Part shown: in pieces, positions 1 through 64,000 of the stretch | How positions within the stretch are numbered: position 1 is the first letter of the stretch | Layout: every line of letters starts with the position of its first letter | Program-made: the position numbers and the translations under genes | Assembly (NCBI GenBank): GCA_021851875.1 | Contig: JAJZQI010000003.1 | Location: forward strand, 124,001-188,000 | DNA length: 64,000 bases | DNA from: Pseudomonadota bacterium | GTDB lineage: Bacteria > Pseudomonadota > Gammaproteobacteria > Burkholderiales > JAJZQI01 | Reading direction: 5' to 3' | Notes under the pieces: generated by a model | What the model was told of the DNA's origin: nothing | The model's database searches: none | Seen by the model: the letters and a program-made list of their open reading frames with translations, nothing else

Positions 1-291
1 CGCCACGTGCAGCACTGCGCGGTCTTCGGTGGTGTTGATATGCTCGCCGTTGAACATGCGAGCGCGCCACTCTTCCAGCTTCTGATCGCGGGCCAGGTTC
101 ATCAACAGGCCGATGGTTTCGTCACAGATGCGGTTTTTCGAGAAGTCGAACAGGATGTCGTTGATCTCGAAGGAGTAGCGGCTGAAGCGCTGGGGGTCCT
201 GGGTGAACCAGTCGCGCATGTGTTTGCTGGCGATGGTTTGCTGGTGTTTTTGCAGGGCTTTCCAGGAGTAGAGCTGAGTAGGGCTGCTCAT
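1..291 (-). CDS. pgi: Glucose-6-phosphate isomerase, N-terminal part (partial)
   Basis: Only the first 97 codons are inside the window; the gene runs off the left edge. Pgi interconverts glucose 6-phosphate and fructose 6-phosphate in the cytoplasm. The visible part begins MSSPTQLYSWKALQKHQ and contains the family hallmark FNGEHINTTEDRAVLHVA, found near residue 80-95 of bacterial Pgi. The ATG is preceded by GAGGA six bases upstream. It lies 65 bp downstream of glgB on the same strand, so glgB and pgi are probably co-transcribed, linking glycogen branching to hexose-phosphate supply. An 8-bp hairpin (315-322 with 338-345) lies in the gap but has no U-tract. Confidence 0.93.
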   Translation of the reverse strand, partial: MSSPTQLYSWKALQKHQQTIASKHMRDWFTQDPQRFSRYSFEINDILFDFSKNRICDETIGLLMNLARDQKLEEWRARMFNGEHINTTEDRAVLHVA

Positions 292-356
292 ATGCGTCCT
301 CATCGTGTTGTGGCTGCCGGGCGAGTCAGTCTTGCGTGCCCGGCAAGCTGTTCTAA

Positions 357-2537
357 TTATTTTTGCAACTGCAAAATAATGCCGCTCAGGGGGGGCAGTG
401 TCAGTTCCAGCCTATGCGGGAATCCCATCCAGCTGGTGTTTGCCGTGGTCAGCGGGAGATTGCCCGTGTTGCTGCCGCCATAGTAGGCGGCATTACTGTT
501 AAAGGCCTCATTATACACGCCGCTGCAAGGTACCCCGATACGGTAGCCCGAGCGGGGTACCGGCGTGAAGTTGAGGCAGATTACTGCAAAGGAGCCATCC
601 CGCGCCTGGCGCATATAGGACAGGATGGATTGATCGGCATCATGGCAATCGATCCAGCTGAAACCCTGGCTGTCGAAATCCAGGTCATGCAGCGCCGGCA
701 GGTCGCGGTACAGGCGGTTCAGGTCTTTTGCCGCAGACTGTATGCCGCGGTGCCAGTCGATATCGGTCAAATGCCATTCGAGCGCCGCGTTCACATTCCA
801 CTCGCGTCCCTGGCCAAATTCGTTGCCCATGAAGTTGAGTTTCTTGCCGGGGTAGGTCATCTGGTAGGTGAGCAGCAAGCGCAGGTTGGCAAATTTCTGC
901 CAGGCATCGCCGGGCATTTTGTCCAGCAGGGAGCGTTTGCCGTGCACCACCTCGTCATGCGAGAAAGGCAGGACGAAGTTTTCCGTGTAGGAATACAGCT
1001 GGCCGAAAGTCAGGTTGTTGTGGTTATAGCGGCGGTAGACCGGATCAAGCGCCATATAGTGCAGCGTGTCGTTCATCCAGCCCATGTTCCACTTCATGGA
1101 AAAACCCAGTCCGCCAAGATAGGTCGGGCGCGATACCATGGGCCAGGCGGTGGATTCTTCCGCCAGGGTCAATGCGCCGGGAAAGCATTCATGGACCATG
1201 ACGTTGAGCTCGCGCAGAAAATCGATCGCTTCCAGGTTCTCCCGTCCGCCGTATTTGTTCGGCAGCCATTCGCCTTCCTTGCGCGAATAATCGAGATAAA
1301 GCATGGAGGCGACCGCATCGACCCGCAAGCCGTCGATGTGGAAGGAGTCGAGCCAGTAATGGGCGCTCGATATCAGAAAACTTTTGATCTCGTTGCGGCC
1401 GAAATTGAAAATGTGGGTGCCCCAGTCCTGGTGCATGCCCAAGCGCGGGTCTTCGTGTTCATACAGCGCGGTGCCGTCGAAATAGGCCAGGGCGAAACCG
1501 TCGCGCGGGAAATGCGCCGGCACCCAGTCGAGAATCACGCCGATGCCGGCCTGATGGCAGGCATCGACAAAGGCGCGAAACCCGTCCGGGCTGCCGTAAC
1601 GGCTGGTCGGCGCAAAATAGCCGGTCGACTGGTAGCCCCACGATTCGTCCAGCGGATGTTCCGTTACGGGCAGCAGTTCGATGTGCGTGTAGCCCAGCGA
1701 GGCGACATAGGGAATGAGTTCCGCAGTCAGCTCCGGCCAGTTGTAAAAGCGGCCATCGGCGTGTTTGCGCCAGCTGCCCGCGTGCACTTCGTAGATGTTC
1801 ATGGGGCGATGCAGCCAGTCGTGATTGCGCCGCTGCTCCATCCAGCTGTGGTCCTGCCAGCCATGCGCCGCTTCGGCAACAACACGGGAGGCCGTGCCGG
1901 GCCGCATTTCCCAGCCGCGCGCATAGGGGTCGCCCTTGAGCAGTATCTGCCCGGAATGCCGATTGCGGATCTCGAATTTGTACAGTGAACCGGTTGCCAG
2001 GCGGGGAATGAACAGTTCCCACACGCCGCTGGCAGCGAGCGAGCGCATGGGGTGGGTGCGGCCGTCCCAGTGATTGAAATCGCCCACTACGCTGACGCGC
2101 TCCGCATTGGGCGCCCACACGGCAAAGCACACGCCGGTTATGCCGTTGATGACGCCGGGGCGCGCGCCGAGCAGCGTGTAGGCCTGCTGCGATTTGCCTT
2201 CATTGAACAGATACAGATCGAATTCGGCGATCCGCAGCGGCTGGCAATAGGGGTCTTCCTGTTCATAACGGCGGTGTGCTTCATGGAACTGCAGCACATA
2301 CCTGTTGTCAGGCTCCTCGGAACCCTGCCAGATGAAGAGCCCCGCAGCATGCACGCGGGTCAGTTCCTGCCGGGTTTCGCCCAGCCGTACAAAAACGGCC
2401 TGGCTGTGCGGGGCGAAAACGCGAATCTGCCAGTGCGTCCCGGTATGATGGAGGCCAAGCAGGCTATGCGGATCATGCAGGCGTCCGTGCAGCAGAGCAT
2501 TGAACGAGGCTTGCAGGTTGGTTGGCAGCAGTTTCAT
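357..2537 (-). CDS. glgB: 1,4-alpha-glucan branching enzyme GlgB
   Basis: The 726-residue protein makes alpha-1,6 branches in glycogen by cutting and transferring alpha-1,4 glucan segments. It has the usual N1/CBM48 modules followed by a GH13 barrel. Motifs seen are [13 protein letters not shown] with the catalytic Asp at about residue 407, TLAEESTAW with the acid Glu at about 460, and [13 protein letters not shown] with the third Asp; these match Asp405 and Glu458 of the E. coli enzyme closely. The start chosen is the ATG giving [12 protein letters not shown]; an in-frame TTG 48 bases upstream is possible but gives a non-family extension. No strong Shine-Dalgarno precedes the ATG. It is divergent from glgC and upstream of pgi. 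Confidence 0.95.
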
Positions 2538-2673
2538 AGATGATGTGTTTAACTTTGTTCCCAGGATAACGGAAATTTCTGACAATTAGATGATGTGGCC
2601 ATTTCCGTCATCACATTTTATTATTCGGGTGCTATATTCATATTAACAGGCTCTGGGGACAGAGCAAGTGTAA

Positions 2674-2986
2674 GAGCCTGTTTCAGTCGGTTTCATGCCT
2701 TGCGCCTGCATTCTATAGGGTGGAGTACAAGGCGCGGGGCGCCCAGTGATTGGGTAAGCGCTTGGCCATTCCAAACAAGCGTACCGTAACGCGGTAATCC
2801 GTCCTATAGAATGCAGGCCCCGAGTCATACCATTTTGGGGGTTGGCTCAGGCAAGCGCGTCTGCGGCGTTGTCCGGCTAGTGAATGGAACCACCATTCAC
2901 TAGCCGCACGTCTTGCATCACCAAGATGGTTTGTTGGTGGGCTTGCCTGAGCCAACGCAAGGTATGAAACCGACTGAAACAGGCTC
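2674..2986. mobile_element. MITE-like non-coding inverted-repeat element in the glgB-glgC divergent region
   Basis: A 313-bp stretch is bounded by 31-bp terminal inverted repeats (2674-2704 and 2956-2986) that match at 30 of 31 positions, beginning GAGCCTGTTTCAGTCGG. TAA flanks both ends (2671-2673 and 2987-2989), consistent with a 3-bp target duplication. Three more perfect inverted repeats are nested inside: 2704-2719 with 2803-2818 (16 bp), 2841-2856 with 2941-2956 (16 bp) and 2874-2887 with 2893-2906 (14-bp stem, 5-base loop). A further terminal-repeat fragment AACAGGCTCT lies at 2645-2654. No plausible protein is encoded. The element occupies most of the 495-bp gap between glgB and glgC, so native divergent promoters must lie at its edges or within it. 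Family assignment is not possible without a search. Confidence 0.75.
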
Positions 2987-3032
2987 TAAATCTGTGCTGC
3001 CACAATAAATACAACGAAGTCAGAGGAATTTT

Positions 3033-4316
3033 ATGGTTGCCTCCAACAAGGACTATCCACGTTTTGTCAGTGTGTTGACCAAAAATACTGTTGCACTCAT
3101 TCTTGCCGGTGGCCGCGGCAGCCGGCTGAAACAATTGACCGACTGGCGGGCCAAGCCGAGCGTGCCGTTCGGCGGCAAGTTCCGCATCATCGATTTTCCT
3201 CTTTCCAATTGCCTGAATTCCGGTATTCGTCGTATTGGCGTGCTGACCCAATACAAGGCGCACAGCCTGATCAAGCACATTCAGCGGGGCTGGGGTTTTT
3301 TGCGCGGCGAGTTCAACGAGTTTGTCGATCTGCTGCCGGCCCAGCAGCGTATTGAGGTGGATTGGTATAAAGGCACGGCGGATGCCGTTTTCCAGAACAT
3401 GGACATTCTGCGTGATTACGGTCCGGAATACGTGCTGATTCTGGCCGGTGACCATATTTATAAAATGGATTACGGCGAAATGCTGGCGCGTCACGCCGCG
3501 AGCGGTGCGGATTTGACCATCGCCTGCATGGAGGTGCCGCTGGAGGATGCCAAAGCCTTTGGCGTGATGAGCGTGGACGATGTCGGCCGGGTGCGCGATT
3601 TTGTCGAGAAACCGGACAATCCCACGTCCATGCCGGGGAATCCGGAGGTGGCGCTGGCCAGCATGGGCATTTATGTTTTCAATGCGTCCTTCCTCTATGA
3701 GCAGCTTATCCGTGATGCCGATGAACGTCATTCCGAGCACGATTTCGGTAAGGACCTGATTCCCTATATTGTTTCGCGCTATCGGGTGTTTTCCCACAAT
3801 TTCGCCGACAGCTGTATTGGCTCCCCCAAAGGCCACCCGTACTGGCGCGATGTTGGTACGGTTGATGCTTATTGGGAAGCCAATATGGAAATGATCAAGG
3901 TTCAGCCCGATCTCAATCTGTACGACACGGATTGGCCGATCTGGACTTACCAGGAGCAGCTGCCGCCGGCCAAGTTCGTATTTGACGACGACGACCGTCG
4001 CGGCATGGCGGTCGACTCCATGGTTTCGGGGGGGTGCATCATCAGCGGGGCCAAGGTCACCCGGTCGCTGTTGTTTTCCAATGTGCGCGTGAACAGTTAC
4101 ACCGAAGTGACCGATTCGGTGATTCTGCCGAACGTGAACATCGGCAGGAACGTATACCTGAGTCGTGTGGTTGTCGACAAGGGTTGCAACATTCCCGAGG
4201 GCCTGGTGGTGGGGGTTGATCCCGCTGCAGATGCAAAACGGTTCCATGTGACGTCCAAGGGTATCACACTGATCACGCCTGACATGCTCGGCCAGCCCGT
4301 GCACCAGGTTCGCTAA
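3033..4316 (+). CDS. glgC: Glucose-1-phosphate adenylyltransferase (ADP-glucose pyrophosphorylase)
   Basis: This 427-residue enzyme makes ADP-glucose from ATP and glucose 1-phosphate, the committed step of bacterial glycogen synthesis. The nucleotidyltransferase loop [22 protein letters not shown] lies at about residues 20-41 and [13 protein letters not shown] at about 145; the C-terminal half is a left-handed beta-helix with regulatory sites. Length is normal for the family. The ATG is preceded by AGAGGA with seven-base spacing. It is followed by a weak hairpin (CGCCC at 4322-4326 with GGGCG at 4332-4336, then TTTT), possibly an attenuator, and then two GH57 genes in the same direction. No glgA is in the window. 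Confidence 0.96.
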
Positions 4317-4357
4317 CGCTGCGCCCTTTTGGGGCGTTTTCCGGGGAAGTGAAGGGC

Positions 4358-6085
4358 ATGGATCATCCGCGCCAGGTCAATCTCGTCATGTGCTGGCATA
4401 TGCACCAGCCGGATTACCGCAACCATCTTACCGGCGATTTCGTGCTGCCTTGGACCTATCTGCACGCCATCAAGGACTACACCGACATGGTGTGGCATCT
4501 GGAGCAGCACAAGGAGGCGCGGGCGGTATTCAATTTTGTGCCGGTGCTGCTGGATCAGATCGAGGCCTATGCCGAGGGCTTTGCCGAAGGCAAAGTGCCC
4601 GATCCGCTCTTGCGCCTGCTGATCAAACACGACTTTGATCAATCGACCCTGGCCGAACGGCAGCTCATTCTCGACAGCTGCTTCCGTTGCAACCACAGCA
4701 CCATGATTCATCCCTTCCTGCCCTACAGCCGGCTGCACGATCTGTATATGACACTGGAGCAGCAGGGGCATGGCCGGCTGATGTACCTGTCCGATCAGTA
4801 TTATGCCGATCTGCTGGTGTGGTACCACCTGGTCTGGACGGGGGAAACCATCCGGCGGGAAAACCCGCTGGTCATCGAGCTGATGAGCAAGGGCGAGAAT
4901 TTTTCCGTACAGGATCGGTCCGCCCTGTTCGATCTGATCGGACAAGTGCTGTCCAGCATCATTCCGCGTTACAAGAAGCTGGCGCAACAAGGCCGTATCG
5001 AATTGTCCTCGACGCCGTATCATCATCCCCTGTCGCCTTTGCTGGTGGATTTCAACTCGGCCAGGGAAGCCGTGCCCGATATGCCTTTGCCCGATGCGCA
5101 CGTTTATCCCGGCGGGCGTAATCGGGTCACGCGACATATCATCACCGCCTTGCAGGCCCACGCCCAGCGTTTCGGCGACTTGCCCAACGGCATGTGGCCG
5201 GCCGAGGGGGGGGTGTCCGATGCGGTGATCGATCTCATGGCCAGCCAGAACCTCAGCTGGGCGGCAACCGGTGAAACAGTGCTGGCCAACAGCATTCGCA
5301 AGGCGTCGTCTGACGGGGCCCTGCCCGACCGGATGCGTTATCTGTACCGGCCATACCGGGTCGGGAGCAAAAACGGCAGCATGTCCGTCTTTTTTCGCGA
5401 TGACCGGCTGTCCGATTTCATCGGCTTCGAGTATGCCAAATGGCACGGACGGGATGCGGTCAATCATTTCATCGGCGAACTGAAAAATATTCTGCACCAC
5501 ACGCCGAAAGATGAAATGCCCATTGTCAGCATCATCATGGATGGCGAAAACGCCTGGGAATATTATCCGTACAACGGTTTTTATTTCCTTTCCGGCCTGT
5601 ACGAGGCCATGGCGGCCGATCCGGAGATACATCTGCTGACTTTCAGCGAATATCTCAGCCAGTGCGGCACAAAGAAAGGCCAGAAATGCGCCTATGCCGG
5701 CGAATTGCCCAGTTTGGTGGCGGGCAGCTGGGTCTATGGCACATTTTCCACCTGGATCGGCGAGCGCGACAAGAATCGGGCCTGGGACATGCTCTGCGCC
5801 GCGAAACAGAGTTTCGATCTGGTGATTGCCAGCCGACGGCTGAATGAAACCGAAATTGCCGCTGCCGAAGCCCAGTTGTCGGTGTGCGAAAGCTCCGATT
5901 GGTTCTGGTGGTTCGGCGAATACAATCCCAGTCTGTCGGTAAAGAGCTTTGACCAGTTATTCAGGCAGAATCTGTCCAATCTGTATCGTCTGCTCAAGCT
6001 GCCGGTGCCCGAGCAGTTGCAGGAGTCGATCAGCCATGGCGGCGGATTTGCCGAGGCGGGGGGCGTCATGAGGCGTGGCTCATGA
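4358..6085 (+). CDS. GH57 family glycoside hydrolase (COG1449-type alpha-amylase-like)
   Basis: This 575-residue cytoplasmic enzyme belongs to glycoside hydrolase family 57, whose members cleave or transfer alpha-glucans. The first conserved region reads CWHMHQPDYRN near residue 15. The likely nucleophile is Glu283 in GMWPAEGGVSD and the acid/base Asp395 in IMDGENAWEYYPYNG. The ATG at 4358 is preferred over a GTG three codons earlier because GGGGAA sits nine bases before it. It follows glgC by 41 bp and precedes a second GH57 gene by 66 bp, so glgC and both GH57 genes are probably one operon. Exact substrate specificity (alpha-amylase, debranching or transferase) cannot be read from the sequence. 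Confidence 0.87.
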   Translation: MDHPRQVNLVMCWHMHQPDYRNHLTGDFVLPWTYLHAIKDYTDMVWHLEQHKEARAVFNFVPVLLDQIEAYAEGFAEGKVPDPLLRLLIKHDFDQSTLAERQLILDSCFRCNHSTMIHPFLPYSRLHDLYMTLEQQGHGRLMYLSDQYYADLLVWYHLVWTGETIRRENPLVIELMSKGENFSVQDRSALFDLIGQVLSSIIPRYKKLAQQGRIELSSTPYHHPLSPLLVDFNSAREAVPDMPLPDAHVYPGGRNRVTRHIITALQAHAQRFGDLPNGMWPAEGGVSDAVIDLMASQNLSWAATGETVLANSIRKASSDGALPDRMRYLYRPYRVGSKNGSMSVFFRDDRLSDFIGFEYAKWHGRDAVNHFIGELKNILHHTPKDEMPIVSIIMDGENAWEYYPYNGFYFLSGLYEAMAADPEIHLLTFSEYLSQCGTKKGQKCAYAGELPSLVAGSWVYGTFSTWIGERDKNRAWDMLCAAKQSFDLVIASRRLNETEIAAAEAQLSVCESSDWFWWFGEYNPSLSVKSFDQLFRQNLSNLYRLLKLPVPEQLQESISHGGGFAEAGGVMRRGS

Positions 6086-6151
6086 CGGCGTGACAGCGGA
6101 TGACGGCAGAACGCCTGCTGTGTGGTAAGCAAACAAGGAGACAAGGGCATA

Positions 6152-8176
6152 ATGAAAAGCAACACGATTTGTCTGTTACTGGGGGTGCACGCGCATCAGC
6201 CCGTCGGCAACTTTACCGAAGTGCTGGAAGACGCCCACCAGCGTTGCTACCGTCCTTTTCTCCACACTGTTCACCGATACCCCGATTTCCGTTTTGCCAT
6301 TCATTTCAGCGGCTGGCTGCTGGATCATCTGCAGCGGGTCTATCCGGAAGATATGAAGCTGCTGCGCGAAATGGTCGCGCGGGGACAGGCCGAGTTGTTC
6401 GGCGGCGGTGATACCGAGCCGGTGCTGGCGGTCATTCCCGAGCGCGACAGGCTGGGGCAGCTGCAAGCGCTGTCACATCGCCTGGAACGCGTGCTGGGGG
6501 AACGCCCCAGCGGCGCCTGGCTGACCGAACGGGTGTGGGAGGCGACGGTGGTGCCGTCGCTGCACGATGCTTCGATCCAGTACGTGACCGTCGATGATTA
6601 TCACTTTCTGTGTGCCGGTAAGGACGTGGACGATCTGAACGGCTATTTCTCCACCGAGGAGAATGGCAAACGGCTGGATCTGTTTCCGATTTCCGAAGAG
6701 CTGCGCTACCGTTTGCCATTCTCGCCGGCCGGTGAGGTGGTGACCTACCTCGAGCATCTGGCAGACCAGGGGGCGTGCGATGCAGCAGCCATTTATTTTG
6801 ACGACATCGAAAAGTTCGGTATCTGGCCGGAAACCTACGAATGGGTCTATGAGAAAGGCTGGTTGACCCAGTTCATCGAGGGGGTGCTCGCGTCGCCCAA
6901 GATTCGCACTTCGCGCTACAGTGATTACCATGCCAGCACGCGCAGCCGGGGAGTCGTCTACTTGCCGACGACCTCCTACATTGAAATGAACGAGTGGACC
7001 TTGCCGGCGCCGCATGCCCACCATTTCGCCGACATGGTGGCGCAAAGCAAGGCAAACAATCGTTTTAGCGAGGACAAACCGTTCATTCGCGGCGGCATCT
7101 GGAAAAATTTCTTCATGCGCTATGCCGAATCGAACTGGATGCACAAGCGCATGCTGCAGTTGTCGACCCGCCTGGCGCAGTTACCGGCCAGGAAACGGAC
7201 GGCCGAGCATTATGAGCTGCTCTACGAGGCACAGGCCAATGACGCTTATTGGCATGGCCTGTTTGGCGGTCTCTACCTGCCGCATTTGCGGCGGGCCGTA
7301 TACAGCGGCATCGTCAGGCTGGAGGCCGCGCTGGACAAAATCGACGAACGTCCGGCCAGTACGATTCAAGACCTCGACATGGATGGCAAGTCGGAAGTGT
7401 TTTTGCGTAATTCGAAGCTGCAGGCGGTTATCAGGCTGGATGGCCTGGGCAGCGTGTGTGAGCTGGATGCCTATCTGCTGGGGCACAATTTTGGCGGTAC
7501 GCTGCGGCGCCGGGATGAGCACTACTACCGCAAAATCCACCTGCAGGAAACGCTACAGCATAGCAGCAGCGGTATCGCGTCGGCGCATGACCGCGTCAGC
7601 TTTAAACACGAAATTTTGCCGCAGGACATGCAGGTGGATGTCTATCCGCGAGCTAGCTGGATCGATTCACTGCTGCTGGCGGACGAGCAGGAGGTGGTCA
7701 TTTGCAACTATGTGCATGAGGCGACCGAGTCGAGCAAGGCATCACTGCTGCTCAATGGCGGAGCCAAGGGCGTCAAGGTCGCCAAACGCTACCGCGTCGC
7801 GGCCCAGCGATTAACCGTCGATTATCGCATCAAGGGGGCGGTGCCCGGCAGTTTCCGCGCCACCCTGAATCTTGCCATGCCCAGCTGCGATGGGCCGGCT
7901 GGCCGCTTTGTCATGGATGGCGCCGTGCTGGGCGGTTTCGGCCAGCCGCTGACGCTGGACGGCATGACGCAGCTTGAATTGCTCGACGACGTGCTGGGCG
8001 GGCGCGTGTTTATTCGCGTCAGTCATCCGGTCGTATGGCGCAGCTACCCCTACTTCACCGTGTCACAGTCGGAGGCCGGTTTTGAAAAGATCATGCAAGC
8101 CGTGTGCATCGAGTTGATCTGGAAAGATACCCGCAGCGTAATGGAAATCGACCTGGAGTATGAGTCGTTAAGTTGA
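6152..8176 (+). CDS. GH57 4-alpha-glucanotransferase / alpha-amylase-like enzyme
   Basis: This 674-residue protein resembles the Thermococcus litoralis type 4-alpha-glucanotransferase of GH57, with a catalytic barrel followed by C-terminal beta-sandwich domains (DUF1925/DUF1926 type). Region 1 is LGVHAHQPVGNF near residue 9. The expected nucleophile is Glu126 in GAWLTERVWEATV, and the acid/base lies in FDDIEKFGIWP (Asp217 or Asp218), close to Glu123 and Asp214 of the archaeal enzyme. The start is the ATG preceded by AAGGAG; an in-frame upstream GTG would lack this spacing. As the third gene of the glgC run it probably remodels maltodextrins released from glycogen. Confidence 0.85.
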   Translation: MKSNTICLLLGVHAHQPVGNFTEVLEDAHQRCYRPFLHTVHRYPDFRFAIHFSGWLLDHLQRVYPEDMKLLREMVARGQAELFGGGDTEPVLAVIPERDRLGQLQALSHRLERVLGERPSGAWLTERVWEATVVPSLHDASIQYVTVDDYHFLCAGKDVDDLNGYFSTEENGKRLDLFPISEELRYRLPFSPAGEVVTYLEHLADQGACDAAAIYFDDIEKFGIWPETYEWVYEKGWLTQFIEGVLASPKIRTSRYSDYHASTRSRGVVYLPTTSYIEMNEWTLPAPHAHHFADMVAQSKANNRFSEDKPFIRGGIWKNFFMRYAESNWMHKRMLQLSTRLAQLPARKRTAEHYELLYEAQANDAYWHGLFGGLYLPHLRRAVYSGIVRLEAALDKIDERPASTIQDLDMDGKSEVFLRNSKLQAVIRLDGLGSVCELDAYLLGHNFGGTLRRRDEHYYRKIHLQETLQHSSSGIASAHDRVSFKHEILPQDMQVDVYPRASWIDSLLLADEQEVVICNYVHEATESSKASLLLNGGAKGVKVAKRYRVAAQRLTVDYRIKGAVPGSFRATLNLAMPSCDGPAGRFVMDGAVLGGFGQPLTLDGMTQLELLDDVLGGRVFIRVSHPVVWRSYPYFTVSQSEAGFEKIMQAVCIELIWKDTRSVMEIDLEYESLS

Positions 8177-8179
8177 TCC

Positions 8180-8207
8180 TGGCCAGGTCCAGGGATGCGC
8201 CTGGCCA
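8180..8207. other. Inverted repeat between convergent genes
   Basis: TGGCCAGG at 8180-8187 pairs with CCTGGCCA at 8200-8207 across a 12-base loop. It sits in the 40-bp gap between the convergent GH57 and AsmA-like genes, so it may help end transcription, but there is no U-tract and the call is weak. Confidence 0.3.
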
Positions 8208-8216
8208 AGCCAGCCC

Positions 8217-9779
8217 TCATTTCCTTATATTGGGGGCTTCAATTGTGCCGTCAACAGTCAAGACGGTATTGAAGCGGTTATCCGGCCGGGCAATATGGGC
8301 GACGATCTTGCCGTTCAGCTGGTTGCCTTGCAGTACGCTCAAGTCGCCGTTCGCCTCGATCAAGCCGCTGATCATTTTCATGCCGCTCAGGCGCGTGAGG
8401 GAGGGCGAGCTCTGGATCGAGCCGGTGAAATCCGAGAAGCGCGTTTCTCCGCCGCTGAAAAGCTTGTGGTCTTCCTGGATGGCGCGTGCCAGATCGATGT
8501 TGGAGAGCGTGCCGTTTTCTAAATGGAAGTTGCCCTGCCAGGCGATGTGCTGCCACAGCTGATCGGGAGATGGGGCGCTGGCGTCGTAATTCAGGTGCGC
8601 CGACAGGCTGCCGCGGAAAGCGGTTTGCGGCAGCAGGCTGGGTGTTGCGGTGGCGGGGTCGATGCCCTTCAGGTCGAGATCGCCACGCAGTCTCCAGGGC
8701 GCTTGCCAGGAAAGCTCGCTGCTGCCGCTAAAGTAGCCGCCGTACATGGAGCCGCTTACTTCGGTCAGGCGCAGCTGGTCAGCGGTGATTTCGCCCTTGG
8801 CCGAGAAAGTGTCGAGTTTGACTATTCCGGCAAAGGGCGGGGTCCAGTTGTTGCCGTCGAGTGTGATGCTCCAGCTGTGCCCCGTGTTGGCGAGGTTGGC
8901 GTTAAGCGTGTGATCGGTGCTGTGCAGCTGCCCGCGTGTGGCGTGGCCGTCGGCGGCAAAATCCAGTTGGCCGGAGATTGATGGCCAGGTGGCTTGACCG
9001 TATTGGATGCTGGTATTGTCAAAACTGATGTTTTTGACTGCCCGTTTGCCGGCATCTTGCCGGGCCAGGTAATTCAGCAGCTGTTGCAGTTGCTGGGTCG
9101 ATACGGTGACCTGGGCGAGATGAACCGTGTTGATCACCTTGCCGTTGTTCATGATGGAGCCCATGCTGGGGTAAAGATCGAACGTGCCGACCTGCATTTC
9201 ATGGTTAAGACCCACCGCCACTTTGTCCAATGCCAGATGGGGGCTTGGCAGAAAGCGCAGACGCACGCCGGTAATGCTGACGGGCTGGCCGAATAGCTCG
9301 GCCAGCTGCTTTTGCAGGGAGGGGGCCATGAAGTCCCATGGAGCGGCCAAGGCCCCGGCCAGCAGCAGCACCAGGGAGCCGAGGCCGCCGAGCATGATGT
9401 AGGGAATAAAACGGCTCAGCCAGTGCGGGCCACTTGAGCGTTTTTCCTGGCGTGAATTGTCGGATATGAAATCGGTCTTGCGGTTGTCGCGGGCAAACTG
9501 ATCGAAATAGGGGCTGTTCCCTGCCGGCGGTGCGGTTTTGGGCGTGTGTTGCTGCGCGGGCGAGTGGCGGGCGGCCGGAGCGGCGGAACCGCCGGGCTGT
9601 TTGGCGGCGACTTGTGCGTCCGGCTTGACAACTTCCGGGTTGGCCTGCAGTTTCGATTCGGCATGGGCCGGGGGGACGGGAATGTCGATTTGTTCGGTGG
9701 GTGTGCTGGACACGCTGTCACGCAAGATGGCATCCAGATCGTGTTCCAGTGAGTCAATCGAGTTTTCCGGCTTATCCAC
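8217..9779 (-). CDS. AsmA-like membrane-anchored protein
   Basis: The product is 520 residues. Residues 1-115 are low-complexity, Pro/Ala/Gln-rich and predicted cytoplasmic, followed by one membrane segment at about 125-148 (IMLGGLGSLVLLLAGALAAP) and a large beta-rich periplasmic part ending in the repeated hydrophobic pattern of AsmA/TamB-type proteins (SMYGGYFSGSSELSW, RLSGMKMISGLIEANGDLS). AsmA-like proteins are involved in phospholipid transport or outer-membrane homeostasis; the exact role here is inferred only from fold-level resemblance. The GTG start has AGAGAGG five bases upstream. The long disordered N-terminus ahead of the membrane anchor is unusual, because AsmA proteins normally begin with the anchor. 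Confidence 0.7.
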   Translation of the reverse strand: MDKPENSIDSLEHDLDAILRDSVSSTPTEQIDIPVPPAHAESKLQANPEVVKPDAQVAAKQPGGSAAPAARHSPAQQHTPKTAPPAGNSPYFDQFARDNRKTDFISDNSRQEKRSSGPHWLSRFIPYIMLGGLGSLVLLLAGALAAPWDFMAPSLQKQLAELFGQPVSITGVRLRFLPSPHLALDKVAVGLNHEMQVGTFDLYPSMGSIMNNGKVINTVHLAQVTVSTQQLQQLLNYLARQDAGKRAVKNISFDNTSIQYGQATWPSISGQLDFAADGHATRGQLHSTDHTLNANLANTGHSWSITLDGNNWTPPFAGIVKLDTFSAKGEITADQLRLTEVSGSMYGGYFSGSSELSWQAPWRLRGDLDLKGIDPATATPSLLPQTAFRGSLSAHLNYDASAPSPDQLWQHIAWQGNFHLENGTLSNIDLARAIQEDHKLFSGGETRFSDFTGSIQSSPSLTRLSGMKMISGLIEANGDLSVLQGNQLNGKIVAHIARPDNRFNTVLTVDGTIEAPNIRK

Positions 9780-9980
9780 GCAGGCCTCTCTTCCAGTCCT
9801 TATTATTCAATCAGATACGTAACCCTGGCGATGTGCGTCTGAATGTGTATATATATCTTGTCATTGTGGCAAAAAATATCGTCTTCGACAAATGATAAGC
9901 GGAAAACGGATTGAAACAGCTTTGCGCGCGGCTGTCACAGGTCAAAACGTCATGGCCGGAAAGCAAAAAGAAAATAAGCA

Positions 9981-10009
9981 TTGACTGTCTTATTAGTTTA
10001 TTAGATAAT
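9981..10009 (+). promoter_or_regulatory. Sigma-70 promoter for the CU-rich sRNA candidate
   Basis: TTGACT (9981-9986) and GATAAT (10004-10009) are separated by exactly 17 bases. No protein gene begins downstream on this strand; instead a strong terminator follows about 100 bases later. Predicted start of transcription is near 10016. Confidence 0.65.
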
Positions 10010-10015
10010 TCAAAT

Positions 10016-10118
10016 ACGCTTGTTTCTTCCCCTTCCCCGGGGTGGCAAGTGTTGTCTCCTCCATCCTCCTCCTTTGGTGGAATTTATAGCGCGGATTTGT
10101 GAATCCGCGCTTTTTTTT
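10016..10118 (+). ncRNA. Candidate CU-rich small RNA with anti-Shine-Dalgarno loops
   Basis: A transcript of about 100 nt would run from the promoter at 9981-10009 to the intrinsic terminator at 10089-10118. It has two C-rich stretches: CTTCCCCTTCCCC from 10026, which can fold with GGGG-TGG-CAAG at 10039-10049, and CTCCTCCATCCTCCTCC from 10056, partly exposed in a loop closed by TCCA (10060-10063) and TGGA (10078-10081). Such CCUCC loops are complementary to ribosome binding sites and recall the cuckoo-RNA class and RsaE-type regulators. The region lies between two minus-strand genes and has no convincing ORF. Function is inferred; expression is not shown. Confidence 0.55.
10089..10118 (+). 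terminator. Rho-independent terminator
   Basis: GCGCGGATT (10089-10097) pairs perfectly with AATCCGCGC (10102-10110) around a four-base loop, followed by eight T residues. The U-tract is only on the plus side, so it ends plus-strand transcription although both flanking genes are on the minus strand. This supports a separate plus-strand transcript. Confidence 0.9.
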
Positions 10119-10132
10119 GTCCATTTCTGCCT

Positions 10133-10480
10133 TTAACCCTCCAGCAACCACTTCTGCGCGGTGTCAAGCTCGCTGAAGCTGGCAATATTGGCGTTCATAT
10201 AAAGGCGGGCAAGCCAGGCACTCCAGCTCAGCCAGTGGTCCGTGGTGACGACGGCAATACGCTCAAAGTCGTTCGGATGTTCGCGGGTGAATTTAAGCTC
10301 TTCCCAGGCGACGTCGATGGTAAAGTCGATCATGTCGCGCAGATCCATCAATAGCCGAATCTTGCCGCCGAACTTCATGCCGTAGATGGCGTTTTCCTCA
10401 AATTCCCGGTAATCGGCCAGGCTGAATTGGCCGGCGACGCTGACGCTGATAAAACCGTCTTCATGCGTGATGCTAATCAT
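10133..10480 (-). CDS. SpoIIAA-like / STAS-type small protein
   Basis: The 115-residue cytoplasmic protein begins MISITHEDGFISVSVAGQFS and has the alternating strand-helix pattern of SpoIIAA-like proteins (PF11964 type), including LMDLRDMIDFTIDVAWEELK in the middle and the C-terminal AQKWLLEG helix. In this family the fold resembles anti-sigma-factor antagonists, but phosphorylation or a partner is not established. It is 109 bp downstream of a PAS histidine kinase on the same strand and may belong to that signalling operon. The ATG is clear. Function beyond a protein-interaction role is unknown. Confidence 0.8.
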   Translation of the reverse strand: MISITHEDGFISVSVAGQFSLADYREFEENAIYGMKFGGKIRLLMDLRDMIDFTIDVAWEELKFTREHPNDFERIAVVTTDHWLSWSAWLARLYMNANIASFSELDTAQKWLLEG

Positions 10481-10589
10481 GGTCTATTTTCCTTTTTGTT
10501 CCTCGGGGCATTCTTCGAGGGGGCGTGCCGCCCTGGTTTCAATTATTGGATGTGGCGGATAAAACTGCAACAGGTGCCGAAGCGGGAGG

Positions 10590-12095
10590 TCATTGGGTGA
10601 CCGGGGCGTGGCTGGCGGTGGACTCGGCGAGTTCGCTCGGAGTGGCCTCCGGTATGGCGATCCAGAAGGACGATCCGGTGCCCGGCACGCTTTCCATGCT
10701 CAGCTTGCCGTACATGTGTTCGACCAATTGGCGCGTAAGGGCAAGTCCAATGCCCGTGCCTTCCACGCTGTCACGTGTTGCGCTCAGGCGGGAGAAGGGG
10801 AGAAAGAGTTTGTCCTGGTCCTCCGGCAAAATGCCCACGCCGGTGTCGTGTACGCCAATGTTCCAGATGCCCGGCTCATCCATCGCGAGGGTAAGCGTCA
10901 CTTTCCCCTTGGGGTGGTTGTACTTGATCGCATTGGAAATGAGGTTGAGCAAGGCCTGTTTCAGTCTTTTGGCATCCGATCTTGCCCAGCCCGATTTGAC
11001 ATTGAGATTGACTTGCAGCGTGATGTCCTGATTTTGCGCAATCGGTTCCATCAGCCAGATGCAGTCACGCATAAGGCTGACCAGTTCGACCGGGACGAGA
11101 TTGAGCGTGATGGCATCTGCCTCGATTTTGGCCATGTCAAGCACATCGTTGATCAAATCCAGCAAGTGCCAGCCGGCTTTTTCCATGTGCCGCAAATAGG
11201 CTTTGTTGTTCTCCGTCGCATCCGGCAGCATGAGCTGGGTGAAGCCGAGAATCGCATTGAGCGGGGTCTTCAGCTCGTGACTCATTTGCGACAGGAAGGA
11301 CGATTTTGCCCGGCTGGCCTGTTCGGCCTGGTCAAGTGCAACGACAAGCGCCTGTTCGGCCCGAACGCGTTGGGTAATGTCGCTGAAACTGAATACCCGT
11401 CCGGTAATCGCGGGTCCGACCTGTTGCGGTTGCGATGTGCAGTCGAACACCTGGCCATCGCTTAAATAGAGCGTGTCGTAACTGGGACGCGAGGGAGTGG
11501 AGAAAATTTCTTCCAGCCTTGTCCGGAAAGCTTCGGGATCGGTCATGCGGTTGACGATGAATTCGCTGATGAGGTGTTCGTTGGGGCTTTGTGTCAGTGT
11601 GGCGGGCAAATTCCACAGGCGGGCAAACTTGTGGTTGAAATTGCGAATATGACCATTGGGAGAGGTCAGCAATATGCCGTCGGCGGTCGCCTCGAGTGTG
11701 GCGCGAATTTCCGCGATGGCGGTGGCGAGTTCGATTTCCGCCGCCTTGCGCTGGGCGATGTTGTGACAGGCAATGACCAGCCAGGGGCGGCCGGCGGCAT
11801 CGTGCTCCTGCTGAATCGAGCGCTCAAGATCAATGAGTACGCCGTCGGCCCGCGGGTATTGGGTCTCGGCGTGATGAATCGGGGTGAATTGGCCGGCGGC
11901 GACGGCCTCCCAATAAAACACGTCGGTCAGGGAGGTCTCGATCTCTGTGATGCGTTTGCCGACCAGACACTGCTCGTCGCAGAGCAGCAATTGGCCAATC
12001 GTGCGGTTGGCGGCCACAATAGTCAATTCTGTCGGGTGAACGGTGAGGGTGCCATCGTTGCAGGCGTCCAGCATCAGGCGCGAAAAGTCAGTCAT
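10590..12095 (-). CDS. PAS-domain sensor histidine kinase
   Basis: The product is 501 residues with no membrane segment, so it is a soluble kinase. Two PAS modules occupy roughly residues 10-130 and 135-255, then a dimerisation domain with phospho-acceptor His273 in SQMSHELKTPLNAI. The ATPase domain shows the N box NLISNAIKYNHP, G1 HDTGVGIL, F box LFLPFSRL and G2 GTGIGLALTRQLVEHM. No receiver domain or adjacent response regulator is present, so its partner is elsewhere. It sits between an upstream HD-GYP gene and a downstream SpoIIAA-like gene, all on the minus strand with short gaps, suggesting joint control of a c-di-GMP-linked response. Confidence 0.9.
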   Translation of the reverse strand: MTDFSRLMLDACNDGTLTVHPTELTIVAANRTIGQLLLCDEQCLVGKRITEIETSLTDVFYWEAVAAGQFTPIHHAETQYPRADGVLIDLERSIQQEHDAAGRPWLVIACHNIAQRKAAEIELATAIAEIRATLEATADGILLTSPNGHIRNFNHKFARLWNLPATLTQSPNEHLISEFIVNRMTDPEAFRTRLEEIFSTPSRPSYDTLYLSDGQVFDCTSQPQQVGPAITGRVFSFSDITQRVRAEQALVVALDQAEQASRAKSSFLSQMSHELKTPLNAILGFTQLMLPDATENNKAYLRHMEKAGWHLLDLINDVLDMAKIEADAITLNLVPVELVSLMRDCIWLMEPIAQNQDITLQVNLNVKSGWARSDAKRLKQALLNLISNAIKYNHPKGKVTLTLAMDEPGIWNIGVHDTGVGILPEDQDKLFLPFSRLSATRDSVEGTGIGLALTRQLVEHMYGKLSMESVPGTGSSFWIAIPEATPSELAESTASHAPVTQ

Positions 12096-12176
12096 GGCTG
12101 CGTGTGCGGGGGCGGCAGGATTGCGCGTGCCTGGCGGAGGGGAAAGGGCAAAGCCGGCTGACGGTATGAGAGCGGG

Positions 12177-13466
12177 TCATGTTGTTGGCTTGGCTGTATT
12201 GGCGGCGTCGTCGAAATAATAGGTGACGCGTTTACGGGGACTCAGATAATCATAAATTTCACGCGGTAGCTGTGCCGGCGGGATGCTCTTGCTGATATTG
12301 ATGTCGGGTTCATCGGCCAGGTCAAGGATAATGGCCTCGTTCTTGGGGATCTCCGCATCATACATCATGATGCTGGGTTTGAGCGCCTTATTGGTGTTGA
12401 CGGAAATGACCAGCCCGACGGTCTCGTTGGATAAGCGGACGATGGTGCCCGGCGGATAGACGCCCATGCAGCGGATGAACTGGTTGAGCGGCGCCGGGTC
12501 GAAATGGGGTCGCTGCTTGGAAAACATTTGCGACAGCGCTTCAAACGGTGTCAGCGATGTCAGCGGGTTGATGTGGTTGCAGTGGTTGTCGTAAATATTG
12601 GGTATGGCCAGGGTGCGGGCCAATTCGCAGATGTTTTCGCCCTTCAGGTGATCGGGGTAACCGCTGCCATCCATGTGTTCGTGATGCTGGCGGATGGCAA
12701 GGCAAATTTTTTCCGGTAGGCCGGCTTTGCGGGCGATTTTCTCGCCATAAGCGGAATGTTCCTGCAGGAAATGCGTTTCCGCCTGGTTGAGCGGTTCAAT
12801 TTTCTTGGTAATACGATCAGGAATTTCCAGTTTGCCAATATCGTGCAGCAGGCCCAGCATGCCGACCTGTTCGATAAATTCACGCGGTTTGCCGCTTTCC
12901 TTGGCCAGAATCATGGACAAAACCGAAACATTGAGCGAATGGAAATAAACCTCTTCACCGGCCACCTTGTCGTTCAATGCGTGAATGGCGATATCCTTGT
13001 TCTGCAGCATGGTATCCAGCATTTGGCCAATGAGGACTTCTGCCGCGGCAACCGAGTCTTTCGGGTTGGAGTAGATATTCTGATTGATGTGCCGAACCGT
13101 TTGGGCCGCTTCCAGCAGGCGCTTTTCGCATTCGATGACGGCTGCACGCTGCCGTTCCAGGCGTGCAATGCGCACTTTTTTGGCCTCCTGCAGCGCCAGC
13201 AGGCGCGCATCTTCCTGCGGGTCGGTCGGCGGGGCGGCAGTCGCGGGGGCGCCGACGGCTTGGGGCGGGCAGTCGCTCTTGGCCGGAATATAGCGAATTT
13301 CCTTCAGGCCGAGACGGCGCAGAGTAGCCAGTTGCTTGTTGTCGCGAATCTTGAACGTATTGGTCGGGAAGGGATGGTCGAGCCATGACAAATCGAGCCG
13401 GATAAAAAGGCCGACGCACAGTTGATCGACTGAAATTGTTTCGTATTCTTCCGTCGTCATTCTCAC
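12177..13466 (-). CDS. HD-GYP domain c-di-GMP phosphodiesterase with DUF3391 N-terminus
   Basis: The 429-residue protein has a DUF3391-type N-terminal domain (ISVDQLCVGLFIRLDLSWLDHPF), a helical linker and an HD-GYP domain. The metal and catalytic signatures are complete: LLHDIGK with His208-Asp209 and HHEHMDGSGYP starting near residue 261. Family members hydrolyse cyclic di-GMP to GMP and often control motility and biofilm. A GTG start (13466, with GGA five bases upstream) and an ATG two codons later are both possible. It lies 81 bp upstream of the PAS kinase gene and is likely the first gene of that operon. Confidence 0.9.
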   Translation of the reverse strand: MRMTTEEYETISVDQLCVGLFIRLDLSWLDHPFPTNTFKIRDNKQLATLRRLGLKEIRYIPAKSDCPPQAVGAPATAAPPTDPQEDARLLALQEAKKVRIARLERQRAAVIECEKRLLEAAQTVRHINQNIYSNPKDSVAAAEVLIGQMLDTMLQNKDIAIHALNDKVAGEEVYFHSLNVSVLSMILAKESGKPREFIEQVGMLGLLHDIGKLEIPDRITKKIEPLNQAETHFLQEHSAYGEKIARKAGLPEKICLAIRQHHEHMDGSGYPDHLKGENICELARTLAIPNIYDNHCNHINPLTSLTPFEALSQMFSKQRPHFDPAPLNQFIRCMGVYPPGTIVRLSNETVGLVISVNTNKALKPSIMMYDAEIPKNEAIILDLADEPDINISKSIPPAQLPREIYDYLSPRKRVTYYFDDAANTAKPTT

Positions 13467-13664
13467 GCTATTCCGTGTGATTGAAACAATTCATTATTGA
13501 TGACGGACAGGGGAAGGTCAAATAGTGAATTAGTGCCTGCGCAGGCGGCGGCGCAAGGATGGGCGGGCGAGCGATGCGGAGGGAGTGGCGGGTGGGGGGT
13601 AAGAATGGCGAGCGGTTGATGGGGTAAAGCCCGCCGGCGGCCCGGCCGGTACCGGGTGGGCTTG

Positions 13665-14786
13665 TCAGGGAACTTGCCGGGCGGGAATGAAGGGTTCGAC
13701 TTCGCGCCGCAGAAATTCGTGGAAGTGCAGCATACCGTCTTCCATTGGCGACTGATAGGGGCCTGTTTCGCTGATCCCCTGGGCATGCAGGGCGCGTCGG
13801 CCATCCTCCATGCGCTGGCAGATTTCCTCATCCTCAAGCGCGGTCTCGCGATAAGCGGCCTGCTCGGCTTCGAGGAATTCGCGTTCGAACAGCACGATTT
13901 CCTCGGGGTAATAGAACTCGACCACATTGGTGCAGTTGAGCGGACCGCGCGGAATGATGTGGGAAACGACCAGCGTGTGGGGATACCACTCGATCATGAT
14001 ATTGGGGAAATAGGTGAGCCAAATCGCGCCATGGCGCGGCAGCTTGCCGTTGCCATACTTGAGCACCTGGTTGTGCCACTGGGTATAGACCGGGCTGCCG
14101 GGGCGCGCCAGTTCATGATGCAGGCCGACCGTCTGCACGCTGTGCCAGTCGCCGAATTCCCAGCGCAGCTCGGCACAGTTGACGAACTGACCCAGGCCGG
14201 GGTGGAAGGGGGCGACATGGTAGTCTTCCAGATAAACCTCGATGAAGGTTTTCCAGTTGAAGTTGTATTCCTCTATCTCGACGTGATCGAGCATGAAGCC
14301 GGAAAAATCCAGGTCTTCGCGTACTCCCAATTTGGCGAGATCGCGCGCGACGTCGCGCGGCCCGTTGAAAAGCAGGCCGTTCCAGTTTTGCAGCGGAGTC
14401 TTGCCGAGGTTCAGGCAGGGCGTGCTCGGAAAGTGCGGCGCGCCGAGCAGTTCGCCCTGCAAATTGTAGGTCCAGCGATGCAGCGGGCAGACAATGTTCT
14501 TGGCATTGCCGCGGCCTTTGTTCATCAGGGCCTGGCGGTGGCGGCACACGTTCGACAGGAGTTCGACGCTGTTCGCGTTGCGCGCCAGCATGCGCGCATG
14601 GTTCATCCATTCAAGCGTATGGTAGTCGCCGACATTCGGCACCATGAGTTCGTGACCAATATAGCCCGGGCCGTGCTGGAACAGGCGCTCCATCTCTGTG
14701 TCGTAAATGTCCTGGTCGATATACCAGTTGACAGGAAGCTGCGGCGAGGATTGCTGCAGGGAAGAAGTGTTGACAAGTGCGGTCAT
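13665..14786 (-). CDS. Rieske [2Fe-2S] non-heme iron oxygenase, alpha-subunit-like
   Basis: This 373-residue protein has a Rieske centre CRHR at Cys81/His83 and CPLH at Cys100/His103, followed by a catalytic domain with the mononuclear iron motif EDYHVAPFHPG. This is the layout of aromatic-ring-hydroxylating or choline-monooxygenase-like alpha subunits. No ferredoxin, reductase or beta subunit is next to it, so electrons must come from elsewhere and the substrate is unknown. It stands alone: 198 bp separate it from the HD-GYP gene downstream and 218 bp of mostly featureless DNA lie upstream. The ATG start is consistent with family length. Confidence 0.85.
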   Translation of the reverse strand: MTALVNTSSLQQSSPQLPVNWYIDQDIYDTEMERLFQHGPGYIGHELMVPNVGDYHTLEWMNHARMLARNANSVELLSNVCRHRQALMNKGRGNAKNIVCPLHRWTYNLQGELLGAPHFPSTPCLNLGKTPLQNWNGLLFNGPRDVARDLAKLGVREDLDFSGFMLDHVEIEEYNFNWKTFIEVYLEDYHVAPFHPGLGQFVNCAELRWEFGDWHSVQTVGLHHELARPGSPVYTQWHNQVLKYGNGKLPRHGAIWLTYFPNIMIEWYPHTLVVSHIIPRGPLNCTNVVEFYYPEEIVLFEREFLEAEQAAYRETALEDEEICQRMEDGRRALHAQGISETGPYQSPMEDGMLHFHEFLRREVEPFIPARQVP

Positions 14787-15004
14787 CGCACAACCCCTTG
14801 ATTACCTTTAAGTCCTTAAGAACCCAAAAGCGCCACGTGGCCGGGCGCACCCCTAGACTGTCCCGCGAAGGGGAAACCGAGGATTGTACCTTGCATGGCA
14901 ATGAGTGGCAAGTCTTTGTGTGTCCCGTGCGGTTTCGCTGGCGGGCATATCCGACTGGTAATTTTTGTTAGACAACGCATGATTAATAACAAGCATGGAG
15001 TTCG

Positions 15005-15271
15005 ATGGTCAGAGGTTCTGGGGGTGGGGCAAGAAGGGTGGTCCTGAAGCACAATCCGATAAAACGCGGCCCGGACAGAAGGGGAAGAGATAAAGGGCCA
15101 TCCATTGGCTGGAAGGACCGGCGACGCCATCCGGATAGGCGAATGCCGGAGGTTGAGGAGATTTCGCTGGCAGAGTTTGAGGCCATGCTGCAGCAAGCGG
15201 AGTTTGAAAAGTCCACGCATCATGGCCAGGGGCACGGTTGGGGCAAGTTGAAAAAGAAAAAGGTTGAATAG
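15005..15271 (+). CDS. Small basic hypothetical protein
   Basis: This 88-residue reading frame encodes a very basic, Arg/Lys-rich protein with the pattern GPDRRGRDKGPSIGWKDRRR, then an acidic middle (EVEEISLAEFEAML) and a lysine-rich C-terminus KLKKKKVE. I do not recognise a named domain. A GTG about 11 codons in, preceded by AAGAAGG, is an alternative start that gives VVLKHNPIKRG. The clustered charge could suit nucleic-acid or ribosome binding, but that is a guess. It lies in the gap between the divergent Rieske gene and xseB. Confidence 0.45.
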   Translation: MVRGSGGGARRVVLKHNPIKRGPDRRGRDKGPSIGWKDRRRHPDRRMPEVEEISLAEFEAMLQQAEFEKSTHHGQGHGWGKLKKKKVE

Positions 15272-15412
15272 CGGTTCTTTCGATAAGGCATGTTAGGGCG
15301 CGCTTTTCTTGACCGGAAGAGCGTGCTGGAGTATGTTCCCCGTTTTAATCCGGCATACTCGCGGCAGCGTTGCAGCCTCACTGTGTGAGGTTCGGCGTGA
15401 AAATTGAATTTC

Positions 15413-15643
15413 ATGGCAAAATCTGGCCAATCTCCCCAAAAGAACTTTGAAGCGGCTCTGGCTGAGCTGGAGCAGATCGTCAGCCAATTGGAGGCCGGGC
15501 AGCTGTCCCTGGATGACTCCCTGGCGGCTTACAAGCAAGGCATCGAATTGCTGCAATTTTGTCAGCAAACCTTGCAGGCGGCGGAACAGCAGGTGCAAGT
15601 GCTGGAAAATGGTGTGTTGCGCAATCTGACGGAAGAAAACTGA
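15413..15643 (+). CDS. xseB: Exodeoxyribonuclease VII small subunit
   Basis: The 76-residue protein MAKSGQSPQKNFEAALAELE has the two-helix XseB signature LEQIVSQLEAGQLSLDDSLAAYKQGIELL. Several copies of XseB bind the XseA large subunit to form exonuclease VII, which degrades single-stranded DNA. The ATG at 15413 fits the family better than an in-frame TTG nine bases earlier. Its stop codon overlaps the start of ispA by one base (TGATG), so the two are translationally coupled; xseB-ispA-dxs is a common proteobacterial order. xseA is not in the window. Confidence 0.93.
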   Translation: MAKSGQSPQKNFEAALAELEQIVSQLEAGQLSLDDSLAAYKQGIELLQFCQQTLQAAEQQVQVLENGVLRNLTEEN

Positions 15644-16539
15644 TGCTGGCGGCTGATTTTCAGGAATGGATGCAGGCCCATGCGGCACGTATGGAGTCGG
15701 TGCTGGACAGGGTGCTGCCGCCGGTCAGCCAGGCGCCCGCGCGTTTGCATGAGGCCATGCGCTATGTGGCGCTCGATGGCGGCAAACGGGTGCGTCCGCT
15801 GCTGGCTTTTGCCGCCGGCGCATTGACCGGCGCCGATGCGGCGCGGGTGGAGCTGGCGGCCGCCGGTGTCGAGCTGATTCATGTGTATTCGCTGGTACAT
15901 GATGACATGCCCTGCATGGACGACGACGTGCTGCGGCGGGGCAAGCCGACCTGCCATGTGGCGTACGATGATGCGACCGCCTTGCTGGTGGGCGACAGCC
16001 TGCAAAGCCTGGCCTTTCAGGTGCTGGCGCAACACGTGCTGAGCGATGCGCCGCAGCAGCAGCTGAAAATGCTGGAATTGCTGGCCGTGGCTTCCGGCTC
16101 CTGCGGCATGGCGGGCGGGCAGGCGATCGATCTGGCGAGCGTCGGTCAGGAACTGACGCTGCCGGAGCTCGAATTCATGCATATCCACAAAACCGGTGCG
16201 CTGATCCGCGCGGCCATCCTGCTGGGGGCTTTGTGCGGGCGCGGCATGACGAAAACGGAGGAGCAGGCGCTGCAGCGCTACGCCAACCGCGTTGGTCTGG
16301 CTTTCCAGGTGGTGGACGATATTCTCGACACCGAGGCGGATACCGCCACGCTGGGCAAAACCGCCGGCAAGGACGCGGCCAACGATAAGCCGACTTATGT
16401 TTCCCTCATGGGGCTGGAAGCGGCGCGCCGTTTTGCCGCCGATCTGCATACCGAAGCGCTGGCGGCACTTGAGCTTTTTGGAGAAACCGCCTTGCGCCTG
16501 CGCCAGTTGGCCGACTTCATTGTGCTGCGCAAATTCTGA
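15643..16539 (+). CDS. ispA: Farnesyl diphosphate synthase (polyprenyl synthetase)
   Basis: This 298-residue enzyme condenses DMAPP and IPP into farnesyl diphosphate, feeding quinone and undecaprenyl lipid synthesis. The first aspartate-rich motif DDMPCMDDD begins at Asp87 and the second, [11 protein letters not shown], at about Asp225; the GGKRVRPLL substrate loop lies near residue 46. The ATG overlaps the xseB stop and fits family length, while longer in-frame starts would run into xseB. The gene ends in ATGA overlap with dxs, so the early and middle steps of isoprenoid synthesis are co-translated. Confidence 0.95.
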
Positions 16540-18392
16540 TGAACTATTCCCTGCTCGAATCCATTCAGTTTCCGGCGGATTTGCGTCAGCTGGAACGGCG
16601 TCAGTTGCCGCAGCTGGCGGAAGACTTGCGCGCTTTCCTGATCGACAGCGTTTCCCGGACCGGTGGGCATCTTTCCTCCAACCTCGGCGCCGTGGAACTG
16701 ACGCTGGCGCTGCACTATGTGTTCAATACACCGGAAGATCGCATTGTCTGGGACGTTGGGCATCAGTCCTATCCGCACAAAATTCTCACCGGCCGGCGCG
16801 AGGCCATGTCCAGCATGCGCCAGACCGACGGCCTGGCGGGCTTTCCGAAGCGGGAAGAGAGTCCGTACGACACCTTCGGAGTGGGGCACTCCAGCACTTC
16901 GATTTCGGCCGCGCTTGGCATGGCGGTGGCGGCAAAGCAAAAAGGCGAACAGCGCCGTGCCATTGCCGTCATCGGCGATGGGGCGATGACGGCCGGCATG
17001 GCGTTTGAAGCGCTGAACAATGCCGGCGCCATGGACGCCAACGTGCTGGTGATCCTGAACGACAACGAAATGTCCATTTCGCCCAATGTCGGGGCTTTGA
17101 GCAACTACCTGGCAAAGCTCATGTCCGGCAGCATCTATCGCACCATGCGCAAGGGCGGCGAGAAGGTGCTGGGCGTGGTGCCGCCGATTCTCGAACTGGC
17201 CAAGCGGGCGGAAGAACACGTCAAAGGCATGGTGGTGCCCGGTACCTTGTTCGAAGAGTTCGGCTTTAATTATATCGGCCCGATCGACGGTCACGATCTG
17301 GATGTGCTGATCACGACGTTGTCAAACATACAGCAGCTCGACGGTCCGCAGTTTCTGCATGTGGTGACCAAAAAAGGCAAGGGCTTCGCTCCGGCGGAAC
17401 AGGATCCCTGTCTGTTCCACGGCGTGGCCAAATTCGATCCGCTCACCGGCCAGGCGCAAAGCAAGACGGCAGCCGGCAAACCCACCTACACCCAGGTGTT
17501 CGGCGACTGGCTGTGTGACATGGCGGCGGCCGACAGCAAGCTGGTCGGCATTACCCCGGCCATGCGCGAGGGTTCCGGCCTGGTGCGGTTTTCCCGTGAA
17601 TACCCCGAGCGCTATTTTGATGTGGGTATTGCCGAGCAGCACGCGCTGACGTTTGCAGCCGGTTTGGCCTGCGAGGGGCTGAAGCCGGTGGTGGCCATTT
17701 ACTCGACTTTCCTGCAACGGGCGTATGACCAGTTGGTGCATGACGTGGCGCTGCAGAATCTGCCGGTCGTGCTGGCCATCGACCGGGCCGGTCTGGTGGG
17801 GGCCGACGGTCCGACCCATGCCGGCAGTCTGGATATCTCCTTTTTGCGCTGCGTGCCCAATATGCTGGTGATGGCGCCGGCGGACGAAGACGAGTGCCGC
17901 AAAATGCTGACCACCGCCTTCCGGCATGCGGGCCCTTCGGCCGTGCGTTATCCCCGCGGCACCGGGCCCGGTGTGCCGGTGTCAAAAGAGCTGCAGTCCC
18001 TGCCGCTCGGTCGCGCCGAAGTGCGCCGTCGGGGCAAGCGGGTGGCATTGCTGGCTTTCGGCAGCATGGTGGCGGTGGCCGAGCAGGTGGCGGACGAGCT
18101 GGATGCCACCGTGGTCAATATGCGTTTCATCAAACCGCTTGACCGCGAGACCGTGCGCGAGATGGCCGGGCAGCACGAATTGCTGGTGACGCTGGAAGAA
18201 AACGCCTTGATGGGCGGCGCCGGCAGTGCCGTGGCCGAGGCGCTGGCGGAAATGGGGGTGGTGAAATCCATGCTGCATCTGGGGCTGCCGGACCGCTTTG
18301 TGGAGCACGGCGACGCGACGGAGCTGCTGCGTCGTTGCGGCCTGGATGCAACAGGCGTACTGCAAAGTGTGCGCCGGCAATTACCCGACTAG
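16539..18392 (+). CDS. dxs: 1-deoxy-D-xylulose-5-phosphate synthase
   Basis: The 617-residue thiamine-diphosphate enzyme makes DXP from pyruvate and glyceraldehyde 3-phosphate, the entry step of the MEP isoprenoid pathway. The TPP-binding signature [18 protein letters not shown] lies near residue 148-165, [15 protein letters not shown] near 70, and the transketolase-like pyrimidine domain with [15 protein letters not shown] near 415-430. Length matches the family. Its ATG overlaps the ispA stop by one base. It is the last gene of the xseB-ispA-dxs unit; folE2 downstream has its own promoter. Confidence 0.96.
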
Positions 18393-18421
18393 TTTACTCG
18401 GGTATTGAAATCCCCTATACT
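18393..18421 (+). promoter_or_regulatory. Sigma-70 promoter upstream of folE2
   Basis: TTTACT (18393-18398) and TATACT (18416-18421) are separated by 17 bases, starting immediately after the dxs stop and 37 bases before the folE2 ATG. This indicates that folE2 can be transcribed independently of dxs. No convincing Zur palindrome was seen, although folE2 genes are often zinc-regulated. Confidence 0.55.
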
Positions 18422-18457
18422 ATTCACTTGGTAGAATCTGATTTTCAAGGAAGTTCC

Positions 18458-19264
18458 ATGACTCAGTGTTGCGACACCCAGGCGATCCCCGATGTGCAAA
18501 GCACGCCTGACACGCGCCAGATCGCGATCGACAAGGTCGGTATCAAGTCCATCCGCCACCCGGTGAAGGTGGCCGACAAGGACGGCGGTGTGCAGCACAC
18601 GGTAGCCACTTTCAACATGTACGTGCACCTGCCGCATAATTTCAAGGGCACGCACATGTCGCGCTTTGTCGAGATTCTCAATGGCTATGAGCGCGAGATC
18701 TCGGTGGAAAATTTCGAGGCCATGCTGCGCCAGATGGTGGCACGCCTGGAAGCGGAGTCCGGTCACGTGGAAATGAGCTTCCCTTATTTCATCAACAAGA
18801 AGGCTCCCGTGTCCGGCGTGCAAAGCCTGCTCGACTACGAGGTGACCTTTATCGGTGAAATCCGTCAGGGCAAATTTGAACAGTGGGTGCGCGTTGTGGT
18901 GCCGGTCACCAGTCTGTGCCCCTGCTCCAAGAAGATTTCCGACTACGGTGCGCATAACCAGCGCTCGCATGTCACCATTACCGCCAAGATCAACAGTTTC
19001 GTCTGGGTCGAAGAGCTGGTGCGCATGGCGGAAGAGCAGGCGTCCTGCGAACTGTTCGGTCTGCTCAAGCGGCCGGATGAGAAGTACGTCACCGAATATG
19101 CCTACAATCACCCGAAATTCGTGGAAGATCTGGTGCGCGATGTGGCGGCAGTCCTGAATGCGGAACCGCGTATCGACGCTTATGTGGTGGAAAGCGAAAA
19201 TTTCGAATCCATCCACAATCACTCCGCCTACGCGCTGATCGAAAAAGACAAGCGCGCCGCCTGA
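18458..19264 (+). CDS. folE2: GTP cyclohydrolase FolE2 (type IB)
   Basis: The 268-residue enzyme converts GTP to 7,8-dihydroneopterin triphosphate, the first step of folate synthesis. It is the FolE2 type rather than FolE: the signature [21 protein letters not shown] holds the metal-binding cysteine, and the glutamate in [15 protein letters not shown] is characteristic. FolE2 enzymes work with metals other than zinc and often serve under zinc limitation. The ATG fits the family length, with AAGGAAG upstream. folP, a later folate gene, lies 2.2 kb downstream beyond ftsH. Confidence 0.94.
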
Positions 19265-19276
19265 TGTTTTCAGCGC

Positions 19277-19309
19277 CTTGTCGGCCGGGGGAACCACCCG
19301 GCCGACAAG
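19277..19309. terminator. Strong hairpin downstream of folE2
   Basis: CTTGTCGGCCGGG (19277-19289) pairs over 13 bp with CCCGGCCGACAAG (19297-19309) around a seven-base loop. It starts 12 bases after the folE2 stop. There is no U-tract, so it may act as an RNA-stabilising or Rho-assisted terminator rather than a classical intrinsic one. Confidence 0.5.
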
Positions 19310-19480
19310 CTGTCCATCATTTGCTCGAACGCAAGCGACAAGAAGGCGCAGGGAAGATTTATTCGGCCTACCTGCTTGTAATCGTTGAAATTGCCACCAT
19401 ATTGAATCACAATGCAAGTTGGCTATGGAATTTTGCCGGGGCGTCGTTCATCATGCCCGTCGGGCGCTTAAGGAGTTCTC

Positions 19481-21382
19481 TTGAATAATCTGGTGAAGAA
19501 TATCGCTATCTGGTTGGTCATCGCGCTGGTGCTGATGGCTGTGTTCAACCAGTTCAATACCCGCCAGTCCACCACCTCCCAGATGAGCTACTCGCAGTTC
19601 ATCGACGAAGTGCGCCAGGGGCAGGTGAAGAAAGTCATTATTGAAGGGCACGTGATCCGCGGCCAGCAAACCGACGGCACCCGCTTTACCACCTATGCCC
19701 CGTCGGATATCTGGATGGTGAACGACCTGCTCAAGCATAACGTGGTCATCGACGCCAAGCCGGAAGAAGAACCCTCCTTCCTGATGAACATCTTTATCTC
19801 CTGGTTCCCGATGCTGTTGCTGATCGGCGTGTGGATTTTCTTCATGCGGCAGATGCAGGGCGGCGGCAAGGGCGGCGCGTTCTCCTTCGGCAAGAGCCGT
19901 GCGCGTATGCTGGACGAAAACAACAACCAGATCACCTTTGCCGATGTGGCCGGTTGCGACGAAGCCAAGGAAGAGGTGGGCGAGCTGGTCGACTTCCTGA
20001 AAGAGCCGGGCAAGTTCCAGAAGCTCGGCGGCCGTGTGCCGCGCGGCGTGCTCATGGTGGGCAGCCCGGGTACGGGTAAAACCCTGCTGGCCAAAGCCAT
20101 TGCCGGCGAAGCCAAGGTGCCGTTCTTCAGCATTTCCGGTTCCGACTTCGTGGAAATGTTCGTCGGTGTGGGTGCGGCCCGTGTGCGCGATATGTTCGAG
20201 CAGGCCAAAAAACAGGCGCCCTGCATTATTTTCATCGACGAGATCGATGCCGTCGGCCGTCAGCGTGGCGCAGGTCTGGGTGGCGGCAACGATGAACGGG
20301 AACAGACGCTCAACCAGCTGCTGGTGGAAATGGACGGCTTCGAGGGCAATCTGGGCGTGATCGTGATCGCCGCCACCAACCGTCCCGACGTGCTGGACCC
20401 GGCGCTGATGCGCCCGGGCCGTTTCGACCGCCAGGTGGTGGTGCCGCTGCCGGATATTCGCGGCCGCGAGCAGATCCTCAACGTGCACATGCGCAAGGTG
20501 CCCATTGCGGCGGACGTGAAGGCCGACATTCTGGCGCGCGGTACGCCCGGCATGTCCGGCGCCGACCTGGCCAATCTGGTGAACGAAGCCGCCCTGTTTG
20601 CCGCCCGCGCCAACAAGCGCGTGGTCGACATGGACGATTTCGAGCGCGCCAAGGACAAGATCTTCATGGGTGCCGAGCGCAAGTCCATGGTGATCAGCCC
20701 GGAAGAGAAAAAGGCCACCGCCTACCACGAATCCGGCCATGCCATTATCGGCTCATTGCTGCCGGGTTGCGATCCGGTGCACAAGGTGACCGTTATTCCG
20801 CGCGGCCGCGCGTTGGGCGTCACCTGGTCGCTGCCGGAGAAGGATCGCATCAGTCTGTATCAGGATCAGATGCTGGCGCAGATCTGTATGCTGTTCGGCG
20901 GCCGCGTGGCGGAAGAACTGTTCGTCGGCAAGGTGTCGACCGGCGCCTCCAATGATTTCGAGCGGGCCACCTCCATGGCGCGCGATATGGTGACGCGCTA
21001 CGGTATGTCGGAAGCGCTGGGGCCCATGGTGTATGCGGAAAACGAGGGTGAAGTGTTCCTCGGCCGTTCGGTAACGACCCACAAGAACGTCTCCGAAGCC
21101 ACCATGCAGAAGGTGGATGTCGAGATTCGCCGCATCATCGACGAGCAGTATGAGCTGGCGCGCAAGCTGCTCAAGGAGAACAGCGACAAGGTCGAGATGA
21201 TGACCAAGGCGTTGCTGGATTGGGAAACGATCGATGCCGACCAGATTGCCGATATCATGGCCGGCAATGAGCCGCGTCCGCCCAAGCCCAGCAGCTCTTC
21301 CGGCACTCCGCCGCAGAGCAATCCGCCGGCCGCGCCCACAGCCGCCACGCCCACGGCCGGTTCGCCCGCCCAGGAAACCTGA
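19481..21382 (+). CDS. ftsH: ATP-dependent zinc metalloprotease FtsH
   Basis: This 633-residue inner-membrane AAA+ protease degrades misfolded membrane proteins and regulators such as LpxC and sigma-32 in relatives. It has a membrane segment at about residues 6-22, a periplasmic domain, a second segment near 103-122, Walker A GSPGTGKT (194-201), Walker [12 protein letters not shown], the arginine-finger region and the zinc site HESGH (His416, Glu417, His420). The Pro/Ser/Ala-rich tail is normal. It starts at TTG, preceded by AAGGAG; the first residues [19 protein letters not shown] match the family exactly, so this start is secure. A strong terminator follows before folP. Confidence 0.96.
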
Positions 21383-21388
21383 TCCAAC

Positions 21389-21417
21389 CGGGGAAGCATT
21401 CGCTTCCCCGTTCTTTT
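21389..21417 (+). terminator. Rho-independent terminator between ftsH and folP
   Basis: CGGGGAAGC (21389-21397) pairs with GCTTCCCCG (21402-21410) around ATTC, followed by TTCTTTT. It lies 6 bases after the ftsH stop and 22 bases before folP, so it would limit read-through from ftsH into folP-glmM. Confidence 0.85.
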
Positions 21418-21438
21418 GCGTGTTGTCCTATTTCCAAT

Positions 21439-22266
21439 ATGCTGTTTCATTGCGGTCGATTTGAGCTGGATCTGGCTACGCCCCGGATCATGGGCATACT
21501 GAATGTCACGACCGACTCTTTTTCCGACGGTGGTGCGTATGCCACGACGACGGCGGCTGTCGGCCGGGCCTGGCAGCTGATCGAGGCAGGCGCCGAGCTG
21601 ATTGATATCGGCGGCGAGTCGACCCGTCCCGGTGCGCAGCCGGCCAGTCTGGACGAAGAGCTGTCCCGCGTGGTTCCGGTGGTGGAGGCGCTGCGCGATG
21701 CGCCCGTAGCGATTTCCGTTGACACCATGAAAACCGAAGTGATGCGGGCGTCGCTGGCGGCCGGCGCTTCGCTCATCAATGACGTCAATGCGTTGCGTGC
21801 GCCGGGCGCGCTGGAGTTGCTGGCCCGGTCTGAGGCCGGCATTTGTCTGATGCACATGCAGGGCGAGCCGCGCAGCATGCAGCATGCGCCGTCTTACACT
21901 GATGTGCTGGCGGACGTGGGCGTGTTTCTGGCCCGGCGTGCGGCCGTGCTGCTGGCGGGGGGCATTGCGAAAGAGCGTATTTTGCTGGACCCGGGGATCG
22001 GTTTCGGCAAAACCCTGGAGCACAATCTCGCCCTGCTGCGCGGCTTGCCGCAGCTGGCCGGGCTCGGGTTCCCCCTGCTGCTGGGGGTTTCGCGCAAGAG
22101 CATGCTGGGCAAAATAACCGGCCGCGACGTGCATGAGCGCCTGCCGGCGAGTCTGGCGGCGGCCCTGTTCTGCGTCATGCGGGGGGCGAGCATCATAAGA
22201 GTGCATGACGTGGCTGAAACGCGCGATGCGCTGCTTACATATAAGGCATTAACAGGAGACCAATAA
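21439..22266 (+). CDS. folP: Dihydropteroate synthase
   Basis: The 275-residue enzyme joins p-aminobenzoate to dihydropterin pyrophosphate in folate synthesis and is the sulfonamide target. Signatures are [15 protein letters not shown] near residue 18-32, [12 protein letters not shown] near 55-66 and [14 protein letters not shown] near 185. No good Shine-Dalgarno precedes the ATG, which sits just after a terminator; translation may be weak. It is 2 bp from glmM, giving the conserved ftsH-folP-glmM order, although the terminator suggests folP-glmM has separate or partial expression. Confidence 0.94.
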
Positions 22267-22268
22267 AA

Positions 22269-23621
22269 ATGGGGCGTAAATACTTCGGTACGGACGGCAT
22301 CCGTGGACAGGTTGGCCAAGCGCCGATCACGCCTGATTTTGTCATGCGACTGGGTTATGCTGCCGGCGCGGTGCTTGCGGCACAGGCCCAGGGGCAGGGA
22401 ACCGGCGAGCGGCCGGCGGTGCTGATCGGTAAAGATACGCGCATATCCGGCTACATGCTGGAGTCTGCCATGGAGGCCGGTTTCGCTGCGGCCGGTGTCG
22501 ATGTGCTGCTGGTCGGTCCCATGCCCACCCCGGCGGTCGCGCATTTGACGCGGGCTTTGCGCCTGCAGGCGGGGGTGGTGATCTCCGCCTCGCACAACCC
22601 GTTCGAGGATAACGGCATCAAATTCTTTTCCGGCGACGGTCTCAAGCTGCCGGATGAAGTTGAGCTGGCCATTGAAACGCAGCTGGATCAGCCCTGGCAG
22701 TGCAAGCCTTCCGTCCAGCTGGGCAAGGCGCGGCGCATGAGCGATGCGGCCGGACGCTATATCGAGTTCTGCAAAAGCACCTTTCCCTTCGAGCAGAATT
22801 TGCGCGGCATGAAAATCGTGGTGGACTGTGCCCACGGCGCAACGTATCACATTGCTCCGCACGTCCTGCATGAGCTAGGGGCCGATGTTGTCAGTATCGG
22901 CACCGCTCCGAATGGGCTGAACATCAACCTGGAGTGCGGCTCCACCCACCCGGACGGGCTTCAGGCGGCGGTTCTGCAACATCGGGCGGACGTCGGCATT
23001 GCCTTTGATGGCGATGGCGACCGGCTGGTGATGGTCGATGAGCATGGCAGACTGTATGACGGAGACCAGTTACTCTACGTGATCGCCAAATACCGCCAGG
23101 CGACCGGGCAAATGCGCGGCGGGGTGGTGGGAACGCTGATGACCAATCTCGCGCTGGAGCATGCCCTCGAGCGCATGGACATTCCGTTCTTGCGCGCCAG
23201 GGTCGGTGACAGGTATGTCCTGGAGCTGCTTAACCAGCAGGGTTGGCTGTTGGGCGGAGAGAATTCCGGCCATCTGTTGTCGCTCGATCGTCACACGACG
23301 GGTGACGGCATCGTGTCGGCGCTGCAGGTGCTGTCCGCACTCAAGTCGTCAGGCAGCAGTCTGGCGGAATATTCGGCCGACCTGACGCTTTACCCGCAGG
23401 TGCTCATCAATGTGCGGGTCGCAGGGCATGCGCTGCAGGCGGAGGCCGTGCGGCGCGCGCTGCAGCAGGCGGAGCAGGATTTGGCGGGTGCCGGGCGCAT
23501 CCTGTTGCGGGCGTCGGGTACCGAACCGGTGGTGCGCGTGATGGTGGAGGGGCAGGATCCGCAGCGCGTGCAGCAATGGGCCGAACGGCTGGCGGAGGTA
23601 ATACGGCAGGCGGCCGCCTAG
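22269..23621 (+). CDS. glmM: Phosphoglucosamine mutase
   Basis: This 450-residue enzyme converts glucosamine 6-phosphate to glucosamine 1-phosphate for peptidoglycan and LPS precursors. The start [13 protein letters not shown] is canonical. The catalytic phosphoserine is Ser108 in [16 protein letters not shown], the metal loop is [14 protein letters not shown] near 245, and the C-terminal sugar-phosphate loop is [15 protein letters not shown]. It is two bases downstream of folP and ends convergent to a minus-strand outer-membrane gene 38 bp away. Confidence 0.95.
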
Positions 23622-23659
23622 CGCTGCTGGAAACCTCGGTTGCCGCCTGCGGGATGTTA

Positions 23660-24415
23660 TTAGAACTCGTATTCCACTTGCGTGCGCAGGGTGTGGCTTG
23701 CTGTCGCGCTGGTGCGGCCTGTCAGCCAGGCGGCATTGTATTTGAGGTGGTGTGAACCCACTGCGAACTTGCCGAATACCGCGGGGCCTGCCGAGTGCTG
23801 CTGTAGGCTGGCCGGGTCCCATTCATTCCATTTGCCGGTTTCGCCAAAACCCTGCAGGCCATACTCGAATTGCGGCAGCCAGCGGTATTTCGCCTGCCAT
23901 TGATAGCCGAATTCGGTCTGATGCGGCTCATCCGCATTCTGCGTGCCGCCGATGTTGCGTTCCAGGTACAGGTTGCCGTTGAGCTGCACTTTAGCGATGT
24001 CTTTCTGCAGCAGGGCGCTGATTTTCAGTTCGCGCGGCGCGCTGGGCGAGTTGGGGTATTCGAACTCGACCAGCAGGCCGGCGTCCACCGGATACTCGCC
24101 AGGCTCAGCCAGCTGAAACTTGTTTTCCCACTCGACTGTTTCCAGGCGTGTTGCCATACCGGGGTCGCGGGTGTAGTGCAGGTACACTTCGGTGAACCAG
24201 TTTTCGCCGACGCCGTAGCCGTAGCCGATGCTGGCTTCCCGGTTCTTTTGGCCGTCCTTCTGGGTGGCGATGCCGTATTTGAAGTCGATTTCCTTTTCAC
24301 CGTACTCCACATTGGGCGTGGCCACATAGTCTGCCGGACCGGCGTGGGCCAACTGGCTTGCAAGGGCGGCAAGCAGAGCCGCGGCAGACAGCGTTGTGCG
24401 TGATGACCGTTTCAT
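23660..24415 (-). CDS. Putative outer-membrane beta-barrel protein of the iron-uptake operon
   Basis: The 251-residue protein has a typical signal peptide (about residues 1-25, ending ASQLAHAG) and many amphipathic strands rich in aromatic residues, ending in YEF, the C-terminal phenylalanine expected of outer-membrane barrels. I do not recognise a named family. It is 12 bp downstream of an FTR1 permease gene and co-oriented with it and a cupredoxin gene, so it may be an outer-membrane channel or sensor for iron uptake. The role is inferred from context only. Confidence 0.65.
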   Translation of the reverse strand: MKRSSRTTLSAAALLAALASQLAHAGPADYVATPNVEYGEKEIDFKYGIATQKDGQKNREASIGYGYGVGENWFTEVYLHYTRDPGMATRLETVEWENKFQLAEPGEYPVDAGLLVEFEYPNSPSAPRELKISALLQKDIAKVQLNGNLYLERNIGGTQNADEPHQTEFGYQWQAKYRWLPQFEYGLQGFGETGKWNEWDPASLQQHSAGPAVFGKFAVGSHHLKYNAAWLTGRTSATASHTLRTQVEYEF

Positions 24416-24427
24416 GGCGTGCTCGCT

Positions 24428-25264
24428 TTAATCAAATTTTGATGCAGGGACGGTTTGTTTATCGGGACGGCTTACCAGATACATCCCCGCGGCAATGAAC
24501 AAAATTGTCAGCACATAGATGATCACCTGCATGCCCGTGGGTTGCGCTTCATAGCCAGTGAGCGCGTGCAGGACGACACCCGCCGCCGAGGATGGGGAGA
24601 GCAGGTTTGAGCTGTCCCACAGGGGGGTGGACATGAATGTGATCAGGTTGGCCTGTGTCAGCATGCCCGCTGCCTGCGATGCCATGCCGCCCGCCATCAG
24701 CAGAATAAGCAGGCCGGTGGTCTTGAACAGCGTGTGCAAGGGGATGCGCATCAGTCCGCGATAGAGCACGTAGCCGGTCAGCAATCCTGCCAGCAGTCCC
24801 AGCAGACTGCCCAACAGCATGTCCTGGCTATTGCTCCCGTCCGAGATGGAAACGCCATACATGAACAGAACGGTTTCCGCGCCTTCACGCAGTACCGCCG
24901 CGCTCACAACCAGAAACAGGGCGGACAGTTCGCTGCGTCCTTCGCGAATCGAGTTGCCGATATTTCTGGCAGAGTCAGCCATGGCTTTGCCGTGACTTGA
25001 CATCCAGATGTTGTGCCAGGCCAGCATGAAGACGGCAAGCAAAAGGATGCCGGCATTGAGCAGTTCCTGGCCGACGCCGCTGGCCAGGTTGGCGATAACG
25101 TCTGTGAAGCCGGCCAATAGCGCGGCGCCAGCCAGGCCGGTGGCGACACCTGCCGCGATCCACAAGGAGCGTCCGGCGACGGAGCGGGTGGCTGCTGCCA
25201 GAATGCCTACCAGAAGCGCAGCTTCAAGCACTTCACGAAAGATGATGATGGCGGAGCTCAACAT
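24428..25264 (-). CDS. FTR1-family iron permease
   Basis: The 278-residue inner-membrane protein has about seven hydrophobic segments and the two Fe(III)-ligand motifs of FTR1/EfeU: FREVLEAALL near residue 9 and LREGAETVLFMYG near 125. FTR1 proteins import iron, usually with a cupredoxin or multicopper partner. Here it lies between an exported cupredoxin gene upstream and an outer-membrane protein gene downstream, forming a compact transport operon without an EfeB-type peroxidase. The start MLSSAIIIFREVLE is normal for the family. Confidence 0.88.
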   Translation of the reverse strand: MLSSAIIIFREVLEAALLVGILAAATRSVAGRSLWIAAGVATGLAGAALLAGFTDVIANLASGVGQELLNAGILLLAVFMLAWHNIWMSSHGKAMADSARNIGNSIREGRSELSALFLVVSAAVLREGAETVLFMYGVSISDGSNSQDMLLGSLLGLLAGLLTGYVLYRGLMRIPLHTLFKTTGLLILLMAGGMASQAAGMLTQANLITFMSTPLWDSSNLLSPSSAAGVVLHALTGYEAQPTGMQVIIYVLTILFIAAGMYLVSRPDKQTVPASKFD

Positions 25265-25286
25265 GATTTGAGGCCTTCAGTCAAAG

Positions 25287-25622
25287 CTATTTGACGATAA
25301 CGGTACCCTTGGCGGTGCTGGGGTGGAACTCGCCAAAGAATTCATATTTGCCAGGCTTGAGCGGGCCGATGAAGATGACGCCGGTTTTATTTGCGGGGAT
25401 GACTTTTTCGCGATTGAGGGCATGACTCTCGAATTCTTCAGCCGTATTGTCCTGGTTGTCGATGACAAGCTTCACCTTGGTATTCGCCGGAACGGTGATC
25501 TCGGCAGGCTGAAAGCGATGCTGTGAAATAACCAGGTTGACTGCGGCAATATCGTCGGCAAAGGCGGTGCCGGCCAGCAGGAATAACGAAGAGGCTAACA
25601 GTTTTTTCAGCAGATGGGTCAT
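25287..25622 (-). CDS. Exported cupredoxin-domain protein (EfeO/P19-like)
   Basis: The 111-residue protein has a signal peptide cleaved after about residue 22 (LAGTAFA-DD) and one cupredoxin domain. EEFESHALNREKVIPANKTG resembles the metal-site region of the N-terminal cupredoxin of EfeO, and FFGEFHPSTAKG near the end carries a second histidine. It probably binds copper or iron in the periplasm and works with the FTR1 permease encoded 22 bp downstream. It is the first gene of the operon; an 11-bp repeat and a Fur-box-like site lie upstream. Confidence 0.85.
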   Translation of the reverse strand: MTHLLKKLLASSLFLLAGTAFADDIAAVNLVISQHRFQPAEITVPANTKVKLVIDNQDNTAEEFESHALNREKVIPANKTGVIFIGPLKPGKYEFFGEFHPSTAKGTVIVK

Positions 25623-25638
25623 GGTAATTTCCTTTCTT

Positions 25639-25670
25639 TAATAGTGCAGTAATAGTGCAGTAATAGTGCG
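25639..25670. repeat. Three 11-bp direct repeats in the cupredoxin leader
   Basis: TAATAGTGCAG occurs at 25639-25649 and 25650-25660, with a third copy differing only at its end at 25661-25670. They lie just upstream of the minus-strand cupredoxin start, in the expected leader between promoter and ribosome binding site (AAAGGAAATT). Copy number may vary by slippage. Confidence 0.8.
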
Positions 25671-25687
25671 GCGTTGTAAAAATAATC

Positions 25688-25705
25688 AATAATGCTAATG
25701 ATAAC
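25688..25705 (-). promoter_or_regulatory. Fur-box-like hexamer array upstream of the iron-uptake operon
   Basis: AATAAT-GCTAAT-GATAAC is three adjacent hexamers close to the GATAAT unit of Fur sites. On the minus strand a promoter-like TTGATT with TATTAC 18 bases downstream overlaps or follows it, giving the expected geometry for iron repression of cupredoxin-FTR1-OMP. This is a pattern match by eye. Confidence 0.4.
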
Positions 25706-25936
25706 GCTTCTCATGTAGTATGTAAAGGATATTATTTTGAAGTGTGCGATATGAGGACAAAATTATCTTGATAAACAGGTGGGTAGGGGCTTGCTTGGCA
25801 TCGCCGCGGCATGCGGGTGATTGGCGCGATGTTATTGAAAGTGTTGAATAATCAATCGGCTAATGTGCGCGTGCGATGAAATGGCGGGAGGCTGAGGGTG
25901 GGGAGGCAAATTGTCGGCGCAAGCTAAAATTAGCCG
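25706..25936. other. Intergenic stretch with no gene seen
   Basis: This is the remainder of the 373-bp divergent gap between the cupredoxin gene and tpiA. It has mixed AT-rich and GC-rich sequence, no convincing reading frame with a ribosome binding site, no strong hairpin and no tRNA. I see nothing assignable apart from the sites listed at its two ends. Confidence 0.6.
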
Positions 25937-25965
25937 TTGACCGATGGGGTCTGACTCGGTACTAT
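25937..25965 (+). promoter_or_regulatory. Sigma-70 promoter for tpiA-secG
   Basis: TTGACC (25937-25942) and TACTAT (25960-25965) are spaced by 17 bases and lie 30 bases before the tpiA ATG. It may drive tpiA, secG, tRNA-Leu and, by read-through, the complex I operon, since no terminator was seen between them. Confidence 0.6.
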
Positions 25966-25995
25966 TCATGGCTTTGTGAAAATTAGAGGTTCTGC

Positions 25996-26754
25996 ATGCG
26001 CGAGAAGTTTGTCGCTGGCAACTGGAAGATGCACGGCAGCCTGGCTGAAAACAAGCTGCTGCTTGATGGTGTTGTAGCTGGTTTGGCCGCTGTGCGCGGG
26101 GTAAAGGCCGCCGTTTGCGTGCCCTATCCGTATTTGTTCCAGGCTCAACACAGTTTGCAGGGCACTTCCATTGGCTGGGGCGCGCAGAACCTGTCGGAGC
26201 ATGTCAAAGGCGCGTATACCGGTGAGGTGTCGGCCGGCATGCTGAAGGATTTCGGCTGTCGCTATGTGATCGTGGGTCATTCGGAGCGCCGTGCCTTGTA
26301 TGGCGAAACGGATGAGGTGGTGGCGCATAAATACAAGTGGGCGCATGCGGCCGGTCTCGTGCCTATTTTGTGTGTGGGCGAATCGCTGGCCGAACGCGAG
26401 AGCGGTGTGACCGAGCAAGTGGTGGCGCGCCAGCTGGATGCGGTCGTCCATGCCGTGGGGATGGCAGGTTTGAAGGGGGCCGTCATTGCCTATGAACCGG
26501 TTTGGGCGATCGGCACGGGCAAGACGGCTACCCCGGAGCAGGCGCAGGCTGTGCATGCATTTATCCGCAGCCGCTTGCGCGTCGTGGATACGGCATTGGC
26601 CGAGGAAACGGTCATCCAGTATGGCGGCAGCGTTAAGGCGGCCAATGCCGCCGAATTGTTCGGCATGCCCGATATCGATGGCGGACTCATTGGCGGCGCG
26701 TCGCTGCATGCAGATGACTTTGTGGCAATCTGCCGTGCCGCGCAAGCGTCTTAA
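25996..26754 (+). CDS. tpiA: Triosephosphate isomerase
   Basis: The 252-residue glycolytic enzyme interconverts dihydroxyacetone phosphate and glyceraldehyde 3-phosphate. Catalytic residues are all present: Lys11 in GNWKMHG, His95 in [12 protein letters not shown] and Glu167 in [12 protein letters not shown]; the phosphate-binding loop [10 protein letters not shown] follows near residue 208. It has its own promoter 30 bases upstream and is followed after 35 bp by secG, the common proteobacterial order. Confidence 0.96.
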
Positions 26755-26789
26755 TCAGGTGCTTTGCAGAGAAGAAGGTTAAGGTTAAA

Positions 26790-27149
26790 ATGGAAATCTT
26801 TGTGTGGATCGTGCATGTGCTGGCGGCGATTGGCGTGATCGTGCTGGTGCTGTTGCAGCATGGCAAAGGTGCCGACATGGGCGCCGCGTTTGGTAGCGGC
26901 GCATCGGGCACCTTGTTCGGTGCGTCCGGTTCGGCCAACGTGCTGTCGCGTTCAACCGCGATCCTTGCGGCGGTCTTTTTTGCGACCAGCCTGACGCTGA
27001 CGTTCTTTTCGAACGCCAAGGGTCAGCAGGCTGGTTTGATGGACAAGCAAAATCAGGTTTCTCAATCGGTTCCCGCAACCGCTCCGGCCAAGCCGGCGGC
27101 GGGCGGCACCGGAGATGCCGGGTCAAAAGCCCGCGAAATACCCAACTAG
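26790..27149 (+). CDS. secG: Protein translocase subunit SecG
   Basis: This 119-residue inner-membrane protein is the small helper of SecYE. It has two membrane segments (about residues 3-22 and 50-70) separated by the conserved cytoplasmic loop LLQHGKGADMGAAFGSGASGTLFG. The C-terminal tail is Pro/Ala/Gly-rich. The ATG follows AAGGTTAAGGTTAAA. It is downstream of tpiA and immediately upstream of tRNA-Leu, a syntenic block seen in many beta- and gammaproteobacteria. Confidence 0.94.
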   Translation: MEIFVWIVHVLAAIGVIVLVLLQHGKGADMGAAFGSGASGTLFGASGSANVLSRSTAILAAVFFATSLTLTFFSNAKGQQAGLMDKQNQVSQSVPATAPAKPAAGGTGDAGSKAREIPN

Positions 27150-27203
27150 GCGACTGCCTGGGTGGAGTAGTTGCAGGAAGGATTACCCCTCCTTCCGTCA
27201 TAA

Positions 27204-27288
27204 GCCGATGTGGTGAAATTGGTAGACACGCTATCTTGAGGGGGTAGTGGCGTAAGCCGTGCCAGTTCGAGTCTGGCCATCGGCACCA
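27204..27288 (+). tRNA. tRNA-Leu(GAG)
   Basis: The 85-nt sequence starts GCCGATG and ends in encoded CCA. The acceptor stem pairs GCCGATG with CATCGGC, the T arm contains GTTCGAG, and a long variable arm (GTGGCGTAAGCCGT) marks a class II tRNA. The anticodon stem CTATC/GGTAG closes the loop TTGAGGG, placing GAG at positions 34-36. It lies between secG and nuoA with no terminator seen, so it may be cut from a long shared transcript. Confidence 0.95.
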
Positions 27289-27379
27289 TACTGCTTGAAG
27301 AGCGATCTTAATTAAGTTCGCTTGTTTGAGAAACTGAACGGGCCTGAAATCGGCCTCGTCCTGCGGGGGCATACTGGAA

Positions 27380-27736
27380 ATGCTGGAAAATTATTTTCCT
27401 ATTCTGATGTTCATGATCGTCGGTCTTTTGGTCGGTCTGGGACCCATCATCATAGGATGGCTTGTTGCGCCGAATCGTCCCGATTCCGAGAAGCTGTCTC
27501 CTTATGAGTGTGGTTTCGAGGCATTCGAAGACGCACGCATGAAGTTCGACGTTCGCTATTATCTGGTGGCGATTCTGTTTATCCTGTTCGATCTGGAAAT
27601 TGCCTTCCTGTTCCCCTGGGCGGTTGTGCTCGATCAGATCGGCATGTTCGGTTTTGTCGCCATGGTGATATTCCTGGGCATTCTGGTGGTCGGTTTTGTG
27701 TATGAGTGGATGAAAGGGGCCTTGGAATGGGAGTAG
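27380..27736 (+). CDS. nuoA: NADH-quinone oxidoreductase subunit A
   Basis: The 118-residue membrane subunit has three hydrophobic segments and the conserved loop [34 protein letters not shown]. NuoA sits at the junction of the membrane and peripheral arms of complex I. It opens the full nuoA-to-nuoN operon, 91 bp after tRNA-Leu, and its last ten bases overlap nuoB. Confidence 0.95.
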
Positions 27737-28203
27737 AAGGCGTTCTGGAAAAAGGCTTTGTCACCACCACGGCTGACAAGCTGATCAACTGGACTCGTAC
27801 CGGTTCCCTCTGGCCCATGACCTTCGGTCTGGCCTGCTGCGCGGTGGAAATGATGCAGGCGGGCGCCTCGCGTTATGATCTGGACCGCTTCGGCATCGTG
27901 TTCCGTCCGAGTCCGCGCCAGTCCGACGTGATGATCGTGGCCGGTACCCTGTGCAACAAGATGGCGCCTGCCCTGCGCAAAGTGTACGACCAGATGGCCG
28001 AACCGCGCTGGGTGATCTCCATGGGGTCCTGTGCCAACGGCGGCGGTTACTACCACTATTCTTATTCCGTGGTACGCGGCTGTGACCGCATTGTTCCGGT
28101 GGATATCTATGTTCCGGGCTGCCCTCCGACTGCGGAGGCGCTGCTGTACGGCATTATCCAGCTGCAGAACAAGATCAAGCGTACCAATACCATTGCCCGC
28201 TAA
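27727..28203 (+). CDS. nuoB: NADH-quinone oxidoreductase subunit B
   Basis: This 158-residue peripheral subunit carries the terminal [4Fe-4S] cluster N2 that reduces quinone. Its cysteine ligands are in [19 protein letters not shown] and [12 protein letters not shown]. The start [15 protein letters not shown] overlaps the 3' end of nuoA by ten bases; a longer in-frame start inside nuoA is less likely. Confidence 0.95.
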
Positions 28204-28217
28204 GTTGAGGAAGACAG

Positions 28218-28811
28218 ATGAGCGCTTCGCTTGAAAAGCTGTCGCTTTGCCTGCAGGATGCCTTGTCCGGCCGTGTCGTGAATGTGACCGAACGCCTGGG
28301 CGAAATCACTGTTGTGGTGAAAGCCGATGACCTGTTGCTGACCATGCGCACCCTGCGCGATCATCCGGGCCTCAAATTCGAGGAACTGATCGACCTGTGC
28401 GGCATGGATTATCAGGATTACGGCGATGGTGCCTGGGAAGGCGCCCGCTTTGCCGTTGTTTACCACTTGCTGTCCGTTTCGCTCAACCAGCGCGTGCGTA
28501 TCCGCGTGTTCGCCGCTGATGACAGTCTGCCGCGCGTGGCTTCCGTTGTGGATGTCTGGAGCTGCGCCAACTGGTTTGAACGTGAAGCGTTTGATCTGTA
28601 TGGGATCGTCTTCGAAGGCCATCCGGACATGCGTCGCCTGCTGACCGACTACGGTTTTGTCGGCCACCCGTTCCGCAAGGACTTCCCCTTGTCCGGTCAC
28701 GTGGAAATGCGTTACGACCCGGAACAGCAACGCGTCATTTATCAGCCTGTTTCCATCGAGCCGCGCGAAATCACGCCGCGTATCGTACGTGAGGAGAACT
28801 ACGGTGGCTGA
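28218..28811 (+). CDS. nuoC: NADH-quinone oxidoreductase subunit C
   Basis: The 197-residue subunit belongs to the quinone-reducing module. It shows [28 protein letters not shown], the standard 30-kDa subunit signature. In this organism nuoC and nuoD are separate genes rather than fused. Its final codons (ENYGG, stop) overlap a GTG at 28804 that looks like the ancestral start of nuoD, now cut off by an insertion. Confidence 0.95.
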
Positions 28812-28947
28812 GATCAAGAATTACACGCTCAACTTTGGCTCCGGCCGCCCAGCGCGCTTAACTTTTGCTGTACAAAAGTTAGCCTGCACCGAAGTTGCGC
28901 TGCGCGAGCAGTGTGTTCAGACCTGCACGCTTGGAAAGGTGGTCTGA
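28804..28947 (+). pseudogene. Truncated duplicate of the nuoD start, now a 47-codon leader ORF
   Basis: The first 35 bases from the GTG at 28804 match the first 35 bases of nuoD (28950) at 33 positions and would encode [12 protein letters not shown]. After that the copy decays and runs through unrelated sequence to a TGA at 28945-28947. GAGGAG precedes the GTG by seven bases, so this is likely the original nuoD start site. The ORF now ends two bases before the functional nuoD ATG (TGA-CG-ATG), which would allow translational coupling. Confidence 0.75.
28859..28881. repeat. Hairpin in the insertion ahead of nuoD
   Basis: TAACTTTTG (28859-28867) pairs perfectly with CAAAAGTTA (28873-28881) around CTGTA. 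It lies in the roughly 100 bp that separate the decayed and intact nuoD starts and has no counterpart in either flanking gene. AGCGC-rich segments on both sides add weak outer pairing. It may be the core of a small insertion or the scar of a larger one. Confidence 0.65.
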
Positions 28948-28949
28948 CG

Positions 28950-30203
28950 ATGGCTGAAATCAAGAATTACACGCTCAACTTTGGTCCGCAGCACCCGGCT
29001 GCGCACGGTGTATTGCGCCTGGTGCTGGAGCTGGACGGCGAGGTGATCGAGCGGGCCGATCCGCACATTGGTCTGCTGCACCGCGCCACCGAAAAGCTGG
29101 CCGAACACAAGACCTTCCTGCAGTCCGTGCCTTACATGGACCGTCTCGATTACGTCTCCATGATGTGTAACGAGCACGCTTACGTGATGGCCATCGAGAA
29201 GCTGCTGCAGATCGACGTGCCGCTGCGTGCCCAGTACATTCGCGTGCTGTTCGACGAAATCACCCGTATCCTCAATCACCTGCTGTGGATCGGTGCGCAC
29301 GCGCTGGATATCGGCGCCATGACCATGTTCCTGTATGCGTTCCGCGAGCGCGAGGACCTGATGGATGCCTACGAGGCCGTATCCGGTGCCCGTATGCACG
29401 CGGCCTATTACCGTCCGGGCGGAGTTTATCGCGACCTGCCGGACAGCATGCCGCAGTACTCCATTTCGCCGATCCACGGCGAGCAGGTGGTGAAAGAGCT
29501 GAACGAAAACCGTCAGGGTTCCCTGCTGGACTTCCTGGAAGACTTTACCAGCCGCTTCCCGAAATATTGCGATGAATATGAAACCCTGCTGACCGACAAC
29601 CGCATCTGGAAACAGCGTACCGTCGGCATCGGCGTGGTGACCCCGGAACGCGCCATGCAGCTGGGCTTTACCGGCGCCATGCTGCGCGGTTCCGGCATTG
29701 AGTGGGATCTGCGCAAGAAACAGCCGTACGAAGTGTATGCCGATCTGGATTTCGATATCCCGGTAGGCGTCAACGGCGATTGCTACGACCGTTATCTGGT
29801 GCGTATGGAAGAAATGCGTCAATCCAACCGCATCGTCAAGCAGTGTATCGACTGGCTGCGCAAGAACCCCGGTCCGGTCATTACCGCCGACCACAAGGTA
29901 GCGCCGCCGTCACGCGAATCCATGAAAGAAAACATGGAAGAGCTGATCCACCACTTCAAGCTGTTCACCGAAGGGATGCACGTGCCGGCCGGCGAAGCCT
30001 ATGCCGCAGTGGAACACCCGAAAGGTGAGTTCGGTATTTATCTGGTATCCGATGGCGCCAACAAGCCATACCGTATGAAGATCCGCGCGCCGGGCTTTGC
30101 CCATCTGGCGGCGCTGGACGAAATGTCGCGTGGCCACATGATTGCCGATGTTGTGGCAATCATCGGTACGCAGGATATCGTGTTTGGGGAGATTGACCGA
30201 TAA
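28950..30203 (+). CDS. nuoD: NADH-quinone oxidoreductase subunit D
   Basis: This 417-residue peripheral subunit forms the quinone pocket together with NuoB. It contains [22 protein letters not shown] near the N-terminus and DHKVAPPSR and ARIRAPGF-type motifs ([10 protein letters not shown]) near the C-terminus, and ends in FGEIDR as expected. The ATG at 28950 gives the normal family start; GGAAAGG lies upstream inside foreign sequence. An in-frame GTG at 28911 would add 13 residues with no family support. Its stop overlaps the nuoE start (TAATG). Confidence 0.96.
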
Positions 30204-30676
30204 TGCTGTCCGCTGAATCCCTCGCTCAGATCGACAAGGAAATCACCAAGTATCCGGAGGGCCACAAGTCTTCCGCGGTGATGTCGGCGCTGCGCATTGC
30301 CCAGGTGGAAAAGGGCTGGCTGTCCAACGAAACCATCGAGTTCGTGGCCCAGTACCTGGAAATGCCCACCATTGCCGTGTACGAAGTGGCTTCGTTCTAC
30401 AACATGTATGAACTGGAGCCGGTCGGTCGCCACAAGATCACCGTCTGCACCAACCTGTCCTGCACCCTGATGGGTGCGCTGGACATCATGGGGCATCTGC
30501 ACAAGAAACTCGGTATCGGCATCGGCGAAACCACGCCGGACGGCAAATTCACCCTGCGTGAATCGGAATGCATGGGCGCCTGCGGTGACGCGCCCCTGTG
30601 CACTGTGAACAATCACAAGATGCACAGCTTCCTGACCGCGCAGAAAATCGACGAACTCCTGGACAGTCTGGAGTAA
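30203..30676 (+). CDS. nuoE: NADH-quinone oxidoreductase subunit E
   Basis: The 157-residue subunit of the NADH-oxidising module carries the [2Fe-2S] cluster N1a, with ligands in [11 protein letters not shown] and [12 protein letters not shown]. Its helical N-terminus [15 protein letters not shown] is typical. The ATG shares one base with the nuoD stop. Confidence 0.95.
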
Positions 30677-30681
30677 GCGCC

Positions 30682-31947
30682 ATGGCAAACGAAGTCATTT
30701 TTAATACCCTGCACCTGGACAAGTCCTGGACGCTGGCGACCTATCGCAGCGCCGGCGGTTACGAGATGCTGGAAAAAGTGCTGAAGGAAAAGATTGATCC
30801 GGCAGCCATCATCGAAGAAGTGAAGAAATCCGCCTTGCGTGGTCGCGGTGGCGCGGGCTTTCCCACCGGTCTGAAATGGAGCTTCATGCCGCGCCATTTC
30901 GACGGCGACAAATACCTGGTGTGCAACACCGACGAGGGCGAGCCGGGCACCTTCAAAGACCGCGATATCATCCGCTACAACCCGCACATCCTGATCGAGG
31001 GCATGGCCATTGCCGCCTATACCCTGGGCATGAAGATTGGCTACAACTATATCCACGGCGAAATCTTCGAAGATTACGAAATCTTCGAACGCGCGCTGGA
31101 AGAAGCCCGTGCCGCCGGTTACCTGGGCAAGAGCATCTGCGGCACCGACTTTGAATTCGAACTGCATGCGCACCATGGTTACGGCGCCTACATTTGCGGC
31201 GAGGAAACCGCGCTGCTCGAATCCATCGAAGGCAAGAAGGGCCAGCCGCGCTTCAAGCCGCCTTTCCCGGCCAGCTTTGGTTTGTACGGCAAGCCGACCA
31301 CCATCAACAACACCGAAACCTTCGCCTGTATTCCGTACATCATCCGTCACGGCGGACAGAAGTTTCTCGAGCTGGGCAAACCCAACAATGGCGGCACCAA
31401 GATCTTCTCCGTGTCCGGCCACGTCAACAAACCGGGCAACTTTGAAGTGCCGATGGGCACGCCGTTCAGCGAACTGCTGGAAATGGCCGGCGGCGTGCGT
31501 ACCGGCCACAAGCTCAAGGCGGTGATCCCGGGCGGATCGTCCGTGCCGGTGCTGCCGGGCCACATCATGATGGACTGCACCCTGGATTACGACTCCATCG
31601 CCAAGGCCGGTTCATCGCTGGGGGCCGGTTCCGTCATCGTGATGGACGACACCGTGTGCATGGTGCGGGCCCTGGAGCGTCTGTCCTATTTTTATTTTGA
31701 AGAATCTTGCGGCCAGTGTACCCCCTGCCGCGAGGGTACCGGCTGGCTCTACCGCATCGTGCATCGCATTGAGCACGGCAAGGGCCGCCCGGAAGACCTT
31801 GATCTGCTCAACAACGTGAGCGACAACATTGCCGGCCGCACGATCTGTGGCCTGGGTGACGCGGCCGCCGGCCCCGTCAAGAGCTTTATCAAGCACTATC
31901 GCGATGAGTTTGAATACCACATCGCCAATGGTCGCTGCATGGTATAA
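30682..31947 (+). CDS. nuoF: NADH-quinone oxidoreductase subunit F
   Basis: The 421-residue flavoprotein binds NADH and FMN and passes electrons to cluster N3. It has the glycine-rich NADH loop [16 protein letters not shown], the FMN region [14 protein letters not shown], and the [4Fe-4S] ligands [15 protein letters not shown]. The start [16 protein letters not shown] is 5 bp after nuoE; a longer in-frame start would overlap nuoE. Confidence 0.96.
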
Positions 31948-31960
31948 CCCGAGGTCAGAC

Positions 31961-34336
31961 ATGTTGCAAATTGAAATCGACGGTAAGCAGATTGAAGTGC
32001 CGGACGGCAGCACGGTGATGGATGCCGCTGCCAAGCTGGGCATTTACGTGCCGCACTTCTGCTACCACAAGAAATTGTCCATCGCGGCTAACTGCCGTAT
32101 GTGTCTGGTGCAGGTGGAAAAGGCGGCCAAGCCGCTGCCGGCCTGTGCGACCCCGTGTACCGATGGCATGAAAGTGATGACCCGCTCCGATGTGGCCGTG
32201 AAGGCGCAGAAGGGCGTGATGGAATTCCTGCTGATCAACCACCCGCTGGATTGCCCGATCTGCGATCAGGGCGGCGAATGTCAGCTGCAGGATCTGGCGG
32301 TCGGCTACGGCGACGTGAAATCGCGCTATGAAGAAGAAAAGCGCGTGGTGGCCAACAAGAATATCGGCCCGCTGATCTCCACCGACATGACCCGCTGCAT
32401 TCACTGTACCCGTTGCGTGCGCTTCGGCCAGGAAATCGGCGGCATCATGGAAATGGGCCAGGTCGGCCGCGGCGAATTCTCCGAAATCATGCCGTTCCTG
32501 GAACAGAGCATCGATTCCGAGCTGTCCGGTAACATGATCGACCTGTGCCCGGTGGGCGCGCTGACCTCCAAGCCGTTCCGCTACACCGCCCGCAGCTGGG
32601 AATTGTCCCGCCGCAAGTCGGTGAGTCCGCACGATGGTCTGGGTTCCAACCTGGTGGTGCAGGTGAAGAACGGCCGCGTGATGCGCGTGCTGCCGGCCGA
32701 TAACGAGGCGATCAATGAATGCTGGCTGTCCGACCGCGACCGCTTCTCCTACGAAGCGCTCAACTCGGACGACCGCCTGACCCGCCCGATGATCCGCCGC
32801 AACGGCGATCTGGTGGAGGTGGAATGGGAAGATGCGCTGAAATACGCCGCTGAGCGCCTGAACATGGCCAAGTCCCGCTATGGTGCCGACCAGATCGGCG
32901 CGCTGGCATCGCCGCACAGTACGCTGGAAGAGCTGTACCTGCTGCAAAAAGTGATGCGCGGTCTGGGTACGGGCAACGTCGATGCGCGTCTGCGGCAAAG
33001 CGACAACCGCGCAGACGGCATGCAAAGCGGCGCGCTGACCCTGGGCATGGCGATCGAAGATGTATCCAGGCTGGATCGCATCCTGCTGGTCGGCAGCACC
33101 ATCCGCAAGGAACAGCCGCTGCTGGCGCACCGCGTGCGCGATGCCGTGAAGCACGGCGCGCAGCTGAACGTCATTCATGTCAGCGACGATGATCTGCTGA
33201 CGCGCGTGAACAACAAGGCAATCGTGCGGCCGGATCAGATCGTGGCCGAACTGGCGCAATTGCTGAAGGCCATGAGCGAACAGAAGGGTGCCGCGGTTCC
33301 CGCCGGTGCGCAGGCTGCCGTCGCTGCCGCCTGCTGCAGCGAGGAAGGCGCCAGCAAGATGGCGGCCAGCCTGCTGTCCGGCAAACAGGCCGGCATTCTG
33401 CTGGGCAGCGTGGCGCAGCATCACCCGCGTTTTGCCGAAATCATGTCGCTGGCTCAGGCGATTGCCGAGGTATCCGGCGCCAAGGTCGGCGTGATGGCTG
33501 AGGCCGCCAACAGCGTGGGCGCAGCCGTTGCCGGCGCGGTGCCGATGTTCGGCGCGCGCGGCGAAAAGGCCAAGGCCGGCGTATCTGCCGCCGCCATGCT
33601 GGCCAGTCCGCGCAAAGCCTATGTACTGCTCGGCGTGGAGCCGAGCGTGGATGCCGCCGACGGCGCGCAGGCCCGCAAAGCCATGCAGGAAGCCGAATTC
33701 GTCGTGGCCCTGTCGGCCTTCCAGTCCGAAGTGATGGAATACGCCGATGTGGTGCTGCCGATCGCCGCTTTCGCCGAAACCTCCGGCACATTTGTCAACA
33801 CCGCCGCGCAGGCGCAGAGCTTCAACGGCTGCGTGAAACCGCAGGGCGAAGCGCGTCCGGCTTGGAAAGTGCTGCGCGTGCTGGGCAATCTGTTCAACCT
33901 GAAGGGATTCGACTATGAGTCGTCCGAGCAGGTGAAGCAGGAGGTGCTGGCCGGTAAGGATGCAGCCGAATTTGCCGTCAAGTGTCTGCCGGAAATTGCG
34001 GTGGGCGAGCTGGGCGGGTCCGCTGACACGCTGCAACGTATCGGTGAAGTGTCCATTTACCATGCCGACGCGCTGGCTCGCCGCGCGCCCGCGCTGCAAA
34101 TGACCCACGACGGTCAGGCGCCGCAGGCGCAGGTGAGTGCCGCCACGCTGGCCCGCTTGGGCCTGCCGGATGGCGCGGTGGTCAAATTGCAGCAGGAGGG
34201 CGCGGCGCAGGCTGTGCTGCCGCTGCGAGTGAACGCCGCGGTGCCGGATGGCTGCGTACGCGTAGCAGCGGGGCACGGCCTCACGGCAAACCTGGGTGCG
34301 CTGTTTGGTGAAATTTCTGTGGCTGCCGCGCACTGA
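31961..34336 (+). CDS. nuoG: NADH-quinone oxidoreductase subunit G
   Basis: This 791-residue iron-sulfur subunit has a ferredoxin-like N-terminus (cluster N1b: HFCYHKK, NCRMCLV), the His-Cys ligated N5 region CDQGGECQLQD and the N4 ligands MTRCIHCTRCVRF. Unlike E. coli NuoG it lacks the extra cysteines for cluster N7: the corresponding stretch reads SVSPHDGLGSNLVV, as in mitochondrial-type subunits. The C-terminal third is molybdopterin-oxidoreductase-like without cofactor. GAGG precedes the ATG; longer in-frame starts overlap nuoF. Confidence 0.95.
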   Translation: MLQIEIDGKQIEVPDGSTVMDAAAKLGIYVPHFCYHKKLSIAANCRMCLVQVEKAAKPLPACATPCTDGMKVMTRSDVAVKAQKGVMEFLLINHPLDCPICDQGGECQLQDLAVGYGDVKSRYEEEKRVVANKNIGPLISTDMTRCIHCTRCVRFGQEIGGIMEMGQVGRGEFSEIMPFLEQSIDSELSGNMIDLCPVGALTSKPFRYTARSWELSRRKSVSPHDGLGSNLVVQVKNGRVMRVLPADNEAINECWLSDRDRFSYEALNSDDRLTRPMIRRNGDLVEVEWEDALKYAAERLNMAKSRYGADQIGALASPHSTLEELYLLQKVMRGLGTGNVDARLRQSDNRADGMQSGALTLGMAIEDVSRLDRILLVGSTIRKEQPLLAHRVRDAVKHGAQLNVIHVSDDDLLTRVNNKAIVRPDQIVAELAQLLKAMSEQKGAAVPAGAQAAVAAACCSEEGASKMAASLLSGKQAGILLGSVAQHHPRFAEIMSLAQAIAEVSGAKVGVMAEAANSVGAAVAGAVPMFGARGEKAKAGVSAAAMLASPRKAYVLLGVEPSVDAADGAQARKAMQEAEFVVALSAFQSEVMEYADVVLPIAAFAETSGTFVNTAAQAQSFNGCVKPQGEARPAWKVLRVLGNLFNLKGFDYESSEQVKQEVLAGKDAAEFAVKCLPEIAVGELGGSADTLQRIGEVSIYHADALARRAPALQMTHDGQAPQAQVSAATLARLGLPDGAVVKLQQEGAAQAVLPLRVNAAVPDGCVRVAAGHGLTANLGALFGEISVAAAH

Positions 34337-34370
34337 GTGCCGCGGGATTAACGAGAGAGACGAATAGACG

Positions 34371-35390
34371 ATGATCGCTGAACTTGCAAGTCTGTTTGGG
34401 CCAGCCTGGCCGGTTATCTGGGCGCTGGTCAAGATCGTGGCCATTGTGGCGCCGCTGATGATTGCCGTGGCTTACACCACCTACGCCGAACGCAAGGTGA
34501 TCGGCTACATGCAGGTGCGTATCGGCCCGAACCGCGTGGGTCCGAAAGGTTGGCTGCAGCCGATTGCCGACGGTATCAAGCTGATGATGAAAGAAATTAT
34601 CGTGCCGACCGGCTCGAACAAGTTTCTTTTCATTCTCGCGCCGATCCTGACCATTGCGCCGGCATTCGCCGCCTGGGCGGTGGTGCCGTTCGACGCGAAT
34701 CTGGTGCTGGCCAACATCGACGCATCCCTGCTGTACATCATGGCGATCACCTCCATGGGCGTATACGGCGTGATCGTGGCCGGTTGGGCATCCAACTCCA
34801 AATATGCCTTCCTGGGCAGCTTGCGTTCCGCTGCGCAGATCGTGTCCTACGAGATCGCCATGGGCTTCGCCCTGGTGGGCGTGCTGATGGCGGCGCAGAG
34901 CCTGAATCTGGTCGACATCGTCAACGGCCAGAAAGGCGGCTTGTTCAACTGGTACTGGCTGCCGCTGTTCCCGCTGTTCTTGGTTTACCTGATCGCCGGC
35001 GTGGCCGAGACCAACCGCGCGCCGTTCGACGTGGCCGAGGGTGAATCCGAGATCGTCGCCGGTTTCCACGTGGAATACTCCGGCATGGCTTTCGCCGTGT
35101 TCTTCCTGGCGGAATACGCCAACATGATCCTGGTGTCGGCGCTGACCGCCCTCATGTTCATGGGCGGCTGGCTGTCGCCGCTGCCGTTCCTGCCGGACGG
35201 CATTCTGTGGCTGCTGTTGAAGATTGCGTTTGTTCTGTTCCTGTTCCTGTGGTTCCGCGCGACCTTCCCGCGTTACCGCTATGACCAGATCATGCGTCTG
35301 GGCTGGAAAGTGTTCATCCCGGTCACCCTGGTATGGATTCTGATTATGGGCGCAGCGATGCAAACCCCGCTCGGTGTGTACTTCCACTGA
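34371..35390 (+). CDS. nuoH: NADH-quinone oxidoreductase subunit H
   Basis: The 339-residue membrane subunit has eight or more hydrophobic segments and forms part of the quinone channel. Conserved loops include [43 protein letters not shown] and [21 protein letters not shown] lies ahead of the ATG. Length matches the family. Confidence 0.96.
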
Positions 35391-35433
35391 GTCAGGCGAG
35401 CGTCCAGGATAAAGATATAGACAGGTAAAAACC

Positions 35434-35922
35434 ATGAACCGTATCAAACAGTTTTTCTCTACCTTCCTGCTCGTCGAGCTGCTGAAGGGTATGGCGCTGA
35501 CTGGCCGGCATCTGTTTACGCGCAAGATCACGGTGCAGTTTCCGGAAGAAAAGACGCCGCAAAGTCCGCGTTTCCGCGGTCTGCATGCGCAGCGACGCTA
35601 CGCCAACGGCGAAGAGCGTTGTATCGCCTGCAAACTGTGTGAAGCGGTTTGCCCGGCGTTGGCCATCACCATCGAATCGGATCAGCGGGAAGACGGCTCC
35701 CGCCGTACCACGCGCTACGACATCGATCTGACCAAGTGCATTTTCTGCGGTTTCTGTGAAGAATCCTGCCCGGTGGACTCGATCGTCGAAACCCGTATTT
35801 TCGAATACCACGGCGAAAAGCGCGGCGATCTGTACTACACCAAGGACATGCTGCTGGCAGTGGGCGACAAGTATGAACAACAGATTGCTGCCGACCGTGC
35901 AGCCGATGCGAAATATCGTTAA
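35434..35922 (+). CDS. nuoI: NADH-quinone oxidoreductase subunit I
   Basis: The 162-residue subunit carries clusters N6a and N6b, with two ferredoxin motifs: [15 protein letters not shown] and [15 protein letters not shown]. The N-terminal amphipathic helix ([20 protein letters not shown]) anchors it on the membrane arm. It is in the standard position between nuoH and nuoJ. Confidence 0.96.
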
Positions 35923-35933
35923 GGCGGGCCGAG

Positions 35934-36584
35934 ATGACTTTTGAAACCATTATTTTCTATACCTTCGCGGCCATCATGCTGTTTGCCGGGCTGCGTGTGA
36001 TTACCGCGCGCAATCCGGTGCACGCGGCGCTGTTTCTGGTGCTGGCGTTCTTTACCGCGTCCGCCATCTGGGTGCTGCTGCAGGCCGAATTCCTGGCCAT
36101 TACCCTGGTGCTGGTTTACGTCGGCGCGGTGATGGTGCTGTTCCTGTTCGTGGTGATGATGCTGGATATCAACCTGGACCGCCTGCGCAAGGATTTCTGG
36201 AGCTGGAAGTATTGGATGCCGGCGCTGTTCTTTGCCATCCTGCTGCTGGTTGTTGCCTTCGGCACCTTGGGTGGCCAACGTTTCGGTCTGGATGTGACCG
36301 GCGTGCCGCTCGAACATGCCGCCAACTACAGCAACACCAAAGAACTGGGTCAATTGCTCTACACCGTCTACGTCTATCCGTTTGAATTGGCGGCGGTGCT
36401 GCTGCTGGTGGCGATCGTCGCCGCCATCGCCCTGACCCATCGGGGTCGCAAGAGCACCAAGGCGCAGGATCCTGGCAAGCAGGTGCAAGTTAAGCGCAAC
36501 GATCGCGTGCGCCTGGTGAAAATGGCGGCTGAGAAGCCCGCAACTGAAGCAGCGGCTGCCGCCGATGCTCCGGCTCAAGAATAA
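35934..36584 (+). CDS. nuoJ: NADH-quinone oxidoreductase subunit J
   Basis: This 216-residue membrane subunit has five predicted segments, including [20 protein letters not shown] and [20 protein letters not shown] with the pi-bulge glycine-valine region. The last 50 residues are a charged, Ala-rich cytoplasmic tail with no conserved motif. It is 11 bp after nuoI. Confidence 0.94.
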
Positions 36585-36595
36585 AGGGGAACGAC

Positions 36596-36901
36596 GTGCT
36601 GACGCTTTCTCATTTTTTGATTCTGGGTGCCTTGCTGTTCGCAATCAGCGTGGTGGGCATTTTCCTGAATCGCAAGAACGTGATCATTCTGCTGATGGCC
36701 ATCGAGTTGATGCTGCTGGCGGTGAACATGAACTTCATCGCGTTCTCGCACTACCTGGGCGATACCGCCGGGCAGGTGTTCGTATTCTTTATTCTGACTG
36801 TAGCGGCCGCCGAGTCCGCCATTGGTCTGGCCATTCTGGTGGTGCTGTTCCGCAATCTGCACACCATCAACGTGGACGATCTGGACAGCTTGAAGGGCTA
36901 A
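36596..36901 (+). CDS. nuoK: NADH-quinone oxidoreductase subunit K
   Basis: The 101-residue membrane subunit has three helices and the two conserved glutamates of the proton path in [13 protein letters not shown] and [13 protein letters not shown]. It starts at GTG with AAAGGGGA upstream; the resulting [15 protein letters not shown] is canonical for the family. Confidence 0.95.
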
Positions 36902-36908
36902 GCGAAAC

Positions 36909-38942
36909 ATGACAAACATGCAGAATCTTTATCTTCTCGTTCCGCTGGCTCCGCTGGCGGGGGCCATCATAGCCGGTCTGTTCGGCTGGCTGATCGGCCG
37001 TACCCTGTCGCACATTGTGACCATTGGCGGTGTCGCCGTATCCTTCATCGCTTCCTACATGATCTTCCAGGATGTGATGGCCGGCCATACCTTCAATGGC
37101 ATGGTGTATGAATGGATGCGCCTGGGTGATCTGTCGCTGTCCGTCGGCTTCCTGATCGACAAGCTGACCGTCATGATGATGATGGTGGTGACCTTCGTAT
37201 CGCTCATGGTGCATATCTACACCATCGGCTACATGCAGGAAGACCCCGGTTATCAGCGGTTCTTCAGCTACATTTCGCTGTTTACCTTCTCCATGCTGAT
37301 GCTGGTGATGTCCAACAACTTCCTGCAGCTGTTCTTCGGCTGGGAAGCGGTGGGCCTGGTGTCCTACCTGCTGATCGGTTTCTGGTTTACCAAGAGCACG
37401 GCCGTTTATGCCAATCTGAAGGCCTTCCTGGTCAACCGCGTGGGCGACTTCGGCTTCATCCTGGGTATTGCGCTGGTGCTGTGGCAATTCGGCACGCTGG
37501 ATTATGCCGAGGTGTTCGCCAAGCTGCCCGCCATGGCCGGCAAGACCATCGAGATTGTTCCGGGGGCAAGCTGGTCGTTGCTGACCGTGATTGCCCTGCT
37601 GCTGTTCGTCGGCGCCATGGGTAAATCCGCCCAGTTCCCGCTGCACGTCTGGCTGCCCGACTCGATGGAAGGTCCGACTCCAATCTCCGCGCTGATTCAC
37701 GCGGCGACCATGGTGACCGCAGGTATCTTCATGGTTTCGCGCATGTCGCCGATTTATGAAATGTCCGACACCGCATTGTCCGTAGTGATGGTGATCGGTG
37801 CGATTACGGCGCTGTTCATGGGCTTCCTGGGTATCATCCAGAACGACATCAAGCGCGTGGTGGCTTACTCCACGCTGTCGCAGCTGGGTTACATGACCGT
37901 CGCGCTGGGCGCTTCCGCCTACTCCGTAGCGCTGTTCCATCTGATGACCCACGCGTTCTTCAAGGCGCTGCTGTTCCTCGGCGCCGGTTCCGTCATCATG
38001 GGCATGCACCACGATCAGGACATCCGTCATATGGGCGGCCTGCGCAAGTACATGCCGATTACCTGGATCACCTCGCTGATCGGCTCCCTGGCACTGATCG
38101 GTACGCCGTTCCTGTCCGGCTTCTATTCCAAGGACTCCATCATCGAGGCGACCGGAATCGCCATGGAACATGGCATGGCCGGCGCCGGATTCGCTTATTT
38201 TGCGGTCGTGGCGGGCGTGTTCGTCACCGCCTTCTACTCCTTCCGCATGTACTTCCTGGTATTCCACGGCAAAGAGCGTTTCCATGACTACCTGCATGGT
38301 CACGGCCATGATCACGACGACCATGGCCACGATGGCCATGATGACCACGCTCATGGCCACAGTCACGCCAATGTGCCGCACGAATCCCCCTGGGTGGTGA
38401 CCCTGCCGCTGGTGCTGCTGGCGATCCCGTCCCTGGCGATTGGCTACTTCGCCATCGAACCGATGATCTTCGGCGATTACTTCAAAGGCATTCTGGCGAC
38501 CGCGGAGCATCATGTCGCTTTGGAAGAAATGGCGCATGAATTCCATGGTCCGGTCGCCATGGCGCTCCATGCCCTGACTACGCTGCCGTTCTGGCTGGCG
38601 CTGGCCGGCGTGGCGTCCTCCTGGTACTTCTACATGAAGCGCCCGGCTATTCCGGCCGCGATCAAGGCGCGTTTCAGCCTGGTCTACGCCATTCTGGAGC
38701 GCAAATACGGTTTCGATGACTTCAACGAGTGGTTCTTTGCCGGCGGTGCGCGCGCCCTGGGCGGTTTCTTCTGGCGCATCGGTGACGTGAAGATCATCGA
38801 CGGTTTCTTCGTCAACGGTACGGCTCGTGTGATCGGCTGGAGCTCGCGCCTCATCCGTCACGCCCAATCCGGTTACATTTACCACTACGCCTTTGCCATG
38901 ATTGCCGGTGTGTCGGTAATGGCATATTTCTTTTTGGTGTAA
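36909..38942 (+). CDS. nuoL: NADH-quinone oxidoreductase subunit L
   Basis: This 677-residue antiporter-like proton-pumping subunit has about 14-16 membrane helices and a long C-terminal lateral helix. NNFLQLFFGWEAVGLVSYLL and WLPDSMEGPTPISALIHAATM are canonical. Between helices, at about residues 460-490, is a histidine-rich hydrophilic loop with more than a dozen His residues mixed with Asp and Gly (HGHGHDHDDHGHDG), likely able to bind divalent metal. Family length otherwise is normal. Confidence 0.96.
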   Translation: MTNMQNLYLLVPLAPLAGAIIAGLFGWLIGRTLSHIVTIGGVAVSFIASYMIFQDVMAGHTFNGMVYEWMRLGDLSLSVGFLIDKLTVMMMMVVTFVSLMVHIYTIGYMQEDPGYQRFFSYISLFTFSMLMLVMSNNFLQLFFGWEAVGLVSYLLIGFWFTKSTAVYANLKAFLVNRVGDFGFILGIALVLWQFGTLDYAEVFAKLPAMAGKTIEIVPGASWSLLTVIALLLFVGAMGKSAQFPLHVWLPDSMEGPTPISALIHAATMVTAGIFMVSRMSPIYEMSDTALSVVMVIGAITALFMGFLGIIQNDIKRVVAYSTLSQLGYMTVALGASAYSVALFHLMTHAFFKALLFLGAGSVIMGMHHDQDIRHMGGLRKYMPITWITSLIGSLALIGTPFLSGFYSKDSIIEATGIAMEHGMAGAGFAYFAVVAGVFVTAFYSFRMYFLVFHGKERFHDYLHGHGHDHDDHGHDGHDDHAHGHSHANVPHESPWVVTLPLVLLAIPSLAIGYFAIEPMIFGDYFKGILATAEHHVALEEMAHEFHGPVAMALHALTTLPFWLALAGVASSWYFYMKRPAIPAAIKARFSLVYAILERKYGFDDFNEWFFAGGARALGGFFWRIGDVKIIDGFFVNGTARVIGWSSRLIRHAQSGYIYHYAFAMIAGVSVMAYFFLV

Positions 38943-38983
38943 TGGTTAGCGCATAACAAGCTGAATCCAGAAAAAGGGTATTT

Positions 38984-40468
38984 ATGTTTGCAGGAATTCC
39001 TCCGATTAGTTTGACGATCTGGGTGCCGATCGTTGCCGGTGTGGCCGTTCTGGCGACGGGTAACGACCGCAATGCGTCCCTGGCTCGCTGGATTGCTCTG
39101 CTGGGCGCGTTACTGGGTCTTTGGGTTGCGCTGCCCTTGTATACCGGCTTTGATTCGTCCTCCGCTGCCATGCAGTTCGAGGAATATCATCCCTGGATCG
39201 AGTACCTCAACATCAATTATCACGTGGGCGTCGACGGCATTTCCATGCTGTTCATCCTGCTGACCAGTTTCACCACCATTCTGGTGGTGCTGGCCGGTTG
39301 GGAAGTGATTGAAAAGAAAGTCGCGCAGTATCTGGGTGCTTTCCTGATCATGTCCGGCTTGATGAACGGCGTCTTCGCCGCGCTGGATGCCATCCTGTTC
39401 TACGTGTTCTGGGAAGCCATGCTGATTCCCATGTTCATCGTCATCGGCGTATGGGGCGGCCCGAACCGCGTCTACGCGGCGGTGAAGTTCTTTCTGTACA
39501 CCCTGCTCGGCTCGCTGCTGATGCTGGTTTCCATCATCTACCTGTACTTCTCCTCCGGCGGCAGCTTCGAGATTCTCGACTGGCACAAACTGCCGCTGGG
39601 CATGCTGCCGCAGATCCTGATTTTCCTGTCCTTCTTCATGGCCTTTGCCGTGAAGGTGCCGATGTGGCCGGTGCACACCTGGTTGCCGGATGCGCACGTG
39701 GAAGCCCCGACCGGCGGTTCCGTGGTGCTGGCCGCAATCATGCTGAAAGTGGGTGCTTACGGTTTCCTGCGTTTCTCCCTGCCGATCGCGCCGGATGCAT
39801 CGCATTACCTGTCCGGTTTCATGATCACCCTGTCGCTGATCGCCGTGGTGTACATCGGTCTGGTGGCGCTGGTGCAGGGCGATATGAAAAAGCTGATCGC
39901 CTACTCCTCCATTTCCCACATGGGCTTCGTTACCCTGGGCTTCTTCCTGTTCAACAGCCTGGGTATGGAAGGCGCGCTGGTGCAGATGATTTCCCACGGT
40001 TTCATCTCCGGCGCCATGTTCCTCTGCGTGGGTGTGATGTATGACCGCCTGCATTCCCGCCAGATCAAGGATTACGGCGGCGTGGTCAAAACCATGCCGA
40101 TGTTTGCCGCCTTCTTCATGCTGTTTGCCATGGCCAACTCCGGCCTGCCGGCAACCAGCGGTTTCGTCGGCGAATTCATGGTGATCATGGCTTCCATCCA
40201 GGTGAACTTCTGGTACGCCTTCCTGGCCGCCACCACCCTGATCTTCGGCGCGGCCTACACCCTGTGGATGTACAAGCGTGTGGTATTCGGCAACATCACC
40301 AATCCGCATGTGGCCGAGTTGAGCGATATCAACAAGCGCGAATTCCTGATTCTCGCTGTTCTGGCAGTGGCTGTTCTGGCCATGGGTCTTTATCCGAAAC
40401 CGTTTACCGACGTGATGCACAGCTCGGTAATGCAGCTGCAGGCGCATATCGCGCAGAGCAAGCTGTAA
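38984..40468 (+). CDS. nuoM: NADH-quinone oxidoreductase subunit M
   Basis: The 494-residue antiporter-like subunit has 14 predicted helices. Motifs seen are FYVFWEAMLIPMFIVIGVWGG with the key glutamate, VHTWLPDAHVEAPTGGSV and KLIAYSSISHMGFV. It follows nuoL by 41 bp and has AAAAAGG ahead of the ATG. Confidence 0.96.
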   Translation: MFAGIPPISLTIWVPIVAGVAVLATGNDRNASLARWIALLGALLGLWVALPLYTGFDSSSAAMQFEEYHPWIEYLNINYHVGVDGISMLFILLTSFTTILVVLAGWEVIEKKVAQYLGAFLIMSGLMNGVFAALDAILFYVFWEAMLIPMFIVIGVWGGPNRVYAAVKFFLYTLLGSLLMLVSIIYLYFSSGGSFEILDWHKLPLGMLPQILIFLSFFMAFAVKVPMWPVHTWLPDAHVEAPTGGSVVLAAIMLKVGAYGFLRFSLPIAPDASHYLSGFMITLSLIAVVYIGLVALVQGDMKKLIAYSSISHMGFVTLGFFLFNSLGMEGALVQMISHGFISGAMFLCVGVMYDRLHSRQIKDYGGVVKTMPMFAAFFMLFAMANSGLPATSGFVGEFMVIMASIQVNFWYAFLAATTLIFGAAYTLWMYKRVVFGNITNPHVAELSDINKREFLILAVLAVAVLAMGLYPKPFTDVMHSSVMQLQAHIAQSKL

Positions 40469-40499
40469 CGGCCAACCAAAGGAAAGATAAGGAATATTC

Positions 40500-41945
40500 A
40501 TGAGCTTCACCTGGTCCGATCTGATGCCCGCCATGCCGGAAATTTTCGTGCTGGTTGCTGTGTCCGCCATTCTGCTGATCGATCTGTTCATCAAAGATCA
40601 GAACCGCTTCATTACCTACATGCTGACTCAGCTGACGCTGCTGGGCGCGGCTGTCATCACGGTCAACACCGCGCATGGCGGTATCGTTTACGACTTCAGC
40701 TTCATGTTTGTCAGCGATGCGATGGCCAACGTGCTCAAGCTGATGAGCTACATCGGCATCTCCGTGATGCTGGTGTATTCGCGCGATTACCTGCAGGCGC
40801 GCGGACTGTTCCGCGGCGAGTTCTTCGTGCTGGCGCTGTTTGCCCTGCTCGGCATGATGGTGATGATTTCCGCCAACCACTTTATCGTGCTGTACATCGG
40901 TCTGGAACTGCTGTCCCTGTCCCTCTATGCAATGGTGGCGATGCACCGCGACAATGCGGTGGCGACCGAAGCGGCGATGAAATATTTCGTGCTGGGCGCG
41001 CTGGCGTCCGGCATGCTGCTGTACGGCATGTCGATGATCTACGGCGCCACCGGCAGCCTGCAGCTGAACCAAATTTCCATGGCGGTGGCCCACGTTGGCA
41101 TGAAGGATCCGGTGCTGGTGTTCGGCCTGGTGTTCATCGTGGCCGGCTTGGGCTTTAAACTGGGCGTAGCGCCGTTCCATATGTGGATTCCCGACGTGTA
41201 TCAGGGCGCGCCGACTGCCGTGACCCTGTTTATCGGCGCCGCGCCGAAAGTGGCGGCGTTTGCCTTCGTGATGCGCATCCTGGTGGGCGGCCTGGAATAC
41301 CTGCACGCCGACTGGTCGCAAATGCTGGCCGTCATGGCCGTGCTGTCGATGGCCATCGGCAATATCACCGCCATTGCGCAGACCAATCTGAAACGCATGC
41401 TGGCGTATTCCACCATTTCCCACATGGGCTTCCTGCTGCTGGGTTTTCTGCCGGGCATGACCGGCGGTTACACCGCTTCCATGTTCTACGTCATCGTCTA
41501 CATGCTGATGAGTCTGGGTACCTTCGGCATGATCATGATGATGTCGCGCGCCGGTTTCGAGTGCGACAAGCTGGAAGATCTGAAGGGCCTGAACCAGCGT
41601 CATCCATGGTATGCCTTTCTGATGCTGCTGCTGATGTTCTCCATGGCAGGCGTTCCGCCGACCGTGGGTTTCTACGCCAAGCTGGTTGTGCTGCAGTCCG
41701 CGCTGGCGGCGGGTTATCTGTGGCTGGCCATCGCGGCCGTGCTGCTGTCCGTGATCGGCGCTTTCTATTACCTGCGTGTCGTCAAACTGATGTATTTCGA
41801 CGCGCCGGTACACAACCATCCGATTACTGCCCAGATGGATGCGCGCCTGTTGATGTCCGTCAACGGCTTGTCCGTGCTGGCCCTGGGCCTGATGCCGCAG
41901 CCGCTGATGCTGCTGTGCGCACAGGCAATTCAGCGCTCCCTATGA
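40500..41945 (+). CDS. nuoN: NADH-quinone oxidoreductase subunit N
   Basis: The 481-residue antiporter-like subunit completes complex I. It has [36 protein letters not shown] and [17 protein letters not shown]. Its 3' end overlaps the next gene by four bases (ATGA), so that gene is co-translated with the complex. Confidence 0.96.
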
Positions 41946-42235
41946 GTGCCGAACAGACTCTGCTGTTGATCGTGGCGCTGGTGGCGGCGAACCTGCCGTT
42001 CGCCAGCCGGCGCATTTTCTTTCTGTTCAAGCCTAAGTCGGACAGAAAAGCCTGGTTCTGGCATCTGTTTGAGCTGATCGTGCTGTATTTTGCCGTGGGT
42101 GCCCTGGCGTACCTGCTGGAAAAGAAGCTCGGCACGGCGCAGATGCAGAAGTGGGAGTTCTATGCCGTTACCGCCGCGCTGTTCCTGGTGCTGGCTTATC
42201 CGGGCTATATCTGGCGTTTCTTGTGGCGCCGCTGA
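41942..42235 (+). CDS. DUF2818 family small membrane protein
   Basis: The 97-residue protein [20 protein letters not shown] has three predicted membrane segments and a basic C-terminus (WRFLWRR). It matches the DUF2818 family, found in betaproteobacteria directly after nuoN. The ATG overlaps the nuoN stop. Position suggests a role in complex I assembly or stability, but no function is established. Confidence 0.85.
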
Positions 42236-42330
42236 GCGCTTATTGCTGCCGGGACGTCCTTAAACCGGCGATACGTCCGCTTGCCAATCATCTATAATCT
42301 GCCCCTCACCGGCATGTAATTGGAGGGCGG

Positions 42331-43833
42331 ATGCAAGCACAGCTTGGGCGGTTGATTTTATCGCTGCTGGCGATTGCAGTGCCCACCGTCATTGCCCAGT
42401 ATCTCTATCCTCATATCGGTGAAGCCGGCGCCATCATGCTGTTTCTGCTGGCAGTGGTGCTCGCCTCCTACTACCTGCCGTACTACGCGGCGATCAGCGT
42501 CGCGATTATTTCATTCTTTGTAATCAATTATCTGGTGATGGAGCCGCGCCACACCTTCGCGGTCAGTAAGGCCGACTCGCTGGCCGCGTTGCTGGGCTTT
42601 ATCGCTATGTCCGTTGTCATCACCACGCTGGTGCGCCGCTTGCGAGAGCGGTCGCAGCAGGCGACCGAGGCCCATGCGCGCGCCGAGACTGCGCGTCTGC
42701 TGGCGGTCCAGTTGACGCAGCTGGATACGCCGGAAGGGCTGTTCAGTGAAACATGCCGTTGTATCTGGCAGGCAACCAAGATGGCGACTTCCATCTATAC
42801 GGTCGATATGACGGATGCCGCACGATCCCCATGCAAACCGGTTGCCGGCTATCACCTGGGTGACGTGCAGGCGATTGATTGCCGTGCAGTGCGCTGGTGT
42901 TGCCAGTCGGGTGTGTCAATGGGACCGGGCACCGACAACTGGCCGGATCTGCCGACTTTGCTGATTCCGCTCACGCGTGCAGTCAAGGGGATGGGGGCGG
43001 TGCTGGTGATCGTGCCGGGCAAGGTGATGGAGAAGGAAGAGGCTGAGCAGCTGTTTCAGTTTATGCGCGGCCTGGCGAACCAGGTGAGCATGGCATACCA
43101 GCGGCTTTTGTCGCTTGAACGGGAACGGGTAGTCATGCGTTCGGCGGACGAGGAGTCGGTGCGCAACGCGCTGCTGTCCTCCATCGCCCACGATATGCGC
43201 ACACCGCTGACGCGCATTCTCGGCACGGCCACTGTCTTGCAGGGCAACTCGGCCATGAGCGAAGCCGAGCGCGGCAGACTGCTGCGCCAGCTGGTGGATG
43301 AGGCGCGTCACATGGCCAATGCCAGCGAGACGGTATTGTGTTTGGCCAGAATTGAAAGCCTGGGCGAGAGCGGGGTGCAGCTGGACTGGCAATCGGCGGA
43401 GGAAATTATGGGGGCGGTTGCCGAGCGTCATGTTGGCGAAGCACGCCTGCATCTGCAGGTCGAGTCTGATTTGCCGCTGTTTCGCGGCGATGCCGTATTG
43501 TTGACGCAAGCCATTTTGAATCTGGTCGACAATGCGTTCAAGCATGGCGCCCCGGATCAGGCGGTAACGCTGGCGGCCCGTGCGCAGGATGGGCAATTGT
43601 CGTTTAGCGTCGTTAATGCCGGTCCGGGCGTTCCGCCGCATGTGCTGGCCAACTTGGGCAAAAAATTCATTAAGGGCGATCCTGCCGCAGCCCAGGGGTA
43701 TGGGCTGGGCTTGGCCATTGTCGAGGCCGTTGCGCGTGTGCATGGCGGCAAGTTCGTGTTAAGCAATCGGGCGGAAGGCGGCGTGTGCGCGACATTGCTG
43801 CTGCCGTATGGGGATGTGGAGAATGAAGCTTAA
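42331..43833 (+). CDS. Truncated KdpD-type sensor histidine kinase
   Basis: The 500-residue kinase begins directly with the four-helix DUF4118 membrane region of KdpD (about residues 8-108), followed by a GAF-like domain, a dimerisation domain with His287 in SSIAHDMRTPLTRIL, and an ATPase domain (NLVDNAFKHG, VNAGPGVPP, GYGLGLAIVEAVARVHGG). The cytoplasmic KdpD sensor and USP-like domains that normally precede the membrane region, around 400 residues, are absent. A TATAAT lies at 42293-42298 with a poor -35. It overlaps a KdpE-type regulator and is followed by kup, so it probably senses K+ or osmotic state. Confidence 0.88.
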   Translation: MQAQLGRLILSLLAIAVPTVIAQYLYPHIGEAGAIMLFLLAVVLASYYLPYYAAISVAIISFFVINYLVMEPRHTFAVSKADSLAALLGFIAMSVVITTLVRRLRERSQQATEAHARAETARLLAVQLTQLDTPEGLFSETCRCIWQATKMATSIYTVDMTDAARSPCKPVAGYHLGDVQAIDCRAVRWCCQSGVSMGPGTDNWPDLPTLLIPLTRAVKGMGAVLVIVPGKVMEKEEAEQLFQFMRGLANQVSMAYQRLLSLERERVVMRSADEESVRNALLSSIAHDMRTPLTRILGTATVLQGNSAMSEAERGRLLRQLVDEARHMANASETVLCLARIESLGESGVQLDWQSAEEIMGAVAERHVGEARLHLQVESDLPLFRGDAVLLTQAILNLVDNAFKHGAPDQAVTLAARAQDGQLSFSVVNAGPGVPPHVLANLGKKFIKGDPAAAQGYGLGLAIVEAVARVHGGKFVLSNRAEGGVCATLLLPYGDVENEA

Positions 43834-44512
43834 GGCGCGGCTGCTGCTGGTGGAAGATGACAGCTATATCGCTACCCTGCTGGCGGCGCATTTGGGACAG
43901 GGGGGGCTGTCGGTCATGTCGGCGCGCTCCATCGAGTCCGCCGGCAGACAGCTCGAGCAGCACGACTTTCATTTGGTGTTGCTGGACCTGGGGCTGCCGG
44001 ACGGCGATGGCAAGGACCTGATACGCTCCATCCGGCGTACCTCCGACACGCCGATTATTGTCATTTCGGCGCGCCAGCAGGAGCAGGAGAAGGTTCAGTG
44101 TCTTGATCTGGGGGCGGATGATTATCTGGCCAAGCCGTTCGGCATGGACGAGCTGATGGCGCGCGTGCGCGTGGCGCTGCGGCATGCGTCGGTCATGCAG
44201 CTGCGCGAACGCCAGGTGCGGGTGGGTGAGCTGCTGGTCGATCTGCAGCAGGAAAAGGTGAGCCTTGCGGGCGCAGAGGTCCACCTGACCCGCATTGAAA
44301 GCCGCCTGCTGCTGTTGCTGGCGCAAGTGCCGGGGCGGGTGGTGACGCACCGGCAATTGCTGCAGGAAGTATGGGGGCCCGAATACATCGATCACACCCA
44401 TTACCTGCGCATCCATATGGGCCGTCTGCGCGGCAAGATTGAAACAGAGCCGGCCAATCCCCGCTATGTGCGCACCGAACCGGGTGTGGGTTACCGGCTG
44501 AGTGAAAATTAA
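43823..44512 (+). CDS. kdpE: KdpE-type OmpR-family response regulator
   Basis: The 229-residue regulator has a receiver domain with LLVEDDS near residue 8, phospho-acceptor Asp55 in LLDLGLPDGDG, and Lys in LAKPFGMDELMARV, then a winged-helix DNA-binding domain ending VRTEPGVGYRLSEN. The ATG has TGGAGA upstream and overlaps the sensor gene by 11 bases. No kdpFABC genes follow; the next gene is kup, which is the likely target. KdpE identity is inferred from domain match and the adjacent KdpD-type kinase. Confidence 0.87.
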   Translation: MKLKARLLLVEDDSYIATLLAAHLGQGGLSVMSARSIESAGRQLEQHDFHLVLLDLGLPDGDGKDLIRSIRRTSDTPIIVISARQQEQEKVQCLDLGADDYLAKPFGMDELMARVRVALRHASVMQLRERQVRVGELLVDLQQEKVSLAGAEVHLTRIESRLLLLLAQVPGRVVTHRQLLQEVWGPEYIDHTHYLRIHMGRLRGKIETEPANPRYVRTEPGVGYRLSEN

Positions 44513-44584
44513 TGCATTTGTTTATGTTTTTGATACATGGCTTGATATTTAATTCAGACTGTCCATGACTATCCGGAGTCTTCC

Positions 44585-46462
44585 TTGAGTTCTGCAACCC
44601 GCAAAAACAATCTGGCCGCCTTGTCCCTTGGCGCGCTGGGCGTGGTCTACGGCGATATCGGAACCAGTCCTCTTTACACGGTGCAAACGGTGTTTGACCC
44701 GGAAAACGGTATCGCCCTGCTGCCGGAGAACATCATCGGTGCGGCTTCGGCGCTGTTCTGGGGCCTGATGCTGGTGGTGACGCTGAAATACGTGACCTTG
44801 GTTTTGCGCGCCAACAATCGCGGCGAAGGCGGTATTCTGGCCTTGCTGGCTTTGGCTATTTCCACCGCCTCGGCGGCGCCGCGCCGCAAGACGGCCCTGC
44901 TGTTGCTGGGAGTGCTGGGCGCGGCCCTGTTTTATGGCGATAGCGTGATTACTCCGGCTATTTCGGTATTGAGCGCGGTCGAAGGGCTGGAAGTCGTCAG
45001 TCCGGCGGTAGCGCATCTGATCGTGCCGCTTTCGGTGGTGATCATTCTGTTGCTGTTCATGGTGCAGCGCCATGGCACTTCCATGGTGGGTCGGTTTTTC
45101 GGGCCGATCATGATTCTCTGGTTTTCCATGCTGGGTATTATCGGCGGATACCATATCGTCAAAACCCCGGCGATTCTGGCAGCGCTGAATCCCGCCTATG
45201 CAGTTGAGTTTCTGGTGGCGCGCGGCCCAGGCGTGTTCCTCGCCATCGGAGCGTTGGTGCTGGCGCTGACCGGGGCGGAGGCATTGTATGCCGATATGGG
45301 GCATTTCGGCAGCAAAGCCATCAGGCTGGCCTGGGGCGGGATGGTGCTGCCGGGTTTGGCCTTGAATTATCTTGGTCAGGGCGCCCTGTTGCTGCAGGAC
45401 CCGAAAGTGGTCGCCAATCCCTTCTTTCATGCCTTCCCGGATGTCATGCTCTGGCCCATGATCGGGCTGGCCACCTTGGCGACCATCATTGCGTCCCAGG
45501 CGGTGATCACCGGAACCTATTCCATGACGCGGCAGGCGATCCAGTTGGGCCTCCTGCCGCGTATGCGGGTGCTGCATACCTCGGCCAGCGAGTCCGGTCA
45601 GATTTACATGCCCGTGGTCAACAAAATGCTGCTGTTTGCCGTGCTGCTGGCAATACTCGGCTTTGAGTCCTCCGCCTCCTTGGCGTCGGCATACGGTATC
45701 GCAGTGACGGCGACCATGCTGATCACCACCATCCTGACCTTCTTCGTCATCCGCTACAGCTGGCGGTATCCGCTGTGGTTAAGTATGCTGGCAACAGGCT
45801 CGTTCATCGTGCTGGACATTTTGCTGGTGGTGTCCTGTGCCGCCAAATTCCTGCATGGCGGCTGGTTCCCGGTCAGCCTTGGCGTGTTGCTGACCATCCT
45901 GATGTGGACCTGGCGGGAAGGCCGTGAGCTGGTGATGCAGCGCACCCGTGCCGATTCGCCCGATCTGATGCCATTCATTCAGAGCGTTCAGGCCAGTGCA
46001 TTCCCGCGGGTTGAGCGCACAGCCGTGTTTCTGGTGTCCGATCCGCACAGCGCGCCTCAGGCGCTCATGCATAATCTGAAGCACAACATGGTGCTGCATG
46101 AGAAGAATTTGATCATGAATGTCGATTTTGCCGACATCCCCTGGGTCAGCGATCAGGATCGGCTGCAGATTCAGCTTTTGGCGCCGGGTTTCTGGCGCGT
46201 TACCATCCGTTACGGCTTCATGGATGTGCCCGATATTCCCCGGGCGCTGGAACAATGCAACGAGATGGGGGTTGAAATCAATCCGTTTACCACTTCGTAT
46301 TTTCTCAACCGGGCAACTGTGGTCCCGAGCACGAAAGGGAAAATGGCGCGCTGGCGAGAGGAATTGTTCGCTTCGCTTTCGCGCAACGCCGGCAGCGTGG
46401 CGGGTTACTTTAACATTCCCGGCAATGCGGTGATCGAGCTGGGTTCACGCATTCACTTGTAA
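44585..46462 (+). CDS. kup: Kup potassium uptake transporter
   Basis: This 625-residue inner-membrane protein takes up K+ with H+ and has about 12 helices followed by a cytoplasmic C-terminal domain. GVVYGDIGTSPLYTVQTVF near residue 19 and FYGDSVITPAISVLSAVEG near 119 are diagnostic. It starts at TTG, with CGGAG seven bases upstream; no nearby ATG gives the family N-terminus. It follows the KdpD/KdpE-like genes by 72 bp and ends at a bidirectional terminator. Confidence 0.94.
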   Translation: MSSATRKNNLAALSLGALGVVYGDIGTSPLYTVQTVFDPENGIALLPENIIGAASALFWGLMLVVTLKYVTLVLRANNRGEGGILALLALAISTASAAPRRKTALLLLGVLGAALFYGDSVITPAISVLSAVEGLEVVSPAVAHLIVPLSVVIILLLFMVQRHGTSMVGRFFGPIMILWFSMLGIIGGYHIVKTPAILAALNPAYAVEFLVARGPGVFLAIGALVLALTGAEALYADMGHFGSKAIRLAWGGMVLPGLALNYLGQGALLLQDPKVVANPFFHAFPDVMLWPMIGLATLATIIASQAVITGTYSMTRQAIQLGLLPRMRVLHTSASESGQIYMPVVNKMLLFAVLLAILGFESSASLASAYGIAVTATMLITTILTFFVIRYSWRYPLWLSMLATGSFIVLDILLVVSCAAKFLHGGWFPVSLGVLLTILMWTWREGRELVMQRTRADSPDLMPFIQSVQASAFPRVERTAVFLVSDPHSAPQALMHNLKHNMVLHEKNLIMNVDFADIPWVSDQDRLQIQLLAPGFWRVTIRYGFMDVPDIPRALEQCNEMGVEINPFTTSYFLNRATVVPSTKGKMARWREELFASLSRNAGSVAGYFNIPGNAVIELGSRIHL

Positions 46463-46474
46463 GGCGGCTACAAA

Positions 46475-46507
46475 CAAAAAACGCGGCTTTAAGCCGCGTT
46501 TTTTGTT
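46475..46507. terminator. Bidirectional terminator between kup and the peroxiredoxin gene
   Basis: ACGCGGCTT (from 46481) pairs with AAGCCGCGT, flanked by an A-run on the left and a T-run on the right, so it works in both directions. It lies in the convergent gap between kup (plus) and the 2-Cys peroxiredoxin (minus). Confidence 0.92.
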
Positions 46508-46522
46508 GTCGGGCCAGGCGGC

Positions 46523-47125
46523 TTACAGTTCGCCGGCGTGCTTGGACAGGTAGTCGGCTACGCCGGCCGGGTCGGCTTTCATGCCGGCCTTGCCTTTGTT
46601 CCAGCCGGCCGGGCACACTTCGCCGTGCTCTTCGTGGAACTGCAGGGCATCCAGCATACGGATGGCTTCGTCTACGTTACGGCCCAGCGGCAGGTCGTTG
46701 ACGATCTGGTGGCGCACGATGCCGGCGCGGTCGATCAGGAAGGTGCCGCGCAGGGCCACGGCTTCGTTGAACAGCACGTCGAAGTCGCGGGCGATCTGAC
46801 GGGTCAGGTCGGCCACCATCGGGAACTGCACGTTGCCCAGGCCGCCTTTTTCAACCGGGGTGTTTTTCCAGGCCAGGTGGGTGAACTGGGAGTCAACGCT
46901 GACGGCGATCACTTCGCAGTTGCGGGATTTGAATTCGCTCAGGCGGTGGTCGAAGGCCAGGATTTCGCTCGGGCACACGAAGGTGAAGTCCAGCGGGTAG
47001 AAGAATACGACCGCGTACTTGTCCTTGATGTAGGTGTGCAGGTTGAAGCTTTCGTTGATGCTGTTGTCCGGCATCACGGTGGCAGCGGTAAAATCGGGGG
47101 CGCGCTTGGTAACCAGTACAGACAT
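46523..47125 (-). CDS. 2-Cys peroxiredoxin (AhpC/Prx1 family)
   Basis: The 200-residue cytoplasmic enzyme reduces hydrogen peroxide and organic peroxides. The peroxidatic Cys51 is in FYPLDFTFVCPSEI and the resolving Cys171 in GEVCPAGWNKGK, the typical 2-Cys arrangement. The ATG with AAAGG eight bases upstream gives MSVLVTKRAPDFTA; a longer in-frame start at 47182 adds 19 non-family residues. It is monocistronic, with a bidirectional terminator at its end. Its reductase partner is not nearby. Confidence 0.93.
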   Translation of the reverse strand: MSVLVTKRAPDFTAATVMPDNSINESFNLHTYIKDKYAVVFFYPLDFTFVCPSEILAFDHRLSEFKSRNCEVIAVSVDSQFTHLAWKNTPVEKGGLGNVQFPMVADLTRQIARDFDVLFNEAVALRGTFLIDRAGIVRHQIVNDLPLGRNVDEAIRMLDALQFHEEHGEVCPAGWNKGKAGMKADPAGVADYLSKHAGEL

Positions 47126-47252
47126 GGGATAACCTTTCTGATTGTATTGTTGATCGGCTGTTTCTGTGCCATCGAATAGCAAAGGCTGATAGCATATTTA
47201 GAGGGTGTCTAAATCATACCGCACTTTCCCCCAATATTGTAGTGGAAACAAA

Positions 47253-47804
47253 ATGACAAGATCAGACTTGCACGAAGAAATGTTGGAATCGCGCGACGTT
47301 TTCCGCGGCAAATTGCTGCACGTGAAGCTCGACCGGGTGAAACTGCCCAATGGCCATGAAGCGACCCGGGAATACATTGCGCACCCCGGAGCCGTGGTCG
47401 TCCTGGCGCTGTTCGACAACGGCGATATCCTGCTGGAGCGCCAGCATCGTTACCCTTTGCACCGGGATTTCTTCGAGCTGCCGGCCGGCAAGATCGATGC
47501 GGGCGAACTTGAGCTGGGTTGTGCGCAGCGCGAGCTGTTGGAGGAGACCGGTTACACGGCAAACAGCTGGCGGCATTTGACCACCATTCATCCTTGTATC
47601 GGCTATTCCAATGAGCGGCTGGAATATTTTCTTGCCCGCGAACTGGGCCATGAGGGGCAGCAGTTGGACGCGGACGAATTCATGGAAGTATTGCGGCTGC
47701 CCTGGCAGCAGGCGGTGGAATGGGTGCGCGAGGGCCGCATCACCGATACCAAGACTGTTGGCGGGTTGTTCTGGCTGGAAAAAATCATGCAGGCCGGGTG
47801 GTAG
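47253..47804 (+). CDS. nudF: ADP-ribose pyrophosphatase (Nudix hydrolase)
   Basis: The 183-residue protein contains the full Nudix box [23 protein letters not shown] near residues 84-106 and the downstream [17 protein letters not shown] region typical of NudF-type ADP-sugar pyrophosphatases. These cleave ADP-ribose to AMP and ribose 5-phosphate. The ATG at 47253 ([11 protein letters not shown]) is preferred; an earlier in-frame start lacks support. Substrate assignment is by subfamily resemblance. Confidence 0.85.
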
Positions 47805-47871
47805 AGAGGGCAGCGCACGCAGTCGGTTTCGGGTACAATCAAAATTTTATTTTGCACCTCAGTTTGAGACT

Positions 47872-48759
47872 ATGTTGACTGGCAGTTTGGTGGCGCTGGC
47901 CACCCCAATGAATGAAGCGAGCGAAATCGACTGGGACAGCCTTGACCGGCTGGTGGATTTTCACCTGGCCGAAGGCACCGACGGCATCGTGGTGGTGGGC
48001 ACCACCGGCGAATCGCCCACCGTCGATTATACCGAGCATTGCGAGTTGATTCAGGCCGTTGTCCGCCGCGTGGCCGGGCGTATCCCGGTGATTGCCGGTA
48101 CCGGCGGCAATTCCACGCGTGAGGCGATCGAGCTGAATGCCTGCGCCAAACAGGCGGGCGCCAATTGCACGTTGTCGGTGGTGCCTTACTACAACAAGCC
48201 GACGCAGGAAGGCTTGTATCGGCATTTCCGCGCCATTGCAGAAAAGACCGAACTGCCGCTCATCCTCTATAACGTGCCGGGGCGCACCGTGTGCGACATG
48301 AGCAACGACACGGCACTGCGGCTGGCGGAGATTCCCAATATTGTCGGCATCAAGGATGCCACGGGCAATATGGAGCGCGGTACCGACTTGCTGCGCCGCG
48401 CGCCGGCCGACTTCGCCGTGTACAGCGGCGATGACGCCAGTTCGCTGGCCTTGCTGCTGCTGGGCGGGCACGGCACGATTTCCGTCACGGCCAACGTGGC
48501 GCCGCGTCTGGTGCATGAGCTGTGCCAAGCCGCTTTTGCGGGGAACCTGGCCCGCGCCCGCGAGATCAATAACAAACTGCTGCCGTTGCATCAGAAGCTG
48601 TTCATCGAAGCAAACCCGATTCCGGTTAAATGGGCATTGCATGCCATGGGGCTGATTCCCCCGGGCATCCGTTTGCCGCTGACCTGGATGACCGAGGCCA
48701 GTGAGCCGGCCGTGCGTGCTGCCATGTCTCACGCCGGTATCAATACAAAGGGAGAATGA
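47872..48759 (+). CDS. dapA: 4-hydroxy-tetrahydrodipicolinate synthase
   Basis: This 295-residue aldolase condenses pyruvate and aspartate semialdehyde on the lysine and diaminopimelate pathway. The Schiff-base Lys161 lies in VGIKDATGN, with TTGESPT near residue 45 and YNVPGRT near 134, at the positions known for E. coli DapA. A TACAAT lies 35 bases before the start. Its last bases overlap bamC (ATGA), the classical dapA-bamC pair. Confidence 0.95.
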
Positions 48760-49892
48760 GAGTGAGTTCGAAGTTGCATCATGTTGCGGTGGCTGCCATT
48801 GCATCTCTGTCCGTGGCCGGTTGTTCCACTACCCTGTTCGACGGCAAGACGATGGATTACAAATCGGCCGGGAAACTGCCTGCTCTGGAGGTGCCTCCTG
48901 ATTTGACCGCTCCGGCGACGGACGGAGCCTTTGCCGTCCCGGCGAACAATCAGAATGCAGCGACGTACTCCGCCTATGCCCAGCAGCGCGAGAACCAGCC
49001 CAAATATGAAGAGCAGGCCGGCGTGCTGCCGCAGAGCGACAAGGTGCAACTGGAGCGTGCCGGTTCGGAGCGCTGGCTGGTGGTCAAGGCTACTCCGGAG
49101 CAGGTTTGGCCGGTGCTCAAGGAATTCTGGCAGGAACTGGGTTTCATCGTGAACGTCGAGCGTCCGGCGTCCGGCATCATGGAAACCGACTGGGCGGAAA
49201 ACCGCGCCAAGCTCCCGCAGGACCCGATCCGCAACGTCCTGGGCAAGCTGTTCGATTCGCTTTACTCGACGGCTGAGCGCGATAAATTCCGCACCCGTAT
49301 CGAGCGTGGCCGTGAGCCGGGGACGGTGGAAATCTATATCAGCCATCGCGGCATGTATGAAGTGATCCAGGGTGGCGATGGCGGCAACGGCACCGTTTGG
49401 GAGCCGCGTCCGGCAGACCCGGGGCTCGAGGGCGAAATGCTGCAGCGGCTGATGGTCCGTTTCGGCGTCAGTGAACAGCAAGCCAAGACCGCGGTGACGC
49501 AACAGAGTCTCGAACCGCGCGCCAAACTGCAGCAACAGAACGGCGTAGCGGTGCTGGCGATGGACGACGGCTTCGATCGCGCATGGCGGCGCGTGGGCCT
49601 GGCTTTGGATCGCGTCGGTTTTGCCGTGGAAGATCGTGATCGCGCCGGCGGTATTTATTATGTGCGCTACGATGATCCGGATGCCGACGCGGCCAAGAAA
49701 TCGGATGGTTTCCTGGCTAAGCTGGCTTTCTGGCGCTCGTCCTCCGACAAGCACGGCGCCCTGAAATACCAGGTGAGCGTCAAGGGAGACGACAACAGTA
49801 CTCGGGTGAGCGTGCTGACCGACAAGGGCCAGCCCACGGCACCGGAAACAGCAGACCGCATTCTCAAGCTGCTGCTCGAACAACTGAAGTAA
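48756..49892 (+). CDS. bamC: Outer membrane assembly lipoprotein BamC
   Basis: The 378-residue protein has a lipoprotein signal with lipobox SVAGC and lipidated Cys23, then a disordered Pro/Ala-rich segment (about 40-95) and two helix-grip domains of the NlpB/DapX family. BamC is an accessory lipoprotein of the BAM complex inserting outer-membrane proteins. GGGAGA precedes the ATG, which overlaps the dapA stop. It is followed after one base by an MBL-fold gene, so all three are co-transcribed. Confidence 0.92.
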
Positions 49893-49893
49893 T

Positions 49894-50664
49894 ATGCGGT
49901 TTTCCAGCCTCGGCAGCGGCAGCAAGGGTAACGGGCTGCTGGTCGAGGCGGGCGCAACCACCGTTCTGCTCGACTGCGGTTTCGGCCTGGCCGAATGCCG
50001 CAGCCGTCTTGCCCGCCTGGGCAAATCCCCCGAATCGCTTGCCGGCATCGTGGTCACGCACGAACACAGCGACCATATGCACGGTGTGGCCCGCCTGGCA
50101 AAACGTTACGCTATTCCGGTCTATCTGACTTATGGCAGCTACAGTGCCGCTGTCAGCCAGTTTGAAGGCTGTCAGGTCAACTGGATCATGTCCGACTCAC
50201 CGGTAACGGTGGACGATCTTGAGCTGCTGCCCTATGCGGTGCCGCATGACGCGCGCGAACCGGTGCAGTTCGTTTTTTCCGATGGCTGTTTCAGACTGGG
50301 CGTGCTGACCGATAGCGGCAGCATCACCACGCATATTTGCCAGCATTTGACCGGCTGCGATGCCTTGCTGCTGGAGTGCAATCACGACCATGACATGCTC
50401 TGGGCGGGACGTTACCCCGTCTCGTTGAAACGGCGGGTGAGCGGCTCGCACGGGCACCTCGACAACAGGGCCGCGGCCGAACTGCTGCAGTATATCGACA
50501 CCAGCCGTTTGCAGCACATTGTGGCGGCTCATCTGAGTCAGGAAAACAACCGGCGCGAACTGGCCGTGGCTGCCTTGGCGGGAGCGCTGAGCTGCGCGGA
50601 GGACTGGATCGCCGTGGCCGAGCAGGAGGATGGGCTCGGCTGGCGAGACTTGCGGCAAACTTGA
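49894..50664 (+). CDS. MBL-fold metallo-hydrolase (WalJ/YycJ-like)
   Basis: This 256-residue cytoplasmic protein starts MRFSSLGSGSKGNGLLVE, the pattern of the YycJ/WalJ branch, and has the metal motif VVTHEHSDHMHG near residue 53-64, then DSGSITTHI and AAHLSQENN. Family members are putative exonucleases or phosphodiesterases linked to cell division and DNA repair in Firmicutes. It follows bamC by one base and ends at a bidirectional terminator. The exact substrate is unknown. Confidence 0.88.
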   Translation: MRFSSLGSGSKGNGLLVEAGATTVLLDCGFGLAECRSRLARLGKSPESLAGIVVTHEHSDHMHGVARLAKRYAIPVYLTYGSYSAAVSQFEGCQVNWIMSDSPVTVDDLELLPYAVPHDAREPVQFVFSDGCFRLGVLTDSGSITTHICQHLTGCDALLLECNHDHDMLWAGRYPVSLKRRVSGSHGHLDNRAAAELLQYIDTSRLQHIVAAHLSQENNRRELAVAALAGALSCAEDWIAVAEQEDGLGWRDLRQT

Positions 50665-50692
50665 GGGGTGTTGCGATATTGCGCCGAAAAAC

Positions 50693-50721
50693 AAAAAGGC
50701 CGGCATTTCTGCCGGCCTTTT
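50693..50721. terminator. Bidirectional terminator
   Basis: AAAAGGCCGGCA (50694-50705) pairs over 12 bp with TGCCGGCCTTTT (50710-50721). It lies between the plus-strand MBL gene and the minus-strand lipoprotein gene and has A and T runs on the proper sides for both. Confidence 0.9.
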
Positions 50722-50741
50722 CTGCTAGGTAATCCTTAAGA

Positions 50742-50954
50742 TTACTTGGCAGCCGGAGCGGAAGCAGCCGGAGCGGAAGCAGCTTCAGCGGAAGCGGCCG
50801 GAGCAGAAGCAACAGCAGCCGGAGCGGAAGCAGCCGGAGCAGAAGCTTCAGCAGCCGGAGCAGAAGCTTCTGCCGGAGCAGCAGCTTCTTCTTTGTTACC
50901 ACAAGCGGTCAGTGCAGCAGCCAGCAGTGCGGCCAGGAGCAGAGATTTTTGCAT
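50742..50954 (-). CDS. Small Ala/Pro-rich lipoprotein
   Basis: The 70-residue product has a lipoprotein signal MQKSLLLAALLAAALTAC with lipidation expected at Cys18, followed only by low-complexity repeats of EASAPAA and SAPAA units. At the DNA level, 15-18 bp GCAGCCGGAGCGGAA-type units recur many times, so length may vary among strains. AAAGGGAAGAAAA precedes the ATG. Function is unknown; a flexible cell-envelope spacer is one possibility. Confidence 0.75.
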   Translation of the reverse strand: MQKSLLLAALLAAALTACGNKEEAAAPAEASAPAAEASAPAASAPAAVASAPAASAEAASAPAASAPAAK

Positions 50955-51116
50955 TTTCTTCCCTTTGTTTAACTAGTTAAATTGCTATGACGATGCGCAT
51001 CGCAAATCGGTCAGCATGTCGCCATAAAAAGACCGATTGCGAAAATTCTATCATATTTTCCCAAACTTGCTAGGGGATTCTTAACTTTTTGTTGAATGTG
51101 CAAGTGTGTTGTATTT

Positions 51117-51602
51117 TTACAACCCAAGGGGTTTGTTTACGCTGTCTTCCGCCGAGGCGATGCGCAGTTCGGCAAAGCGCTGTTGCAGAATTGAAGCGGT
51201 TTCAGGAGCATTCAGTTCGAGCGCGGCGCGATCATGGTCGCTGTGGAAGCGGCGCAGGCTGTGCAAGTTATCAACCAGCACAAAACTGTCTCTTAAGTGT
51301 TTTGCCTCGGGGGTTGTGACGGCCAGGCGGATCTGGTGGTTGCGCGTCCGAACTAACGATGTTAAGCGCGGGAAGCGCGTTTTCAGCGCATGGCTGTCAT
51401 GCACGATGAGCCATAATTCGTTGCGCGCCGAGCGGGCCAGAAAGGTCTGCAGCAAGTCGGCTACGGCAGCGCTGTCCCATCCGCCATAATTCAGATCGGG
51501 ATCGAAAATTTCGACCCGCTGCCTGGCCAACTCCAGCAGCTGCAGCAGGGCGTGGTGATAGTCTTCACGCCGCTCGATTAACTGGTATTGTTTGTCTGTC
51601 AT
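51117..51602 (-). CDS. Hypothetical protein, DUF7931/PLD-like
   Basis: The 161-residue protein begins MTDKQYQLIERREDYHHALL and has the strand-helix pattern of the DUF7931 group: RVEIFDPDLNYGGWDSAAVADLLQ, WLIVHDSHALKTRFP and a final FVLVDNLHSLRRFHSDHDRA. It looks like half of a phospholipase-D-type fold without the HKD motif. It overlaps the upstream oxygenase gene by four bases (ATGA), so the two are translationally coupled. Biochemical role unknown. Confidence 0.7.
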   Translation of the reverse strand: MTDKQYQLIERREDYHHALLQLLELARQRVEIFDPDLNYGGWDSAAVADLLQTFLARSARNELWLIVHDSHALKTRFPRLTSLVRTRNHQIRLAVTTPEAKHLRDSFVLVDNLHSLRRFHSDHDRAALELNAPETASILQQRFAELRIASAEDSVNKPLGL

Positions 51603-52738
51603 GGACTGTTTCGTTCCAGATACGCCGCTTCAAACCAGGGGAAGAGCAGTTCGGCCAGTTCGGGCGGATAAGCTGCCGCCGGCAATCGGCGTGTATCTGC
51701 CAGGCGCACGAGCCAGGGGCGCAATTCTTGCGGCACTTCGATGGCTTCCCCATTGAGATAAAAGTGATTTCCGCTAAACAGCATCTGACTTGCCGGCGCC
51801 AAGCGGATGCCTTGCTGCGTCAGCAAGGCGGCAAACTCGGCCTCATCCTCAGTATAGTCTTCCGCTTCGAAAAAGATGTGCGGCTTGGGTTCGGTCAGGT
51901 AATGGCCGAGAAAATCGGCCACGTCCGCATCGGTCCAGCTGATCCGTCGCAGCATTTCGCCGACCTGGCGGATCATGGCCGGACCGATTTCCGCCGGATG
52001 GGCCGGCGCCTGCAGGTCGGGATCGGCATACATGCCGTTCAGCTGCAGGCGTTCCTCCAGATACATGAGGAACTGCTGCCCCAGTTCCTGCGCTTGGGGG
52101 GCGCGAAAACCGACCGACCAGGTCATGCTGTCGTCGGTGAGCGAGACGCCGTGGTGGGCGTAGCGCGGCGGCAGGTAGAGCAGGTCGCCCGGATTGACGA
52201 GCCATTCCTGCTCGGCTGCAAAACGCTGCAGGATGCGCAGGGGAATGCCTTCGATCAGGTCTTGATCCTGCTGGGCGCTGATCTGCCAGCGTTTGCTGCC
52301 GCAGCCCTGGATCAGAAAGACGTCGTAGGAATCAAAGTGCGGACCGACACCGCCGCCGGTAGGGGCGAGGCTGACCATCACGTCGTCCAGCCGGGCGCTG
52401 GGAATGAAGGGGAAGGATTGCAGCAGTTCGGCGGCCGCCGGCAAGACGTGGTTGATGCCCTGCACCAGGAGGGACCAGTCGCGTGCCGGCAGGCGCGACA
52501 GTTTGTGGGCCGAAAAGGGACCGTGCTGCAGATCCCAGCCGTTATTCTGTTTGAGCACCAGGCGCGATTGCATGTCTTCGTTGCGCGCCAGCGTCTGCAG
52601 TTCTTTGGGTGAGAGAGCCTGCGCCAGATGAGGAAAGGCATTGGGCACGAACAGCGGTTTTTTCTGCCAATGGTCGCGCAGGAAGGTTTCAGCCGTGAGG
52701 CCGCCGAGAAAGGCGATGGGTTCAGTGTGTGTCGTCAT
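51599..52738 (-). CDS. JmjC/cupin-domain ribosomal protein oxygenase (YcfD/RoxA-like)
   Basis: The 379-residue Fe(II)/2-oxoglutarate enzyme resembles E. coli YcfD, which hydroxylates an arginine of ribosomal protein L16. The iron ligands are His134 and Asp136 in GPHFDSYDVFLIQG and a distal His near 195-196 in RYAHHGVSLT. The C-terminal winged-helix-like part is present (AEIGPAMIRQVGEMLRRI). The ATG giving MTTHTEPIAFLGGLT is preferred over a TTG 18 bases upstream. It overlaps the DUF7931 gene. Confidence 0.87.
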   Translation of the reverse strand: MTTHTEPIAFLGGLTAETFLRDHWQKKPLFVPNAFPHLAQALSPKELQTLARNEDMQSRLVLKQNNGWDLQHGPFSAHKLSRLPARDWSLLVQGINHVLPAAAELLQSFPFIPSARLDDVMVSLAPTGGGVGPHFDSYDVFLIQGCGSKRWQISAQQDQDLIEGIPLRILQRFAAEQEWLVNPGDLLYLPPRYAHHGVSLTDDSMTWSVGFRAPQAQELGQQFLMYLEERLQLNGMYADPDLQAPAHPAEIGPAMIRQVGEMLRRISWTDADVADFLGHYLTEPKPHIFFEAEDYTEDEAEFAALLTQQGIRLAPASQMLFSGNHFYLNGEAIEVPQELRPWLVRLADTRRLPAAAYPPELAELLFPWFEAAYLERNSP

Positions 52739-52752
52739 GTCGGAAGTATGCA

Positions 52753-52780
52753 ACAAAAAAGGCAGCCCGTGGGCTGCCTT
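52753..52780 (-). terminator. Rho-independent terminator of the Bax-inhibitor gene
   Basis: AAGGCAGCCC (52759 on) pairs with GGGCTGCCTT (to 52780) and, read on the minus strand, is followed by six T residues. It ends transcription of the Bax-inhibitor-1 gene and separates it from the oxygenase gene. Confidence 0.88.
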
Positions 52781-52798
52781 ATGATGGAGCGAGGCCGT

Positions 52799-53485
52799 TT
52801 AGTCTCGATTGCCCAGCAAGGCCATCAGCAGCTGCAGCAGGTTGACGAACAGGTTGTAGATGTTGAGGTAGATCGACAGTGTGGCCATGATGTAATTGGT
52901 TTCGCCACCGTTGACGATGCGGCTGACGTCAAACAGGATGAAGCCGGAAAAGATCATCACACCTACGGCCGAAATAGTCAGGTACAGAGCCGGGATGTGG
53001 AAGAACATATTGGCCAGCGAGGCAACGATCATCAGGATCAGACCGATGAACAGGAATTTGCCCATGAAGCTGAAGTCGCGTTTGCTGACAGTGGCGATGG
53101 TGGCCAGAGTGAAGAAGATGATGGCTGTACCGCCGGCGGCCATGCCGATGAGCTGGGCGCCGTTGCTCAGGTGCAGGGCAACCTGCAGGATCGGACCGAG
53201 CATGAGACCCATGAAGAAGGTCAACGCCAGCAGCAGGACCACGCCCAGGCCGCTGTTACGGAATGCGCTAATGCCGAAGGTTAGACCGAGTATCACGGCC
53301 AGCATGCCCAGGGAGGCCATGATGGGGTGCTGGGCGACAAAAGCGAAATTGAGGCTCAGACCGATAAATGCGCCGGCGATGGTCGGCAACATGGACAATG
53401 CGAGCAGCAGGTAAGTATTGCGCAGGACGGATTGCTGCGAAGTGGAAAGACTCCCTACGGTAGCGTAGGACATGTCGTTTTGCAT
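52799..53485 (-). CDS. Bax inhibitor-1 / YccA family membrane protein
   Basis: The 228-residue inner-membrane protein has seven predicted helices and the family signature FDVSRIVNGGETNYIMATLSIYLNIYNLFVNLLQLL at its end. BI-1 proteins are calcium leak channels or modulators of the FtsH protease in bacteria. A short charged N-terminus (MQNDMSYATVGSLSTSQQ) is family-like. It has its own promoter and terminator, so it is monocistronic. Confidence 0.92.
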   Translation of the reverse strand: MQNDMSYATVGSLSTSQQSVLRNTYLLLALSMLPTIAGAFIGLSLNFAFVAQHPIMASLGMLAVILGLTFGISAFRNSGLGVVLLLALTFFMGLMLGPILQVALHLSNGAQLIGMAAGGTAIIFFTLATIATVSKRDFSFMGKFLFIGLILMIVASLANMFFHIPALYLTISAVGVMIFSGFILFDVSRIVNGGETNYIMATLSIYLNIYNLFVNLLQLLMALLGNRD

Positions 53486-53517
53486 TGAGTGACTCCAGTA
53501 AATGAATACAGAAGTTA

Positions 53518-53546
53518 AGACTACCGAAAGCCGTCCGAAGTTTCAA
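53518..53546 (-). promoter_or_regulatory. Promoter of the Bax-inhibitor gene
   Basis: On the minus strand TTGAAA (53546-53541) and TAGTCT (53523-53518) are spaced by 17 bases, 33 bases before the ATG. The -35 is strong, the -10 moderate. Confidence 0.45.
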
Positions 53547-53562
53547 CATTAAGTGTATTTAA

Positions 53563-55512
53563 TTATATTGCGCGGGGCCGGAATGTGCGTATGCGTTGCC
53601 GCAGGGTCGGCAGATCGCCTGCGCCGGTCCGGTAACGCAGACCGATGTAGAGCGAGGTGATGGCCTGGATATCGGCGGCCAGGTCAGGGCGCAGCCGGCC
53701 GGCGCGCGCGGCGAAGTCGGCCGGGCCTTCGCCGGCCCGGCGCTCCAGCTTGATGGCCGACAGCTTGCGGCAGAAGGTGCGATAAAGGCGCTGCGCCGGA
53801 TCTTCCGGCGGGCGCGGCCGGTGCAGAATCTGACGTGCCAGCACCAGTGTGGTCAGCATGAGCGCCACAGTCAGGGCGGCAATCATGCCTTGCCAGCTTG
53901 CCAGCATCGGGTGCAGGCGTTTGAGCAAATCGAGCTGGCGGTTCTGGTCGTAACCAAGAATCCATTGGTTCCAGCGGGTGTTGAGCATGTCCCATGTCAG
54001 GCGCGAGCGTTTGAGCCAGCTGCTGTCCAGTTCGGTGAGTACGGCGGGCAGTTGGGACGCCGGCACGGCATGGCCGATGCCCGCGGTCAGCCGCTCGAGC
54101 GCCACGGCACTGGTCGGATCGACACGGGTCCAGCCCTGGTCGGGGAAATAGACTTCCGCCCAGGCATGCGCGTCCGACTGGCGGATGAGCCAGTACTGCC
54201 CGAGCGGATTGTATTCGCCGCCCTGATAACCGGTGACAATGCGTGCAGGCACGCCGGCGGCGCGCATGAGAAAGACGAAGGCGCTGGCATAGTGCTCGCA
54301 GAAACCCTGTTTGCTGCGGAAAAGAAAATCGTCCACCGTGTCGGGCCCCAGTCTGGGCGGGGTCAGCGTGTAGCTAAATCCCTGGGTGGCGAAAAAATTC
54401 AGCGCGCGGGCGACAATCCGGCGCGGCGAGCTGCCCTTCCAGCTGGCCGCCAGTTGCCGCGCCAGCAGGTTGCCGTCCTGCGGCAGAGCAAGCGCGTGCT
54501 GCTCTTCCCAGTCGCTCAGCGGGGCAAAAGGCAGGGTGTCGCCAACTGCGCTGCTGATTTCCAGCCGCGTGCGCTGTTTTAGAGGTTTGCTGTATAGCAG
54601 CTGGTAATCGCCGGTCAGCCGGCTGTCGGGCGGCAGCGCCAGGGGGGCGCCCATGGCAAACAGCCAGCGGCTTTCCTGCGGTTCCAGCGTGGTCGTGTAG
54701 CGCAGCGGCTGCGCGTTCTGCGGCAGAGCCGGGCGCATCGACGGCAGGGGCGGCGCGGTCCAGCTGCGGCCGTCGAAATCCCACAATACCGGTCCGCGCC
54801 AGTACATCTGTTGCAAAGGCGGTATTGAGCCATGAAATTGCACGCGGAACACCGCTGCGTCGGACAGGATCAGATCGGCGATGTTGCCGATGGTCATGTG
54901 GTCGGACAGGCCGCTGATCGAGGAATTTTTGTCCGGCGGCAGGCCCCAGATGGGGCCGGGAATGCGGGGAAACAATACAAACAGCAAAAGCATGAGCGGC
55001 AGTGCCTGCAGCATGAGCCGACCGGCCCAGCGCACGCGTTGGCGCGGATGACGGGCGAGGGAGGCGAATTCCTGGCAGCCGGTCCAGGCAAGCAGCAGCA
55101 GCCAGAAAGCGAATATCGCCCAGGCCGCGCTGCCCATGCTTTCGGAAAACAGGAACTGACTCAGCAGCAGAAACGTGCTGCTGAGCAGCAGAACGACCTC
55201 GTCGCGCACCGTTTTCAACTCGAACAGCTTGAGCGGCGCGAGCGTCAGCAGCAGAGCGGTACCCGCCAGACGGCCGGTGATGGTATGGAATTGCGCCAGC
55301 ACGCCTGCCGCTGCGGCCAGCGCAATTCCCCATAGCAGCCAGCGCGGCATGGCAGGCAGGCGCGCGGCGGTTTGCAGAACGTTCCAGCCCAGCAGCAACA
55401 GCACGAACAGGCTGATCCACAGGGGCATGCGGGCAAAGTGCGGTGCGGCGCAAGCCAGCAGGGCGGCGCTAAGCCAGTAACGCTGATGGGTGAGCGCGGG
55501 CAGTCTGGTCAT
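53563..55512 (-). CDS. TgpA-type membrane transglutaminase (DUF3488/DUF4129)
   Basis: This 649-residue protein has about six N-terminal membrane segments (DUF3488), a periplasmic transglutaminase-like domain with Cys405 in GFCEHYASAF, His449 in DAHAWAEVYF and Asp465 in VDPTSAVAL, one further membrane segment near 565-585 and a cytoplasmic DUF4129-type tail. It resembles Pseudomonas TgpA, an essential periplasmic protein. The ATG overlaps the DUF58 stop (ATGA), and the gene is third in the MoxR-DUF58-TgpA unit. Confidence 0.92.
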   Translation of the reverse strand: MTRLPALTHQRYWLSAALLACAAPHFARMPLWISLFVLLLLGWNVLQTAARLPAMPRWLLWGIALAAAAGVLAQFHTITGRLAGTALLLTLAPLKLFELKTVRDEVVLLLSSTFLLLSQFLFSESMGSAAWAIFAFWLLLLAWTGCQEFASLARHPRQRVRWAGRLMLQALPLMLLLFVLFPRIPGPIWGLPPDKNSSISGLSDHMTIGNIADLILSDAAVFRVQFHGSIPPLQQMYWRGPVLWDFDGRSWTAPPLPSMRPALPQNAQPLRYTTTLEPQESRWLFAMGAPLALPPDSRLTGDYQLLYSKPLKQRTRLEISSAVGDTLPFAPLSDWEEQHALALPQDGNLLARQLAASWKGSSPRRIVARALNFFATQGFSYTLTPPRLGPDTVDDFLFRSKQGFCEHYASAFVFLMRAAGVPARIVTGYQGGEYNPLGQYWLIRQSDAHAWAEVYFPDQGWTRVDPTSAVALERLTAGIGHAVPASQLPAVLTELDSSWLKRSRLTWDMLNTRWNQWILGYDQNRQLDLLKRLHPMLASWQGMIAALTVALMLTTLVLARQILHRPRPPEDPAQRLYRTFCRKLSAIKLERRAGEGPADFAARAGRLRPDLAADIQAITSLYIGLRYRTGAGDLPTLRQRIRTFRPRAI

Positions 55513-56453
55513 GCCGGGAACAGCGCCAGCGCTTCCAGACAGCGCTGCTGGTGAAGCTCGCCCAGCGCCGGCGGAATGGTTTGCTGGGGCAAGCGCAGGC
55601 CGTAGGGCTGGCGGTTTTGCTCCAGCTGCAGCACCCAGGCGGTGAGCTGCTCCAGGCGGGCCTCCGTGTCGAGCGGGGCAAAGTGCTGCCAGTCGAGCCA
55701 CAATTCGGTGCCCTGCAGGCTGTCATAGGTTTTGCTGAACAGGCCGCGTTCGCCGGCCAGGGCTTTCCAGGCGATACGGGCAGGGGTATCGCCGGCTGCA
55801 TAATTGCGCAGGCCGTGAAAATCATCTTCCTGTTCGGCGCTGATGCGTCGTTCTTGCCCGCTCTGACTGCTGGTCGGCGGCAAGGGGAGGCGCTGCGATG
55901 CCGGGCGGGGATAGACCAGCGTGTGGCTGGGCAGGTTGAGCCGCGACCAGGCATGAAACAGGCCAAAGGGATGGCGGGTGTAAAGTTGGAACCAGGGGGC
56001 TGTCAGGCTGCCGCGCTGGCGGGTGGGCACGGACAGCTGGACTGCGGCCTTGGCGTGCGCGCCAACGTCGCCGTGGTCGTGCACGGTACTGTTTTGTTGC
56101 AGTGCGATGGCCAGCCGCAATTCTTTGCCGGGGTTGTCGAGCATGATGCGAAAGCGGGCGGTGTCGCCGGCAAACACCGGGGGGCCGGGCTCGCAGCGCA
56201 CGCGCAGGCCATTGAGGTTGCGGAAGGTATAGAGAATCGACAGCAGCATGATGCTGCCGAACCAGAAAATCAGGCCGAAGGCAAGGTTGCTGCTGTAATT
56301 GATGGCGCCGAGAAACATGACGAACAGGGCAATAAAGGCCAGCAGGCCGTAACGGCTCGGCAGGATGAAGATGCTGTGGCGATTGAGCGTAACCGTGCCC
56401 GACTGGGGCCGGGGCGGGCGCCAGAAATTGAGGTCGGTTTTTTGCCGGGCCAT
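55509..56453 (-). CDS. DUF58 domain protein
   Basis: The 314-residue protein has two membrane helices at about 33-78 and a soluble domain with the DUF58 core RISAEQEDDFHGLRNYAAGDTPARIAWKALA. DUF58 proteins nearly always follow a MoxR ATPase and precede a transglutaminase-like gene, as here, and are thought to be assembled or regulated by the ATPase. The ATG is 12 bp after the moxR stop. Confidence 0.9.
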   Translation of the reverse strand: MARQKTDLNFWRPPRPQSGTVTLNRHSIFILPSRYGLLAFIALFVMFLGAINYSSNLAFGLIFWFGSIMLLSILYTFRNLNGLRVRCEPGPPVFAGDTARFRIMLDNPGKELRLAIALQQNSTVHDHGDVGAHAKAAVQLSVPTRQRGSLTAPWFQLYTRHPFGLFHAWSRLNLPSHTLVYPRPASQRLPLPPTSSQSGQERRISAEQEDDFHGLRNYAAGDTPARIAWKALAGERGLFSKTYDSLQGTELWLDWQHFAPLDTEARLEQLTAWVLQLEQNRQPYGLRLPQQTIPPALGELHQQRCLEALALFPA

Positions 56454-56465
56454 GGTTATGAAACC

Positions 56466-57377
56466 TCAGGGAATCGGCGTCTGCTCGAGTATCCAGCCGG
56501 CCGGTTGGGCCGACATTTTGCCGGCATCCGCCACCATCAGCCGGTGGCCGGCAATGGCCGGGAAGACGCTTTGCACATCTTCCGGCAGCACATGGTCGCG
56601 CCCGTCCAGCCAGGCCCATGCCTGGGCGGCGTGCAGCAGGCCCAGGCCGGCGCGGGGGGACAGTCCGAGACTGAAAAATTCGCTTTGGCGCGACTGGCGC
56701 AGCAAGGCCTGCAGGTAATCGAGCAGCGCATTCGATACATGCACGGCGCGAGCGGCCTGCTGAGCGGTTTTCAGCTCGTCCGCGCTCAATTGCGCGGGCA
56801 ATTGCTGCAGCATGACGCGCCGATCCATGCCGCGCAGCAGTTCGCGCTCCGCTTCGGGGGACGGAAAACCGAGCGAAATGCGCATGAGAAAACGATCGAG
56901 CTGCGATTCCGGCAGGGGATAGGTGCCGATCTGATGCGACGGATTTTGCGTGGCGATGACAAAGAAAGGCTCCGGCAGGGGACGGGTCTTGCCTTCTGTC
57001 GTCACCTGGCGTTCTTCCATGGCTTCGAGCAATGCGCTTTGCGCCTTGGGAGTGGCCCGGTTGATTTCGTCGGCTAGGATCAGCTGGGCGAAGATGGGGC
57101 CGGGCTGGAACTGAAAACCGCCCTGCTGCCGGTCGAATACCGCCACACCGAGGATGTCGGCCGGCAACAGGTCGCTGGTGAACTGAATGCGCTGGTAACT
57201 GAGCCCGAGGGTCTGGGCAATGGCGTGCGACAGGGTGGTTTTGCCTACGCCGGGCAGATCTTCGATCAGCAGGTGCCCCTGTGCCAGCAGACAGGTGACG
57301 GCCAGCCGCACGGACGGCTCCTTGCCGAGAATGACGCTGTTCAGTTGTGCCAGAACCGGTTGCAGGGTGACTGTCAT
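56466..57377 (-). CDS. MoxR-family AAA+ ATPase
   Basis: This 303-residue ATPase has Walker A EDLPGVGKTTLSHA near residue 39, Walker B LILADEINRATPKAQSALLEAM near 100 and sensor/arginine region IATQNPSHQIGTYPLPESQLDRF. MoxR proteins act as chaperones in maturation of partner complexes. It heads the minus-strand moxR-DUF58-tgpA operon. DUF455 gene upstream is 76 bp away. Confidence 0.93.
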   Translation of the reverse strand: MTVTLQPVLAQLNSVILGKEPSVRLAVTCLLAQGHLLIEDLPGVGKTTLSHAIAQTLGLSYQRIQFTSDLLPADILGVAVFDRQQGGFQFQPGPIFAQLILADEINRATPKAQSALLEAMEERQVTTEGKTRPLPEPFFVIATQNPSHQIGTYPLPESQLDRFLMRISLGFPSPEAERELLRGMDRRVMLQQLPAQLSADELKTAQQAARAVHVSNALLDYLQALLRQSRQSEFFSLGLSPRAGLGLLHAAQAWAWLDGRDHVLPEDVQSVFPAIAGHRLMVADAGKMSAQPAGWILEQTPIP

Positions 57378-57453
57378 GGGCGGAGCGTGTCTTGTTGTGG
57401 ATGCTCGACACTATAGCGCAAGCAGCCGCGGCAGGCGAATCAGCCGGGGTGTG

Positions 57454-58242
57454 TCAACTCGCTCTGGGCTGCCAGCTCGCCAGTTCTGCAGCATCAAAGC
57501 CGGCCTGCTCACGGGCGGACTGGTTGAAGGGGCCTTTGGGCAGCGGCATGGCGTATTCGGCGGCGAGTTCGCGGTAGCGCTGCTGCGGCAGGACGTTGCT
57601 TTGCCGGCAAAGCCAGTTGTACCAGTGGTTGCCGCTGGCGACATGGCCGATCTCGTCGCGCAGGATGATGTCGAGAATGCCGGCGGCAGCCGTGTCGCCC
57701 GCCTGCACCAGTTTTTTATGGATGCCGGGGGTGACATCGAGGCCGCGCGCCTCCAGTGTGCGCGGCACCAGCGCCAGGCGGGCCAGCAGGTCGTGCCGGG
57801 TGCGTTCGGCGGCGAGCCATAGCCCGTTATGCGCAGGAAAGTCACCGTAATCGTGACCCAGTGTCAGCAAATGGTCGCGCAGCAGCTGAAAATGCAGCGC
57901 CTCTTCCTGCGCCACTTTCAGCCAGTCGCGATAAAACGCCTCCGGCCGGCCGGCAAAGCGCCAGACGATGTCGAGCGCCAGATTGATGGCGTTGAATTCG
58001 ATGTGCGCCAAGGCATGAATCATCACTGCACGTCCTTCCGCCGTGTTCAGCTTGCGCTGCTGTAACTGGCTGGGAGGAACGAGTTCAGGCCGGGCCGGGC
58101 GACCGGGTATGCTGCCAATCGGCTGCAACTGCGGTTGAGGATCGAGCGCGCCATTCAAGTCCATATGCTGCACGAGACGGCACTTGTTAAGCGGGTCACA
58201 TTCGGTCAGGGCTTCCAGAGCCAACTGGCGCAGGTCGGGCAT
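57454..58242 (-). CDS. DUF455 ferritin-like protein
   Basis: The 262-residue protein has a four-helix ferritin-like core with repeated metal-ligand patterns: AHIEFNAINLALD, QEEALHFQLLRDHL and LRDEIGHVASGNHWYNWL. DUF455 proteins are related to MiaE-type diiron tRNA hydroxylases but their substrate is unknown. The start MPDLRQLALEAL is the most upstream good one. It may be transcribed with moxR (76-bp gap). Confidence 0.87.
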   Translation of the reverse strand: MPDLRQLALEALTECDPLNKCRLVQHMDLNGALDPQPQLQPIGSIPGRPARPELVPPSQLQQRKLNTAEGRAVMIHALAHIEFNAINLALDIVWRFAGRPEAFYRDWLKVAQEEALHFQLLRDHLLTLGHDYGDFPAHNGLWLAAERTRHDLLARLALVPRTLEARGLDVTPGIHKKLVQAGDTAAAGILDIILRDEIGHVASGNHWYNWLCRQSNVLPQQRYRELAAEYAMPLPKGPFNQSAREQAGFDAAELASWQPRAS

Positions 58243-58292
58243 GGGGGTAATAAAGTCGTCAAAACAGGCGCTTATGCTAGCGTTTTGATTGT

Positions 58293-58321
58293 TTGGCGTC
58301 CAGCCGATCTGTTTCTATAAT
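58293..58321 (+). promoter_or_regulatory. Candidate promoter upstream of hsp20
   Basis: TTGGCG (58293-58298) and a perfect TATAAT (58316-58321) are separated by 17 bases. It lies about 350 bases before the hsp20 start, giving a long 5' leader through the structured repeat region. No sigma-32-type site was clear nearer the gene. Confidence 0.45.
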
Positions 58322-58379
58322 TAAAAGGTAATTTGATTAGTCCTGACTTTCAAGTAAGGGTTGCTTTGTCTGATTCTTC

Positions 58380-58600
58380 AGCGCATGCTGGCCGGGGGCG
58401 CCCGGCAAGCGCCTTCCTTCCTTTGCTTCGCCAAAGAAAGGAAGCAAAGAAAGGCGACCCTGAGTTTGTCGACAGCCCCGCGCGTCTGTATTTCTGGCGG
58501 GCGGCGAGTGAACTCGCGGCTACGCCGCTCAAACAAGCACTCGCCGACTTCCCCCGCCACAAATTCAGCCGCTCGGCGACAAACTAAAGGGAACCCCTCT
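58380..58600. repeat. Structured intergenic repeat region upstream of hsp20
   Basis: This non-coding stretch has several interlocked inverted repeats: CCGGGGGCGCCCGG near 58393, a CGCCTTCCTTCCTTTGC / GCAAAGAAAGGCG pair at about 58411-58463, and CGGCGAGTG (58502-58510) with CACTCGCCG (58538-58546). The TTTGC-TTCG-CCAAAGAAAGG core resembles dispersed repeats common in proteobacterial genomes, but copies elsewhere in this genome cannot be checked. Reading frames here are low-confidence shadows with no family match. Confidence 0.55.
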
Positions 58601-58670
58601 GTCCAGCGGTTATGTGAGCTGAAACTCGGGGCTAGTCAGAAAAAGTAAACTCGGTAAAGGAGATTTAGGC

Positions 58671-59174
58671 ATGTTGGATACACTGAAAGAAGCGGGTAAA
58701 AGCATCCGCAAGGAATTCAATCGCGCGTGGGAAAATCTGGCCGAAGGCTGGCGGGAAGTCCTCAGCCGCAGCAATGATGCGCTCACTCACTTTGCCCATC
58801 ACAAGGACGAAAACCCGGAGCAGCAAACGGGCGTGGCACCCTTGCCGCGCTGGGGCCTGATCGTCAGCGAGGTGGAGGAAACCGAGGGTGAAATCCTGGT
58901 GCGGGTGGAAGTGCCGGGCTTGAGCAAGGACGACGTGCAGGTGGTCATCGAGGGCAACCGGCTGAGTCTGTCGGGCGAGAAACGCTTTCAGCGGGAAAGT
59001 CGCGACAGCACCTACCACATCATGGAGCGCGCCTACGGTTCATTCCAGCGTGTCATTCCCCTGCCGGGCAATGTGGATGCCGACAAGGCCAAAGCCGGCT
59101 ATGCCGACGGCGTGCTGACCGTGCGTTTGCCCAAGGTGGGCGGCGGCGATGCCAAATCGGTGCCGGTCAAGTAA
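58671..59174 (+). CDS. Hsp20 family small heat-shock protein
   Basis: The 167-residue chaperone has a helical N-terminal region and an alpha-crystallin domain from about residue 65 (EILVRVEVPGLSKDDVQVVIEGNRL) to YADGVLTVRLPK. Such proteins hold unfolding proteins during heat or oxidative stress. AAAGGAG lies eight bases before the ATG. It is preceded by a long structured leader, which is the usual place for thermal control of hsp20 genes, though no known ROSE or fourU motif was identified. Confidence 0.92.
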   Translation: MLDTLKEAGKSIRKEFNRAWENLAEGWREVLSRSNDALTHFAHHKDENPEQQTGVAPLPRWGLIVSEVEETEGEILVRVEVPGLSKDDVQVVIEGNRLSLSGEKRFQRESRDSTYHIMERAYGSFQRVIPLPGNVDADKAKAGYADGVLTVRLPKVGGGDAKSVPVK

Positions 59175-59265
59175 GCGGCGTTGCATGCGAGCCGTGCCGG
59201 CCGTTGTGTTTCTGGCTTTGCTGGCGATGGCAGCGATACCGTTTGCGTCAACCCAAGGAGAGGTC

Positions 59266-59742
59266 ATGTCTCTGGTGCTGGTTTCCACCGCCTTTGCCGC
59301 GGGCGAGGTAATTCCGCGGCAATACACCTGCGACGGTCAGAATATTTCGCCACCGTTGTCCTGGGCCGGCGTGCCCGATCAGGCGCGCAGTCTGGTGCTG
59401 ATTGCGGACGATCCGGATGCGCCCGATCCGGCGGCGCCGAAAACGACCTGGGTGCACTGGCTGCTGTACAACCTGCCGGCTCGCCCGGGCGGACTGACGG
59501 AAGGCATACATCAGGCTGACTTGCCCGCCGGCGTGATGCAGGGGACAAACGACTGGAAACGTACCGGCTACGGCGGACCTTGTCCGCCAATCGGCAGGCA
59601 CCGGTATTTCTTCAAACTGTATGCGCTGGATACGGTGCTGCCGGATTTGCGCGACCCGACCAAGGCGGTGCTGGAGCAGGTAATGCATGGACATGTGCTG
59701 GCACATACTGAACTGATAGGCGTCTACCAGCGCAGTCGCTGA
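59266..59742 (+). CDS. YbhB/YbcL family (PEBP-like) protein
   Basis: The 158-residue protein MSLVLVSTAFAAGEVIPRQY contains the PEBP ligand-site signatures DDPDAPDPAAPKTTWVHWLLYNLP and GPCPPIGRHRYFFKLYAL and has the length of E. coli YbhB. The ATG at 59266 is chosen because AAGGAG lies five bases ahead of it. An in-frame ATG at 59185 would add a plausible signal peptide (MRAVPAVVFLALLAMAAIPF) but has no ribosome binding site. Function is unknown; a possible two-start gene. Confidence 0.85.
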   Translation: MSLVLVSTAFAAGEVIPRQYTCDGQNISPPLSWAGVPDQARSLVLIADDPDAPDPAAPKTTWVHWLLYNLPARPGGLTEGIHQADLPAGVMQGTNDWKRTGYGGPCPPIGRHRYFFKLYALDTVLPDLRDPTKAVLEQVMHGHVLAHTELIGVYQRSR

Positions 59743-59774
59743 ACAGCGGATGAGACAAAAGGGCTAGGAGAAAC

Positions 59775-59849
59775 TGGCGTCCCCGACAGGAATCGAACCT
59801 GTAATCTTCCCTTAGGAGGGGAAAGTTATATCCATTTAACTACAGGGAC
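59775..59849 (-). tRNA. tRNA-Arg(CCU)
   Basis: On the minus strand the 75-nt sequence begins GTCCCTG and ends CGGGGAC-G-CCA with CCA encoded. The anticodon stem TTCCC/GGGAA closes the loop CTCCTAA, placing CCT at positions 34-36. The T arm has GTTCGAT. It lies between the YbhB-like and peroxiredoxin genes, on the opposite strand to both. Confidence 0.95.
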
Positions 59850-59966
59850 ACGCCAGACACTATTTTACAACATAAATGCCGGTGCGCGCCCGGCCTGTCT
59901 CGGCTTATCCCGTCGCTCATGAGGTCATGGTATGCTGGTTGTTTAATTTATTGCACGGGTTAAAGC

Positions 59967-60458
59967 ATGAAACAGCCATGGTTTGCGCTGGGGCGGCAAG
60001 CCTGCAGAGCCGGTGAGGCGGCGCCGGATTTCGATCTGCCGGATGGGCGCGGCCAGATGCATCGGCTATCCGATTATCAAGGCAAATGGTTGCTGCTGTA
60101 TTTTTACCCGCGCGACAATACGCCGCTGTGCACGCGCGAGGCCTGCGGCGTGCGCGACAATTGGGGCGAATTCTCACGGCTGAATGCGGCCGTGCTCGGC
60201 ATCAGTCTGGACAGCGAAGCCAGTCATCAGCGCTTTGCCGACATGTTGAACCTGCCTTTTCCGCTTCTGTCCGATATCTCGGGCGACGTGGCCTTCCGCT
60301 ACGGCGCCCTGCTCAGGCTGGGCCCGCTCCGGCTGGCTCGGCGTTTCAGCTTTCTGATCGATCCGCAGGGGGGGATACGGCAGTGCTATTTCAAGGTGCA
60401 GGCCGACAAGCACGCGGGCGAAGTGGTGGATGAGCTGAAGCGGTTGCAGACGGTGTAG
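59967..60458 (+). CDS. Bcp-type peroxiredoxin
   Basis: The 163-residue thiol peroxidase has the PrxQ/Bcp pattern with peroxidatic Cys55 and a second Cys60 in NTPLCTREACGVRD, which probably form an intramolecular disulfide. The rest (LLSDISGDVAFRYG, FLIDPQGGIRQCYF) is family-typical. It removes peroxides using thioredoxin. It precedes a DksA-like gene by 38 bp. Confidence 0.9.
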   Translation: MKQPWFALGRQACRAGEAAPDFDLPDGRGQMHRLSDYQGKWLLLYFYPRDNTPLCTREACGVRDNWGEFSRLNAAVLGISLDSEASHQRFADMLNLPFPLLSDISGDVAFRYGALLRLGPLRLARRFSFLIDPQGGIRQCYFKVQADKHAGEVVDELKRLQTV

Positions 60459-60496
60459 AATAAGCGACAGGCCACACACACTGAAGGTATAAAAAT

Positions 60497-60889
60497 ATGA
60501 ACGGATTGAACGAAGCCCAATTGGCCGAACTGGCTGCATTCATGCAGGCGCGCAACAAGGTGTTGCGGCAGGAAATCCGCGAGGAATTGCTCGGCATGGA
60601 CAAGGATCGCCCGCGCGAACTGGCCGGCGCGATGGATCAGGGCGACGCAGCGCTGGCGGATGCGCTGGTGGATATTGAGGCGGCCACCATCGATCGGCAG
60701 ATTCGTGAAATTCGCGCCATCGAAGCCGCACAAAAGCGCATGGCAGACGGCAGCTACGGCGAATGCATCGACTGCCGTGAGCCGATCGGTTTCGCCCGCC
60801 TGCAAGCCTACCCAACAGCCCAGCGTTGTGTCGCCTGTCAGGCAAAGCACGACGCACAGTATGCGCACGAGAACACCCCGACGCTGTAG
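60497..60889 (+). CDS. TraR/DksA-family zinc-finger protein
   Basis: This 130-residue protein has a coiled N-terminal half and a C4 zinc finger with Cys90, Cys93, Cys111 and Cys114 (ECIDCREPIGFARLQAYP). It is DksA-like but shorter and without the DksA tip Asp pair in the same context, so it is likely a paralogue that may bind RNA polymerase. It is followed 26 bp later by metZ. Confidence 0.88.
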   Translation: MNGLNEAQLAELAAFMQARNKVLRQEIREELLGMDKDRPRELAGAMDQGDAALADALVDIEAATIDRQIREIRAIEAAQKRMADGSYGECIDCREPIGFARLQAYPTAQRCVACQAKHDAQYAHENTPTL

Positions 60890-60915
60890 GCGTTGCAAGA
60901 ATTCGAGGATTACAC

Positions 60916-62085
60916 ATGGATGACAAATTAGCGCCGGAAACGCTGGCGATCCGCAGCGGTATACATCGCACCCAGTTCGAGGAACATTCCGAAGCGATGT
61001 TCCTCACCTCCAGCTTTGTCTACACCAGCGCGGAGCAGGCGGCGGCCCGTTTTACCGGAGCTGAGCCGGGTAATATTTACGCCCGTTTTACCAACCCCAC
61101 CGTCACCGCATTCCAGGAGCGCCTGGCCGCGCTGGAAGGCGCAGATCGGTGTGTGGCGACTGCGTCCGGCATGTCCGCCATTCTGGCGACCGTCATGGGG
61201 CTGCTGTCGGCGGGCGACCACATTGTCGCCTCGCGCGCGCTGTTCGGTTCCACTGTGCAACTGCTGTCCAATATTCTCGGTCGCTTCGGTATTGAAACCA
61301 CTTACGTGTCCGCTACCGATATGGCCGAATGGGAAGCCGCGGTGAAGTCCAACACCAAGCTGTTCTTTCTGGAATCGCCGTCCAACCCGCTGACCGAGAT
61401 TTGCGACATTCGCGCCATTGCCGATCTGGCGCACGCCAGCCATGCGCTGCTGGTGGTGGACAACTGCTTCTGCACGCCGATTCTGCAGCGCCCGCTGGAG
61501 TTGGGCGCCGACATCGTGGTGCACTCGGCTACCAAATACATCGACGGCCAGGGCCGGGTGCTGGGCGGCGCGGTGCTGGGCGGCGAGAAACAGCTGGAAG
61601 GCGTGTACGGCTTTTTGCGCACCGCCGGGCCGACTCTGTCCGCCTTCAATGCCTGGGTCCTGCTCAAGGGGCTGGAAACGCTCAAGATCCGCATGGACGC
61701 GCACTCCGCCAACGCGCTGGAACTGGCCAAATGGCTGGCGTCTCATCCCAATGTGCAGCGCGTGCTGTACCCCGGCCTGGCTTCGCATCCGCAACACACG
61801 CTCGCCATGCAGCAGCAGAAAACCGGCGGCGGCATTGTGGCGTTTGAAGTGAAGGGCGGCAAGGATGCGGCCTGGAAGGTGGTGAACAATACGCAGTTGC
61901 TGTCCATCACCGCCAACCTGGGCGACGTGAAAACCACCATTACTCACCCGGCCACTACCACCCACGGCCGCCTGACGCAGGAACAGCGCGATGCCGCCGG
62001 CGTGAGCGGCGGTCTGCTGCGTGTGGCTGTGGGGCTGGAAAATATCGACGATATCAAACAAGACTTGGCGCGGGGGCTCGATTGA
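60916..62085 (+). CDS. metZ: O-succinylhomoserine sulfhydrylase
   Basis: This 389-residue PLP enzyme makes homocysteine from O-succinylhomoserine and sulfide. The cofactor lysine is Lys207 in HSATKYIDGQGRVLGGA, and EEHSEAMFLTSSFVY and NIYARFTNPT near the N-terminus are typical of MetZ. GAGG lies upstream of the ATG. Its stop overlaps the TTG start of the next gene. Confidence 0.92.
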   Translation: MDDKLAPETLAIRSGIHRTQFEEHSEAMFLTSSFVYTSAEQAAARFTGAEPGNIYARFTNPTVTAFQERLAALEGADRCVATASGMSAILATVMGLLSAGDHIVASRALFGSTVQLLSNILGRFGIETTYVSATDMAEWEAAVKSNTKLFFLESPSNPLTEICDIRAIADLAHASHALLVVDNCFCTPILQRPLELGADIVVHSATKYIDGQGRVLGGAVLGGEKQLEGVYGFLRTAGPTLSAFNAWVLLKGLETLKIRMDAHSANALELAKWLASHPNVQRVLYPGLASHPQHTLAMQQQKTGGGIVAFEVKGGKDAAWKVVNNTQLLSITANLGDVKTTITHPATTTHGRLTQEQRDAAGVSGGLLRVAVGLENIDDIKQDLARGLD

Positions 62086-62744
62086 GGCGGCCGCTGCTGG
62101 CGGCGCTGATGTTGTTGCCGGCTGTAGCGTCTGCCGCCATGCTGCAGGTGGTGTATCAGGATCAGGAGCCGGCTAGTTTGCCCTACCTGAGCCGTTACAT
62201 CATCACGCCTGACTATGTGCGCATCGACCAGGGCAGGGACCAGGACAATTTTCTTATTCTTGACCGGAAAAAACATGAATTGTTCGAAGTGCAGCACGAT
62301 CGGCACGAAGTGCTGACTATCCCTACTGAAAAAGTGAATCTGAGCAAGGCATCCAAGCTGCAGGCGACGCTGGCCGATTCCCCTGCGCCTGCACGCGGCA
62401 AAGGTGCGATTGAACGGCAGGTGATGTTGAAGCAGCTGGTTTGCGCACGGGTGATCAGCATTCCGCAGCATCCCGAAGTGGCCGAGGTGCTGCGCGAATT
62501 CCGTCAGGTGCTGGCGGCGGCCCAGTGGCGCACCTGGCAAGCCACGCCGGACGATGTGCGGCAACCGTGTGATCTGCAGTTGCAGGTGTTAAAGCCGGGG
62601 CAGGAATACGCGGACGGCATGCCGTTGGAAATGCGCTACTCCAATGGGTTGACGCGCATCTTGCAGCAGGTGGACGAGATTGCCGACCGGCCGGAATTGT
62701 TTATCGTGCCGGTGGATTACAAGATGACGACTTTGCCGCGGTGA
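62082..62744 (+). CDS. Exported hypothetical protein
   Basis: The 220-residue product begins with a signal peptide MRRPLLAALMLLPAVASAAM (cleavage after about residue 18) and is then mixed alpha/beta with no motif I recognise. Two cysteines (VCARVIS and RQPCDLQL) could form a disulfide in the periplasm. It starts at TTG overlapping the metZ stop, so it is translationally coupled to metZ. Function unknown. Confidence 0.7.
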   Translation: MRRPLLAALMLLPAVASAAMLQVVYQDQEPASLPYLSRYIITPDYVRIDQGRDQDNFLILDRKKHELFEVQHDRHEVLTIPTEKVNLSKASKLQATLADSPAPARGKGAIERQVMLKQLVCARVISIPQHPEVAEVLREFRQVLAAAQWRTWQATPDDVRQPCDLQLQVLKPGQEYADGMPLEMRYSNGLTRILQQVDEIADRPELFIVPVDYKMTTLPR

Positions 62745-62785
62745 AAGTCTGACATTTAGCACAATGTCGATTACGCTTTACCTCG

Positions 62786-63109
62786 CTAATCATCATGATT
62801 GCGCATTGAAGCGATCGTTTGTTTGAGAGTGATTAATTCGTTAGTTGTTAGCGGATAACATGCCATTAGAAGTTCAGCTAACTCATTTTGTGGGCAATAG
62901 AAATATGCCACAGGTACCTGAAGCACATTTGCTAGCTTTTGTGCGGTCTCGAATGGTGGTTCATGCACCCCGGTTTCATAACGGCTGATTCGAGCACTAC
63001 TGCATCCTTCATCAAGTCCAATTAACACCCCGAGTCGATCTTGAGCCAGGCCTGCCTTTTCTCGGGCAGTCCGCAAGCGTGAACCGAAGATCGACTGATG
63101 TTTTACCAT
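62786..63109 (-). CDS. XRE-family transcriptional regulator
   Basis: The 107-residue protein has a helix-turn-helix of the Cro/C1 type at about residues 8-70: SRLRTAREKAGLAQDRLGVLIG and ISRYETGVHEPPFETAQKLANVL. The C-terminal part (YFYCPQNELAELLMACYPLTTNELITLKQ) may be a dimerisation region. It is divergent from a small membrane-protein gene and probably represses its own promoter. The local base composition is more AT-rich than the core genes. Confidence 0.88.
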   Translation of the reverse strand: MVKHQSIFGSRLRTAREKAGLAQDRLGVLIGLDEGCSSARISRYETGVHEPPFETAQKLANVLQVPVAYFYCPQNELAELLMACYPLTTNELITLKQTIASMRNHDD

Positions 63110-63116
63110 TCTTCGA

Positions 63117-63159
63117 TATTCGTAAATCCGCCTTGCATCGTCTCTACGTTATTCGTAGA
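63117..63159. promoter_or_regulatory. Candidate operator between the XRE gene and its divergent neighbour
   Basis: TCTACG (63143-63148) and CGTAGA (63154-63159) form a perfect inverted repeat across five bases. TATTCGTA occurs inside it (63150-63157) and again at 63117-63124, exactly 33 bases or about three helix turns apart. The location in the divergent gap fits binding of the XRE protein. Confidence 0.4.
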
Positions 63160-63218
63160 ATTGCCATGATATTTCAATATTGATTCTTTAACTGATGAAT
63201 ATTTATGTGAGAGTTGTT

Positions 63219-63671
63219 ATGAAAAAAGTTTTGAAATGGGTGGGGATTGTGTTTCTTGGGTTGATTGTTCTGGGCATGGTGATTGATGCAATGAAATCAC
63301 CGGAGCAGAAAGCTGCTGAAGCAGCTGCCCAAACGAAAGAACAAGAGCGACGTGCTGTAGATGAAGCAAAAGAGGCTGCGTTTAAGCAAGAACAGGAAAT
63401 ACAGGATAGTGTGCCGAAATGCGACGGTAGAGATGTATCCGACACCATCAAGAACACATTTGATCAATCGCAGTTCGCGCGAACGCTCAACTTGAGCGCT
63501 GTTGAGGTGTTGAACTTCAAGGAAACGTCATTTGATTCAAAAGGCAAGAGCCGCTCATGTGTTGGTCAAATTACGATGAACAATGCCAGTACGGTAGATG
63601 CTACATGCAAATTTGAGGGGCGTGCTGGGGGGCAGTTCCTGGTAACTTGTGAGTTTTCAGATCATTCATAA
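63219..63671 (+). CDS. Small membrane-anchored hypothetical protein
   Basis: The 150-residue protein starts MKKVLKWVGIVFLGLIVLG with one N-terminal membrane segment, then a charged Ala/Glu/Lys/Gln-rich coiled stretch (about 30-66) and a small globular C-terminus with three to four cysteines (PKCDGRD, RSCVGQI, ATCKFEG, VTCEF). I do not recognise a family. GAGAG precedes the ATG; an upstream in-frame start adds eight residues and is less likely. Codon use is unlike the core genes. Confidence 0.65.
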   Translation: MKKVLKWVGIVFLGLIVLGMVIDAMKSPEQKAAEAAAQTKEQERRAVDEAKEAAFKQEQEIQDSVPKCDGRDVSDTIKNTFDQSQFARTLNLSAVEVLNFKETSFDSKGKSRSCVGQITMNNASTVDATCKFEGRAGGQFLVTCEFSDHS

Positions 63672-63701
63672 GACACACAATAAGTCCATAAGAGGTGAAT
63701 C

Positions 63702-64000
63702 GTGAGAGTAATACTTGTAGTGTTGGGGTTGTGTTGGGTTATTCCGCCTGTTTATGCGGTTTCATTTGATTGCACAAAGGCTGCCTCAACAGTGGAAAAG
63801 AAAATTTGTTCTGATTCATTGCTTGGTAAGCTTGATGATGCTTTGTCAGCCAATTTTCAAACTATGCTTGCAGCGAATATTGGAAGTGGCGCAAAAAAGG
63901 ATCTTAAGGCTACTCAAAAGAAGTGGCTGCAGGAACGAAATAGGTGCCAGAGTAATCAGTGCCTAGCGGATTCCTATAAGAAACGAATTGATGAAATTTG
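63702..64000 (+). CDS. LprI/DUF1311-like exported protein (partial, 5' end)
   Basis: The frame opens with GTG preceded by AGAGGTG and runs off the right edge after 99 codons. It has a signal peptide of about 19 residues (VILVVLGLCWVIPPVYA) and then SFDCTKAASTVEKKICSDS, LLGKLDDALSANFQ and KKWLQERNRCQSNQCL, the spacing of cysteines and helices seen in the LprI N-terminal/DUF1311 family, some of which inhibit lysozyme. It is 30 bp after the membrane-protein gene and probably in its operon. Confidence 0.65.
   Translation, partial: MRVILVVLGLCWVIPPVYAVSFDCTKAASTVEKKICSDSLLGKLDDALSANFQTMLAANIGSGAKKDLKATQKKWLQERNRCQSNQCLADSYKKRIDEI

Follow-up and report, generated by a model that had tools for sequence, protein, structure and literature searches.

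A Burkholderiales member of the RF02278 anti-Shine-Dalgarno small RNA family and candidate regulators of its promoter

Known anti-Shine-Dalgarno RNAs and the family of the locus

The Rfam family RF02278 includes the small RNAs (sRNAs) ncS27 of Burkholderia and S17 of Bordetella, and for these relatives data on expression, growth inhibition, Hfq and RNase E, and targets have been published. Growth is attenuated when ncS27 is overexpressed, and antisense to its CU-rich region has the opposite effect. S17 is Hfq-dependent, processed by RNase E, and represses at ribosome binding sites (RBSs); without S17, 92 genes are upregulated, 70 of them with matches in the RBS region, and one target was confirmed via compensatory mutation. 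S17 is not toxic in E. coli, so the "toxic" of the family name may not apply to the member described here. NmsR of Neisseria consists of a first stem-loop (SL1), an anti-Shine-Dalgarno (anti-SD) segment, SL2 with an anti-SD loop, and a terminator, and represses TCA-cycle mRNAs through its two anti-SD segments (PMC5362039). The cuckoo-type RNAs share an ultraconserved anti-SD motif, CCUCCUCCC (PMC10746234).

Analysis of the window, a 64,000-nucleotide stretch of contig JAJZQI010000003.1, revealed that positions 10053–10118 (+ strand) match the RF02278 model, "Betaproteobacteria toxic small RNA", over its whole length (positions 1–64 of 64) at 57.4 bits, above the cut-off of 50. The same genome carries a second copy (G000:C38:144102-144165, 51.8 bits); the siblings lie on separate contigs, C39 and C38, each well inside, and two copies are likewise present in the sister genome G001. 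RF02278 is present in 40 of 60 relatives, from about 50 families of the order. At least 120 stretches from named genome contigs contain the exact core; almost all of them are betaproteobacterial, as is the host of the window element. One contig with this betaproteobacterial core, L102, is labelled as a Klebsiella pneumoniae MAG and is probably mis-binned or mislabelled. The locus is very probably one of two sibling genes for a trans-acting sRNA of the RF02278 family. The initial annotation had proposed an orphan anti-SD sRNA gene, which the family match and the anti-SD segments bear out; its statement that no such RNA had been described from this group does not hold, because RF02278 covers the window RNA and relatives are widespread, with published examples in Burkholderia and Bordetella. 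The window element is an ordinary member of a catalogued RBS-blocking sRNA family, and its possible novelty lies in its control.

Comparison with the Burkholderia double-hairpin RNAs (ncS03, ncS05, ncS27, ncS62; bdhR1) revealed a shared UGUCUCCUCCA core, SL2 with a UCCUCC loop, a strong terminator, and several copies per genome, whereas the window RNA has an extra conserved SL1. Bordetella S17 has the same core and presumably the same RBS-blocking mode; it is made as a 190-nt precursor that is processed by RNase E, from a promoter with the −35 element TTGCAT, whereas a short primary transcript is predicted for the window RNA. NmsRA and NmsRB of Neisseria (RF02877) resemble the window RNA in forming a sibling pair with three stem-loops and two anti-SD segments, one between SL1 and SL2 and one in the SL2 loop; the siblings are tandem in Neisseria but unlinked in the genome of the window, and the window RNA scores 31.7 bits with the RF02877 model, below the cut-off of 52. 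NmsR-type cores (TTTCTCCTCTATTTCTCCTTTGTAGA) are found alongside RF02278-type copies in G028 and G033, the copy in G033 having the same TATTAG palindrome at its promoter as the window RNA, and a tandem NmsR-type pair is found in G045 (L227, G045:C1:1107730-1107994). SL1 and these intermediate cores suggest that RF02278 and NmsR may form one superfamily. The alphaproteobacterial cuckoo-type RNAs MmgR/suhB (RF00519) and ar14/NfeR1 (RF02344) also have CU-rich anti-SD loops, and the likeness to cuckoo RNAs noted initially appears to hold for mechanism. Homology to the cuckoo families is not supported by the covariance searches, in which the window RNA stayed below both cut-offs (ar14, 23.6 bits vs 58.8; suhB/MmgR, 25.7 bits vs 41), and the motif CCUCCUCCC is not in the window RNA, which has CCUCCUCCU instead.

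Promoter and candidate control of the family

The promoter of the window copy consists of a −35 element, TTGACT (9981–9986), and a −10 element, GATAAT (10004–10009), on the + strand with a 17-nt spacing and 10 of 12 matches in a consensus scan. Such a match by itself is at chance level (2 promoter-like sites per 2 kb vs 1.1 ± 0.9 expected). The promoter is supported by the conservation of the −35, the −10, and their spacing in G001 (TTGACA...GAAAAT), where the immediate upstream sequence is just 65% identical and the transcripts of this copy (copy A) are 89.6% identical. An AsmA-family gene (8217–9779) and a convergent SpoIIAA-like gene (PF11964, 10133–10480), both on the − strand, flank the sRNA, and the same order, AsmA/sRNA/SpoIIAA-like, is retained at copy A of G001. 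The intrinsic terminator (10088–10118, + strand) is formed by SL3, with a stem of 10 pairs at 10088–10111, and a U tract of 8 T. The promoter, the terminator, and the exclusively minus-strand neighbours had all been described initially and were confirmed; conservation of the promoter in relatives had been named as a check, and it is seen in the sister genome.

The Burkholderia authors described the regulation of RF02278-type RNAs as unknown, the Bordetella authors postulated an unnamed repression acting on the S17 promoter, and a supplementary figure of Sass et al. shows a common upstream motif. In the named contigs, the sequence CTTGCA(A/T)(T/C)GCACAAA spans the −35 element of most RF02278 promoters. 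The published Cupriavidus PhaR palindrome, YTKNTGCRNYGCANMAR, allowing up to 2 mismatches, occurs in 81 of the 110 regions upstream of the sRNA; the downstream controls gave 23 of 115 and shuffles 6.7 of 110. When the pattern was tightened after seeing the data to TTGCRNYGCANNA plus a −10, the hits were 75 upstream, 2 in the downstream controls, and 0.0 in shuffles. Of the 30 sRNA genomes, 19 have a PhaR gene and 11 do not; the 200 nt preceding the sRNA contain the S. meliloti PhaR core YGCRNYGCR in 18 of the former and 0 of the latter (Fisher p 2e-7, the genomes being related). On an rpoB tree covering 26 of the 30 genomes, PhaR presence shows at least 3 changes, and in all 3 independent contrasts the site goes along with it, a number too small for significance. 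In S. meliloti, PhaR (AniA) directly represses the analogous anti-SD sRNA MmgR, and the same regulator is predicted here for the RF02278 relatives. The PhaR sites and the different palindrome of the window's PhaR-less lineage (below), both computational, go beyond what was found published, and no link between PhaR and RF02278 was found in the literature searched.

In G023 (L215) and G021 (L230), a phasin gene is directly followed on its 3' side by an RF02278-like element that scores below the cut-off; the G023 element is flanked by phasin and phaB, and phaR is nearby. This hairpin with its terminator is a possible sRNA derived from the phasin 3'UTR.

Analysis of the window's own genome revealed neither PhaR (PF07879) nor PhaC, and YGCRNYGCR is missing from the 200 nt preceding each sRNA copy; PhaR control of the window copy is excluded by the absence of both gene and site. 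Whereas most Burkholderiales members of RF02278 have a PhaR-type palindrome, the window promoter has an operator-like palindrome, TATTAG-ATAATT-CAAATA (9999–10016, + strand), with 1 mismatch to TATTAG-N6-CTAATA. The promoter of the sibling has a perfect TATTAG-N6-CTAATA centred on the −10, the sole perfect copy in the genome. Since the window operator has one mismatch and lies beside a near-consensus −35, the two siblings may be regulated differently. With up to 2 mismatches, the palindrome is present in 9 of 11 PhaR-less genomes and in 1 of 19 with PhaR; in the lone PhaR-bearing case (L023) it lies 191 nt upstream and is probably there by chance. To our knowledge, no FNR-, Fur-, or LexA-type operator matches the palindrome.

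A candidate ligand of the palindrome is a BigR/SqrR-like ArsR orthologue encoded in the window's genome (G000:C42:17005-17319), whose best PDB hit is BigR (3pqj). BigR, SqrR, and YgaV are ArsR-type sulfane-sulfur sensors, and the candidate shares their reactive Cys pair, which is 66 residues apart here and in every BigR-like orthologue read. The gene is found with at least 79% identity in 10 of 10 palindrome genomes, and 7 of the 20 others have it with at least 64% (Fisher p 0.001, the genomes being related). With up to 1 mismatch, the palindrome adjoins the BigR-like gene in six genomes (G015, G029, G033, G036, G048, and G050), an adjacency very unlikely to arise by chance, given the few copies per genome. 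No palindrome with up to 3 mismatches adjoins the BigR-like gene of the window's genome, and in G001 the palindrome is not beside this gene either. Further 1-mismatch copies in the window's genome lie 33 nt before the start of a rhodanese gene (retained in G001) and between a DsrE-like and another gene. The SqrR site, ATTC-N8-GAAT, and the window-type site, ATTA-N8-TAAT, have the same arm spacing and different letters. Control of an sRNA by the BigR/SqrR/YgaV family was not found in the literature searched.

In L169 (G050) and L174 (G029), the palindrome lies 26–40 nt before the gene of an efflux-pump membrane-fusion protein, 3' of the BigR-like gene; the window's genome (L267) has the same gene order without the palindrome. 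A second, divergent ArsR paralogue in G046 (G046:C80:62805-63090) is preceded, at about 20 nt, by a TATTAG palindrome with 1 mismatch.

We tentatively propose that the ancestral switch of RF02278 would have been the PHB regulator PhaR, and that in this PhaR-less lineage the palindrome around the −10, putatively bound by a sulfane-sulfur-sensing repressor of the BigR/SqrR type, replaced the PhaR site; on the sequence comparisons above, we regard this as quite possible, at somewhat below an even chance. A different explanation, which we consider possible but rather doubtful, is that TATTAG-N6-CTAATA is no operator and represents a strongly conserved −10/discriminator context (TATTAGATAATNCTAATA), kept by selection for RNA polymerase, the other copies being due to chance. 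The centring of the palindrome on the −10 box would fit this explanation, as would a reversed-pattern control that is as frequent as the palindrome in AT-richer genomes, whereas the same control gave 0 hits in the window's genome and in G044. The conservation of both arms as an inverted repeat across many genera, the copies adjoining the BigR-like gene in six genomes, and the arm spacing shared with the SqrR site also argue against it and are consistent with the proposed operator.

RNA fold and predicted action on ribosome binding sites

RNA polymerase would start at about 10016 and stop at 10118, giving a predicted transcript of approximately 103 nt (10016–10118, + strand), the 5' end being placed from the promoter and SL1. 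The region 10015–10125 has a minimum free energy of −37.9 kcal/mol (z = −4.5), and 0 of 200 shuffles are as low. SL1 (10016–10052), a 5' stem-loop with a C-rich interior, lies outside the Rfam model, and 5/8 pairs covary. The RF02278 core (10053–10118) comprises the anti-SD sites, SL2, and the terminator. Anti-SD site 1, UGUCUCCUCC (10053–10062), is (nearly) invariant in alignment A1 and equivalent to Site 1 of Bordetella S17; anti-SD site 2, CCUCCUCCUUU (10065–10075), is located in the SL2 loop. Two C-rich segments had been pointed out initially, with conserved loops as a check. One, CTCCTCCATCCTCCTCC, is located at 10056–10072, and both segments conserved family-wide fall inside 10053–10077; the other, a run of TTCCCCTTCCCC within the 5'-most hairpin (about 10026–10038), is retained in close relatives only. 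In an alignment of 14 RNAs, 93.5% of the pair cells are standard pairs, and both-side changes occur in 8 of the 20 pairs of SL1–SL3, 5 of those 8 in SL1. None of 500 shuffles reaches any observed covariation measure, and sliding the partners abolishes the signal. SL1 is carried by the RF02278 members that share the promoter type of the window and differs between the two siblings.

The three-hairpin RNA is predicted to expose UGUCUCCUCC and the UCCUCCU loop, mimicking the 16S anti-SD; this mimicry rests on the general CCUCC anti-SD core, since the 16S 3' end is absent from the assembly of this genome. CU-rich unpaired segments complementary to RBSs, as in other RF02278 RNAs, are present in the window RNA. 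With Hfq, for which two genes are found in the 2.7 Mb genome (G000:C30:237802-237987, L159; G000:C22:23009-23203, L160), the exposed pairing segments, UCUCCUCC and the UCCUCCU loop, would base-pair with Shine-Dalgarno regions on many mRNAs and so prevent initiation, as shown for the relatives. Observed for the window RNA itself are its place in the family, a sibling copy, conservation, covariation in SL1, and a complementarity peak at start codons; expression, RBS repression, Hfq dependence, and growth inhibition would be carried over from published relatives. The broad translational repressor envisaged in the initial annotation fits the probable broad RBS-blocking role of this RNA.

Target counts were made with 624 ORFs on about 712 kb, a sampled quarter of the genome. 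In a duplex-energy target screen, shuffled sRNA segments gave energies equal to or lower than those of the real segment, so the screen singles out no specific targets, and exact-match positional counts were used in its place. The 7-mer complements of 10053–10080 number 45 at −20 to 0 of start codons (two 10-nt bins), compared with a handful per 10-nt bin elsewhere in genes; such a peak is expected of any anti-SD mimic and names no targets. Contiguous complements of at least 9 nt were found for 4 of the 624 ORFs, and the best ones lie upstream of CheZ-like, glutamine-synthetase-like, PhnD-like, and PpiC/SurA-like ORFs (identities judged by eye). This small number, together with the unlike SL1 of the siblings, would fit a dedicated narrow regulator, in which a few mRNAs are selected by SL1 or other variable parts, the anti-SD segments just helping to dock. 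We consider such a regulator unlikely, as the anti-SD segments are invariant across families while the SL1 stem varies, and the loss of S17 raises many genes with RBS matches. It is highly improbable that there is no sRNA at all and that the signals are a chance promoter (its consensus match alone being at chance level) plus an upstream transcript's terminator, or that the mechanical 63-aa TTG ORF at 9911–10102 is a short coding gene. No same-strand gene lies just upstream, and the covariance match to RF02278, the compensatory stems, and indels between members that ignore the reading frame all speak against this reading; the ORF is rejected as a gene.

Meaning for the switching of RF02278 RNAs

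The observation is sound, though the RNA family is a known one, and the present analysis adds a new, testable hypothesis on how it is switched. RF02278 RNAs are widespread, and what turns them on is unsolved in published work; the PhaR site over the −35 of most members, which is lacking in genomes without PhaR, opens this question to direct testing. It is conceivable, though doubtful as a whole, that a global anti-SD sRNA is wired to PhaR across betaproteobacteria, as in the PhaR–MmgR pair, and was re-wired to an ArsR-type sulfane-sulfur sensor after the loss of PHB storage. If so, a broad translational brake would be tied to carbon storage, and the lineage of the window would provide an unusual case in which the body of an sRNA was kept and its sensor replaced. 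Through the sibling pair of this genome, the sulfur/redox state would then set genome-wide translation.
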